Shown here: positions 1-35,051 of the stretch, piece after piece
Position numbering within the stretch: the first letter of the stretch is position 1
How the letters are laid out: the number at the start of each line of letters is the position of its first letter
NCBI GenBank assembly: GCA_025358765.1
Contig: JANYIG010000142.1
Location: 1 to 35,051, forward strand
DNA: 35,051 nucleotides
Source: Candidatus Kapaibacterium sp.
Lineage (GTDB): Bacteria; Bacteroidota; Ignavibacteria; Kapaibacteriales; UBA4661
Direction: 5' to 3'
Program-made: the position numbers and the translations under genes
Notes under the pieces: generated by a model
The model's input: only the letters and a program-made list of their open reading frames with translations
Database searches by the model: none
What the model was told of the DNA's origin: nothing

Positions 1-2136
1 AAAGACCGAATTTTGGCTGACGTAGTGTGGGCTATTCGCAAATTCCGTCCCGACGTGATGATTACACGCTTCCCCAAAACGGGCGAGGGTGGACATGGGC
101 ATCATACCGCATCGGCGATTTTGGGCGAAGAAGCATTTGCCGCTGCTGCTGACCCGAAGCGCTTTCCAGAACAATTGAAGTATGTGCAAACGTGGCAGGC
201 AAAACGCATCGTCTGGAACGCATGGCTGCCGCTTCTTGAAGCCCGTAAAGCAGATTTAGCAACGTATTCCGGACTTGACCTGGGCGCGTACAGCACGCTG
301 TTGGGCAAATCGTTCACGGAGATTGCCGCCGAAAGCCGCTCGATGCACAAAAGTCAAGGATTCGGTTCAAGCGGTGGTCGTGGCGAAAATCTAAATTATT
401 TCGATCCGATAGCGGGAGAGCCGTTCACGAAGGATGTTTTTGAAGGAGTAGATGCGACGTGGAACCGCGTGAAAGGTGGCGCAGCGGTTGGTAAAATTTT
501 GGATGATGCTCGCAAACAGTTTAATGCTGAAAACCCTGCGGCAATCCTGCCTCTGTTGATTCAGGCGTATCGTGAAATGGCAAAAGTGAATGATGATTAT
601 TGGATTCCGCAGAAACGGAAAGAGCTGTTAGAAGTCATTCGGTCTTGCGCCGGGATGTGGATTGAAGCCATCGCACAAAATCCGCAAGGGCAAGGCGAAA
701 TTGGCTATTCCGGCGTTCCGGGTGGCACGGTGAAGATTGCAGCCGCCATTGTCAATCGCTCGAATGCACAAATCATGCTCAAACGAGTGCTGTTCCCGTT
801 TAACGGCGATTCGCTTGTGAATAAAGAACTCGTGAAGGGAAAATATATCACAACCACCGTTACAAAGACGATTCCCGCCACAACGCCGCTCACGCAACCG
901 TATTGGCTTGCCGCGCCAATGGAAAAAGGCGTGTTCAGCATCGGCGAACAAACACTCGTCGGGCTGCCGGAGAACCCACCGGCACTTATGGCTTCGTTTG
1001 TTGTGACTATTGCAGGCGAGGATTTGACGTTTGCTGTTCCTGTGTTGCACCGCCGCACCGACCCCGTGTTGGGCGAGACGTATCGCCCGTTTGAAGTTGT
1101 GCCGCCTGTAGCACTGAATTTATCCGATAAGTCGCTTATTTTTGCCGAATCCACAGCCCGCGAGGTATCGGTGACCGTCAAAAGCAATACGCAAAATGCT
1201 TCCGGCATTGTAAAATTGCGCCTTCCGAATGGCTGGAAAGCAGAACCTGTGGCACAACCATTTGCGCTGACCAATAAATTCGATGAGATGAAAGCTGTCT
1301 TCAAAATTCAACCTCCCGCTATGCCGTCTTCGGCAATGCCCTCGAATGCGGATGAATACGTGATTGCAGAGGCTTCGCTGAAGGACGGCTCCACAAGCAC
1401 GAAGGGTATGATGACGATTGGGTACAACCACATTCCAGCGCAAACACTTTTCCCGGAAGCCAAGGCAAAGCTCGTGTATCTGGACGTAAAAAAAACGGTA
1501 AAAACCGTTGGCTACATTGCCAGCGCGAGTGACGACGTGCCGGATTACCTCGTGCAGCTTGGTTTTGACGTTAAACTCCTTACCGATGACGATGTAGATA
1601 ACCAGAATCTTTCGCGCTTCGATGCCATCGTAGCGGGTATTCGTGCATACAATACCCATCCACGGCTGAAACAGCAGTACCGACGTTTGATGGATTACGT
1701 GTCCAATGGCGGAACGTTTGTTGTGCAATACAACACGAGCAATGCCCTTGTGACTGACAGCATCGGACCATATCCGTTCACAATTTCGCGTGACCGTGTG
1801 ACCGAAGAAGATGCAACGGTCAAGTTTGTGAGCGAAAATCATCCGCTTTTGACTACGCCAAATAAAATCACGCAAAAGGATTTTGAGGGTTGGGTGCAAG
1901 AGCGCGGTTTGTATTTTGCAAGTAAATGGGATCCGCGCTACCAAACCGTTCTTGCTTGCAACGACGCAGGCGAACCTGAGCGTCAAGGCGGAATGCTCGT
2001 GGCGCAATACGGCAAAGGCGCGTTTGTCTATACTGGTTATTCATGGTTCCGCGAGCTTCCGGCGGGTGTGCCGGGTGCGTACAGGCTATTTGTGAATATG
2101 CTCCACGCTTCGCAAACATTGGGAAAAGCGAAGTAG
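1..2136 (+). CDS. PIG-L (LmbE-like) deacetylase with C-terminal ThuA-like domain, 5' partial
   Basis: The reading frame is open from the first base, so the start lies outside the window; about 711 codons are visible. The N-terminal part matches the second half of a PIG-L zinc N-deacetylase: codons 30-38 carry the His-rich GGHGHHTAS segment, which fits the second zinc-ligand motif. The first motif (HPDD type) would lie upstream and cannot be seen. The middle looks like beta-rich, Ig/NEW3-like domains. Codons of roughly 500-700 resemble a glutamine-amidotransferase-like ThuA fold (YIASASDDVPDYL, FDAIVAGIRAYN, GGTFVVQYN). Family members remove acetyl groups from amino-sugar conjugates; the substrate here is unknown and surface or secreted glycan is only an inference. 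A strong terminator follows the stop. I am confident of the family, not of the role. Confidence 0.85.
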   Translation, partial: KDRILADVVWAIRKFRPDVMITRFPKTGEGGHGHHTASAILGEEAFAAAADPKRFPEQLKYVQTWQAKRIVWNAWLPLLEARKADLATYSGLDLGAYSTLLGKSFTEIAAESRSMHKSQGFGSSGGRGENLNYFDPIAGEPFTKDVFEGVDATWNRVKGGAAVGKILDDARKQFNAENPAAILPLLIQAYREMAKVNDDYWIPQKRKELLEVIRSCAGMWIEAIAQNPQGQGEIGYSGVPGGTVKIAAAIVNRSNAQIMLKRVLFPFNGDSLVNKELVKGKYITTTVTKTIPATTPLTQPYWLAAPMEKGVFSIGEQTLVGLPENPPALMASFVVTIAGEDLTFAVPVLHRRTDPVLGETYRPFEVVPPVALNLSDKSLIFAESTAREVSVTVKSNTQNASGIVKLRLPNGWKAEPVAQPFALTNKFDEMKAVFKIQPPAMPSSAMPSNADEYVIAEASLKDGSTSTKGMMTIGYNHIPAQTLFPEAKAKLVYLDVKKTVKTVGYIASASDDVPDYLVQLGFDVKLLTDDDVDNQNLSRFDAIVAGIRAYNTHPRLKQQYRRLMDYVSNGGTFVVQYNTSNALVTDSIGPYPFTISRDRVTEEDATVKFVSENHPLLTTPNKITQKDFEGWVQERGLYFASKWDPRYQTVLACNDAGEPERQGGMLVAQYGKGAFVYTGYSWFRELPAGVPGAYRLFVNMLHASQTLGKAK

Positions 2137-2171
2137 AAGTATGGAAGTTGCTTAATTCACGACACATTAAA

Positions 2172-2202
2172 AAAGCCGCAGTCACTTGATTGCGGCTTTC
2201 TT
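2172..2202 (+). terminator. Rho-independent terminator after the PIG-L gene
   Basis: A perfect 9-bp stem, AAAGCCGCA (2172-2180) with TGCGGCTTT (2191-2199), encloses a 10-nt loop and is followed by a short pyrimidine tract. It lies 35 bp after the PIG-L stop and 30 bp before the ABC transporter start, so it should separate the two transcripts. Confidence 0.85.
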
Positions 2203-2231
2203 ACTATCACAGCTATCACATACGTATCTGA

Positions 2232-4061
2232 ATGAATATTTTTTTTCGCGTCCTCCGTTTTGTACTACCGTTTAAAGGCTTGTTGGCATTATCAATGCTG
2301 TTCGGGGCGCTATTTTCCATTCTTACAACCGTTTCTATTGCGTTCGTTGAGCCAATTTTCCAAGTATTGTTTAATCAGCCATCTACGCAAATTGTCTCGC
2401 AAAATCCATCCATCCTCGAACAAGCAAAACATGCGTTTTATGACACAATCACCGATTACGTGATTGGCGGCGCAAGCAAGGAAGAAGCGTTGCTTAGACT
2501 TGGCGGGATGATTGTATTGGTATTCCTTGCAAAAAACATCGTCAAATACATCGGCATTACCGTCAACACATTGTTAAACGAGCAACTCGTAAAATCCATT
2601 CGTGATGCGGTGTTTGGGAAAATGTTGGCGCTTTCGACGGACTTTTTTGTTAGCAATAAAACGGGCGGGCTTGTGTCGCTTATCACCAACGACGTTGCAA
2701 CGATGAACGCTACTATCACGCCTGCTACCACGACCATCGTCCGCGAACCGCTTCAAATAGTATTATTTTTGTGTATGTTACTTGCCATCTCGCCATTTTT
2801 GACCTTGACTGCTTTCAGCACCAGTATTGTTGCGCTTTTGTTGATTCGCGTTGCCACAAAATATCTCCGCAAATATGCCGAACGGATGCAACACGCCATG
2901 TCGAATTACACGTCCATTTTGCAAGAGGCGATTAGTGGCATCCGCATCGTGAAGGCGTTTAGCATGGAGGCTCGCGTCCACGAACTTTTCACGGAGCAAA
3001 CCCGTACTTACGCCCGTACTGCCGGCAAATACCAACGTGCCTACGACATTGTGCCGGGTGTGAGCGAGGTGTTTGCGATTGTGGCGCTTGCGGTGGTGTT
3101 GTTTGTGGGCGGGCAGCAAGTTTTTTCGGGCAAATTAGCGAGCCACGAATTGATGACGTTCTTGTTCGCACTTTTTAGCATTATGTCGCCGATTACAAAC
3201 GTAGCAAGCCTTCCAGCACAGATGCAGCGCGGCTTTGTGTCGGCAGAAACTATTTTTGCCGTGTTAGACAGCCAACCAAGCGTGAAAGAAGGAAACCAGA
3301 CCGTAAGCCAGACGATGGGCGGTTTCCAGACGGCGTTAGTGGTGAATAATGTCACTTTTGCATACAAAGAAAAAGACGTACTTCGGGATGTGTCGTTCAC
3401 TGTCCAGAAAGGGCGTAAAATTGCACTTGTGGGCGCAAGCGGCAGTGGGAAATCCACGATGTGTGACCTTGTGATTCGTCTCTACGACCCGCAGCACGGG
3501 GAAATTACACTAGATGGCGTGAATATCCGCACCTTCACATTCGCCTCGTACAGAGGCTTGTTTGGCGTGGTATCGCAGGAATCAGTTTTGTTTAACGACA
3601 CAGTGGCGAACAATATTCGTTTTGGTTTTCCGGCTGCTACGGATGCACATATCCGAGAAGCTGCACGGATAGCCAATGCGGAGGAATTTATTACAAAACT
3701 GCCGCAAGGTTTCGACACGTATATTGGTGACAGGGGCGTGATGCTTTCTGGCGGGCAAAAACAACGGCTGGCAATTGCGCGGGCGCTTGTGGGCAATCCC
3801 GATATGTTAATTTTCGACGAAGCCACGTCTGCTCTGGACTCCGAGTCGGAACGGCTTGTGCAAGATGCCATCAATCAGGTGTTGGAAAACCGAACGGCGA
3901 TCATAATAGCACACCGCCTTTCAACGATTCTCACCGCCGATGAAATCTTGGTATTCGAGGACGGACGTATCGTCGAGCGTGGCAATCACGCTACACTTAT
4001 TGAGCAAAATGGCGTGTATAGGAAGTTGTACGACATTCAGTTTGCCACGCAAGGTTCATAA
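2232..4061 (+). CDS. MsbA-like ABC exporter (TMD-NBD half-transporter)
   Basis: 609 aa, the normal size for a half-size type IV ABC exporter that works as a homodimer in the inner membrane. The N-terminal ~320 residues contain about six hydrophobic segments, the first near residues 8-40. The ATPase half has Walker A GASGSGKS (~400-407), the ABC signature LSGGQKQR (~505), Walker B MLIFDEATSALD (~525) and the switch His in AHRLS (~560). This pattern fits the MsbA lipid A/lipid flippase and related multidrug or peptide exporters. MsbA is attractive because lipid A genes lie nearby, but the substrate cannot be read from sequence and those genes are on the other strand. The start is an ATG that opens directly into the first membrane segment. 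Confidence 0.9.
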   Translation: MNIFFRVLRFVLPFKGLLALSMLFGALFSILTTVSIAFVEPIFQVLFNQPSTQIVSQNPSILEQAKHAFYDTITDYVIGGASKEEALLRLGGMIVLVFLAKNIVKYIGITVNTLLNEQLVKSIRDAVFGKMLALSTDFFVSNKTGGLVSLITNDVATMNATITPATTTIVREPLQIVLFLCMLLAISPFLTLTAFSTSIVALLLIRVATKYLRKYAERMQHAMSNYTSILQEAISGIRIVKAFSMEARVHELFTEQTRTYARTAGKYQRAYDIVPGVSEVFAIVALAVVLFVGGQQVFSGKLASHELMTFLFALFSIMSPITNVASLPAQMQRGFVSAETIFAVLDSQPSVKEGNQTVSQTMGGFQTALVVNNVTFAYKEKDVLRDVSFTVQKGRKIALVGASGSGKSTMCDLVIRLYDPQHGEITLDGVNIRTFTFASYRGLFGVVSQESVLFNDTVANNIRFGFPAATDAHIREAARIANAEEFITKLPQGFDTYIGDRGVMLSGGQKQRLAIARALVGNPDMLIFDEATSALDSESERLVQDAINQVLENRTAIIIAHRLSTILTADEILVFEDGRIVERGNHATLIEQNGVYRKLYDIQFATQGS

Positions 4062-4184
4062 CAAGATTTCATAAAATCTATAGCATCGTTACTTCCCTCT
4101 TGCCGCCTTCTGAATGCGGTTCATCAAACCCTCATTGTTTCTCACGTGGGGGCAGACAAGAATAAGCGACAGTGTCGAAGCACC

Positions 4185-4259
4185 ATCGCTTGTAATTTCA
4201 CACGAACGGCTGATTTTTCAAAGTCTTTTTTGAGCGCCCGCTTCTTTGTCAGCATTCAT
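4185..4259. repeat. 75-bp imperfect direct repeat, copy 1
   Basis: Matches 6846-6920 in the same orientation with 5 mismatches in 75 bases and no gap. Weaker similarity continues for roughly 25-30 bases on the low-coordinate side. Read on the - strand, both copies start with an ATG opening an identical-length 13-codon frame ([10 protein letters not shown] then KRL here, KIL in copy 2). The two copies bracket the T9SS cargo gene. Confidence 0.9.
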
Positions 4260-4456
4260 AGTCATTCGCCACGGAAACTACCCGGCTTTACGCTTTCTTC
4301 CGATTGTCGTGAACAATTATTGCTTGTTGCCTTCAAAAACAGTACTTTGCTACATGCAACTTACTGCTCAAATACGCCTCAATGCCGCGCCGGAACGGGC
4401 TACGAAACAATGATGGTGCGCGTATGTGGTGGGATAAAAATAAGTGTCGGGCGGGG

Positions 4457-4480
4457 AAAGCCAACAACATGCTGGCTTTT
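4457..4480 (-). terminator. Hairpin terminator after the T9SS cargo gene
   Basis: AAAGCCA (4457-4463) pairs with TGGCTTT (4473-4479) around a 9-nt loop. It begins 12 bp past the stop of the - strand gene, the expected position for an intrinsic terminator. A tract of T follows on the + strand side as well, so it may also stop transcription coming from the ABC transporter. Confidence 0.6.
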
Positions 4481-4491
4481 CTCTCTGGCGA

Positions 4492-6792
4492 TTATCGAAC
4501 CACCATAAGATTGCCCGTGGTGAACCCGTCTCCCGCCTGAACACTATACCAATACATGCCTTGCGGGGCATCCTTGCTTTTCCAGTGTATCTCGTGCGTT
4601 CCGGCTGTTGTCCATTCGTTATGCAGTGTTGCTACCTCCTCGCCAAGCATTGTGTAGATTCTCATCACAACATAGTGCGGCGTTTGGAGCGTCAGGCGAA
4701 GCATTGTTTGTTCATAAAAGGGGTTCGGCGAGACCGTGACGAATATTGCGGATTGCTCCTGTTCGCGCTCTGGCTGCCGTACCGACACGAGCGTTAGTGG
4801 CACAGTTGTTCTGTACACGCCTTGCGAGGCGGTCTGTGCGTACAGATAGCCGTTGTGCATCAGCAAAGAGTTCACATCCTTCACGCCCTCAAGCCCAGGA
4901 TTCATGCTCTTCCACGTCGCCCCTCGATTTTTGGAAAGAACCACCGTCCCGCCCGTTGCCACAGCGATGCTGGTTCCGTCGAACGCCAACGCAGAAATGT
5001 CGCCGTTCAATGTGCCTGCAAGCTGCTCACCGATGTTCTTCCACGTCGTGCCGTTGTCGCCGGAGTAGGATAGTGTACGTCCGGAGCCGCATAGAACCTC
5101 GCTATTGCGAACAACAAGCGACGGCTGGTAGTAATAATATTGTTTTGCTTGCTGCACGTCAAGTATCTTCTGCCATTTGCCGCCGCTTGTGTTGATGCGG
5201 TACAGCGCAGTATCATTGGCGACAAACACAAAACTGTCATTAACAGCAAAAGCGTTGAACAGAGCGTTGCTGTACACCAGAGTGTTTAAAGCAGGCAGCC
5301 CAGAACTAATGTCATTCCACGTTTTGCCTTCATCGTCAGAACGAAGAACAGTATTTGTCGTCTCGCGATACCAAGGGCGGCTTGCTCGCAAGGCGAAAAG
5401 TGTTGTTTTATTGGCGACAATCCTGCTGATGTACGGTGTTTGCGAGGCAGTCGTGGTTTGTTGCATACCCGCATTAGCCCATGATTGCCCCTTATCGGTC
5501 GAACGTTGAATGCCTTTGAAGGCTGTTGCAATGAAAACGTTACTCGTATTGGAAACCGCTGTCCCACCAATAGCATCCGTTCGCCCAAGCTGCACCCATG
5601 AATCGCCATTGTCGTCGGATCGCAGCATGGTTGCCGTTGGTGTCTCACCGACGGGGCAAAAAGTATAATATTGAGTATTGCTTAAAGCGTAGATAGGTGA
5701 TGAAGCTGCTCCTTCGCTTGCCATACTCGGCACCATGTAATAAAACTCTGGAATCGGCTTAATAGTCGTCCATGTTTTGCCGCCATCGTCAGAACTCATA
5801 CGACTCCCCCCGACCCTGATAAACAGCCCGCCCGTCGAGGTTTCCTGCACTTCATCGGCAAAACCCAACTCAGACAACAATGTCCATGTAGCGCCGCTGT
5901 CCTCCGAAGCAAACAATCCCGTGCCAGAAGCCGCAAACACGCGCTGCGTTGCTGGGCTACCCGCGTAGAATGCGGTTGCTGAGGCTTTGTTGGCAATGGG
6001 AGAAGATATTTTCGCCCACGTATTACCATCGTCGTCCGAGCGCCAACAATTATCACCAGTTGCATACAAAGAACCATGAACAAAGAAGAGCCGTAACAAG
6101 CCGCTTCGGAGCGCAAACGGCTTCCACGAAGTGCCGCTGTCCTGCGAACGCAACATCCCCTGCGTGGTGAACGCAAAAAAACTCCGTTTGCCAGCAGCGA
6201 ACGACTGAACATTGTCCGGCAGCCCCACCGTTGCTACGGTTGACCACGTGGAGCCGTTATCGAAGGAACGAAAGAGGAATTGTTTGGCGGGGTTATTGTT
6301 TATCGGGCTTGCATTATTAGATTTTATTGCGCGAACCAGAGCCAGGGTATCTATAAACACAGGGTCATTTTGTGGCATCCATCCACTGAATTCCCATTGG
6401 CTCCAGGTATGATAACCCAATACGTTTTGAATATATACCCCCCCCAAAGAACTTTCTTCGGTCGCTCGTGCAAAAAGACGATTGTTATTACTTGTAAGCG
6501 ATGTAGGATAGGCTTCATTAACACCATATCCGCCAAACCAGTATTCAAACCAATACACGGCAGCGTCCCAAGTCGTCCATGTTTGCCCATTATTGAATGA
6601 GGTTGAAAGTTTGGTGCTGCCGAAGAGGATGTTGATACGGTCGCCCTGTGCAACCATTTGTGTGGGCAGATATATTTGCTTATAGGGTCCAATCGCCTGC
6701 CAGAGCGGTTGTGCATCTGTTCTTGTATGCGAACCGAGGGCAAACGCACACAAAAGCAACAAGAGTATTGGAAAGTGGGCGATGTTGAACAT
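4492..6792 (-). CDS. Secreted Asp-box beta-propeller protein with T9SS type A sorting domain
   Basis: 766 aa from the ATG at 6792, chosen because AAGGA lies 8 nt upstream and the first residues form a signal peptide (hydrophobic ILLLLLCAFALG, then a TDAQ cleavage-like site). The upstream in-frame extension is poor. The body repeats the Asp-box motif (S-x-D-x-G-x-T/S-W) about eleven times, for example SDDDGNTW, SEDSGATW, SDDNGDSW and SGDNGTTW, typical of sortilin/BNR-like propellers. The last ~85 residues form a Por-secretion C-terminal signal: SPNPF, then an IYTMLGEEV strand, and finally PQGMYWYSV and a GNLMVVR end. It should cross the inner membrane by Sec and the outer membrane by T9SS and be surface-anchored or released. 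Ligand unknown. Direct repeats bracket the gene. Confidence 0.92.
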   Translation of the reverse strand: MFNIAHFPILLLLLCAFALGSHTRTDAQPLWQAIGPYKQIYLPTQMVAQGDRINILFGSTKLSTSFNNGQTWTTWDAAVYWFEYWFGGYGVNEAYPTSLTSNNNRLFARATEESSLGGVYIQNVLGYHTWSQWEFSGWMPQNDPVFIDTLALVRAIKSNNASPINNNPAKQFLFRSFDNGSTWSTVATVGLPDNVQSFAAGKRSFFAFTTQGMLRSQDSGTSWKPFALRSGLLRLFFVHGSLYATGDNCWRSDDDGNTWAKISSPIANKASATAFYAGSPATQRVFAASGTGLFASEDSGATWTLLSELGFADEVQETSTGGLFIRVGGSRMSSDDGGKTWTTIKPIPEFYYMVPSMASEGAASSPIYALSNTQYYTFCPVGETPTATMLRSDDNGDSWVQLGRTDAIGGTAVSNTSNVFIATAFKGIQRSTDKGQSWANAGMQQTTTASQTPYISRIVANKTTLFALRASRPWYRETTNTVLRSDDEGKTWNDISSGLPALNTLVYSNALFNAFAVNDSFVFVANDTALYRINTSGGKWQKILDVQQAKQYYYYQPSLVVRNSEVLCGSGRTLSYSGDNGTTWKNIGEQLAGTLNGDISALAFDGTSIAVATGGTVVLSKNRGATWKSMNPGLEGVKDVNSLLMHNGYLYAQTASQGVYRTTVPLTLVSVRQPEREQEQSAIFVTVSPNPFYEQTMLRLTLQTPHYVVMRIYTMLGEEVATLHNEWTTAGTHEIHWKSKDAPQGMYWYSVQAGDGFTTGNLMVVR

Positions 6793-6845
6793 GGTGGGAG
6801 TCCTTGCAAATCGGTGGTTACAAAAAGCAATAGAGCGGGAACAGC

Positions 6846-6920
6846 ATTGCTTGTAATTTCGCACGAACAGCTCATTTTTCAAAGTATTTTTTGAGCGCCC
6901 GCTTCTTTGTCAGCATTCAT
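6846..6920. repeat. 75-bp imperfect direct repeat, copy 2
   Basis: Second copy of the repeat at 4185-4259. It fills the space between the lpxC/fabZ stop (6925) and the start of the T9SS gene (6792), so it forms most of that gene's upstream leader. No inverted ends or transposase accompany it, so it is not an insertion sequence. Confidence 0.9.
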
Positions 6921-6924
6921 CGGA

Positions 6925-8358
6925 TTATCTATCCACAATTGCCGCCATCAGCTCTGCCTCTGCTACAAGTTCGCCGCCCACAAGCGCCTTTGCCGCCATA
7001 GTGAACGTATTCATGCGCTGGCGGAGCATGGTCACATCAAAAAACACTTGGTCGCCGGGCGTAACGGGTTTGCGGAATTTTACGTTGTTCATGCCTATAA
7101 ACATCACGAGTTTGTTGCTGTTGAACCCTTCGCCCGTTTCGTCTTTGAAGGAAGGTGTATTCAAAAGCAGCATCCCGCCTGTTTGCCCCATCGCTTCCAA
7201 AATCATCACGCCCGGCATCACAGGTCGGTCGGGGAAATGTCCGGTGAAATACGGCTCGTTGAAGGTCACGTTTTTGTAGCCAATGATGCGCTTGTTTTCA
7301 GCATCGTACTCTGTTATGCGGTCAATCATCAGGAACGGGTAACGGTGCGGCATCACCTTCAAAATGCCCTGAATATCCATCACCGCGTCATTTGCTTTCC
7401 GGGCTTGATATTTTTTGATGAACTGCTTTTGTTCATAGAGTTTGCGGACTTTGCGGGCAAACTCGATATTGCTGGCATGTCCCGGACGGGCGGCGAGGAT
7501 TTGAGCCTTCATCGGAGCACCCACCAATGCCAAATCGCCCAACATATCAAGAAGTTTGTGGCGAGCAGGTTCGTTTTTGTAACGAAGCGTTTTGTTATTC
7601 AAAAAACCACTCGTACCAAGCACTGCACTTCCATCTAACCCTAAATGCCGCATCAAATCTTGCAATTCGGCATCACGCATTTCTTTATCTACAATCACAA
7701 CGGCGTTATCAAGCGTACCACCTTTGATGAGACCTTGTTTGTGGAGCATTTCCACTTCCGTCAAAAAGCAAAACGTCCGCGCCGAAGCAAACTCACCCAC
7801 AAACTCCTTCTCAAGGTCGAACAAGCCTGTATGCTGGCTTCCGAGCGCCGGATTAAAATAATCCACCATCACTGTAATGCGGAAATCATCGGTTGGCAAC
7901 GCCACAATATCAACACCTTTTGCCTCGTTGTGATAATGCACGGTTTTGTCGATCACGAGATAATCTTTTGGCGCTTTCTGGTCTTGGAACCCAACTTTTT
8001 GCAAAACTTCTACAAACGGCATGGCGCTTCCGTCGCCCACAGGCGGCTCGTTTGCGTTGATTTCGATTTTGCAATTATCTATCTGCAAGCCGACAAGTGC
8101 CGCCAACACGTGCTCTACAGTATGAGCTTTTGCTTCGCCGTCTACTGTTGGCACGGCAAGCGTCGTACCACGCGAGATGTCAATCACATTATCCACAAGA
8201 GCAGGAATTTCGGGTGCTGTCGCCATATCCGAGCGCACAAACTTGTAGCCGTAATCTTCCGGCGCTGGATGAAACGTGACGGTTGAGATGTTCCCCGTGT
8301 GCAGCCCCACGCCGCTAAACGAGACGGATTCTTTGATAGTACGTTGATTAACGAGCAT
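6925..8358 (-). CDS. lpxC/fabZ: Bifunctional UDP-3-O-acyl-GlcNAc deacetylase / 3-hydroxyacyl-ACP dehydratase
   Basis: 477 aa, the fused LpxC-FabZ architecture known in Bacteroidota and relatives. Residues 1 to ~305 are LpxC, the zinc-dependent committed step of lipid A synthesis: His83 in TVEHVLAAL, His267 and Asp271 in [10 protein letters not shown] fit the zinc ligands, and His294 in RPGHASN fits the catalytic His. Residues ~328-477 are FabZ, the hot-dog dehydratase of fatty acid elongation: His338 in MPHRYPF and Glu388 in MILEAMGQ are the catalytic pair. The fusion links supply of 3-hydroxyacyl chains to lipid A flux. It is the last of a tight - strand run with lpxD, but an Rpn-type gene separates the two and lpxA, often next, is absent downstream. 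Confidence 0.97.
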
Positions 8359-8401
8359 GATGTTGTTGAAAATAATTTTATAAGGTAAATAAATAATAGG
8401 C

Positions 8402-9295
8402 TTATTCTTTTCGTAACGCCTGTATTTCCTGAACGCTCAGCCCTGTTTTAGCGCTGATGGTTGCATCATCTAAGACATCTAAAAGATTGCTGGCAATTTG
8501 CCGTGCTGCTTTTTTTTCACCCTCCTTCATTCCCTCCTTCATTCCCTCTTGCAGCCCCTGTTTCAGCCCTTTCGCCAATCCCATCTTTTCTGCTTTTGTA
8601 CGGGCGTTGTGTTGGTCATGCAAAAACATCTCCCGTCGTTGAATATCTTCCAAATCGTCTTTGCTCAGATTCACGCGGTTTGCGGTCGAGAAGGCTTTGT
8701 TTAGCTCGCTCACAGACTGCATGGAGTCTGGCACGGCATCAAGTGTTTTTGCATATTTCAAAAAATAAAGCCACTTGTCGGCAAGCGTTTGCAATTCCTC
8801 AAGGCTACGAGTGAATTTCGGCAGTTCGACGAACACCAATTCCACATCGTACATCGGGTAATCCATGAAGAGTTCTTTCTCCTTCAGAATGTACCGCGAA
8901 ATATGCTGTTCGTACGTGTCGAACATCACAAAATCCGTGATAGTAAGCGCGATAACGGGATTCAGAAGTGTATAGTTTTCGCCTTCCGGCAGTTGCGACG
9001 AATACGCTTTTGCCGCATTGTACAAAATCCGCTTTTCAAATCCTTCCACGTTAAGAACCTGCATCTCAATAATCACCGTCGTGCCATCCGCGAGTACTGC
9101 CCGCACGTCAACATACGTTTCCTTCATGCCGCGTATTTGCGGCGCAAGATACGGGTCGAGTATTTCCAACGACGAAATAATCGGCTGTTCGTTATAGACT
9201 ATCGCATTCAAAAAACTTTTGAGTACATCGGTGCTTTCCTTGGAGCCAAAAATTTTTTTGAACGCAAAATCTGTTTTTGGGTTGATGAATTGCAT
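8402..9295 (-). CDS. Rpn-family PD-(D/E)XK nuclease / putative transposase-like protein
   Basis: 297 aa. The N-terminus (INPKTDFAFKKIFG) and the core (YVDVRAVLADGTTVIIEMQV, near residues 81-100) are hallmarks of the Rpn/PDDEXK family; the Asp, Glu and Gln of that core match the nuclease active-site pattern. E. coli RpnA-type proteins are DNA endonucleases that raise RecA-independent recombination, and many are annotated as transposases without being part of an IS. The tail carries the usual low-complexity EGMK repeats followed by a helical TISAKTGLSVQEIQALRKE end. It sits 11 bp after lpxD and 43 bp before lpxC/fabZ, an intrusion into the lipid A operon. No flanking inverted repeats were seen. 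Confidence 0.85.
   Translation of the reverse strand: MQFINPKTDFAFKKIFGSKESTDVLKSFLNAIVYNEQPIISSLEILDPYLAPQIRGMKETYVDVRAVLADGTTVIIEMQVLNVEGFEKRILYNAAKAYSSQLPEGENYTLLNPVIALTITDFVMFDTYEQHISRYILKEKELFMDYPMYDVELVFVELPKFTRSLEELQTLADKWLYFLKYAKTLDAVPDSMQSVSELNKAFSTANRVNLSKDDLEDIQRREMFLHDQHNARTKAEKMGLAKGLKQGLQEGMKEGMKEGEKKAARQIASNLLDVLDDATISAKTGLSVQEIQALRKE
8520..8543. repeat. Two tandem 12-bp units coding EGMK repeats in the Rpn gene
   Basis: CCCTCCTTCATT occurs twice head to tail (8520-8531, 8532-8543) with a degenerate third unit after it. Each unit is four codons, so gain or loss of a unit would keep the frame and only change the length of the charged linker in the Rpn-family protein. Confidence 0.85.
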
Positions 9296-9306
9296 GATAA
9301 TCCTTT

Positions 9307-10365
9307 TTATTCCTGCGTTTTTGATATTTCCATCTTCAGTATTTCCAGTTCTTGCTTCAAGCGCCGCACTTCCGCTAACAGCTCAGGCAATTGCTTGAGT
9401 GCCGCTTGTTGCTTGAGTTCGTCCACGACAGCTATGGCAGGGGAACCGAAATATACGCCCTTGTGAGCAATGGATTTAGCAACGCCGGATTGAGCATAGA
9501 CAATCACGTCGTCGCTCGTAGAAATGTGCCCCACAAAGCCTACTTGCCCTGCCACGCGGTTCCGTTTGCCAATCTTCGTGCTGCCCGAAATGCCCGCCTG
9601 TGCTGCAATAGCCGTATGTTCGCCGATAACGACATTGTGCGCCACGTGAATAAGATTATCAAGTTTCACGCCATTTTCTACTCGCGTTGTACCCATCGCA
9701 GCGCGGTCAATAGTGCAGTTTGCGCCGATTTCAACGTCGTCGCCAATTGTTACCGTGCCAATTTGCGGGATTTTCAAAAATGAACCATCTTTCTGTTCTG
9801 CCAATCCAAATCCATCCGCGCCAATCACGCAGCCCCCGTGAATGATGCACCGCTCGCCAATACTCACGCTCTGATAACATACGGTGTTTGCATGAAGCGT
9901 CGTACCCGCACCAATGCTCACGCCGTCGTACAGCACCACGCCCGCATGAAGCACCACGTTTGCACTAATCACACAACCCTTGCCAATGCTTACGTGTGCG
10001 GCAACATGTGCCGAAGCGTGAATCTGTGCGGTTTCGTGTACAGCCGACGACGGATGCCGAAAACTTGGCTCTATACCTTGCTCCGGCGTGAAGAGCTTCA
10101 CGACCTGCAAAAATGCTGAATACGGGTCGCTCACGCGCAAAAGCGTTGCAGAAACTATCTCCGAAGGAGAATAGTCCGTAGAGACCAGAATACAAGCGGC
10201 GTTTGTGGTAGCAACAAATTTTGCATATTTCGGATTCGACAAAAAGGTGATTTCGCCCGTTCCGGCTTCTTCAATTTTGTTTACACCCGAAATCGCAGTC
10301 TCCGAAGAACCATCAATACTTGCTTCCAAGAGCCGCGCTATATCGTGAATTGTTGGTTGTTGCAT
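9307..10365 (-). CDS. lpxD: UDP-3-O-(3-hydroxyacyl)glucosamine N-acyltransferase
   Basis: 352 aa, close to the usual 340-350. Residues ~1-100 form the uridine-binding domain with FLSNPKYAKF near residue 41. From ~105 a left-handed beta-helix of hexapeptide repeats (IGKGCV, IGAGTT, IGERCI, IGDDVE, IGANCT) follows. IGADGFG (~181-187) and LIHVAHNVVIGEHT (~238-251, with His240 and His243) are LpxD signatures; His243 fits the general base. A C-terminal helix with LKQELEILKMEIS closes the protein. It adds the second 3-hydroxyacyl chain in lipid A synthesis, right after LpxC, whose fused gene lies two genes downstream. The stop of the acetyltransferase gene is only 9 bp upstream, so the genes are probably cotranscribed. 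Confidence 0.97.
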   Translation of the reverse strand: MQQPTIHDIARLLEASIDGSSETAISGVNKIEEAGTGEITFLSNPKYAKFVATTNAACILVSTDYSPSEIVSATLLRVSDPYSAFLQVVKLFTPEQGIEPSFRHPSSAVHETAQIHASAHVAAHVSIGKGCVISANVVLHAGVVLYDGVSIGAGTTLHANTVCYQSVSIGERCIIHGGCVIGADGFGLAEQKDGSFLKIPQIGTVTIGDDVEIGANCTIDRAAMGTTRVENGVKLDNLIHVAHNVVIGEHTAIAAQAGISGSTKIGKRNRVAGQVGFVGHISTSDDVIVYAQSGVAKSIAHKGVYFGSPAIAVVDELKQQAALKQLPELLAEVRRLKQELEILKMEISKTQE

Positions 10366-10374
10366 TCTGCTTGC

Positions 10375-10839
10375 CTATGATAGTGATGATTGATACACAT
10401 CGGGGTTATGGCGGTGCATAAAGCGTTCAGGATTGCCAAGCGGTGCAAAGCCAAATTGGGCGTATAACGAATGTGCGTCGCGTGTACCAAGCATCCAGCG
10501 CCGCAAGCCTTGCAGTTCCGGCAATCCCACGATGCACTCCATCAGCCATTTTGACAGCCCGCGCCCGCGATACGATGGCAGCACAAACACATCTGCCAGA
10601 TAGGCAAATGTGGCGCGGTCGGTGACGAGCCGTGCGAAGCCGATTTGCTGCGGATGCTCCTCGTTTGTTTCGTCGTACAACCCAAAACACAAGGAGTGCT
10701 CGATAGATTTCTCCACCACTTCGCGTGGAATACCCTTCGACCAGTATGATTCCTCGCTCAGAAAGCGGTGAATAACGTCAAGCTGTAGCTTTGTTTTGTC
10801 GGTGCTGACGGAAAAATCCCCGCGATAAAATTCTGCCAT
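10375..10839 (-). CDS. GNAT-family N-acetyltransferase
   Basis: 154 aa from the ATG at 10839. This start is chosen because the family usually begins with a short strand such as AEFYRGDFSVSTDK. Alternatives are the ATG at 10887, which overlaps the yoeB stop by 8 bases and would give translational coupling, and a codon at 10923. The acetyl-CoA-binding motif A is clear (LADVFVLPSYRGRGLSKWLM), with the R-G-R-G-L pyrophosphate loop, and the C-terminal SLYAQFGFAPL segment matches motif B. It resembles small GNATs found next to other genes without a fixed partner; the acceptor substrate is not known. It lies between the YoeB module and lpxD in the same direction. Confidence 0.88.
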   Translation of the reverse strand: MAEFYRGDFSVSTDKTKLQLDVIHRFLSEESYWSKGIPREVVEKSIEHSLCFGLYDETNEEHPQQIGFARLVTDRATFAYLADVFVLPSYRGRGLSKWLMECIVGLPELQGLRRWMLGTRDAHSLYAQFGFAPLGNPERFMHRHNPDVYQSSLS

Positions 10840-10879
10840 AAACGTATTGCTCTGTGGGTTGTTATGTGAGAAAAAAATA

Positions 10880-11143
10880 TTAACCATAATGCCCTTTGCA
10901 ACCAGCAATAAAGACATCTTCATCGGTTACACGGTAGATTAAACGGTGATTCTCCGTTATCCTCCGCGACCAATATCCACGATATGCACCGTGTTTAAGC
11001 GGCTCCGGCTTGCCTGTGCCTTGAAACGGTGTACGGCGGCACTCCTCCAAGAGCGTAGCAATTTTTTGGAACACTCGCTTATCGTCGTGCGACCAAGCCG
11101 TGAACTCCACAAAGGCAGTACCTTCAAACGAAACGCGCCTCAT
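10880..11143 (-). CDS. yoeB: YoeB/Txe-family toxin (ribosome-dependent mRNA interferase)
   Basis: 87 aa, a typical size for the family. The C-terminus is diagnostic: RRITENHRLIYRV, then CKGHYG, giving His85 and Tyr86 at the positions of the E. coli YoeB catalytic His83 and Tyr84. Glu47 in GKPEPLK and Arg60/61 fit the other active-site residues. Family members enter the ribosomal A site and cut mRNA at codons. The upstream antitoxin gene overlaps it by 4 bases (ATGA), so translation is coupled. The reading frame is intact with no lost catalytic residue, so the toxin is probably active. Downstream the acetyltransferase gene and lpxD follow closely. Confidence 0.92.
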   Translation of the reverse strand: MRRVSFEGTAFVEFTAWSHDDKRVFQKIATLLEECRRTPFQGTGKPEPLKHGAYRGYWSRRITENHRLIYRVTDEDVFIAGCKGHYG

Positions 11144-11397
11144 ACTGTCTGTTCGGTTGGCAGTGGCGCTTTCAGTAACTGCTCCACAAAATTCTGGAAC
11201 TCGTCGCCCTCGAAACCCACCAAATTTTCACCGCGTTCGATATTGTGAATACGGCGCAAAAGCTCTGCATTGGCGGGCTTTGAGTTAAGATGCAACGTGA
11301 GTTCGACGGTCTCGGTTTCGCCGCGAAATGTTGTTTTTAACGCCTCAATAAATTCGGGCGTAAGCTCTTCTAAATGTAGATGATACAGTGCATCCAT
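11140..11397 (-). CDS. Antitoxin paired with YoeB
   Basis: 85 aa. It is called by position and size: it precedes the YoeB-type toxin and overlaps it by 4 bases. The N-terminus (MDALYHLHLEELTPEFIEAL) resembles small antitoxins found with Txe/YoeB toxins in cyanobacteria and Bacteroidota rather than the classic Phd/YefM fold. The C-terminal half (residues ~50-85, with IERGENLVGFEGDEF) is acidic and probably the toxin-wrapping segment. Such antitoxins usually autoregulate the operon, but I could not identify an operator. The start lies 29 bp downstream of the channel-like gene's stop. Confidence 0.8.
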   Translation of the reverse strand: MDALYHLHLEELTPEFIEALKTTFRGETETVELTLHLNSKPANAELLRRIHNIERGENLVGFEGDEFQNFVEQLLKAPLPTEQTV

Positions 11398-11426
11398 AAC
11401 GATAACAATACGTGATGAAATATGAT

Positions 11427-13169
11427 TTATTGCAACAACTGACTTATCAAACTAACACTAAAAATCGAAAGCAAAAACCAGCCAATCGCGCCTTCCAAGA
11501 CCGCCAGATACCGTGCTATTCCTTGCGCCTGTATCTCGCCATAGCCTAAGGTGACAAACGCATTGATGCTGAGAGCAAACGCATTCACAACACGCATCAC
11601 CGCTCCCCATGCAAGGAAACCTATCATGTATGCGCCCACCGCCGCGCTCGTCCAGAGCTTGCGCCTGCCGGAAAGCTCGTTCCACCGTCCGGGAACAATG
11701 TCAAACCGACTAATAAGCCACGCGCTCACGCTAATGTATCCTTTGTTCAATCCATAAAGCGGCGCACCGAGCCACGCTATAAATGCCGGAACCTCTGTGC
11801 GTGATAGTTCCAGCGTTGTGCGAAAGTTGTGTAAGTCGTCCAATGCGCGGCGGCGCTTGTGATTACTCAGGGTAACGAGGCTTGTGCTGGTCGAAAAATA
11901 GCCAACTACAACGTGAAAAAATGCGAAGGATGTTTGACGGCTCAGATTATCCGGTTCGCTTGGAAACACAAGGTATAATGCGGTAAAGCCGAGAATAACG
12001 GTGAAAATATAGACCAAACCTTTTGCGGGGTTTGTGCCGTAGTCCGAGAAGGTGGCAAGCAGTTCGTTCAAACGCCAATCGAACCACGTTTCGAGCGTCG
12101 GCGTTGTGCGGTGCAGATACGTCGCACGGCGGGTTTCAATCGTTTTGATGGCAATGTAGCAGCCATTCGCGGACTCTCGGTCGCCGCGTGTTTTGTAGAT
12201 GGTGTATAAATCATTGTACGAAGCAAGCAGGCGGTGATAGGCGTATATATCCGCCAGTTCGCTATCAGACTTTGCTTCGTAGCGCTGTTCAGGTCTGCCA
12301 ACGCTGCCTACTAATTTACCCGCAACCTCTGACCACTCACAGATAGTATTTGTCCCAGGATGTTTGAGCAGCGTCAGGTCAAGTGTGCCGTTAAAGTGAT
12401 TGTTTTGTATTCTCAAGGTGTTGTTGATGGTACTGCCTTTGAGGATAACATCGGTATCGAAAGTATTGTCCTTCATATGCAGGGAGCGAAACTCACTATC
12501 AGCAATCAACGTCTTACCTTGTTTGCTTGGATTCAAAAAAGAACATCTGCTAATTCGTACCGTTGTTTTTTCCATAGCGGAACGATCAATACGTAGAGAC
12601 AGAAATTCAGTTTCTGTCGGTGTTGCTACCCACCGCGCTCGTTGCGGAAATTCTCCCGTAAAGGTGCAATCGGCAAAACCCAGTATTCCAACAAGATGGT
12701 TACTGGTGTTTACTATGGTAACACCGTTGCGAAACGTACAGTCTTCAAAATCAATCATGTTGGGCGCAGTAACGTAGGATATGATGACAAGCCCATCAAA
12801 TGTGGAGTTGATAGTTTGAAGAGACTCTGGAAAAGAACAGTTCAGCAAAAAAAATTCTTTCTTGAAATGTATCTTGTCCCAATGCACCCATTTTATCCCG
12901 GTAAATTCTATATCGTCAAGCCGAACAGCAGGTCTGACAATAATGGTGTCCGGCGGATCGTAGCCGTCAAACCGTTGGTCTGTATTCGGGTTAAATTTCA
13001 CCTCGGCGTGTTCCAATGTGTACACAGTATCCTTACACGCTTGAATCTCGGCAAACAACTCCGCGTAGGACAACACACGCCTCGCCGTGCTGTCTTTTTT
13101 AGCAGCAGGGGCAGCAGCGAGTGGTGCGACTGCAAGCGCGAGAATGATGAGGGAAACGAGATAGCACAT
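11427..13169 (-). CDS. Exported beta-helix/pentapeptide-like ectodomain fused to a two-TM K+ channel pore
   Basis: 580 aa from the ATG at 13169; an in-frame TTG at 13229 would add a more basic N-terminus. Residues 1 to ~22 are a signal peptide or anchor (LVSLIILALAVAPLAAA). Residues ~35-320 hold irregular repeats such as LDDIEFTG, FEDCTFRN, FADCTFTG, ISRCSF and DNTFDTDV that suggest a pentapeptide-like or parallel beta-helix fold. A helical linker with ASYNDLYTIYKTRGD follows, then membrane segments near ~385-405 and ~430-450. The end is a pore module: a TM helix with VGAYMIGFLAWGAV, a pore loop with TLGYG (540-544, the K+ selectivity-filter signature) and a last TM helix (AIGWFLLSIFSVSLISQ). 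It is probably an ion-conducting membrane protein; ligand and topology are unknown. A decayed copy lies at 14027-14215. Confidence 0.75.
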   Translation of the reverse strand: MCYLVSLIILALAVAPLAAAPAAKKDSTARRVLSYAELFAEIQACKDTVYTLEHAEVKFNPNTDQRFDGYDPPDTIIVRPAVRLDDIEFTGIKWVHWDKIHFKKEFFLLNCSFPESLQTINSTFDGLVIISYVTAPNMIDFEDCTFRNGVTIVNTSNHLVGILGFADCTFTGEFPQRARWVATPTETEFLSLRIDRSAMEKTTVRISRCSFLNPSKQGKTLIADSEFRSLHMKDNTFDTDVILKGSTINNTLRIQNNHFNGTLDLTLLKHPGTNTICEWSEVAGKLVGSVGRPEQRYEAKSDSELADIYAYHRLLASYNDLYTIYKTRGDRESANGCYIAIKTIETRRATYLHRTTPTLETWFDWRLNELLATFSDYGTNPAKGLVYIFTVILGFTALYLVFPSEPDNLSRQTSFAFFHVVVGYFSTSTSLVTLSNHKRRRALDDLHNFRTTLELSRTEVPAFIAWLGAPLYGLNKGYISVSAWLISRFDIVPGRWNELSGRRKLWTSAAVGAYMIGFLAWGAVMRVVNAFALSINAFVTLGYGEIQAQGIARYLAVLEGAIGWFLLSIFSVSLISQLLQ

Positions 13170-13268
13170 AGTGTTCAAGGTGTTTTTGTTCAAAATGTGC
13201 TTCCTGAATTCAAGGGTATATTTCGGCAACTGTTTCTTGCCGAATGTTCTTCAAAGCAGCTTTGTTAC

Positions 13269-13676
13269 TCATGCTTGCTCGCTGCTGTTTTGCTCATTCA
13301 GATAAATGCGTATTTGGGTAACAAAGTCTGTGCTCATCTGACAGAGTCTTTCTGCTTCTTCCCGAGAAATAAGAAATTCGCTTTCATAATCACCAATCTG
13401 ACGCTTCCCAAATGCTCGTGCAAGATTTCTTCCCATTTCTACGGGAAAAATACCCGGAACAATGAAATGTTCTCCAAAAAGCCGATGAATGCCGGAATGT
13501 GTGCTTTGCGTCATCCCTTTCGTCAATAATGCTGCTTCTGCTGCAAAGAACATTGCGTAGTAAGAGCGCGAAACACTAGACTCATAGTCACCTGCATCAA
13601 GCAGTAATTCTGCGCTCTTGCAGTATTTATCTGCTCTTTCCAAGTAAGCGAAACTTTGACCATGGAGAGAACTCAC
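13269..13676 (-). CDS. HEPN-domain protein (UPF0332-like) of an MNT-HEPN pair
   Basis: 135 aa, all helical. SVSRSYYAMFFAAEAALLTKG (residues ~35-54) followed by STHSGIHRLFGEHFI is the UPF0332/HEPN pattern. HEPN RNases carry an R-x(4-6)-H motif; here Arg37 is present, but the expected His position is Phe43/Phe44, so the canonical site is incomplete. Other UPF0332 members also have an aromatic residue there, so this may be normal for the subfamily. The gene overlaps the upstream nucleotidyltransferase by 4 bases. In studied MNT-HEPN modules the HEPN protein is the toxin and MNT neutralises it by adding AMP; I infer the same here. Confidence 0.85.
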   Translation of the reverse strand: MSSLHGQSFAYLERADKYCKSAELLLDAGDYESSVSRSYYAMFFAAEAALLTKGMTQSTHSGIHRLFGEHFIVPGIFPVEMGRNLARAFGKRQIGDYESEFLISREEAERLCQMSTDFVTQIRIYLNEQNSSEQA

Positions 13677-14008
13677 AATACCAATCCTTCGCTACGAATG
13701 TTGATAAGAAGCGGGCTTAATTCATGGTAATAGCGCTCGACAGCCACAGGATAGACTGCAAGTAGTACGCCGTATTCCAAGTTAATACTGTAGGTCGCAT
13801 CCACCATCACATCAATCTCTTCCATTGGCTGCACTGCACCGCGCAGAACAACGGCGACATCTACATCTGAGTCCTCATGCGCCGTGCCGCGTGCGTAAGA
13901 ACCAAACAACACCACACGCTCCAAACGCTCGCCATACAGATTCCGCACGGTTCGCGTGAATGCCTTCAATGGTGCTTGAATGCTTGCTTGTGTGATCATG
14001 GTCTTCAT
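13673..14008 (-). CDS. MNT-family minimal nucleotidyltransferase (antitoxin of HEPN)
   Basis: 111 aa. The DNA polymerase beta-like signature is complete: GSYARG at residues 36-41, then SDVDVAVVL with Asp48 and Asp50 as metal ligands; a third acidic residue is likely Asp66 or Asp70. This is the minimal size for an MNT, with no accessory domain. In characterised MNT-HEPN systems it AMPylates the HEPN partner. The start lies 19 bp downstream of the truncated channel paralogue (14027-14215), and the stop overlaps the HEPN start in an ATGA junction. The initiator could also be the internal Met4. Confidence 0.9.
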   Translation of the reverse strand: MKTMITQASIQAPLKAFTRTVRNLYGERLERVVLFGSYARGTAHEDSDVDVAVVLRGAVQPMEEIDVMVDATYSINLEYGVLLAVYPVAVERYYHELSPLLINIRSEGLVL

Positions 14009-14026
14009 GCTGTTTCCTCAAAAATA

Positions 14027-14215
14027 TCATTCATTCATGTATGCGCCCACCGCCAAAGTATCCTTGCACACCTGCATCTCGGCAAACAACTCCGCGTAGG
14101 ACAACACACGCCGCACTGTACTGTCTTTTTTCTGCGGTGCTGAGGACGCAGCATAAAGGAGCAGCGTGGGCGCGGCTGCGAGGCTGAGAAGGAGTGTGAT
14201 AAGACGTAATATCAT
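14027..14215 (-). pseudogene. Truncated remnant of a paralogue of the channel fusion gene
   Basis: From the ATG at 14215 a short frame encodes a signal peptide and then KKDSTVRRVLSYAELFAEMQ, almost identical to the mature N-terminus of the channel gene; 37 consecutive bases are shared (14076-14112 versus 13045-13081). After CKDTL the frame jumps to AVGAYM and stops. AVGAYM belongs to a membrane helix near the C-terminus of the full-length protein, and the 20 bases at 14035-14054 are identical to 11624-11643. The copy has therefore lost nearly the whole ectodomain and channel. A short secreted peptide remains possible but is less likely than decay. Confidence 0.75.
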
Positions 14216-14289
14216 GGTTTGAACAAGAATGATATTTGTTGTACATTTCGGAATACCAATCACTCATTTACCGACTAACGTTAAACGTT

Positions 14290-14499
14290 ATGAGTACCAT
14301 TCAACTGCGCGACGAAATCAGGCAATTGCCGCGTACCGAACAAATCTTGTTAGCAGAGTGGATTGTGAAACAATCTACAAAGCCACATCAAATCTCGCTC
14401 TCAGAAGCAGCAGAGCAAATGTTGCATGATTACCAGACCGACACAGAACTTACCGCATTTACGGCTCTTGACAGCGAGGATTTCCATGAAGCGCACTGA
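14290..14499 (+). CDS. Antitoxin of a MazEF-type pair
   Basis: 69 aa from the ATG at 14290, preferred over an in-frame upstream ATG at 14236 because family members start close to TIQLRDEIRQLP. The N-terminal helices (EQILLAEWIVKQS) probably dimerise. The acidic C-terminus (TDTELTAFTALDSEDFHEAH) is the usual toxin-binding tail in Bacteroidota/Chlorobiota antitoxins next to MazF-like toxins. The stop overlaps the toxin start by 14 bases, so the two are translationally coupled. Classification rests mostly on the partner gene and the tail motif. It is divergent from the channel remnant. Confidence 0.8.
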   Translation: MSTIQLRDEIRQLPRTEQILLAEWIVKQSTKPHQISLSEAAEQMLHDYQTDTELTAFTALDSEDFHEAH

Positions 14500-14833
14500 A
14501 ATCTGGTTTGTGAACCTCGACCCAACGCTTGGTGCGGAAATCCGAAAAACACGCCCTGCGCTTGTCGTCAGCGATGACGAGTTGGGGATTCTGCCTTTGC
14601 GTGTTGTTGTACCGATGACCGATTGGAAGCCGCATTACGCCAACACGCCTTGGCTTGTAGAACTTGTACCCGACACTGACAATAGGCTTTCTAAAGCGTC
14701 TGCCGCTGATTGTTTTCAAGTACGTTCTCTTTCTACGACCCGTTTTGTGCGAAAACTCGGCGAGGTGGATATAGACACGGTGAGCGCGTTAGAAATAGCT
14801 TTGGCAAGGGTTCTTGCCATTCCTATCAAATAA
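14486..14833 (+). CDS. mazF: MazF/PemK-family endoribonuclease toxin
   Basis: 115 aa from the ATG at 14486 that directly precedes KRTEIWFVNLDPTLGAEIRKTRPALVVS, the MazF/PemK N-terminal signature. Family members are SH3-like dimers that cut single-stranded RNA at short specific sites. The conserved Arg (RKTRP) and the Thr/Ser of the S3 strand are present, and the C-terminus (VSALEIALARVLAI) forms the final helix. An in-frame upstream start at 14426 would overlap most of the antitoxin and is rejected. The frame is intact, so an active toxin is likely. A short AT-rich gap without a clear terminator separates it from the convergent murF. Confidence 0.93.
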   Translation: MKRTEIWFVNLDPTLGAEIRKTRPALVVSDDELGILPLRVVVPMTDWKPHYANTPWLVELVPDTDNRLSKASAADCFQVRSLSTTRFVRKLGEVDIDTVSALEIALARVLAIPIK

Positions 14834-14945
14834 CGTCCTTCCCCACACCCTTCACAATCTCTTATGTTTCCTGTACAAACCCCATCAACGAGAGTAGAAG
14901 TCACGCTATCCTTCGTGGTAATCGCAACCATAGCAAAAAGAATTT

Positions 14946-16409
14946 TTATAGCACTGATACCGCAAGCAGCGACAACACTTCTTCTAACTTGATGCCCCGC
15001 GAACCCTTAATGAGCAACACATCACCACTTGCGAGCAGCTTCATCAGCAGTTCAGCGCATTGCGGTTTTGTTTCGCAGTAGGTGAACTTGCTCGTAAGCG
15101 CAGTTTGAAGCGATTGATATGCTTTTGCCATTTCGCCGCCCGTTAGAACGACTGCTGCCAACGATGCATCGCTCCGTAGTTTTTGCAGCAACGCGCAGTG
15201 TTCCTCGAACGACGCATCGCCAAGTTCGCGCATATCGCCAAGCATTGCCACGCGCTTGTTCGTTGCTTGAGCGGGCTGCATAGAACGTAAGGCTTCCAAA
15301 GCAGCCCTCATCGAGATGGGATTCGCGTTGTAGCAATCGTTCACAATAGTGATGCCGCGCCACTCTTGTGTAACCATTCGCCCGTAACCCGCTTCGGAAG
15401 CTGTTGGGCGAAAGCTCGTCAGCGCTGCCGAAATCGCCGCAATACTCATGCTAAGCGAACACCCCACAGCCGCAGCAGCAAGCGCATTTTGCGCCATCGC
15501 CGTTCCGACCGCGTGAAGCTGAACGCCCGCCGATGCCCATTTTGCGTTGCGGTTCGTACCAAGCCTATACGTGAATGCCAAAAACGGCTCTGCTGTGGGC
15601 GACATTTCTACCGTTGCAGTTAAATCTGCTTTGCGTTCCAGGCTGTAGGTCAGATGTGAAGCCAGATAGGAGGTCTGTTTTCGCAATCGGTCGTCGTCCA
15701 CGTTAATCAGCGCCGTGCCGCCCGTTTGCTCCAAAAAGCGGAAGAGTGCTGTTTCTTCGCGTTCCACGCCGTCGAGGTCGAGCAGTTTTTCCAAATGTTC
15801 TTTGCCGATGTTTGTGATAACGCCATGCGTAGGCTGAACGATATTGCTCAAAATCTCAATTTCGCCCGGCTCGTTTGTGCCAATTTCCACAACCGCTACC
15901 GTATGGTTTTCTGTCAAACGCAAAAGTGTGAGCGGCACTCCAATTTGATTGTTCAGGTTTCCTTCCGTCTTGAGAACCGCCTCCGCACCAAATTCCCGTG
16001 CCAACACGTGTGCAGTCATGTCTTTGGTGGTAGTCTTGCCCGCAGCGCCTGCTACGGCAATAATGGGAATCTCGAAGCGGCAACGATGCTCGTGCGCAAG
16101 CGCACCAAGCGCGTGGAGCGTGTTTTCCACGCGGATAAGCGGAAAGCCTGATGGAATCTCGCCTTCAAAATGGTCGCCTTGCGAAGATTTTTCAATAATT
16201 GCCGCCAAAGCGCCTTTTTGTGCTGCTTGCACAACAAGTGTGTGAGCATCGAAATTTTCTCCTCGCAGCGCCACAAAAAGGTTTCCCGCTTGCAACGTCC
16301 GCGTGTCCGTCGAAACGCCCACGCATACCCAATCGCTCGACAGGCTTGCTGTTGCTTGTTCTCCGAAAAGCCCGCGTAATTCTTCGACGGTAAATGCTGC
16401 TGTGTTCAC
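14946..16409 (-). CDS. murF: UDP-N-acetylmuramoyl-tripeptide--D-alanyl-D-alanine ligase
   Basis: 487 aa from a GTG at 16409, preferred because GAAGG lies 7 nt upstream and the sequence then runs NTAAFTVEELRGLFG as in the family; a longer frame starting at 16448 looks spurious. Mur ligase layout: the N-terminal substrate domain with STDTR (~34-38) and GNLFVALRGENFDAH, the ATPase domain with P-loop GAAGKTTTK (~121-129) and EIGTNEPGEIEIL, and the C-terminal domain with NDCYNANPISMRAALEAL and MLGDMRELG. It adds D-Ala-D-Ala to the UDP-MurNAc-tripeptide in the cytoplasm, the last soluble step of peptidoglycan precursor synthesis. No other mur gene is adjacent, so it is outside a dcw-type cluster here. 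Confidence 0.97.
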   Translation of the reverse strand: MNTAAFTVEELRGLFGEQATASLSSDWVCVGVSTDTRTLQAGNLFVALRGENFDAHTLVVQAAQKGALAAIIEKSSQGDHFEGEIPSGFPLIRVENTLHALGALAHEHRCRFEIPIIAVAGAAGKTTTKDMTAHVLAREFGAEAVLKTEGNLNNQIGVPLTLLRLTENHTVAVVEIGTNEPGEIEILSNIVQPTHGVITNIGKEHLEKLLDLDGVEREETALFRFLEQTGGTALINVDDDRLRKQTSYLASHLTYSLERKADLTATVEMSPTAEPFLAFTYRLGTNRNAKWASAGVQLHAVGTAMAQNALAAAAVGCSLSMSIAAISAALTSFRPTASEAGYGRMVTQEWRGITIVNDCYNANPISMRAALEALRSMQPAQATNKRVAMLGDMRELGDASFEEHCALLQKLRSDASLAAVVLTGGEMAKAYQSLQTALTSKFTYCETKPQCAELLMKLLASGDVLLIKGSRGIKLEEVLSLLAVSVL

Positions 16410-16463
16410 AAATAAACCTTCACAAATAAACCAATGATACATGACCAAATATTCAACAATTAA

Positions 16464-18134
16464 TCAGGACAAAAGTACGGATTTTCCAACACTTTCAGGG
16501 ACAGCAAATTCTGCCAGCGGTGATGGGTGTTCCGATAATTGCACAAGCGGCAAGCGGATAAAAAATGTGGTTCCGCGCCCGACGTGGCTTTGCACGTGGA
16601 TTGTACCCTCGTGCGCCTCTACAATCCATTTCACAATCGAAAGCCCAAGTCCGTGCCCACCCGCTTCCTTCGACCGCGCCTTATCCACACGGTAGAATCG
16701 GTCAAAAATGCGCGGCATGTCTTCTGCTGGAATTCCAACACCGGTATCGCTCACCGATACAAGCGCTCGTGCGTAGTTGTGGTTTTCGTCTGCTTCTTCT
16801 TGCTCAAGCGTGATGACCACGCGCCCACCGCTTGGCGTATATTTAATAGCATTGTCAATCACGTTCAGCAATGCCTGATGCAAGCGGACTTTGTCTCCTT
16901 GTAGAACAACGTTTTCCAACGAAGGAGGAATCGTGCGGTATTGCACCGTGATGTCGCGTTCTTCGGCAAGAATCATAGCGTCTTCGGTGATGTCATCCAG
17001 CATCCGGCTGATGTTCACGGGTTCGCAGAGGATAGTCACCTGCCCCGAATCAGCTTGTGAAAGCTCAAGTAGGTTTTGAACAACTTGCGACAAACGATTT
17101 ACTTCCTCCAGCGCACTCCCAATGATTTCCTGATATTCCTGCGGAGATTTTTGCGAACGCAGTGCGATTTCAAGTTCGCCCATCAAGATGGCAAGCGGTG
17201 TGCGGAGTTCGTGCGATGCGTCGCCCGTGAACTGACGTATTTGCTTGAATGAATCTTCTAGACGCGAAATCATCGCGTTTAATGTAAGCGCAAGGCGTGT
17301 AAGTTCGTCGTTGACGGGGCGCACGACGAGGCGTTGGCTCAGGTTGTGTGCCGTGATTTCATGTGCTGTGCGGGTGATGTCTTCCACCGGTTGCACAAAA
17401 TACCGTGCAAGCAGCCATCCACCGATGATTGCCGCCGCCAGCACGAATGGAATCGTCACCGTAAGCGTCGAGAATAGATCACCAAGTGTACTTTCTACCT
17501 CGTCCACCGGATAGCCGACGGAAATCTGCACGTTGCCCGCGTGATAGACCACAAGCCGCAATCGTTGTCGTCCTGTAGAGTTTTTTAATTCATAGCGTGG
17601 TGCAACGTAGTGGAACGGCAACGTATCACCTGCAACCATGGCAGCGGAAGGCAGAGGAAGTGTATTGCGCTGTAGGTTTTCAGAGCGCCAAACCACAACG
17701 CTGCTTGTATCGGCAACCTGAATAAAATAATTTTTGGGGTTTAGTAAAATGCGCTCATAGACCGCAGACCAAACGGCATCTGCCTTGTCAGGTGCTTGTG
17801 TGGTGTCTTTGGGCGGCAAGATGGGTCCAACAAATTTCCGGCGCGTTTGCTCACGCAAAAATGCTAAATAGTCATCACTATGAGCTTTGACGCGCTTTAG
17901 CGAACGTTCGGCGCGGTCAGCATCAAAAGGTTTTAATGGTTGTTGCGTTTCGCGCTGTTTGTCCTTGATGATGCTCCCTAACGAGAACGCTACTTGCAGC
18001 AACGAACCGTCCAGATTACTATTGAGTTCCTGGGAAACAGTCACAAAATTCACCACACCGAAGACAGCAAGCGGAATCGCCACAATCGCCGTGTAACCAA
18101 TCATGAGTTTGGAGCGGAACGAAAGCTGAAGCAT
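16464..18134 (-). CDS. Sensor histidine kinase (periplasmic sensor, HAMP, HisKA, HATPase)
   Basis: 556 aa from the ATG at 18134, which begins LQLSFRSKLMIGYTAIVAIPLAVFG, a basic n-region and the first TM helix; the upstream 54 codons of the frame are ignored. Two TM helices (~10-30 and ~220-245) bracket a ~190-residue periplasmic sensor. A HAMP domain follows, then the H-box DASHELRTPLAIL with the phospho-accepting His308, the N-box DNAIKYTP (~427), G1 box DTGVGIPAEDM and G2 box GGHGLGLSIVKWIV. All catalytic features are present, so it should autophosphorylate. No response regulator adjoins it; the divergent neighbour is the pseudokinase-AAA-Fis protein. The ligand is unknown. Confidence 0.94.
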   Translation of the reverse strand: MLQLSFRSKLMIGYTAIVAIPLAVFGVVNFVTVSQELNSNLDGSLLQVAFSLGSIIKDKQRETQQPLKPFDADRAERSLKRVKAHSDDYLAFLREQTRRKFVGPILPPKDTTQAPDKADAVWSAVYERILLNPKNYFIQVADTSSVVVWRSENLQRNTLPLPSAAMVAGDTLPFHYVAPRYELKNSTGRQRLRLVVYHAGNVQISVGYPVDEVESTLGDLFSTLTVTIPFVLAAAIIGGWLLARYFVQPVEDITRTAHEITAHNLSQRLVVRPVNDELTRLALTLNAMISRLEDSFKQIRQFTGDASHELRTPLAILMGELEIALRSQKSPQEYQEIIGSALEEVNRLSQVVQNLLELSQADSGQVTILCEPVNISRMLDDITEDAMILAEERDITVQYRTIPPSLENVVLQGDKVRLHQALLNVIDNAIKYTPSGGRVVITLEQEEADENHNYARALVSVSDTGVGIPAEDMPRIFDRFYRVDKARSKEAGGHGLGLSIVKWIVEAHEGTIHVQSHVGRGTTFFIRLPLVQLSEHPSPLAEFAVPESVGKSVLLS

Positions 18135-18208
18135 AATGCTCAAGAAACAGTTTCTGAAAGAAAACCTGTCAAAAAAACGAAACGATATGTAATTTAGTGA
18201 TTCTGCGT

Positions 18209-18216
18209 TATCTTTG
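18209..18216 (+). promoter_or_regulatory. Candidate Bacteroidota-type -7 box
   Basis: TATCTTTG fits the TAnnTTTG -7 element of Bacteroidota primary sigma factors. It lies about 80 bp upstream of the pseudokinase-AAA gene. I see no convincing -33 TTTG partner, so this is only a candidate. Confidence 0.35.
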
Positions 18217-18225
18217 AACAGACAA

Positions 18226-18253
18226 AATCTTGTACATTCAATCTTGTACATCC
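18226..18253 (+). promoter_or_regulatory. Tandem 14-bp direct repeat, candidate operator
   Basis: AATCTTGTACATTC is followed without a gap by AATCTTGTACATCC (13 of 14 bases equal). Each contains the palindrome TGTACA, and the spacing places both on nearly the same face of the helix. They sit just downstream of the candidate -7 box and end 41 bp before the start codon at 18295, a suitable place for repressor or autoregulator binding. Confidence 0.5.
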
Positions 18254-18294
18254 GCCCGTGCGACGATTTCCAAACCTCGAACTTTGAAGACGAC

Positions 18295-21200
18295 ATGATT
18301 GTTTTTTCTGATTCACGCTATTCCAACGTTCAAACGATTGACAAAAACGACGGCTCACAGCTTGTGCGCTGCTTCGATAAGGAGCGCACGCACGTGGTGC
18401 TGATGCGTGTGTTTTTTACGAGCGATGATGCTGAAAAATCGTTTCTCTTGACGGAAGCTGCCGCATTACGAAAACTTGCACATCCCGCGCTGGCAGCCGT
18501 CTATGACGTTGGCACAACCAGCGATGAATATCCGTTCGTGACCTTTGAAGACGTGGAGGGAACACCTCTTGCCGACGTGCCGCTTGCATCGCTGCGAATG
18601 ACGGGTGTTATCACGGCGGTGATTGTGGATGTATGCAGTGCGTTAGCCGCCGTTCATGGGTTGCGGCGGGTATTGCGGTGTCTATCGCCGCAGAGTATTC
18701 TTGTGGATGTGACGACGAATCGTACCCGTATTGCCCTTGCTCACTGGATGCCGAGCATTACGAGTGCCTCGCCCTTGGAACGTGGTCGCTATGACGCACC
18801 GGAACTCACGAGTAGTCGCCCTATTGATGCACGTGCGGATATGTATTCGTTCGGTGTGCTACTCTATGAAACCCTCACGGGCAAGGTGTTTGCTGATATT
18901 GCGGCAGTGGAGGCATCTGGAATGCTTTCGCATCTTGTGGTTCAAGCACTCACCGAAACCGCACCGCTTTTGCCGGATGCAGTCGGGCAGTGGCTTTGTG
19001 GTCTCGTAGAACATGAGCGTTCTATGCGTTTTTTTTCCATCCGCGAAGCGCTTGATTTCCTCGTCGCACGGCAGGTTGTCGTACCCGATGCCGTTGGAAC
19101 CGTTGCAGAAACACCCTGTATCTTATCGCCCGTGCATCCAGTTGGCGTAGATGCCGCTCTGGGGGCAATCGCAAATATCCGCATTGACACAGAAGAAGCG
19201 CCAGTATTAGAAATTTCTGGTGAACCGGGCTTGGGAAAAACGATGATTCTTCACTCACTCCAACACACGGCGAACGCCCGTGTGATTTACGTTGACGGCG
19301 CACAAGAAACTAATATCGGTGTTCAACTTCAGCAAGTGATTGTGCAAGAAGCGCAGGCAGCTCTTGAACGTAGGCACAAGCCAGAACACGGTGAATCCGA
19401 TAGTCTAATATTATTTGTGATTGACGACAGTGAATTTTTGAATGAGGCTCTGCGTGATGCTATTAAACGCTTACTCTTCTCTGAACGTGCCGCACGAAGC
19501 AGCATTCGGGTGATTGCCGCACATCGTTCGCAATTGGCAGTATTCGGCGGGAAAGCACAATCTCTCACGCTCTCGAACCTAATGCCACCACACCTGCCCT
19601 TGTTTTGTAGCGAGATGTTGGGGCGTTGCGCCTTCAGCCCCGAATTTTACAAAGAACTCTACAGCCTTACTAAAGGACACCCGCTCTTTCTTGAAGAGAC
19701 CTTGCGGTTCCTGATTCGCAACAACGTTCTTGTTCGTATGAACCGCGTCTGGGCAACAGATATTGAACGTTTTGATGACATACAGCCCTCATTACCACTG
19801 TCTCTCACGACACTGATTGTCACAAATATCCGTGCCATGAGCGAGGAAATGCAGCAAATGTTGATATTGCTTGTTGTGCTGGAAACGCCTTCGGTTCACG
19901 GAATCGCACTACATCTTATAGCGGAAATTTTGGACATCTCCACGCAAGCAGTCATGCGACTTCTGCTACCACTTATGTATGATGGCTACGTACGCCTTAA
20001 CCACTCTCACGCAACGCTTTCGCACGACCTCTACAAAGAAGCCTTGAACACAGGCATTGGCGAGGAAGCCCTCACACAAATGCGCGAAATGGTGCATCGT
20101 TACTGGGCTGCCATTAGCGAACAAACAGCAAATGGCAAGGAACATCTGCCTGCACTGAGCCAGCAAATCTCTGCGCTCGGCTCCTCCGAAACGCCACAGA
20201 ATGGCATGACAACTGCCCCGACAACACCCGAAACGCGGAGCGAAGTAGTTCCCGGTCCAGTGGTGATGCCCGCGATAAAAGAATCTGCACAACAACCGCA
20301 ACCAATTCCCGTCGTAGAAATTCCGGCAACAGCTGTTCCGTCGGTACGTTTTGACAATGATCGGAAATCGCAAACGCCGCTCCAAACGGGCATCCTGTCG
20401 GGAACATCTGGTGCAGTACAGCGATTGCGTCGTCAAATTGAACTTGCGGCGCAATACGAAGTGCCAGTCTTGCTTGAAGGCGGTTTTGGTTCAGCCAAAG
20501 AGGAGATTGCAAGTATCATTCACGGCATGAGTAACCGTGCAGCACAACCGTTTCATGCGGTAGTATGTTCAGACTTTTCGGAAGCGGAGCTTGACCAATA
20601 TCTATTTGGTAGCAATTCCCAACAAAACTCGCAACAGAACCCTCAAAAGAGTGTCATTGCTCAAACACAAGGCGGCATATTATTTATAGATGATATTGCG
20701 GCAGCAGCAATGCCTCTGCAAGCAAAACTCGCCCGTCTTACGCAGATAGCACAGATGCGGCTTCGCGGACAGAATCAACCGACCATGCCGTCAACACTTC
20801 ACAATACTCTGCACAATACGAATGCTCGTTTGATTATCGGCTGTGGGCGCGACGGTGACACATCTGCCGAACAAGCGCTGCAAGCGGGAACGTTCCATCC
20901 CGAACTATTTTTTGCGGTAAGCAGCTTGCGTGTGACGATTCCCTCGCTGAATGAACGCCGCGAAGACATCCCCGTACTCGTGGGATATTACCGTGAGATG
21001 GTGGCGGCAGAATTTGGTCGCAGTGATACATTGGGAGAATTACCCTCAACGATGCTTCAATCCTTGATGCAACAGCAGTGGACGGGGAATGTGATGGAAT
21101 TAGAAAGCCTTGTACGACGCTTGGTGCTTACGCAAGACCTCGTGCCAGAGGTGACAAACGATGAAAGGCAGCCCATACTAGCACCGCCAATTTCATCTAA

Positions 21201-21384
21201 TCTACCTTCGCGGCTTTTTGCTAACGAAGATGACCCCATTCTTTCTATTGACGACGCTCAGAAAGAACACATCCTTCGTGCGTTAGAAATGACGAGTGGC
21301 AACAAAACAAAAGCCGCCGAAATGCTCCGCATCAAGCGCACAACCTTGATTGCACGAATGAAGAAATTCGGAATGATGCCATAA
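18295..21384 (+). CDS. Pseudokinase - AAA ATPase - degenerate sigma54-activator-like AAA - Fis HTH regulator
   Basis: 1029 aa from the ATG at 18295; the frame extends further upstream, but MIVFSDSRY matches the start of the kinase-like fold. Residues ~5-260 follow a Ser/Thr kinase outline: the APE segment (YDAPEL) and DMYSFGVLLYETLTG are present. The active site is gone: the HRDLKPxN loop reads LRCLSPQS, the DFG motif reads AHW, and the ATP-binding Lys is not visible. Residues ~300-650 are an AAA/NTPase region with an intact Walker A GEPGLGKT (~309-316) and Walker B LILFVIDD. Residues ~695-955 copy the sigma54-activator AAA fold, but the P-loop is GGFGSAKE and the GAFTGA loop is absent. The end is a Fis-type HTH (GNKTKAAEMLRIKRTTLIARM). 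It is probably an ATP-regulated DNA-binding scaffold, not a classical activator. Confidence 0.85.
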   Translation: MIVFSDSRYSNVQTIDKNDGSQLVRCFDKERTHVVLMRVFFTSDDAEKSFLLTEAAALRKLAHPALAAVYDVGTTSDEYPFVTFEDVEGTPLADVPLASLRMTGVITAVIVDVCSALAAVHGLRRVLRCLSPQSILVDVTTNRTRIALAHWMPSITSASPLERGRYDAPELTSSRPIDARADMYSFGVLLYETLTGKVFADIAAVEASGMLSHLVVQALTETAPLLPDAVGQWLCGLVEHERSMRFFSIREALDFLVARQVVVPDAVGTVAETPCILSPVHPVGVDAALGAIANIRIDTEEAPVLEISGEPGLGKTMILHSLQHTANARVIYVDGAQETNIGVQLQQVIVQEAQAALERRHKPEHGESDSLILFVIDDSEFLNEALRDAIKRLLFSERAARSSIRVIAAHRSQLAVFGGKAQSLTLSNLMPPHLPLFCSEMLGRCAFSPEFYKELYSLTKGHPLFLEETLRFLIRNNVLVRMNRVWATDIERFDDIQPSLPLSLTTLIVTNIRAMSEEMQQMLILLVVLETPSVHGIALHLIAEILDISTQAVMRLLLPLMYDGYVRLNHSHATLSHDLYKEALNTGIGEEALTQMREMVHRYWAAISEQTANGKEHLPALSQQISALGSSETPQNGMTTAPTTPETRSEVVPGPVVMPAIKESAQQPQPIPVVEIPATAVPSVRFDNDRKSQTPLQTGILSGTSGAVQRLRRQIELAAQYEVPVLLEGGFGSAKEEIASIIHGMSNRAAQPFHAVVCSDFSEAELDQYLFGSNSQQNSQQNPQKSVIAQTQGGILFIDDIAAAAMPLQAKLARLTQIAQMRLRGQNQPTMPSTLHNTLHNTNARLIIGCGRDGDTSAEQALQAGTFHPELFFAVSSLRVTIPSLNERREDIPVLVGYYREMVAAEFGRSDTLGELPSTMLQSLMQQQWTGNVMELESLVRRLVLTQDLVPEVTNDERQPILAPPISSNLPSRLFANEDDPILSIDDAQKEHILRALEMTSGNKTKAAEMLRIKRTTLIARMKKFGMMP

Positions 21385-21401
21385 ATAAAAAGCATGGTTA
21401 A

Positions 21402-21440
21402 AAAAGATGGTCACACTTCAACGAAGCGTGACCATCTTTT
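21402..21440. terminator. Bidirectional intrinsic terminator between convergent genes
   Basis: A perfect 13-bp stem, AAAAGATGGTCAC (21402-21414) with GTGACCATCTTTT (21428-21440), encloses a 13-nt loop. A-rich and T-rich ends on both sides let it work for the pseudokinase-AAA gene and for hmgA arriving from the opposite side. Confidence 0.85.
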
Positions 21441-21472
21441 CATCCTCAAACAAATGAAATGTCTGCCACCCG

Positions 21473-22810
21473 TTAGTGACTACCGTTCGGCTGCCACGTG
21501 CGGTCAAAACCCGATTTTAAGCCTTGCCAGCACGTATAATAATCCTCTTGTAGCGTTCCACTTTCTGCCGCAAACTTCGTAATCTTTGTTACAAAGCGCG
21601 TCTCGAACATGAACGCCAACGTTGCATCAATGTAATGCGGCTTCAAATCGGCATTCACGGCTTTTTCGTACGTTGCCGAATCCGGTCCGTGACCACTCAT
21701 ACAGTTGTGAAGGCTGCATCCACCTGGCACAAAGCCCTCTTCTTTGGCATCATAGACACCGTAAATCAAACCCATGAATTCATTCATAAAATTGCGGTGG
21801 AACCACGGTGGACGGAACGTGTGTTCAGCCACCATCCAGCGCGGCGGGAATATCACAAAATCAATATTCGCCGTGCCATGAATCTCGCTTGGGGAGGTCA
21901 GCACCGTAAAAATCGAAGGATCGGGGTGGTCAAAACTGACGGTATTGATGGTGTTAAAGAGCTTTAGGTCGTATTTGTACGGCGCATAATTACCGTGCCA
22001 AGCCACGACGTTGAGCGGCGAATGGTCAATGCTTGCTGACCAAAGCTGTCCCTGAAACTTCGCCACGACCTGAAAATCACCTTCTTGCTCCTCGAATGCT
22101 GCTTCGGGCGACACAAAATCACGCGGGTTTGCAAGCCCATTTGCGCCGATCGGTCCCAAATCCGGCAACCGGAACGGCGAACCATAATTCTCACAAATGT
22201 AGCCACGCAAAACGCCTTCTGGCGCTTCCACAAGAAATTTAATACCGCGCGGAATCACGCAAATCTCACCAGCATTAACTTCCAATACGCCAAGCTCGGT
22301 ACGCACGATATGAAGCCCTTTCTGCGGTACAATCAGCAATTCGCCATCGGCATTGTAGAAATACCGACCTTGCATCGAAGCATTCGCGGCATACAGATGA
22401 ATTGCATGCCCTGAATGCGTGTTAAAATCGCCGTTGCCGCCTATTGTCACCATACCACTCACGAAATCTGTTCCTGCAGGTGGCTCTGGGAGCGGATTCC
22501 AGCGCAGTTGATTGGGCGGCGTGTATACCTCGTCAAACGGTGTGGCGCGAACCAAGCCGCTTTCCATCGCCTTAAACGGCGTATGCACGACCGACGGACG
22601 AATACGGTAAAGCCACGTGCGTTTGTTCTGTCCGCGTGGCGCAGTAAATGCTGTTCCGCTCACTTGTTCGGCGTAAAGACCGTAGGGAACCTTTTGTGGG
22701 GAATTTTTTCCGTGTGGCAAAGCACCTGGAAGAGCTTCGGTAGCAAATTCATTGCCAAAGCCGGATTGATAGCGATATGTTGTTTTGGGTTGTGTTGCTG
22801 TTGCGGTCAT
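21473..22810 (-). CDS. hmgA: Homogentisate 1,2-dioxygenase
   Basis: 445 aa, the standard length. The start [21 protein letters not shown] is the family signature. The Fe(II) ligands are visible: His and Glu in [13 protein letters not shown] (the His-x5-Glu spacing of human His335/Glu341) and the His in MSGHGPD (human His371). It opens the homogentisate ring to maleylacetoacetate, the central step of tyrosine and phenylalanine breakdown. No maiA, fahA or hppD is adjacent, so the rest of the pathway must be elsewhere. An inverted repeat lies 30-54 nt upstream of the start. Transcription should end at the shared terminator at 21402-21440. Confidence 0.97.
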
Positions 22811-22839
22811 AGCAGCGACTCCGAAAGAATGAAACCAAA

Positions 22840-22864
22840 GGATGACGTGAAAAACGTCGTATCC
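22840..22864 (-). promoter_or_regulatory. Inverted repeat in the hmgA leader
   Basis: GGAT-GACGT / ACGTC-ATCC forms an interrupted dyad around a GAAAA loop, 30-54 nt upstream of the hmgA start. The symmetry suits a dimeric regulator or an mRNA hairpin. There is no independent support. Confidence 0.3.
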
Positions 22865-22940
22865 ACGAGCAAAAATAGGAAAGTCCGCTTAATTTTCGCC
22901 ATAAATTTCGCTTAGAGCATAATCTTCACCTACCATTCAT

Positions 22941-22976
22941 AAAAAAGCCCATTCTGCAACATACAGAACGGGCATC
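22941..22976 (-). terminator. Intrinsic terminator of the - strand aromatic gene group
   Basis: On the - strand GCCCGTTCTG pairs with CAGAATGGGC (one mismatch in ten) around a 7-nt loop and is followed by six T. It lies 28 bp beyond the stop of the small isomerase-like gene, ending transcription before hmgA. Confidence 0.85.
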
Positions 22977-23003
22977 AAAAGAAAGCTTCTACACATCACA
23001 ATG

Positions 23004-23306
23004 TTAATTCAACGATAATACAGGAAAATTTGCGAGCATTTTGTTGTGAAACATAAGCTCTTGCACGTCCGGCTCCATGAACTTCCGAAGCGGAAACGAG
23101 CCAATAAGGTCGTAAATTTCTGATTCCGATTCCGCCTGCATCACCGCCCACAAACGTCCCCTGTCCGACGACAAGGCGTAATCCGTCAGTGCGCCACTTT
23201 GCATAAGTTTGTTTACCTGTATTCGCTGTTCGGGAATAAGCGAGACAAATTCGGCAGTGACTTTTTCTGCTGACGGTAGATTGATAGTGACCATGAATGT
23301 TTTCAT
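23004..23306 (-). CDS. Muconolactone-isomerase-like / YciI-like small protein
   Basis: 100 aa, ferredoxin-like alpha+beta. The sequence MVTINLPSAEKVTAEFVSLIPEQRIQVNKLMQSG and the C-terminal half (VMQAESESEIYDLIGSFPLRKFM) follow the muconolactone delta-isomerase-like outline: a first beta strand, an arginine-bearing helix, and a final Pro-Leu segment. The catalytic assignment is unsure; many such proteins have no proven reaction. A ribosome-binding site AGAGGA lies 8 nt before the ATG. The neighbours are a hydrolase and ring-cleaving dioxygenase on the same strand, which suits a helper role in aromatic or quinone metabolism. Confidence 0.65.
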   Translation of the reverse strand: MKTFMVTINLPSAEKVTAEFVSLIPEQRIQVNKLMQSGALTDYALSSDRGRLWAVMQAESESEIYDLIGSFPLRKFMEPDVQELMFHNKMLANFPVLSLN

Positions 23307-23371
23307 TGGGTAATTCCTCTCAAGTACGATAAAATAATAAGCCTTGTGATAACCAATAACTGTTGTACCGA

Positions 23372-23998
23372 TTAAAAACGTTCATGAAACCAAGCTATTG
23401 CATTTGTTACGTCGGTTTGTGTAAGATTATGTCCGGCATCTACAATATATGTCGTCACGTCTGCACCAGCCATCGTTAGGATATGTGACCAGTGCTGCCG
23501 TTCTTCGGGACTGACGGTGAAGTCGGTTGCGCCGGACGAAATACATACGGGCGTTCCGAGAATCGTGAATTCTGGCGAAGGCTCGAACGGAATCATTGGT
23601 CGAAACTGCATCATGCCCGCCAAAACATCAGGGTACATCAAAAGCATACTGCCGGCAATATTCGCACCGTTCGAGTAGCCAAGCGCCACAACCCGCTTCC
23701 CATCAAAATTGTGGGTTGCTGCGGCTTCTACGATAAAATCGCGCAATTCCGTCGTGCGAAATTTCAAATCTTCCACGTCGAATACGCCCTCTGCCAAGCG
23801 TCGAAAATACCGTGCTGAATCAAACTCCGAAACTTTTCCCTTCGGGCTAAGTAGATTCACGCCTTTGCCGAACATTGCGCCAATAGGTATCATATCATGC
23901 TCGTCACCGCCCGTACCGTGCAGAAGCAATAGCGTGATTGCGGTGCGCGGGTCGCCCTCGGTGGCTGCAACAAAGCGGTGTTGGAAATCTGATGTCAT
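23372..23998 (-). CDS. MhqD-like alpha/beta hydrolase (phospholipase/carboxylesterase family)
   Basis: 208 aa from the ATG at 23998; a longer frame to 24049 would overlap the DUF1294 gene. LLLLHGTGGDEHDMIPI forms the oxyanion loop, GYSNGANIAGSML the nucleophile elbow with its Ser, and GATDFTVSPEE and DAGHNLT supply the Asp and His. RYFRRLAEGVFDVEDLKFRTTEL is characteristic of MhqD, induced by quinone-like electrophiles in Bacillus and coupled there to an MhqO/MhqE-type dioxygenase. Such a dioxygenase gene lies two genes upstream here. The in vivo substrate is unknown. Confidence 0.9.
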   Translation of the reverse strand: MTSDFQHRFVAATEGDPRTAITLLLLHGTGGDEHDMIPIGAMFGKGVNLLSPKGKVSEFDSARYFRRLAEGVFDVEDLKFRTTELRDFIVEAAATHNFDGKRVVALGYSNGANIAGSMLLMYPDVLAGMMQFRPMIPFEPSPEFTILGTPVCISSGATDFTVSPEERQHWSHILTMAGADVTTYIVDAGHNLTQTDVTNAIAWFHERF

Positions 23999-24006
23999 AG
24001 AGAGTT

Positions 24007-24378
24007 TTATAGCGTTTTGCGGATCGCAAGGACATAGAACAGCACACAATGAAGCACCGTCGCCACAATCAAAACAACCGTAAATACAGGCTTTTGTGTC
24101 TTATGGCGAAACACCAACCGCCCAAGCCATCCACCCAGAAAGCCACCCGCAAGCGATGCACCATGTAATACTATCTCCGGCACACGACCAGCACCGCCGC
24201 CCGCCTGCCGTTTGTCGAAGCCGTAGAATACAAATGTAGTAAGGGTGATTGCCAGCATCCACAGCAAATACAAGCTCCAATGTGTTAGCCAGTACGCCAC
24301 AGCACAGAGCGCAAGCGTTAGAACAAGCACAATCAACGAAAATGTTTGTTTGGGCGCTGAGAGATGGTTTGAAGCCAT
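24007..24378 (-). CDS. DUF1294 integral membrane protein
   Basis: 123 aa with three clear hydrophobic segments (~13-33, ~36-54, ~95-117). The DUF1294 core is plain: FVFYGFDKRQAGGGAGRVPE, then ASLAGGFLGGWLGRLVFRHKTQKPVF. No function is established for the family. It is 8 bp upstream of the MhqD-like gene and 54 bp downstream of the dioxygenase gene, on the same strand, so cotranscription is likely. Whether it takes part in quinone handling is only a guess from position. Confidence 0.92.
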   Translation of the reverse strand: MASNHLSAPKQTFSLIVLVLTLALCAVAYWLTHWSLYLLWMLAITLTTFVFYGFDKRQAGGGAGRVPEIVLHGASLAGGFLGGWLGRLVFRHKTQKPVFTVVLIVATVLHCVLFYVLAIRKTL

Positions 24379-24432
24379 AGTAAATGTGTTACGGTATTCG
24401 GAAAAACATGAATGTTGCGATATTTTGTTTCG

Positions 24433-25365
24433 TCAATCCAACGTAGCCAAACGCGCTTCAATCTCAGCCCGTGATTGCTCGTACTGCGGTGGCAGTTTCA
24501 GCGATTGCCCAAGCGACTCAAATGGCTCATCTACCGTAAAACCAGGATTGTCTGTTGCAATCTCGAACAAAATGCCGCCCGGCTCGCGGAAGTAGAGCGA
24601 ATGAAAATATTGACGGTCTATCTGTGGCGTTATAGTAAAACCCAAATTGGCGATTTTTTCACGAAAACGCAATTCCACATCATCGTTTTCTACGCGGAAC
24701 GCCACATGATGAACTGTGCCGCCTCCATTTAAACCACGATGCTCGCCCGGAACGCTGACCAAATCTACAACGGCGGCGTTTGCGCTCGCATCAGTCGTAA
24801 AACGGTGGGCATTTATTTCTGTCTGCTCAAGTGTGTAGCCAAACACGTCTGTCAACAACGAAGCCGTGCGTTCGTAGTGCTCAAGCGTCAGCGTCACACC
24901 ATGAAAACCACGAATCGCCTTGTCGTCGGGGATGTCACCGTTGTGTGATGGCTCGCGCTTGTCTGACGAATTTCCCACGAGCTGTAATTTCAAACCATCA
25001 GGGTCGAGAAACGTCAAATATTCTTCGTTGAAGCGCCTTGCGGGGTTGTTGTACGTGACGTTGTGTTGTTTGAAACGCTCCACCCAAAAGCCAAATGCGT
25101 CCGCCGAAACGGAAAATTGCGTTTCGGTCGCTTGCCCTGTGCCGCGCCGCCCTTGCTGGATGCCCGCCCACGGGAAAAACGTAAGAATCGTTCCCGGCTC
25201 GGCTCCGTGATTGCCGTAGTAAAAATGGTATGTGTGCGGGTCGTCGAAATTGACCGTTTTTTTGACAAGGCGCAACCCCAAAACCTTCGTGTAAAAATCC
25301 AGATTTCGCTTTGCGTCGCCAGCAATCGCTGTGATGTGATGAATGCCGTTGATTCTGTCTGCCAT
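24433..25365 (-). CDS. MhqO-like ring-cleaving dioxygenase (VOC/glyoxalase superfamily)
   Basis: 310 aa from the ATG at 25365, which has AAAGGA 8 nt upstream; the frame extends to 25410 without support. It has two VOC modules: NGIHHITAIAGDAKRNLDFYTKVLGLRLV starts the first, and RGFHGVTLTLEHYE starts the second. GTVHHVAFRV and YFREPGGILFEIATDNPG supply the His/Glu metal ligands of the second module. This matches the hydroquinone/catechol dioxygenase group (PcpA, LinE, MhqO). These enzymes cleave hydroquinones; the native substrate here is not known. With the MhqD-like gene it forms the pair found in mhq-type detoxification operons. Confidence 0.92.
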   Translation of the reverse strand: MADRINGIHHITAIAGDAKRNLDFYTKVLGLRLVKKTVNFDDPHTYHFYYGNHGAEPGTILTFFPWAGIQQGRRGTGQATETQFSVSADAFGFWVERFKQHNVTYNNPARRFNEEYLTFLDPDGLKLQLVGNSSDKREPSHNGDIPDDKAIRGFHGVTLTLEHYERTASLLTDVFGYTLEQTEINAHRFTTDASANAAVVDLVSVPGEHRGLNGGGTVHHVAFRVENDDVELRFREKIANLGFTITPQIDRQYFHSLYFREPGGILFEIATDNPGFTVDEPFESLGQSLKLPPQYEQSRAEIEARLATLD

Positions 25366-25646
25366 GAGAATATTCCTTTGTGATGGTTTTATAAAACTGC
25401 TTGAATTCAAGCTGTGCAGCTTTGAGCGGGATAAAAATTATGAAAAAGCGTTAGAGGTGCTGCCAAACCTTGATTCGGGGATGCCCCTACCGCTGTCCGG
25501 CATGGAAGGTTTCAGCCAAACTCAAACCAAGCATTGTGTAAAAGTTGAAATTTCTGTACTTTAGCATGTTTGGCTGGTGTTGTGAACACCGTAATATATT
25601 CCAAAATCCACTGTTTTTTTATAGACGAATTTGTTTTCTACCGATT

Positions 25647-26804
25647 ATGTCCCCTTTCAATGCTTGTCTCGCCCTTGAGAATGGCATGGTCTTTCATGGT
25701 AATGGTTTTGGTGACTTGAACGCAGAAGCTACTGGCGAAGTTGTTTTTAATACCGCGATGTCTGGCTATCAAGAGGTGCTGACCGATCCCAGCTACAAAG
25801 GGCAAATGATTACCTTTACGTATCCGCACATTGGCAACTACGGCGTGAACATTCACGATGTGGAATCCGACCGTGTGCAGGCAGAGGGGCTTATTGTACG
25901 GGAATACTCACAGACATACTCCAACTGGCGTGCTACGCATTCACTTGGCGAATACATGCAGCAGTCCAATATCATTGGCATTGAGGGCATTGACACGCGA
26001 GCGTTAGTGCGGGTTTTGCGGAGCGAAGGAGCTATGCGAGGCATTATCTCAGCGAAGCAGACAGACGACGACTTGCTTGTGGAACGCGCCCGCACTGTGC
26101 CAAGCATGGAAGGACTTGATTTAACGGGTTTAGTGACAACTGCACAGCCATTCGTCTGGAAACATGATGCGGCTGAACCACTTATTCTGTCCGTCAATGG
26201 CTACCGTTCGCCAAAAAACTTGCGTGTGGCAGCATTGGATTTCGGCATTAAACGCAATATTTTACGTCGGTTGTCAAGTTATGGTTGTGAGGTGACTGTT
26301 TTTCCGGGAACGACTTCCGCAGAAGACCTTCGAGCCTTCGATCCCGATGGCATCTTCCTTTCTAACGGTCCGGGTGACCCCGCCGCCGTTGGATACGCGA
26401 TTGAGACGATTAGCCAGCTCCTCACAGAAAAGCCTATTTTTGGCATTTGCTTGGGACACCAGCTTTTGGGGCTTGCCTACGGCGCGACAACGTACAAGAT
26501 GAAATTTGGGCATCGCGGGTTAAATCACCCAATTAAAAATTTAATGACTGGTAAAATCGAGATAACCTCACAAAACCACGGGTTTGCCGTAGATATTGCC
26601 ACGATGCCTCCAGAGCTTGAGCTTACGCACATCAACCTCAACGATCAGACGTGTGCAGGCTTCCGGCACAAGCAATATCCGGTCTTCTGTGTTCAATACC
26701 ACCCTGAAGCTGCGCCCGGCACACATGATTCCGACTATCTTTTCCGGCAGTTTATAGAAGATATGACCGCCCACAAAGCCGCACAAATACAGGTTGCGGT
26801 GTGA
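25647..26804 (+). CDS. carA: Carbamoyl-phosphate synthase small (glutaminase) subunit
   Basis: 385 aa from the ATG at 25647; the frame begins earlier at 25545, but family members start at ACLALENGMVFHG. Residues 1 to ~150 form the CarA N-terminal domain (VFNTAMSGYQEVLTDPSY). The class I glutamine amidotransferase triad is complete: Cys268 in FGICLGHQLL, His352 and Glu354 in VQYHPEAAPG. It releases ammonia from glutamine for carbamoyl phosphate, feeding pyrimidines and arginine. The large subunit gene carB is not in the window; 199 bp later an unrelated regulator gene begins, so the subunits are not in one operon here. Confidence 0.97.
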   Translation: MSPFNACLALENGMVFHGNGFGDLNAEATGEVVFNTAMSGYQEVLTDPSYKGQMITFTYPHIGNYGVNIHDVESDRVQAEGLIVREYSQTYSNWRATHSLGEYMQQSNIIGIEGIDTRALVRVLRSEGAMRGIISAKQTDDDLLVERARTVPSMEGLDLTGLVTTAQPFVWKHDAAEPLILSVNGYRSPKNLRVAALDFGIKRNILRRLSSYGCEVTVFPGTTSAEDLRAFDPDGIFLSNGPGDPAAVGYAIETISQLLTEKPIFGICLGHQLLGLAYGATTYKMKFGHRGLNHPIKNLMTGKIEITSQNHGFAVDIATMPPELELTHINLNDQTCAGFRHKQYPVFCVQYHPEAAPGTHDSDYLFRQFIEDMTAHKAAQIQVAV

Positions 26805-26866
26805 AATCGAGCAAGTTACTTGGCGTATCAACTGGCTTGTACGATGTTTGTATGGTAACAATTGCT

Positions 26867-26894
26867 AAAAATTTCGCTTGGGACGGAAATTTTT
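26867..26894 (+). promoter_or_regulatory. Perfect inverted repeat between carA and the response regulator gene
   Basis: AAAAATTTC (26867-26875) pairs with GAAATTTTT (26886-26894) around a 10-nt loop. It could end the carA transcript or act as an operator, because a TATAAT hexamer starts 3 bp later at 26898. I see no well-spaced -35 element. Confidence 0.45.
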
Positions 26895-27003
26895 GCGTAT
26901 AATTGTCAGAAGATTATTATCTTGTACCTAATGAATAATCCCATTTCGGTTTGCTCCTCTGAAATTGTTAACTCTGTCAAACTCTTAAATCTTCGGATAC
27001 GAT

Positions 27004-27486
27004 ATGAAGCCATTAGCGCTTGTTGTGGACGACAATAAGATTACAACCAAACTTCTCAACCGTTATTTGACCCCTGCAGGATACATTGTTAAAGAGGCAT
27101 ACGACGGCATTGAGTGCTTGGAAAAGGTGCAGGAAGAAATCCCTGATGCCATTGTTCTGGACGTAATGATGCCGCGTTTAGATGGCTACGAAACCGTAAA
27201 ACGCTTGAAGGCTGACCCAAGAACTGCTCGGATCCCGGTGGTGATCGTCACTGCTCTCAACGATGTGTCGAATCAAGTTAAGGCGATTGAGTCCGGAGCT
27301 GATGACTTTCTGAGCAAGCCTATTGAAGACAAGTTGTTGATTGCAAAGGTGAAGCTGCTCTCATCCCTTAGTGTGGAACAGAAGCGCGTGAGCCTAATGA
27401 CGGACTTGCTGAATAAAGCTCTGAGCGGTGAACTTACCAGAGAAGTTGCACAAGAAAAATTGAGCCAGCTTGACATCACATTGTAA
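27004..27486 (+). CDS. Single-domain response regulator (CheY-like receiver)
   Basis: 160 aa. The receiver residues are all present: Asp9/Asp10 (VVDDNK), the phosphoacceptor Asp53 (VLDVMMP), Thr83 (VIVTALND) and Lys105 (SKPIED). No output domain follows; the last ~40 residues (SVEQKRVSLMTDLLNKALSGELTREVAQEKLSQLDITL) are a short helical extension with no match I recognise. Receivers without output act by protein-protein contact. Candidate partners nearby are the SiaB/SiaC pair and the orphan histidine kinase, both unproven. A hairpin terminator ends the gene, so it is probably monocistronic. Confidence 0.93.
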   Translation: MKPLALVVDDNKITTKLLNRYLTPAGYIVKEAYDGIECLEKVQEEIPDAIVLDVMMPRLDGYETVKRLKADPRTARIPVVIVTALNDVSNQVKAIESGADDFLSKPIEDKLLIAKVKLLSSLSVEQKRVSLMTDLLNKALSGELTREVAQEKLSQLDITL

Positions 27487-27506
27487 AAAAGCATCAAAAA
27501 TGAGAG

Positions 27507-27547
27507 AGCGCTTTTGGGGACGATAAACCTCATAAAGCGCTTTTTTA
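27507..27547 (+). terminator. Intrinsic terminator after the response regulator
   Basis: AGCGCTTT (27507-27514) pairs with AAAGCGCT (27534-27541), closing on a loop that can fold further (GGGG/CCTC). A run of T follows immediately. It lies 21 bp after the stop and 8 bp before the next start codon. Confidence 0.8.
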
Positions 27548-27554
27548 TTTAGTC

Positions 27555-28739
27555 GTGCCGAACTTGCTGTGGCTGCTGACGTTTTCTATGGTTGAACTTG
27601 TTATTATATCACTTTGTACGGTTGCTGTCACGGGAATGTGTTCGTTCCTGTCAGCAGCATTGTCGGCGATTTCCCACAATCGCCTCTCAGAGCTTGCCGA
27701 ACAAGGGCATTCACACGCTCAAACGCTGCTTGACTACAAACGCGATATCCACACACCCAAAACTGCACTGTTTATTACCGACGTGCTTATCTACACGCTT
27801 GGCTGTATAAGCATTGGATGGTACGCGACGCTGCATTTTTCCAGCATGGAAGTTGGTTTTTTTGCGTTGCCAACAACAACAGTGTTGCTGTTTTTCGGAC
27901 ACTTGTTGCCGAGGGCGCTTGGGGAACGCTTTGCAAGCCGTTCTATACGCTTTACCGTGCAAGGAATTTCTTTCATTCTGCTCATTACCAAACCGCTCGT
28001 GCAAGTAGTACAACGCTTCTATAAAGCCGTTGTGCCGCCAGCGTATGAAGAATCTACCCGCGAAGAACTCGACGAGATTCTCGAAACCGCTCACGAAGAA
28101 GGTTCGCTTGATGCTGGTGAATACCGCATTCTCAAGAATATCATCCGTTTTAGCGATGTCCAGGTTTCGGATGTCATGACACCTCGTACGGTCGTGTTTA
28201 GTTGCGATGCGGATACGAAGATTCACGAAGCCATTACGTTGCCAGAACTCCGCCAGTACTCGCGTTTCCCCGTCTGCGAAAATGACTCTCTTGATTCCGT
28301 CACGGGTTACGTGCTGGCAAAAGATGTTCTCTGGGCAATGGTGAACGACAAAGCAAATTGCACCTTACGCGACATTGCCCGCGAGGTATATTTTATCCCC
28401 GAAAACATCCAACTCGACCAAGCACTCGAAAACTTTCTCGAACGCCGCGAACACTTGTTTGTGGTCGTGGATGAGTACGGTGGTGTTGAGGGATTGCTCA
28501 CGATGGAAGACGTAATGGAAACACTGCTCGGCGTGGAAATCATGGATGAAGCCGATAAAGTAACGGATTTACGACATCTCGCCAAACAACGCCGCGACCA
28601 GCGCATCGCGCTCTTACGCTTGCAAAACGCGCATTTGGACGTAACCACAACCGAGATGAACACGGAAGAAGCAACCGAACAACCTCTTACTCACATTCAA
28701 GAATCGGAGACTATTGTTGAAGAAGATACGCATGTCTAA
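27555..28739 (+). CDS. CNNM/HlyC-CorC family membrane protein with CBS pair
   Basis: 394 aa starting at GTG 27555, or 383 aa from the ATG at 27588; neither has a clear ribosome-binding site. The N-terminal ~170 residues form the CNNM (DUF21) domain with four hydrophobic segments. The YEESTREELDEILETAHEEGSLDAGE linker and VMTPRTVVFS are typical of the family. Two CBS motifs follow (~205-330, ending in DEYGGVEGLLTMEDVMETLLG). The C-terminal CorC_HlyC domain of the longer members is missing and is replaced by an acidic tail. Family members move or sense Mg2+ and other divalent cations. It ends 8 bases inside the TonB receptor gene, so the two are translationally coupled. Confidence 0.9.
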   Translation: MPNLLWLLTFSMVELVIISLCTVAVTGMCSFLSAALSAISHNRLSELAEQGHSHAQTLLDYKRDIHTPKTALFITDVLIYTLGCISIGWYATLHFSSMEVGFFALPTTTVLLFFGHLLPRALGERFASRSIRFTVQGISFILLITKPLVQVVQRFYKAVVPPAYEESTREELDEILETAHEEGSLDAGEYRILKNIIRFSDVQVSDVMTPRTVVFSCDADTKIHEAITLPELRQYSRFPVCENDSLDSVTGYVLAKDVLWAMVNDKANCTLRDIAREVYFIPENIQLDQALENFLERREHLFVVVDEYGGVEGLLTMEDVMETLLGVEIMDEADKVTDLRHLAKQRRDQRIALLRLQNAHLDVTTTEMNTEEATEQPLTHIQESETIVEEDTHV

Positions 28740-30714
28740 TCGTCATAGACAAACAACAATTTTCTGTGCTGCACTCATGGTAATATTTCATGCCGTGAAT
28801 GTGTTAGCACAGCCAGACACAACAACAATAAATAAATCATACAACCTGAACCGCGATGTAGTTGTGACGGGAAGCCGTCTTCCCAATGACGGGACGAATC
28901 CACGTCATACGGTTATCGTCATCAACAGGGCAGACATAGAGCGCTCTGCGGCACGGAGCATCGAAGAACTTCTTCAAACCATTGCTGGAGTGGACGTGCG
29001 GCAGCGTGGAGCGATGGGCGTACAATCAGATGTTAGTATTCGTGGTGGGACATTCGAGCAAACACTTGTGCTGGTGGACGGTATCAAAATGATGGATGCT
29101 CAGACGGGGCATCACAACTTTAATGTGCCATTGGTGTTAGACGATATTGAGCGGATCGAAGTCTTGAAAGGACCTGCCTCGCGGCAATACGGACCGAATG
29201 CGTTTAGCGGTGCTATCAACATTCTCACCCGCAAACACAAAGAAACATTTGCGCGGTTGCAAGCGATGGGCGGGCAATACGGGCTGTGGGAACTATCGCT
29301 TTCGGCATCTGCGCCCGTTCAGCTCGGTGAAACCCGCATTGGCAACCGTTTTTCTGTTTCGCGCCGCAAAGCCGATGGCTCTCCTTCGTTAGATAGCCTT
29401 AATAATGCTGGGAGCCGTACAAACACGGACTTTGACATTTTGACTGTTTCAGGCAATGCCGATGTATCAAACGGCGAGGCGTTCTCGCTCGAAGCGGGCG
29501 CAAGTTATATTGAGAAAAAGTTTGGCGCGAACAGTTTTTATTCCGTACGATTTCCAACGCAGTATGAGGAAACGAAAACGCTTCTGACACACCTTACGGC
29601 AAAAATTAACGGCGCAGTACCATTAACAGCGCGTGTTTACTGGCGACGCAACACAGATTATTTTATCCTTCGCCGCGAAAACCCGTCATTTTACCGCAAT
29701 AACCACGAAAGCAACACCTACGGCGCAGAAGCGCAGGCAATTGTGCATTCTGTGCTTGGCGCAACGGTTATCGGTGGTGAAGCAGCGCTTGATACGCTCC
29801 AAAGCTCGAACCTCGGCGCACGGCAGCGCACCCGATTGAGTTTGTTCGCGGAACACCAGTGGAAGCCGCTTGAGAACTTCACTGTAGAATTTGGCGCAAC
29901 AGCGCTCTGGAATAGAACTACGCTTCCGACTGTTTCACGCATTGATAATCGTACTGATAGCACCGCATGGATATTTAATCTTTCCCCAAGCGTTGATATT
30001 GGCTGGCAGGTGAACGAAACAATAGCGCTGCGAGCGTCGGTTGGTCAATCGTTCCGCGTACCGACTTACACCGATTTGTATTACCGTGACCCGTCCAACA
30101 TTGGCAATTCAAGCCTTGTTCCCGAAACAGCATGGACGTACGAACTTGGTGCTTCCTTGCATCTGCCGTTTGATTGGGTAACATTCCAGACTACGGCGGC
30201 ATTTTTCCAGAGGAACGCATCGCAGCTTATAGATTTCGTGCGCCTCTCGGCAAATGCTCCCTGGACTGCACAAAATATTTCTTCGGCTGTAACAAATGGT
30301 GTAGATTTGCATTCGTCATTGTTGTTTACCCCACATTCAAACACTCTATCATTGGAGCGTGTGCAGGCAAGCTATACGTTTATAGATGCTCGTTTCAGCA
30401 CGGAAACGGGTTTGCAATCAAAATACGTTCTGGACAATCTTCACCATCACGGCGTGATAGCGGTTGACTTACTCTGGTTGAATACGGTGCGGAACCAGTG
30501 GCGTATTCGCTACGAAGAGCGATTGGGTTTTACGGGTAATACGTTTGTGGATGCACGGGCTGGCGCTACAATTGGTGCGTTTGAGGTGTATGCTGAGGTT
30601 TCAAATCTTTTTAATAATACGCCGAATGATTTGAGTATCGTCGGATTGCCGATAGTTGGACGCTGGATGCGGTTGGGAGCCGCATGTAATCTGGCATCGC
30701 TTATTCGGCGATGA
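28732..30714 (+). CDS. TonB-dependent outer-membrane receptor
   Basis: 660 aa from the ATG at 28732, with GAAGAAG upstream and an 8-base overlap with the CNNM gene. A signal peptide ends near residue 26 (AVNVLAQ). The TonB-box region and plug follow (DVVVTGSRLP, VDVRQRGAMGVQSDVSIRGG, DGIKMMDAQTGHHNFNVPL, GPASRQYGPNAFSGAINI). About 500 residues of barrel strands follow and end in MRLGAACNL. The plug resembles BtuB-like vitamin or cobalamin receptors, with iron siderophores an alternative. No TonB, ExbBD or permease is adjacent. Coupling to a CNNM protein hints at a metal-related cargo, but this is only context. Confidence 0.93.
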   Translation: MSNRHRQTTIFCAALMVIFHAVNVLAQPDTTTINKSYNLNRDVVVTGSRLPNDGTNPRHTVIVINRADIERSAARSIEELLQTIAGVDVRQRGAMGVQSDVSIRGGTFEQTLVLVDGIKMMDAQTGHHNFNVPLVLDDIERIEVLKGPASRQYGPNAFSGAINILTRKHKETFARLQAMGGQYGLWELSLSASAPVQLGETRIGNRFSVSRRKADGSPSLDSLNNAGSRTNTDFDILTVSGNADVSNGEAFSLEAGASYIEKKFGANSFYSVRFPTQYEETKTLLTHLTAKINGAVPLTARVYWRRNTDYFILRRENPSFYRNNHESNTYGAEAQAIVHSVLGATVIGGEAALDTLQSSNLGARQRTRLSLFAEHQWKPLENFTVEFGATALWNRTTLPTVSRIDNRTDSTAWIFNLSPSVDIGWQVNETIALRASVGQSFRVPTYTDLYYRDPSNIGNSSLVPETAWTYELGASLHLPFDWVTFQTTAAFFQRNASQLIDFVRLSANAPWTAQNISSAVTNGVDLHSSLLFTPHSNTLSLERVQASYTFIDARFSTETGLQSKYVLDNLHHHGVIAVDLLWLNTVRNQWRIRYEERLGFTGNTFVDARAGATIGAFEVYAEVSNLFNNTPNDLSIVGLPIVGRWMRLGAACNLASLIRR

Positions 30715-30834
30715 AAAAGAGACAAAGAGGTATGGGTACGGAGGAAGGTAATACATGCACTATGATGTACGCAGATAAGAAGGATTGCATACAGAAGTGA
30801 TTTTATCGTTTCGTTCACCGTTTTCACGAAGTCT

Positions 30835-31380
30835 ATGTCGCCGGAAACAATGTTACAAGAATATCGTCAGGCGCAAGATAAGTCTATCGTCATGGCATTC
30901 AAAGGTGCTTTGTCACAAACCATGCTCGTGGACTTAGGTAATATTCTACGGAATAAAGTAGGCTTTGATGGTAAAGCGAAAAAGATGTTTAGCGTTTTTA
31001 TCGAACTTACGCAAAACATTAAAAATTATTCTGCCGAAACAGAACTTGAATTGCCTGCTGGCAAACAAATCGGCGTGGGCATCGTCGTTGTAAGCGATGC
31101 AGCAGAACAATATACCGTCACTGCGGGAAACCTAATGCCAAGCGCAAATGTGGAGCGGGTACGCTCACGCTGTGAGTACATCAAAACTATGTCCTACGAG
31201 CAGCTTCGAGCATTCCATAAAGAAAAAATGCGGGAGGGACCGCCGCCGGACAGCAAAGGAGCGGGATTGGGGTTGATAGATATTGCAATGAAAGCCAACA
31301 CCCATGTAGATTTCGATTTTCAGTCGGTCAACAGCAACTATACTTTTTTCACAATTAACGCATGTATCAAGAAAGGGTAA
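30835..31380 (+). CDS. siaB: SiaB-family protein kinase (HATPase-like)
   Basis: 181 aa. It shows a reduced GHKL fold: the N-box-like ELTQNIKNYS (~62-71) and the G2-box-like KGAGLGLIDIAMKA (~140-153), with no dimerisation His domain, so it is a Ser/Thr kinase-type GHKL protein rather than a histidine kinase. In Pseudomonas aeruginosa, SiaB phosphorylates SiaC, and SiaA reverses this to control SiaD. The next gene, 6 bp downstream, is siaC. No siaA phosphatase or siaD diguanylate cyclase is in the window, so the output here is open. Confidence 0.9.
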   Translation: MSPETMLQEYRQAQDKSIVMAFKGALSQTMLVDLGNILRNKVGFDGKAKKMFSVFIELTQNIKNYSAETELELPAGKQIGVGIVVVSDAAEQYTVTAGNLMPSANVERVRSRCEYIKTMSYEQLRAFHKEKMREGPPPDSKGAGLGLIDIAMKANTHVDFDFQSVNSNYTFFTINACIKKG

Positions 31381-31386
31381 CCCGAT

Positions 31387-31761
31387 ATGAACACCGTCAC
31401 TATCGAACGAACCTCTGACACACCTGCTGTGACGATGGACGCAGAGCAAGGCATTCTGGAATTGAGCGGGAATTCCTACCCGGAAAATGCCATCGAATTT
31501 TATCAGGATGTATATGACTGGTTGCATGAATATTTTAGTGACAATAAATATTCATTGTCGGTGGTGTTTAAGCTCAATTATTTTAATACCAGTTCCGCAA
31601 AGTGTGTCTTGAATTTAATGACAATCTTGCAACATTATTATCTGCAAAACAAACTCATCAATGTTGCTTGGTATTACGACGATGACGATGAAGATATGCT
31701 CGAAACTGGCAAAGCATTTTCCGTTGATTTCAGTATGCCGTTCGACTTACGAGCATTCTAA
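31387..31761 (+). CDS. siaC: SiaC-family (DUF1987) phospho-switch protein
   Basis: 124 aa. ILELSGNSYPENAIEFYQDV and LNYFNTSSAKCVLNLM are the DUF1987 signatures. Thr68 in YFNTSS falls at the residue number of the SiaB phosphorylation site in the Pseudomonas protein. WYYDDDDEDMLETGKAF completes the fold. The unphosphorylated form stimulates SiaD in Pseudomonas; the partner here is not known. It starts 6 bp after siaB. The stand-alone receiver at 27004 is a nearby candidate for the same network. Confidence 0.92.
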   Translation: MNTVTIERTSDTPAVTMDAEQGILELSGNSYPENAIEFYQDVYDWLHEYFSDNKYSLSVVFKLNYFNTSSAKCVLNLMTILQHYYLQNKLINVAWYYDDDDEDMLETGKAFSVDFSMPFDLRAF

Positions 31762-31788
31762 GCAGCCATATCCGGCTGGAAACACATA

Positions 31789-31814
31789 ATGGCACTCGTG
31801 CCATCCTAATTTTC
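31789..31814 (+). terminator. Hairpin terminator after siaC
   Basis: ATGGCA and TGCCAT form a perfect 6-bp stem with a CTCG tetraloop (31789-31804), followed by CCTAATTTTC. It lies 27 bp after the stop and before bamD. The T tract is weak. Confidence 0.5.
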
Positions 31815-31840
31815 TCCCATCATATTTCTTCATTGTTTTG

Positions 31841-32617
31841 ATGCTGTACCGAACATTTCACCATTGCTTTTTCACCGTTGCTGGCGCAATTGTCATTTGC
31901 GGAGCGCTTGCATGCTCGCTTGCAGGATGTAGCCCCAAAACATACACTCAACCACGAACCGTTGATGGGCTGTTTAAAGTGTCCGTAGAAGCCTTTGAAA
32001 ACGGTGATTACCCGCAAGCACAACGTATGTTTGATGTTATCAAACTGCAATATCCAGCAAGCAAATATGCCGATGATGCACAATATTATCTTGCCGAAAT
32101 CAACTTCAAGAAGAACGAGTTTATTCTTGCCGCGTACAACTACAACACATTACGGCGCACGTTCCCAAACAGCGAATACGCGAAAATTTCCGCCTACAAA
32201 GCGGCTTTGGCTAATGCCAGAATGTCACCGAAATCCGACCGTGACCAAGATTATACCAAACAAGCCATTAAAGCATTTGCAGAATTTCAAGCATCATACC
32301 CGAAAGATTCACTTGCAAGCGAGGCAGGCATTCGTATCCGTGAACTCCGCAACAAACTTGCCGAGCATGATTTTATCACAGCAGAACTCTATGTAAAGCT
32401 CGGAGCGCCCCGTGCAGCGCTTACGTATTATGACCTTGTGATGACGAATTACACTGATTGCGACTACTTCGAGCCTTCGTTTGCAGGAAAAATCAGGATG
32501 CTCGTGCGACTGAAACGCGGTGCTGAAGCAAAAGAAGCTATTCGCCTCTACCGTCAGAAATTCCCACAAGGCGGCACGTACAAAGACGAAATTGACGGCA
32601 TTGCAACAACGCTATAG
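31841..32617 (+). CDS. bamD: BamD-type outer-membrane assembly lipoprotein
   Basis: 258 aa from the ATG at 31841 (a TTG lies one codon earlier). Residues 1-30 are a lipoprotein signal ending in the lipobox LAGC with Cys30 as the lipidation site. The body is a helical TPR array beginning DGLFKVSVEAFENGDYPQAQRMFDVIKLQYPASKYADDAQYYLAEINF, the BamD/YfiO outline, with further repeats such as AAYNYNTLRRTFPNSEYAKISAY. It should anchor in the inner leaflet of the outer membrane and help BamA insert beta-barrels such as the TonB receptor upstream. The length is normal. BamA is not adjacent. Confidence 0.93.
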   Translation: MLYRTFHHCFFTVAGAIVICGALACSLAGCSPKTYTQPRTVDGLFKVSVEAFENGDYPQAQRMFDVIKLQYPASKYADDAQYYLAEINFKKNEFILAAYNYNTLRRTFPNSEYAKISAYKAALANARMSPKSDRDQDYTKQAIKAFAEFQASYPKDSLASEAGIRIRELRNKLAEHDFITAELYVKLGAPRAALTYYDLVMTNYTDCDYFEPSFAGKIRMLVRLKRGAEAKEAIRLYRQKFPQGGTYKDEIDGIATTL

Positions 32618-32655
32618 CTCCTGTATCAATGCGTTCCTGAACAATTATTACTTTT

Positions 32656-33177
32656 ATGGCTGAACACAACAACAAAACCCCATCGGACTCTGCGGTGATG
32701 ATGACAGAACTCGTACTGCCAAATGATACAAACCAGCTCGGAAACTTGCTTGGTGGGCGGCTGATGCACTGGATTGACATTGCGGCTGCGCTTGCGGCAA
32801 TGAAGCACGCAGGGCGCGTCTGCGTGACGGCATCGGTGGACGAAATCAATTTCTCAGAGCCGATTCGCTTGGGACATATTGTCACGCTTCATGCGTCGGT
32901 GAATCGCGTGTTCAAAACCTCGTTAGAAGTGGGCGTTCGCACGATACGTATGGATGTAACGGGTTCCATTGCCGATGCGGGCAATGCTTATTTAACGTTT
33001 GTGGCAATTGACCCCGATGGTAAGCCCATCCCCGTACCACCGATTGAACCTGTAACCGATGACGAAAAGCGGCATTATGAAGAAGCAGGTTTACGCCGCG
33101 CACAACGCCTGAAAAACCGCGAGCAGCTCAAGGAATTGCAGCAACAGCATCGGCATAATCCGAATATAAGTGTTTAA
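32656..33177 (+). CDS. Acyl-CoA thioesterase (hot-dog fold, YciA/BFIT-like)
   Basis: 173 aa. The hot-dog core is clear: MTELVLPNDTNQLGNLLGGRLMHWIDIAAALAAMKHAG has the Asn/Gly residues at the active site and the hot-dog helix. CVTASVDEINFSEPIRLGHIVTL and GNAYLTFVAIDPDGKPIPVP continue the fold. These enzymes cleave acyl-CoA in the cytoplasm; chain-length preference cannot be read. The tail is rich in Arg, Lys and Gln. It begins 38 bp after bamD on the same strand, so cotranscription is possible. Confidence 0.92.
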   Translation: MAEHNNKTPSDSAVMMTELVLPNDTNQLGNLLGGRLMHWIDIAAALAAMKHAGRVCVTASVDEINFSEPIRLGHIVTLHASVNRVFKTSLEVGVRTIRMDVTGSIADAGNAYLTFVAIDPDGKPIPVPPIEPVTDDEKRHYEEAGLRRAQRLKNREQLKELQQQHRHNPNISV

Positions 33178-33279
33178 TCGTAACAACGCTTTGAGAACAA
33201 AAGCATTGAGAGATTATTTCCCAAATTTGTAATTTATATTTTACCACGGTATTATTTCTATCACCTTCGAAGGCATTCT

Positions 33280-33573
33280 ATGTCAAAGAGAAAAACAACA
33301 AGCACCGCAAAGCGCCAGTCGGCTAAATTCGGCATTCTATGGTCGTTCCCACTTGGCAAAATGAATTTTATCTATTTTGCCGTTGCCATTGGCGTTCTTA
33401 TTTTGGGTTATGTATTAATGGCAACGGGAATCACTTCTGACCCACAAAAACATTTGGAAACCTGGGCGAATCCGGTGGCAATTGTCGTTGCGCCGACAGT
33501 CCTCGTGATTGCCTATTGTGTTATTATCCCACTTGCTATTATGAAGCGCACGGTGAACAGCAGCGCCGAATAA
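33280..33573 (+). CDS. DUF3098-like small membrane protein
   Basis: 97 aa with two hydrophobic segments: ~residues 27-48 (MNFIYFAVAIGVLILGYVLM) and ~66-88 (VAIVVAPTVLVIAYCVIIPLAI). The PLGKMNFIYF...LMATG start of the first segment and the A-P-x-V-L second segment fit DUF3098, a family common in Bacteroidota and often near cell-division or lipid genes. The N-terminus is basic and probably cytoplasmic. No function is known. Two hairpins follow, the second with a strong T tract. Confidence 0.8.
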   Translation: MSKRKTTSTAKRQSAKFGILWSFPLGKMNFIYFAVAIGVLILGYVLMATGITSDPQKHLETWANPVAIVVAPTVLVIAYCVIIPLAIMKRTVNSSAE

Positions 33574-33625
33574 ATCTGTGAGACCGCACACGGTCTTATG
33601 TTGAATGCTTGTTTTGAATATTATT

Positions 33626-33676
33626 ATCCTGCCGTTGTTCCCCTCAAAAGGAGTGCCGTGCAGGATTTTGTTTTTT
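33626..33676 (+). terminator. Intrinsic terminator upstream of nadC
   Basis: ATCCTGC (33626-33632) pairs with GCAGGAT (33660-33666), an inner CCT/AGG helix can form within the loop, and TTTGTTTTTT follows. It lies 52 bp after the DUF3098-like stop. A shorter perfect hairpin (AGACCG/CGGTCT, 33581-33596) stands between the stop and this one. Confidence 0.8.
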
Positions 33677-33713
33677 ATCCTTTGCAATCGCACAGAATAT
33701 CGTACAGAGCGCT

Positions 33714-34613
33714 ATGATTTTCAATTTGAATGATTCATCCGTTGGGCGATTAGTGGAAATTGCCTTGCAAGAAGACATTGGAACGGGCGATGTCACATCC
33801 GAGGCGGTGATAAGCCATAACGCATACACGAATGCATCATTTCTGGCAAAACAGGATGGTATAATCTGTGGTCTGCCGATAGCAGAGCTGGTCTTTAAGC
33901 GTCTTCAAGATGGTGAAGTAGGCAGCTATGAAGACGAACTGTCAAACATCACGTGGACACCGCTTGTAGCAGAAGGCTCGTTTGTGACGGCGGGAACAGT
34001 GATTGCAAGCGTGGAAGGCACCACACAGTTGTTGTTGCAAGGTGAACGCACGGCGCTCAATTTCCTGCAACGGATGAGCGGCGTTGCAAGCCTAACTCAA
34101 CGATACACGCAGGCACTCGAAGGCACGAATACTCATGTCTGTGACACACGCAAGACAATTCCTGCGTGGCGATTATTGGACAAATATGCCGTCAAAACGG
34201 GCGGCGGAGTGAATCACCGCATCGGGCTTTACGATATGGTAATGATAAAAGATAATCACCGCGATGCCGCTGGCAGCATTACCGAGGCGCTTCGGTGCTG
34301 TAATGAAGCACTCGCCAACCGACCATCTGTTCCAATTGAGGTAGAAACCCGTACACTCGAAGACGTAAAAGAAGTGCTTGACTGTTTGGAAAGCGGTTTA
34401 CGGGTAGAACGAATCATGTTCGATAATTTTACGCCGTTCAACGTCCGCAAAGGCGTAGCAGCCGTCGAAAGGCGCTTGGAAACAGAAGCGTCCGGCGGCA
34501 TCACCTTAGCAAGCATCCGCCAGTATGCCGAAACGGGTGTAGATTTTATTTCCATTGGCGCTCTCACGCATTCCGCACCAGCATTAGACATTTCTATGAA
34601 GTTTCTTTTGTGA
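33714..34613 (+). CDS. nadC: Nicotinate-nucleotide diphosphorylase (carboxylating), QPRTase
   Basis: 299 aa, close to the usual 280-300. EDIGTGDVTSEAVI opens the N-terminal domain, TALNFLQRMSGVASLT and CDTRKTIPAWRLLDKYAVKTGGG (~142-164) carry the quinolinate-binding Arg/Lys/His residues, and MVMIKDNH follows. The end VDFISIGALTHSAPALDISMKF is the phosphate-binding edge of the barrel. It makes nicotinate mononucleotide from quinolinate and PRPP in NAD synthesis. Neither nadA nor nadB is adjacent, so this gene is alone in the window. A GC-rich inverted repeat follows the stop. Confidence 0.97.
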   Translation: MIFNLNDSSVGRLVEIALQEDIGTGDVTSEAVISHNAYTNASFLAKQDGIICGLPIAELVFKRLQDGEVGSYEDELSNITWTPLVAEGSFVTAGTVIASVEGTTQLLLQGERTALNFLQRMSGVASLTQRYTQALEGTNTHVCDTRKTIPAWRLLDKYAVKTGGGVNHRIGLYDMVMIKDNHRDAAGSITEALRCCNEALANRPSVPIEVETRTLEDVKEVLDCLESGLRVERIMFDNFTPFNVRKGVAAVERRLETEASGGITLASIRQYAETGVDFISIGALTHSAPALDISMKFLL

Positions 34614-34645
34614 AATTTTGCTTGCGACGCAAGCACAACAATTTC
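34612..34645 (+). terminator. Inverted repeat after nadC, possible terminator
   Basis: TGCTTGCG and CGCAAGCA (34619-34635) form a perfect 8-bp stem around a single A, and GAAATT/AATTTC (34612-34617, 34640-34645) lie outside it. No T tract follows, so termination is uncertain and protein binding is possible. The inner sequence GCTTGCGACG resembles GCTTGGGACG in the dyad after carA. Confidence 0.35.
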
Positions 34646-34675
34646 CCTACACAGTATTTTCATTCGGCACATCAA

Positions 34676-35051
34676 ATGGATTACCTAAAACTTTTTCCGA
34701 TTGAAGCCGGTCCCGTGGCAACGTTTGGCTATTTGATTATGGATACGCACCATAACGTTGCTGCCGTGATTGACGTACCGCTTGAAAGCGCTGATTTCTT
34801 TCTGGAAACCGCCGAACAACATGGAACACCAATTCAAGCAATTTGGCTCACGCATTCACATTTTGACCATATTGGCGATGCTGCAAAACTCAAACATGCG
34901 ACCAATGCTCCCGTGTACATTCATCCTGCGGACGAATACCGATTGGACGAACCCAGCAAACACGTTTCTTTTCCACTCCCGTTTGCGCTTGAAGGCGTAA
35001 AAGCAGATAAATATTTTCAGCATGGAGACAACATTTTCTGCGGCGATTGGC
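34676..35051 (+). CDS. MBL-fold metallo-hydrolase (glyoxalase II-like), 3' partial
   Basis: The frame starts at ATG 34676 (MDYLKLFPIEAGPVATFGYL) and runs off the window after about 125 codons. The metallo-beta-lactamase zinc motif is present: THSHFDHIGD, the H-x-H-x-D-H signature. The start of the domain (GYLIMDTHHNVAAVIDVP) and the region after the motif (APVYIHPADEYRL) match small glyoxalase II-like hydrolases that cut thioesters or phosphoester substrates in the cytoplasm. Substrate and full length cannot be judged. It starts 62 bp after nadC. Confidence 0.9.
   Translation, partial: MDYLKLFPIEAGPVATFGYLIMDTHHNVAAVIDVPLESADFFLETAEQHGTPIQAIWLTHSHFDHIGDAAKLKHATNAPVYIHPADEYRLDEPSKHVSFPLPFALEGVKADKYFQHGDNIFCGDW

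Follow-up and report, generated by a model that had tools for sequence, protein, structure and literature searches.

Relation to Known Channels and Repeat Proteins

HalA (PDB 9nyi; NCBIfam NF051894) is, as we take it, the effector of the Hailong anti-phage system, a DNA-gated channel that is paired with the nucleotidyltransferase HalB. The background on HalA was drawn from PDB and NCBIfam names and from a later paper, PMC13275509. HalA is about 340–370 amino acids long, contains about two transmembrane segments (TMs) and no signal peptide, and its filter was FGY.. in the example read. A Hailong pair on a Sulfitobacter plasmid was used as a yardstick, in which HalA scored 266.6 bits and the HalB-like protein 184.7 bits. 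The HalA and HalB-like pair at L138 2276–4077 (Sulfitobacter pontiacus plasmid pls1) was found to be unannotated, and its nucleotidyltransferase ends in Tyr. The pentapeptide-repeat proteins McbG, MfpA, and Qnr form dimers that are soluble and cytosolic, and each coil of their solenoid has strictly 20 residues. Where the gating of a bacterial K+ channel is known, its control comes mostly from the cytosol or the membrane.

In our study, the window (the whole stretch of 35,051 nucleotides that was analysed) was found to contain a gene that joins an exported repeat domain to a K+-type pore. The best explanation for this gene, with a probability of roughly 0.7, is that it encodes a chromosomal channel of the K+ type whose gate is controlled by a sensor in the periplasm. 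Its protein resembles HalA in plan, with repeats of the pentapeptide type at the N-terminus, then a helical part, and a P-loop ion-channel domain at the C-terminus; unlike HalA, the window protein is exported and contains an additional TM, and it carries the canonical TLGYG filter and has no partner gene. With the two-TM K+ channels and NaK (Ion_trans_2; NaK, KirBac3.1) it shares M1, the pore helix, the T-x-G-[YF]-G filter, and the hinge glycine of M2, whereas it differs from them in that it begins with an exported beta-helix, contains an additional TM, lacks a C-terminal cytosolic gating domain, and has almost no turret between M1 and the pore helix. A right-handed repeat solenoid like that of McbG, MfpA, and Qnr is predicted for the window family, but here the coil contains 21–22 residues and is exported.

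The NCBIfam HalA model gave no match on the window protein. It touched 10 of the 77 family members, and those read singly were matched at the repeats or the pore region with at most 23 bits, against a cut-off of 250; L096 396–574 was aligned to positions 192–336 of the 338 in the model (E 1.5e-4). The pore and linker of HalA gave no significant match when compared with the family's own profiles alone. Judged from these comparisons, HalA is the nearest characterised relative, a distant one in plan and probably in descent too. The window protein itself is not HalA by any of the marks available in the sequence: its score falls short, no HalB is adjacent, and its sensor carries a signal peptide. 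It may be similar to HalA in one sense only, as a repeat-bearing sensor that would gate a pore.

Anatomy of the Channel Gene

The open reading frame of 580 amino acids was intact on the minus strand (13169–11430 without the stop codon), a strand that the first-pass annotation had left unstated, and its translation was free of stops. From the N- to the C-terminus the protein contained a signal peptide, a right-handed beta-helix, a helical linker, TM1, a helical loop, and a two-TM P-loop pore. These parts and their order are well supported, and are listed below.

11427–13169, minus strand: gene of the exported beta-helix/P-loop channel, 580 amino acids, stop codon included (open reading frame, alignment of relatives, AlphaFold2 model)
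13104–13169, minus strand: signal peptide, residues 1–22 (sequence, conservation in every complete aligned member, model)
12300–13025, minus strand: pentapeptide-like right-handed beta-helix ectodomain, residues 49–290 (model, profile matches, periodicity)
12030–12269, minus strand: helical linker, residues 301–380 (model, alignment; a homologous stretch occurs in a Vibrio phage protein)
11961–12029, minus strand: TM1, residues 381–403, predicted to run from outside to inside (hydropathy, model, charge)
11670–11960, minus strand: helical loop, residues 404–500, predicted cytosolic, net positive (model, charge)
11553–11669, minus strand: M1 and pore helix, residues 501–539 (model, pore profile search)
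11538–11552, minus strand: selectivity filter TLGYG, residues 540–544 (sequence, alignment)
11433–11519, minus strand: M2, residues 551–579, with the invariant Gly563 (model, alignment, pore profile search)

The N-terminal signal of the window protein was MCYLVSLIILALAVAPLAAAP, which AlphaFold2 modelled as a helix at residues 2–13 followed by a stretch of low confidence. The linker contained the conserved motifs Y..YK..GD..SANACYVEMK..ETR and F.DYGTNP, and the helical loop was 98–100% identical between some related genomes. The signal peptide, the helical linker, and the two-TM pore with TLGYG that the first-pass annotation had named were all recovered. Its "extra membrane segments" were reduced to one clear TM (381–401), and its repeat ectodomain was found as a beta-helix that is pentapeptide-like, with a coil of 21–22 residues, and not a strict five-residue repeat.

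Structure and Profile Evidence

The structure prediction that the first-pass annotation had proposed gave a model of the single chain (AlphaFold2 with 77 sequences, pLDDT 87.7, pTM 0.78). The beta-helix was modelled from about residue 49 to 289, followed by helices at 302–378, TM1 at 381–401, loop helices at 405–489, M1 and the pore helix at 501–539, and M2 at 551–579. The strands of the beta-helix had a pLDDT of about 90–97, except for a low stretch near residues 171–200, and periods of 5, 11, and 21–22 residues were found in the ectodomain across the family (z 14, 12, and 6, respectively). The pore of the monomer was poorly modelled, since M1 and the pore helix were drawn as one straight helix. 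M2 ended one residue short of the C-terminus and was followed by no cytosolic gating domain in the model; the gating would therefore have to come from the N-terminal side. The gated pore of the first-pass annotation stands in principle on this ground, and the signalling or defence role attached to it is one that we at most infer.

Pfam Ion_trans_2 matched 63 of the 77 members (best E 4.7e-9), whereas the window protein alone was matched at residues 521–577 with 21.7 bits (E 1.9e-4), 0.8 bit below the cut-off of 22.5, so the assignment suggested earlier is solid only by way of the family. The proposed search with pentapeptide models had a weaker outcome, with about 10 of the 77 members matched and the window protein below the cut-off. 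The repeat profile matched HalA (9nyi, E 1.3e-5), McbG-like proteins (2.6e-5), and MfpA (0.008). The pore profile gave 27 PDB matches, all at E 0.03 or worse, of which 26 could be recognised, from the name of the molecule or as a known entry, as chains of K+ channels or of the NaK type; in the alignments shown the filter and the hinge glycine were in register with those chains. Foldseek found no significant match of the whole model in the PDB or among viral models, only weak beta-helix and K+-channel names; similarly, the pore alone gave 21 insignificant matches, including KirBac, Kv4.2, a cyclic-nucleotide-regulated channel, and glutamate receptors.

Family, Conservation, and Distribution

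Matches were found in 10 of the 61 genomes searched, the window's own genome included. From the related genomes 15 full-length relatives were aligned, one of which lacked its start at a contig end, and nearly all complete relatives had the same hydropathy plan: an N-terminal signal, a long soluble part, a TM at about 381–405, and two TMs flanking the filter. In the collection of named genomes 106 relatives were found with the alignment as query, from which 79 loci were kept; an earlier scan of these genomes with the single window protein as query had given no match. The relatives belonged to Kapabacteria, Ignavibacteria, and Bacteroidota, the last including Ancylomarina, Marinifilum, Labilibaculum, Plebeiobacterium, Ekhidna, Psychroserpens, and many metagenome-assembled genomes. 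The spread was patchy: when the phylum was sampled evenly, 13 of 395 genomes had a match.

The filter was TLG[YF]G in 77 of 78 members (TLGFG in 56, TLGYG in 21), followed by SLGFG in one. The invariant columns were concentrated in the linker, TM1, and the pore, and included Gly563, which lined up with a glycine of the NaK inner helix in the printed alignment. This position is presumably the gating hinge. The union of an exported repeat ectodomain with a K+-type two-TM pore, which had been pointed out for the single protein, was thus the common architecture of the whole family. With 15 full-length relatives, 106 in named genomes, and a filter kept in 77 of 78 members, the family is, on these alignments, real and the window reading frame is not a chance one. 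We also take it to be undescribed, as no description was found in the set of papers searched.

Export and Topology

When the N-termini were read one by one, a signal peptide was found in every complete member examined, often with A-x-A or S-x-S followed by Q. A lenient signal-peptide scorer flagged 73 of the 77 members. The four others were L023, at a contig end; L046, where a frameshift leaves the signal peptide in another frame; L060, which is broken beside a TnpB-like sequence; and L024, in which a signal peptide is visible by eye. The same scorer flagged 58 of 116 neighbour proteins and hence is not specific on its own, so the argument for export rests on the small-x-small site followed by Q (56 of 77 members against 23 of 116 neighbours) and on conservation across clades. 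By these measures the export signal and its conservation are well supported.

The mean net charge was +3.1 in the loop and −5.1 in the ectodomain, a direction that fits export. If the N-terminus is exported, the passage through TM1, M1, and M2 would leave the C-terminus in the cytosol, which is the orientation that a P-loop K+ pore requires. In about 12 members a loop helix was so hydrophobic that it could be taken for an additional TM, which would break the parity in those members unless the helix is interfacial. The first-pass annotation had placed the repeats outside the cytoplasm; no homologue with repeats in the cytoplasm, which it had named as counter-evidence, was seen.

Genomic Neighbourhood

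The genes and remnants around the channel gene are as follows.

10880–11143, minus strand: YoeB toxin (YoeB, E 5e-29)
11140–11397, minus strand: putative YoeB antitoxin (position and recurrence; no Pfam match)
13269–13676, minus strand: HEPN gene, a neighbour not judged to be a partner (Pfam HEPN, E 5e-18)
13673–14008, minus strand: MntA-like minimal nucleotidyltransferase (MNT), a neighbour, not HalB (MntA, 39.9 bits)
14027–14263, minus strand: what is left of the leader in an earlier copy of the channel gene, a 78-amino-acid reading frame with homology at 14051–14194, not needed for function (nucleotide matches)
14236–14499, plus strand: putative antitoxin, divergent neighbour of the channel gene (neighbourhood comparison)
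14426–14833, plus strand: PemK/MazF toxin, divergent neighbour of the channel gene (PemK, E 4e-23)

In the window, MNT-HEPN lies upstream of the channel gene and YoeB downstream, and the first-pass annotation had called this wedged position unusual. A meaning of the position was not borne out. MNT-HEPN was found beside the channel at one other locus only (G003/L022), both YoeB and its antitoxin recurred in G002, the antitoxin also in G009, and PemIK in G005; none of MNT, HEPN, YoeB, or PemK was present in about 75 more distant homologue loci, where the neighbours were mostly housekeeping genes. In near relatives the channel gene often occupied the interval from ilvD to ilvB, which also contained a GNAT gene and toxin-antitoxin genes that varied from one genome to the next. 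Since none of these genes occurs in the distant loci, MNT, HEPN, and YoeB are, as far as gene order tells, toxin-antitoxin passengers in the hotspot of one clade and not partners. Nothing in the surroundings of the channel gene points to a ligand or a pathway.

MNT and HEPN were accordingly ruled out as partners of the channel, neither recurring with it beyond the hotspot. A channel serving as regular third component of the Type VII MntA/HEPN toxin-antitoxin system was not found either, the combination being limited to the window and G003. The window MNT was also ruled out as HalB (22 bits against a cut-off of 190, compared with 39.9 bits for MntA). In L111, L112, and L113 the interval between ilvD and ilvB was likewise seen as a toxin-antitoxin hotspot, containing PIN-like, DUF5615-like, MNT-HEPN, and YoeB antitoxin genes (names partly assigned by eye).

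The leader remnant was 88% identical over 78 nucleotides to the intact window gene and 78% over 328 nucleotides to the PemIK-plus-leader locus of G005, where the leader, in a PemIK context shared with the remnant, is intact to the contig end. The simplest reading would be a replacement, in which the body of the first channel gene gave way to MNT-HEPN and a second channel gene. The stop of the remnant lies 18 nucleotides before the start of the MNT gene, and MNT-HEPN may have taken over the promoter of the remnant. A match in contig C314 might have been a silent cassette or an orphaned piece of a pore, but both readings were ruled out: G000:C314 8421–8576 is most likely the C-terminal end of that genome's second, paralog-type channel gene, cut by the contig end, and G000:C188 1–794 is probably its N-terminal half, split by the assembly.

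Divergence of the Ectodomain

In the window's subgroup the ectodomain was 20–50% identical, compared with 85–99% in the pore. Between the window and G002 the identity was 67% in the leader, 21% in the ectodomain, 60% in the linker, 77% in the loop, and 87% in the pore; the corresponding values between G002 and G006 were 79, 50, 82, 100, and 97%, and those of their paralog (the second gene) were 75, 91, 94, 91, and 93%, respectively. The faster protein change of the ectodomain is, in these comparisons, general in the window's subgroup, and is newly reported here. In contrast to it, the ectodomains of the closest Ignavibacteria pairs were 97% identical at a dS of about 1, which indicates strong purifying selection.

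As misalignment can inflate dS, the count of synonymous codon changes was restricted to positions at which the residue is identical and the surrounding alignment is good. The rate of synonymous change was higher in the ectodomain than in the C-terminal half for G002/G009 (40% against 15%, p 1.6e-6) and G006/G009 (41% against 19%, p 1.3e-4), whereas the difference was marginal for G002/G006 (35% against 25%, p 0.08) and also for G002/G003 (p 0.08). No difference was found for G003/G009, for any of five paralog pairs, or for the pairs with the window gene (p 0.3 and 1), for which the test had no power. Recombination is indicated in this way for G009 relative to G002 and G006. A mosaic ectodomain as a blanket claim, for which the naive dS looked decisive, was cut to fast divergence, as only two pairs were supported by the identical-residue test.

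In the window's subgroup the pore changes far more slowly than the ectodomain, whose change comes in part from recombination; this suggests that the ectodomain there would recognise something variable, and that the version in Ignavibacteria would recognise something constant. Four tandem copies of the channel gene were found in Ekhidna lutea (L045 4000–11535), of which copies 1 and 2 were 93% identical in the loop and pore, with silent sites saturated, and 22% in the ectodomain. This pattern would fit mixed tetramers.

Proposed Mechanism and Alternative Explanations

In the mechanism we propose, the signal peptide would export the protein, so that the beta-helix and the helical linker lie in the periplasm, and TM1 would take the chain back into the cytosol. 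There the positively charged helical loop would be followed by M1, the pore helix, and the TLGYG filter, with M2 closing the chain at the C-terminus, and four subunits would form the pore. Binding to the ectodomain, or its deformation, would reach the pore by way of the linker, TM1, and the loop and let K+ flow; the tetramer, the K+ selectivity, the direction of gating, and the ligand are what we infer here. The family is widespread and its exported beta-helix is the sole candidate gate, which would make it a compact model for the extracellular gating of a K+-type pore. The repeat-plus-pore plan of the Hailong effector would exist in an outward-facing form too.

Two alternatives place the sensor in the cytosol. 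The repeats could be cytoplasmic as in HalA, which like other pentapeptide-channel proteins has no signal peptide, the hydrophobic N-terminus of the window protein then being no signal peptide either; the signal peptides of all complete members, the excess of sites before Q over the neighbour proteins, and the fit of parity and charge bias to export make this the least probable of all. Hardly more probable is a HalA-like anti-phage effector, in which a nucleotide or DNA signal from the adjacent MNT would shut or open the channel and HEPN would be a further arm. HalA is indeed the closest solved relative, its model matches ten members in the repeats or pore region, and a nucleotidyltransferase gene lies just upstream of the channel in the window and in G003. 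However, single members score at most a tenth of the HalA cut-off and the window protein not at all, the MNT is MntA-like, no relative of the window MNT or HEPN occurs in the distant loci, and the signal peptide places the sensor beyond the reach of a cytosolic DNA signal.

The other alternatives keep the exported sensor and concern what it is for. A housekeeping envelope sensor of turgor, peptidoglycan, or K+ homeostasis, whose fast ectodomain in one subgroup tracks variable envelope glycans, is the strongest of these, although we put it somewhat below even odds. The system consists of one gene, which is chromosomal, vertically conserved, and under strong purifying selection in Ignavibacteria, and beta-helices often bind glycans; the patchy spread over the phylum and the recombination and divergence in the window's subgroup speak against it. 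A surface receptor for immunity or competition, with a variable ectodomain that recognises molecules of phages, rivals, or kin and a K+ pore whose opening depolarises or arrests the cell, would account for that divergence, for a toxin-antitoxin-rich locus with signs of gene replacement, and for the tandem copies of Ekhidna with near-identical pores and unlike ectodomains, and it has a precedent in HalA. We nevertheless consider it unlikely, since the neighbours elsewhere are mostly housekeeping genes, PADLOC has no model for the family (none of its defence models matched any of the 77 members), the conserved Ignavibacteria ectodomain is unlike that of an arms-race receptor, and searches of collections of viruses, phages, and plasmids did not find the family. 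A defence role is possible. A more far-reaching reading is a little more doubtful still: outward-facing receptors would directly gate a K+ channel in bacteria, and divergence and exchange would have diversified the ectodomain while the pore stayed constant. Such a channel, ligand-gated and of a defence or recognition type, would be a mirror image of HalA that senses outside and not inside. Under the channel with a periplasmic gate that we prefer, the near-invariant pore beneath a fast-changing ectodomain in the window's subgroup makes the target of recognition directly testable by domain swaps.

Related Modules in Phage Proteins

No real relative was found in the viral, phage, and plasmid collections. 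The protein XLL20076.1 (P0002) of Vibrio phage 10N.261.55.B9_PE003 was found to share the linker and the first-TM motif DFGTNPLK with the window family (E 4e-6 at a search size of 20,000; 27.2 bits against 8.0 for the best of 1000 shuffles), whereas it contains neither a signal peptide nor a K+ filter. Because it also occurs in such a protein, the linker-plus-TM looks like a reused module. At its locus (L121 1445–2953) the 502-amino-acid protein is unannotated and lies near a CI-repressor-like gene, as possible phage-borne cargo. A similar C-terminal pore was seen in the phage protein family phrog_15350, which spans 494 positions (E 2.9e-5 against residues 520–570 of P0001).

Follow-up and report, generated by a model that had tools for sequence, protein, structure and literature searches.

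What does a single protein do when it combines the folds of a protein kinase and of a sigma54 activator and the catalytic motifs of both are lost? The question is raised by a gene at positions 18295–21384 of the window, by which we mean the whole stretch of 35,051 nucleotides analysed here (Candidatus Kapaibacterium sp., contig JANYIG010000142.1). The gene lies on the plus strand, as do all its parts described below, and encodes 1029 residues arranged as pseudokinase, STAND NTPase, linker, degenerate sigma54-type AAA domain and Fis-type HTH, an arrangement delineated from the ORF, Pfam matches and orthologs. The frame opens with an ATG at 18295, and its stop codon ends at 21384; an in-frame TTG at 18214 is another possible start, and the ATG is favoured because it matches the starts of the orthologs. 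Pfam families map to the protein in the order Pkinase, AAA_22/AAA_16, Sigma54_activat, AAA_lid_14 and HTH_8, so that the four parts named by the original prediction (kinase, AAA, sigma54-like AAA and HTH) were all recovered. Since a hydropathy scan, a crude test, found no clear transmembrane segment, the best reading is that this derivative of a kinase-STAND-bEBP fusion is soluble. We found no paper on the architecture kinase-STAND-dead sigma54 AAA-HTH in the open-access literature.

The front of the protein (residues 1–262, 18295–19080) is a pseudokinase domain, defined by Pfam, motif columns and dN/dS, in which the catalytic motifs are gone and structural residues of the C-lobe are retained. 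The kinase fold is indicated by a significant Pkinase match at residues 20–200 (50.8 bits, E = 2e-13, above the Pfam cut-off), and the closest solved structure by sequence is PknB (E = 8e-15). In an alignment of 12 pseudokinase rows and kinases of the same class, every pseudokinase row has Pro-Glu of the APE motif, Asp and Gly of subdomain IX and Arg of subdomain XI; in the window protein, the fold markers APE and DARADMYSFG (18796–18855), whose retention had been noted earlier, stand in the expected motif columns together with the subdomain XI Arg. The residues of an active PknB-type Ser/Thr kinase (beta3 Lys, HRD Asp, loop Asn and DFG Asp) read R, C, S and A here. The catalytic loop survives as the remnant RVLRCLSPQSI (18667–18699), with its Lys also replaced by Ser, and the DFG position as A-H-W. 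None of the 12 aligned orthologs has a Gly-rich loop, an HRD Asp (genera g1 and g2 have Cys there) or the Lys and Asn of the catalytic loop. The beta3 Lys is retained in L075 and replaced in the 11 others, by R, Q, G, V or S. No alternative set of ATP/Mg ligands is visible in the alignment of the 12 orthologs. Of the related kinase-STAND or fusion kinases aligned with them, 15 of 15 retain beta3 Lys, HRD Asp, loop Asn and DFG Asp. The original prediction held that the catalytic Asp, the loop Lys and the DFG motif were all lost. This is true of the window protein; for the DFG Asp, however, it does not extend to most orthologs: where the window protein has Ala, eight relatives have Asp and two have Glu, and the Asp or Glu of family f1 (the family of the window genome) stands in a D/E-x-W context. 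The motif pattern thus supports a predicted loss of kinase chemistry in the window protein.

The first AAA domain had been described as keeping Walker A and Walker B. It does, but what had been missed is that residues 280–600 (19132–20094) form a complete STAND-type NTPase with a winged-helix-like region. In addition to the AAA_22/AAA_16 match at about residues 297–396, the domain has Walker A (GEPGLGKT, residues 309–316, 19219–19242), Walker B (LFVIDD, residues 373–378) and GxP (residues 461–463). The STAND motif residues G309/G312/G314/K315, D377 and G461/P463 are invariant in 12 orthologs. The domain is followed by a variable linker (20095–20370) with relaxed dN/dS. In the orthologs from families f6 and f8 (such as L075/L076) its place, between the STAND and sigma54 domains, is occupied by a TPR region, which family f1 does not have.

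By profile, the back half of the protein has both parts of a bEBP, a sigma54-type AAA domain (Sigma54_activat, residues 702–878, 77.3 bits) and a Fis-type HTH (HTH_8, residues 985–1025, 43 bits). The closest solved structures by sequence are ZraR (top), NtrX/NtrC-type regulators, VpsR and FleQ; the VpsR structure 7v2b is among the top PDB profile matches. The AAA domain (residues 695–948, 20377–21138, with AAA_lid_14 at 887–948) is recognised by Pfam and is degenerate in the alignment. The lack of GAFTGA and the weak P-loop claimed for it were borne out, and the degradation goes further. The GAFTGA loop is replaced by NSQQNSQQNPQ, both Arg-finger positions are gone (FHPELFFAV versus FR.DLYYR), and so is the sensor II Arg (WTGNVMEL versus GNVREL). 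Among the orthologs, GAFTGA is deleted or replaced in 12 of 12, and none of them has a shifted copy; degradation also affects the Arg fingers and the sensor II Arg, of which L075/L076 have partial remnants. Ordinary activators sampled for comparison (17, of which 16 come from genomes of the window protein's family) all retain the sensor II Arg and either GAFTGA or a conservative variant (GAYTGA, GAFSGA, GAFTSA or GSFTGA). Since these defining features were examined and are absent, the window protein should not be classed among the sigma54 activators, and the alignment supports the view that sigma54-activator chemistry has probably been lost. The domain may still bind nucleotide, as the P-loop Lys (GGFGSAKEE) and the Walker B Asp (ILFIDD) persist; in L075 this second P-loop is intact. 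The HTH (residues 981–1029, 21235–21381), earlier judged to be good, is indeed the best conserved part of the protein, with 94–100% identity between paired relatives.

Orthologs are present in 9 of 9 other sampled genomes of the family (10 of 10 with the window genome), the one in G002 being split across two contigs and cut by the contig ends. Outside the family, three genomes of the same order, from two families, encode an ortholog: G048 (f6), G103 and G105 (f8). The other 110 genomes searched in the order yielded none at comparable scores, wider samples of the class and phylum yielded no further ortholog at strong E-values or near ortholog scores, and a collection of genome contigs searched for close relatives gave distant generic matches only. 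Phylogenetic analysis places the orthologs in one clade (support 100/99 for the C-terminal half and 99/99 for the N-terminal half), which shows their single origin; the trees include some long branches and do not fix the exact sister group. Five proteins from family f11 (same class, another order) share this domain order, have GAF in addition and keep all motifs intact (the Pfam architecture was run on one of the five). Because these fusions keep every catalytic motif, the double catalytic loss looks, most simply, derived.

Has the gene then been kept for a function? The losses are fixed across the clade, since HRD Asp, loop Lys, loop Asn, Gly-rich loop and GAFTGA are absent in all 12 aligned orthologs. 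By the Nei-Gojobori method, dN/dS between paired relatives is 0.01–0.10 for the pseudokinase, 0.02–0.14 for the STAND NTPase, 0.07–0.15 for the sigma54-type AAA domain and 0–0.06 for the HTH, compared with relaxed values of 0.13–0.82 for the linkers; all of these are approximate, as no ratio could be obtained for pairs with saturated dS, and dS exceeded 1 in several others. The pseudokinase and HTH are therefore under strong purifying selection, and the loss of catalysis did not entail a loss of function. Catalytic motifs lost in two domains might suggest that the gene is decaying and has no function, yet the retention in every family genome, a dN/dS far below 1 for each folded domain and the lack of internal stops make this highly improbable. 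Anatomy and conservation rest on solid evidence. The degradation of the sigma54-type domain does not follow loss of sigma54 either, because RpoN is found in all ten family genomes; intact sigma54 activators occur in the same genomes as the orthologs. As a separate observation, the match to the DNA-binding domain of RpoN falls into two pieces in g1/g2 genomes (G000:C275:6779-7348), separated by about 30 residues, but is continuous in g3 and in most other genomes of the order.

The surroundings of the gene are less conserved. A divergent histidine kinase gene (HAMP-HisKA-HATPase, 16464–18134, minus strand) does lie next to it, as originally described, but only in the window genome; as it neighbours no ortholog, the suggested link was dropped and the histidine kinase was ruled out as a partner. 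A stand-alone receiver domain is encoded at 27004–27486 (plus strand), about 9 kb from this orphan histidine kinase. Two copies of AATCTTGTACAT, at 18226 and 18240 (18226–18251, plus strand, 14 bp apart), lie upstream of the gene and are not conserved in relatives. These repeats had been proposed as a binding site; nearly all orthologs lack the TGTACA core in the region just upstream, which rules the repeats out as a conserved operator. The sequence TTTTGACA recurs upstream of seven of the eight g1/g2 sequences (in the window on the opposite strand), with exact matches in 6 of 11 compared rows, which are related, versus shuffled maxima of 1–4; as a candidate upstream motif it is no more than a lead, and no conserved dyad turned up upstream of the orthologs. 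As for a conserved operon, only lnt, directly downstream of the gene in f6/f8, was detected, and nothing is common throughout f1. A role in defence was rejected, since the PADLOC matches reflect generic kinase and bEBP similarities.

Taken together, we consider it reasonably probable that the protein is a soluble one-protein transcription regulator, derived from a kinase-STAND-bEBP fusion, in which both kinase and sigma54-remodelling activities have been given up. It is probably an ATP-driven switch and not an enzyme acting on other proteins. The original prediction of a non-catalytic DNA-binding scaffold fits the lost kinase and sigma54 chemistry and the good HTH, but with a complete STAND NTPase as the first AAA domain, an ATP switch is likelier than a passive scaffold. 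In such a switch, the pseudokinase would bind a protein or ligand signal. By analogy with STAND proteins such as MalT, this contact could free the NTPase for ADP/ATP exchange and oligomerisation. The dead AAA domain, without L1 loop, Arg fingers and sensor II Arg, would serve only as an assembly or spacer platform. The oligomer might then offer several Fis-type HTHs for tight binding to a conserved operator, leading to repression or recruitment at promoters of the housekeeping sigma factor without opening sigma54 promoters. STAND proteins pass from an ADP-bound to an ATP-bound state and form multimers, as in the MalT switch (PMC4381067). Reported precedents for bEBPs without GAFTGA acting at sigma70 promoters are Caulobacter and R. 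capsulatus NtrC and VpsR (PMC10274813), as well as TyrR, DhaR and HupR (PMC3162934). Several facts count against this explanation: the beta3 Lys and an intact second P-loop survive in L075, the second AAA domain of the window protein has its P-loop Lys and Walker B Asp, and the TPR region typical of STAND regulators, which bears on signal entry, is absent in f1.

The same domains may be put together in other ways. The pseudokinase might be a dedicated signal receptor of the linked STAND NTPase, whose oligomerisation would cluster Fis HTHs on DNA, with the sigma54 AAA motor turned into a structural part. We give this reading only a small chance; it resembles ZED1-ZAR1, which is a plant pseudokinase-NLR pair (PMC6634424), as opposed to a single bacterial chain. 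Equally doubtful is that the pseudokinase serves another, active Ser/Thr kinase as a scaffold or allosteric partner, docking the kinase or its substrates while the rest of the protein couples to DNA. Invariant APE, subdomain IX Asp and subdomain XI Arg beside a nucleotide pocket free to vary would suit such a role, and pseudokinases such as EssB/YukC do serve as scaffolds (PMC12599244), but no kinase gene is found among the conserved neighbours of the orthologs.

A slightly weaker candidate is antagonism of sigma54, in which the protein would occupy the enhancer sites of an active bEBP or form dead mixed hexamers and so damp sigma54-dependent transcription. Active bEBPs and RpoN in the same genomes are consistent with it, and so is the strong match that the dead AAA domain retains to the sigma54-domain profile (77 bits). 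However, the HTH recognition region, near-invariant in the clade (IKRTTLLARMKKFG), reads IGRATFYRMLEKYN in L025, the one same-family activator aligned beside it, and productive mixed rings are made less likely by the loss of the Arg fingers and other residues of the ring interface. It is very unlikely that the pseudokinase pocket carries out a different chemistry, such as the AMPylation or glutamylation known from SelO or SidJ: although the DFG-position Asp survives in most orthologs, the window protein is without it, and there is no conserved ligand set, as the beta3 position reads R, Q, G, K, V or S, the loop Asn S, G or V, and the Gly-rich loop is gone.

The nearest described relatives of the preferred switch are the CP1 pseudokinases, a family combining a kinase with a predicted COG3899 ATPase, often with FhlA/GAF or PAS; about 40% are pseudokinases, their function is unknown, and members are reported mainly from cyanobacteria and proteobacteria (PMC12599244). 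Like CP1 members, the window protein is cytosolic and joins a bacterial Ser/Thr-type (pseudo)kinase domain to a predicted ATPase; catalytic motifs may be degraded in CP1 too. The protein is a possible CP1 member: its ATPase, which matches Pfam AAA_16/AAA_22, may correspond to COG3899, and the lack of a transmembrane region in the crude hydropathy scan agrees with CP1. Unlike CP1, which has active and inactive members, its clade is uniformly without phosphotransfer residues, and the degenerate sigma54 AAA domain and Fis HTH are not described for CP1 (PMC12599244). The kinase-STAND-TPR-GAF-sigma54 AAA-HTH fusions L112 and L124-L127 (same class, another order) share the domain order and a similar HTH (GLKRTTLVEKMKKLGMM in the fusions), but have intact HGDLKPAN, DFG, GESGTGKE, GAFTGA, Arg fingers and sensor II, plus GAF. 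As in VpsR, TyrR, DhaR, HupR and the NtrC of Caulobacter and R. capsulatus, a sigma54-type AAA domain without a working GAFTGA loop is joined to an HTH; unlike in these, it is preceded by an N-terminal pseudokinase-STAND module, and the Arg fingers and sensor II Arg are lost too. MalT has another DNA-binding domain and a TPR-like sensor. Like MalT, the window protein carries an ATP-switch NTPase and a DNA-binding domain in one chain (PMC4381067); unlike in MalT, a pseudokinase precedes the NTPase, and family f1 is without TPR. Bacterial pseudokinases are said to be largely unexplored by experiment (PMC12599244). With two catalytic machines silenced and the STAND and DNA-binding end intact, this protein is a natural experiment on the roles left to pseudokinases and dead AAA domains once catalysis is lost, and intact relatives with the same domain order allow direct comparison.

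Another probable pseudokinase was seen in L120 (1438–4254, minus strand) and L119 (523–3621, minus strand), with HGN for HRD, Gly for the DFG Asp and WD-like repeats at the C-terminus. Elsewhere in the window, a PDDEXK_2 transposase-family gene (8402–9295, minus strand) lies between an LpxC-FabA-domain fusion and lpxD. A HEPN and nucleotidyltransferase pair and a PemK/MazF-like toxin gene, beside which no antitoxin was identified, occupy 13269–14008 (minus strand) and 14426–14833 (plus strand). A DUF6272 protein followed by a SiaC-family phosphoprotein (30835–31761, plus strand) resembles part of a SiaABCD-type module. A pointer to the Bacteroidota is that the window genome as a whole has 140 matches to the Por secretion tail TIGR04183.
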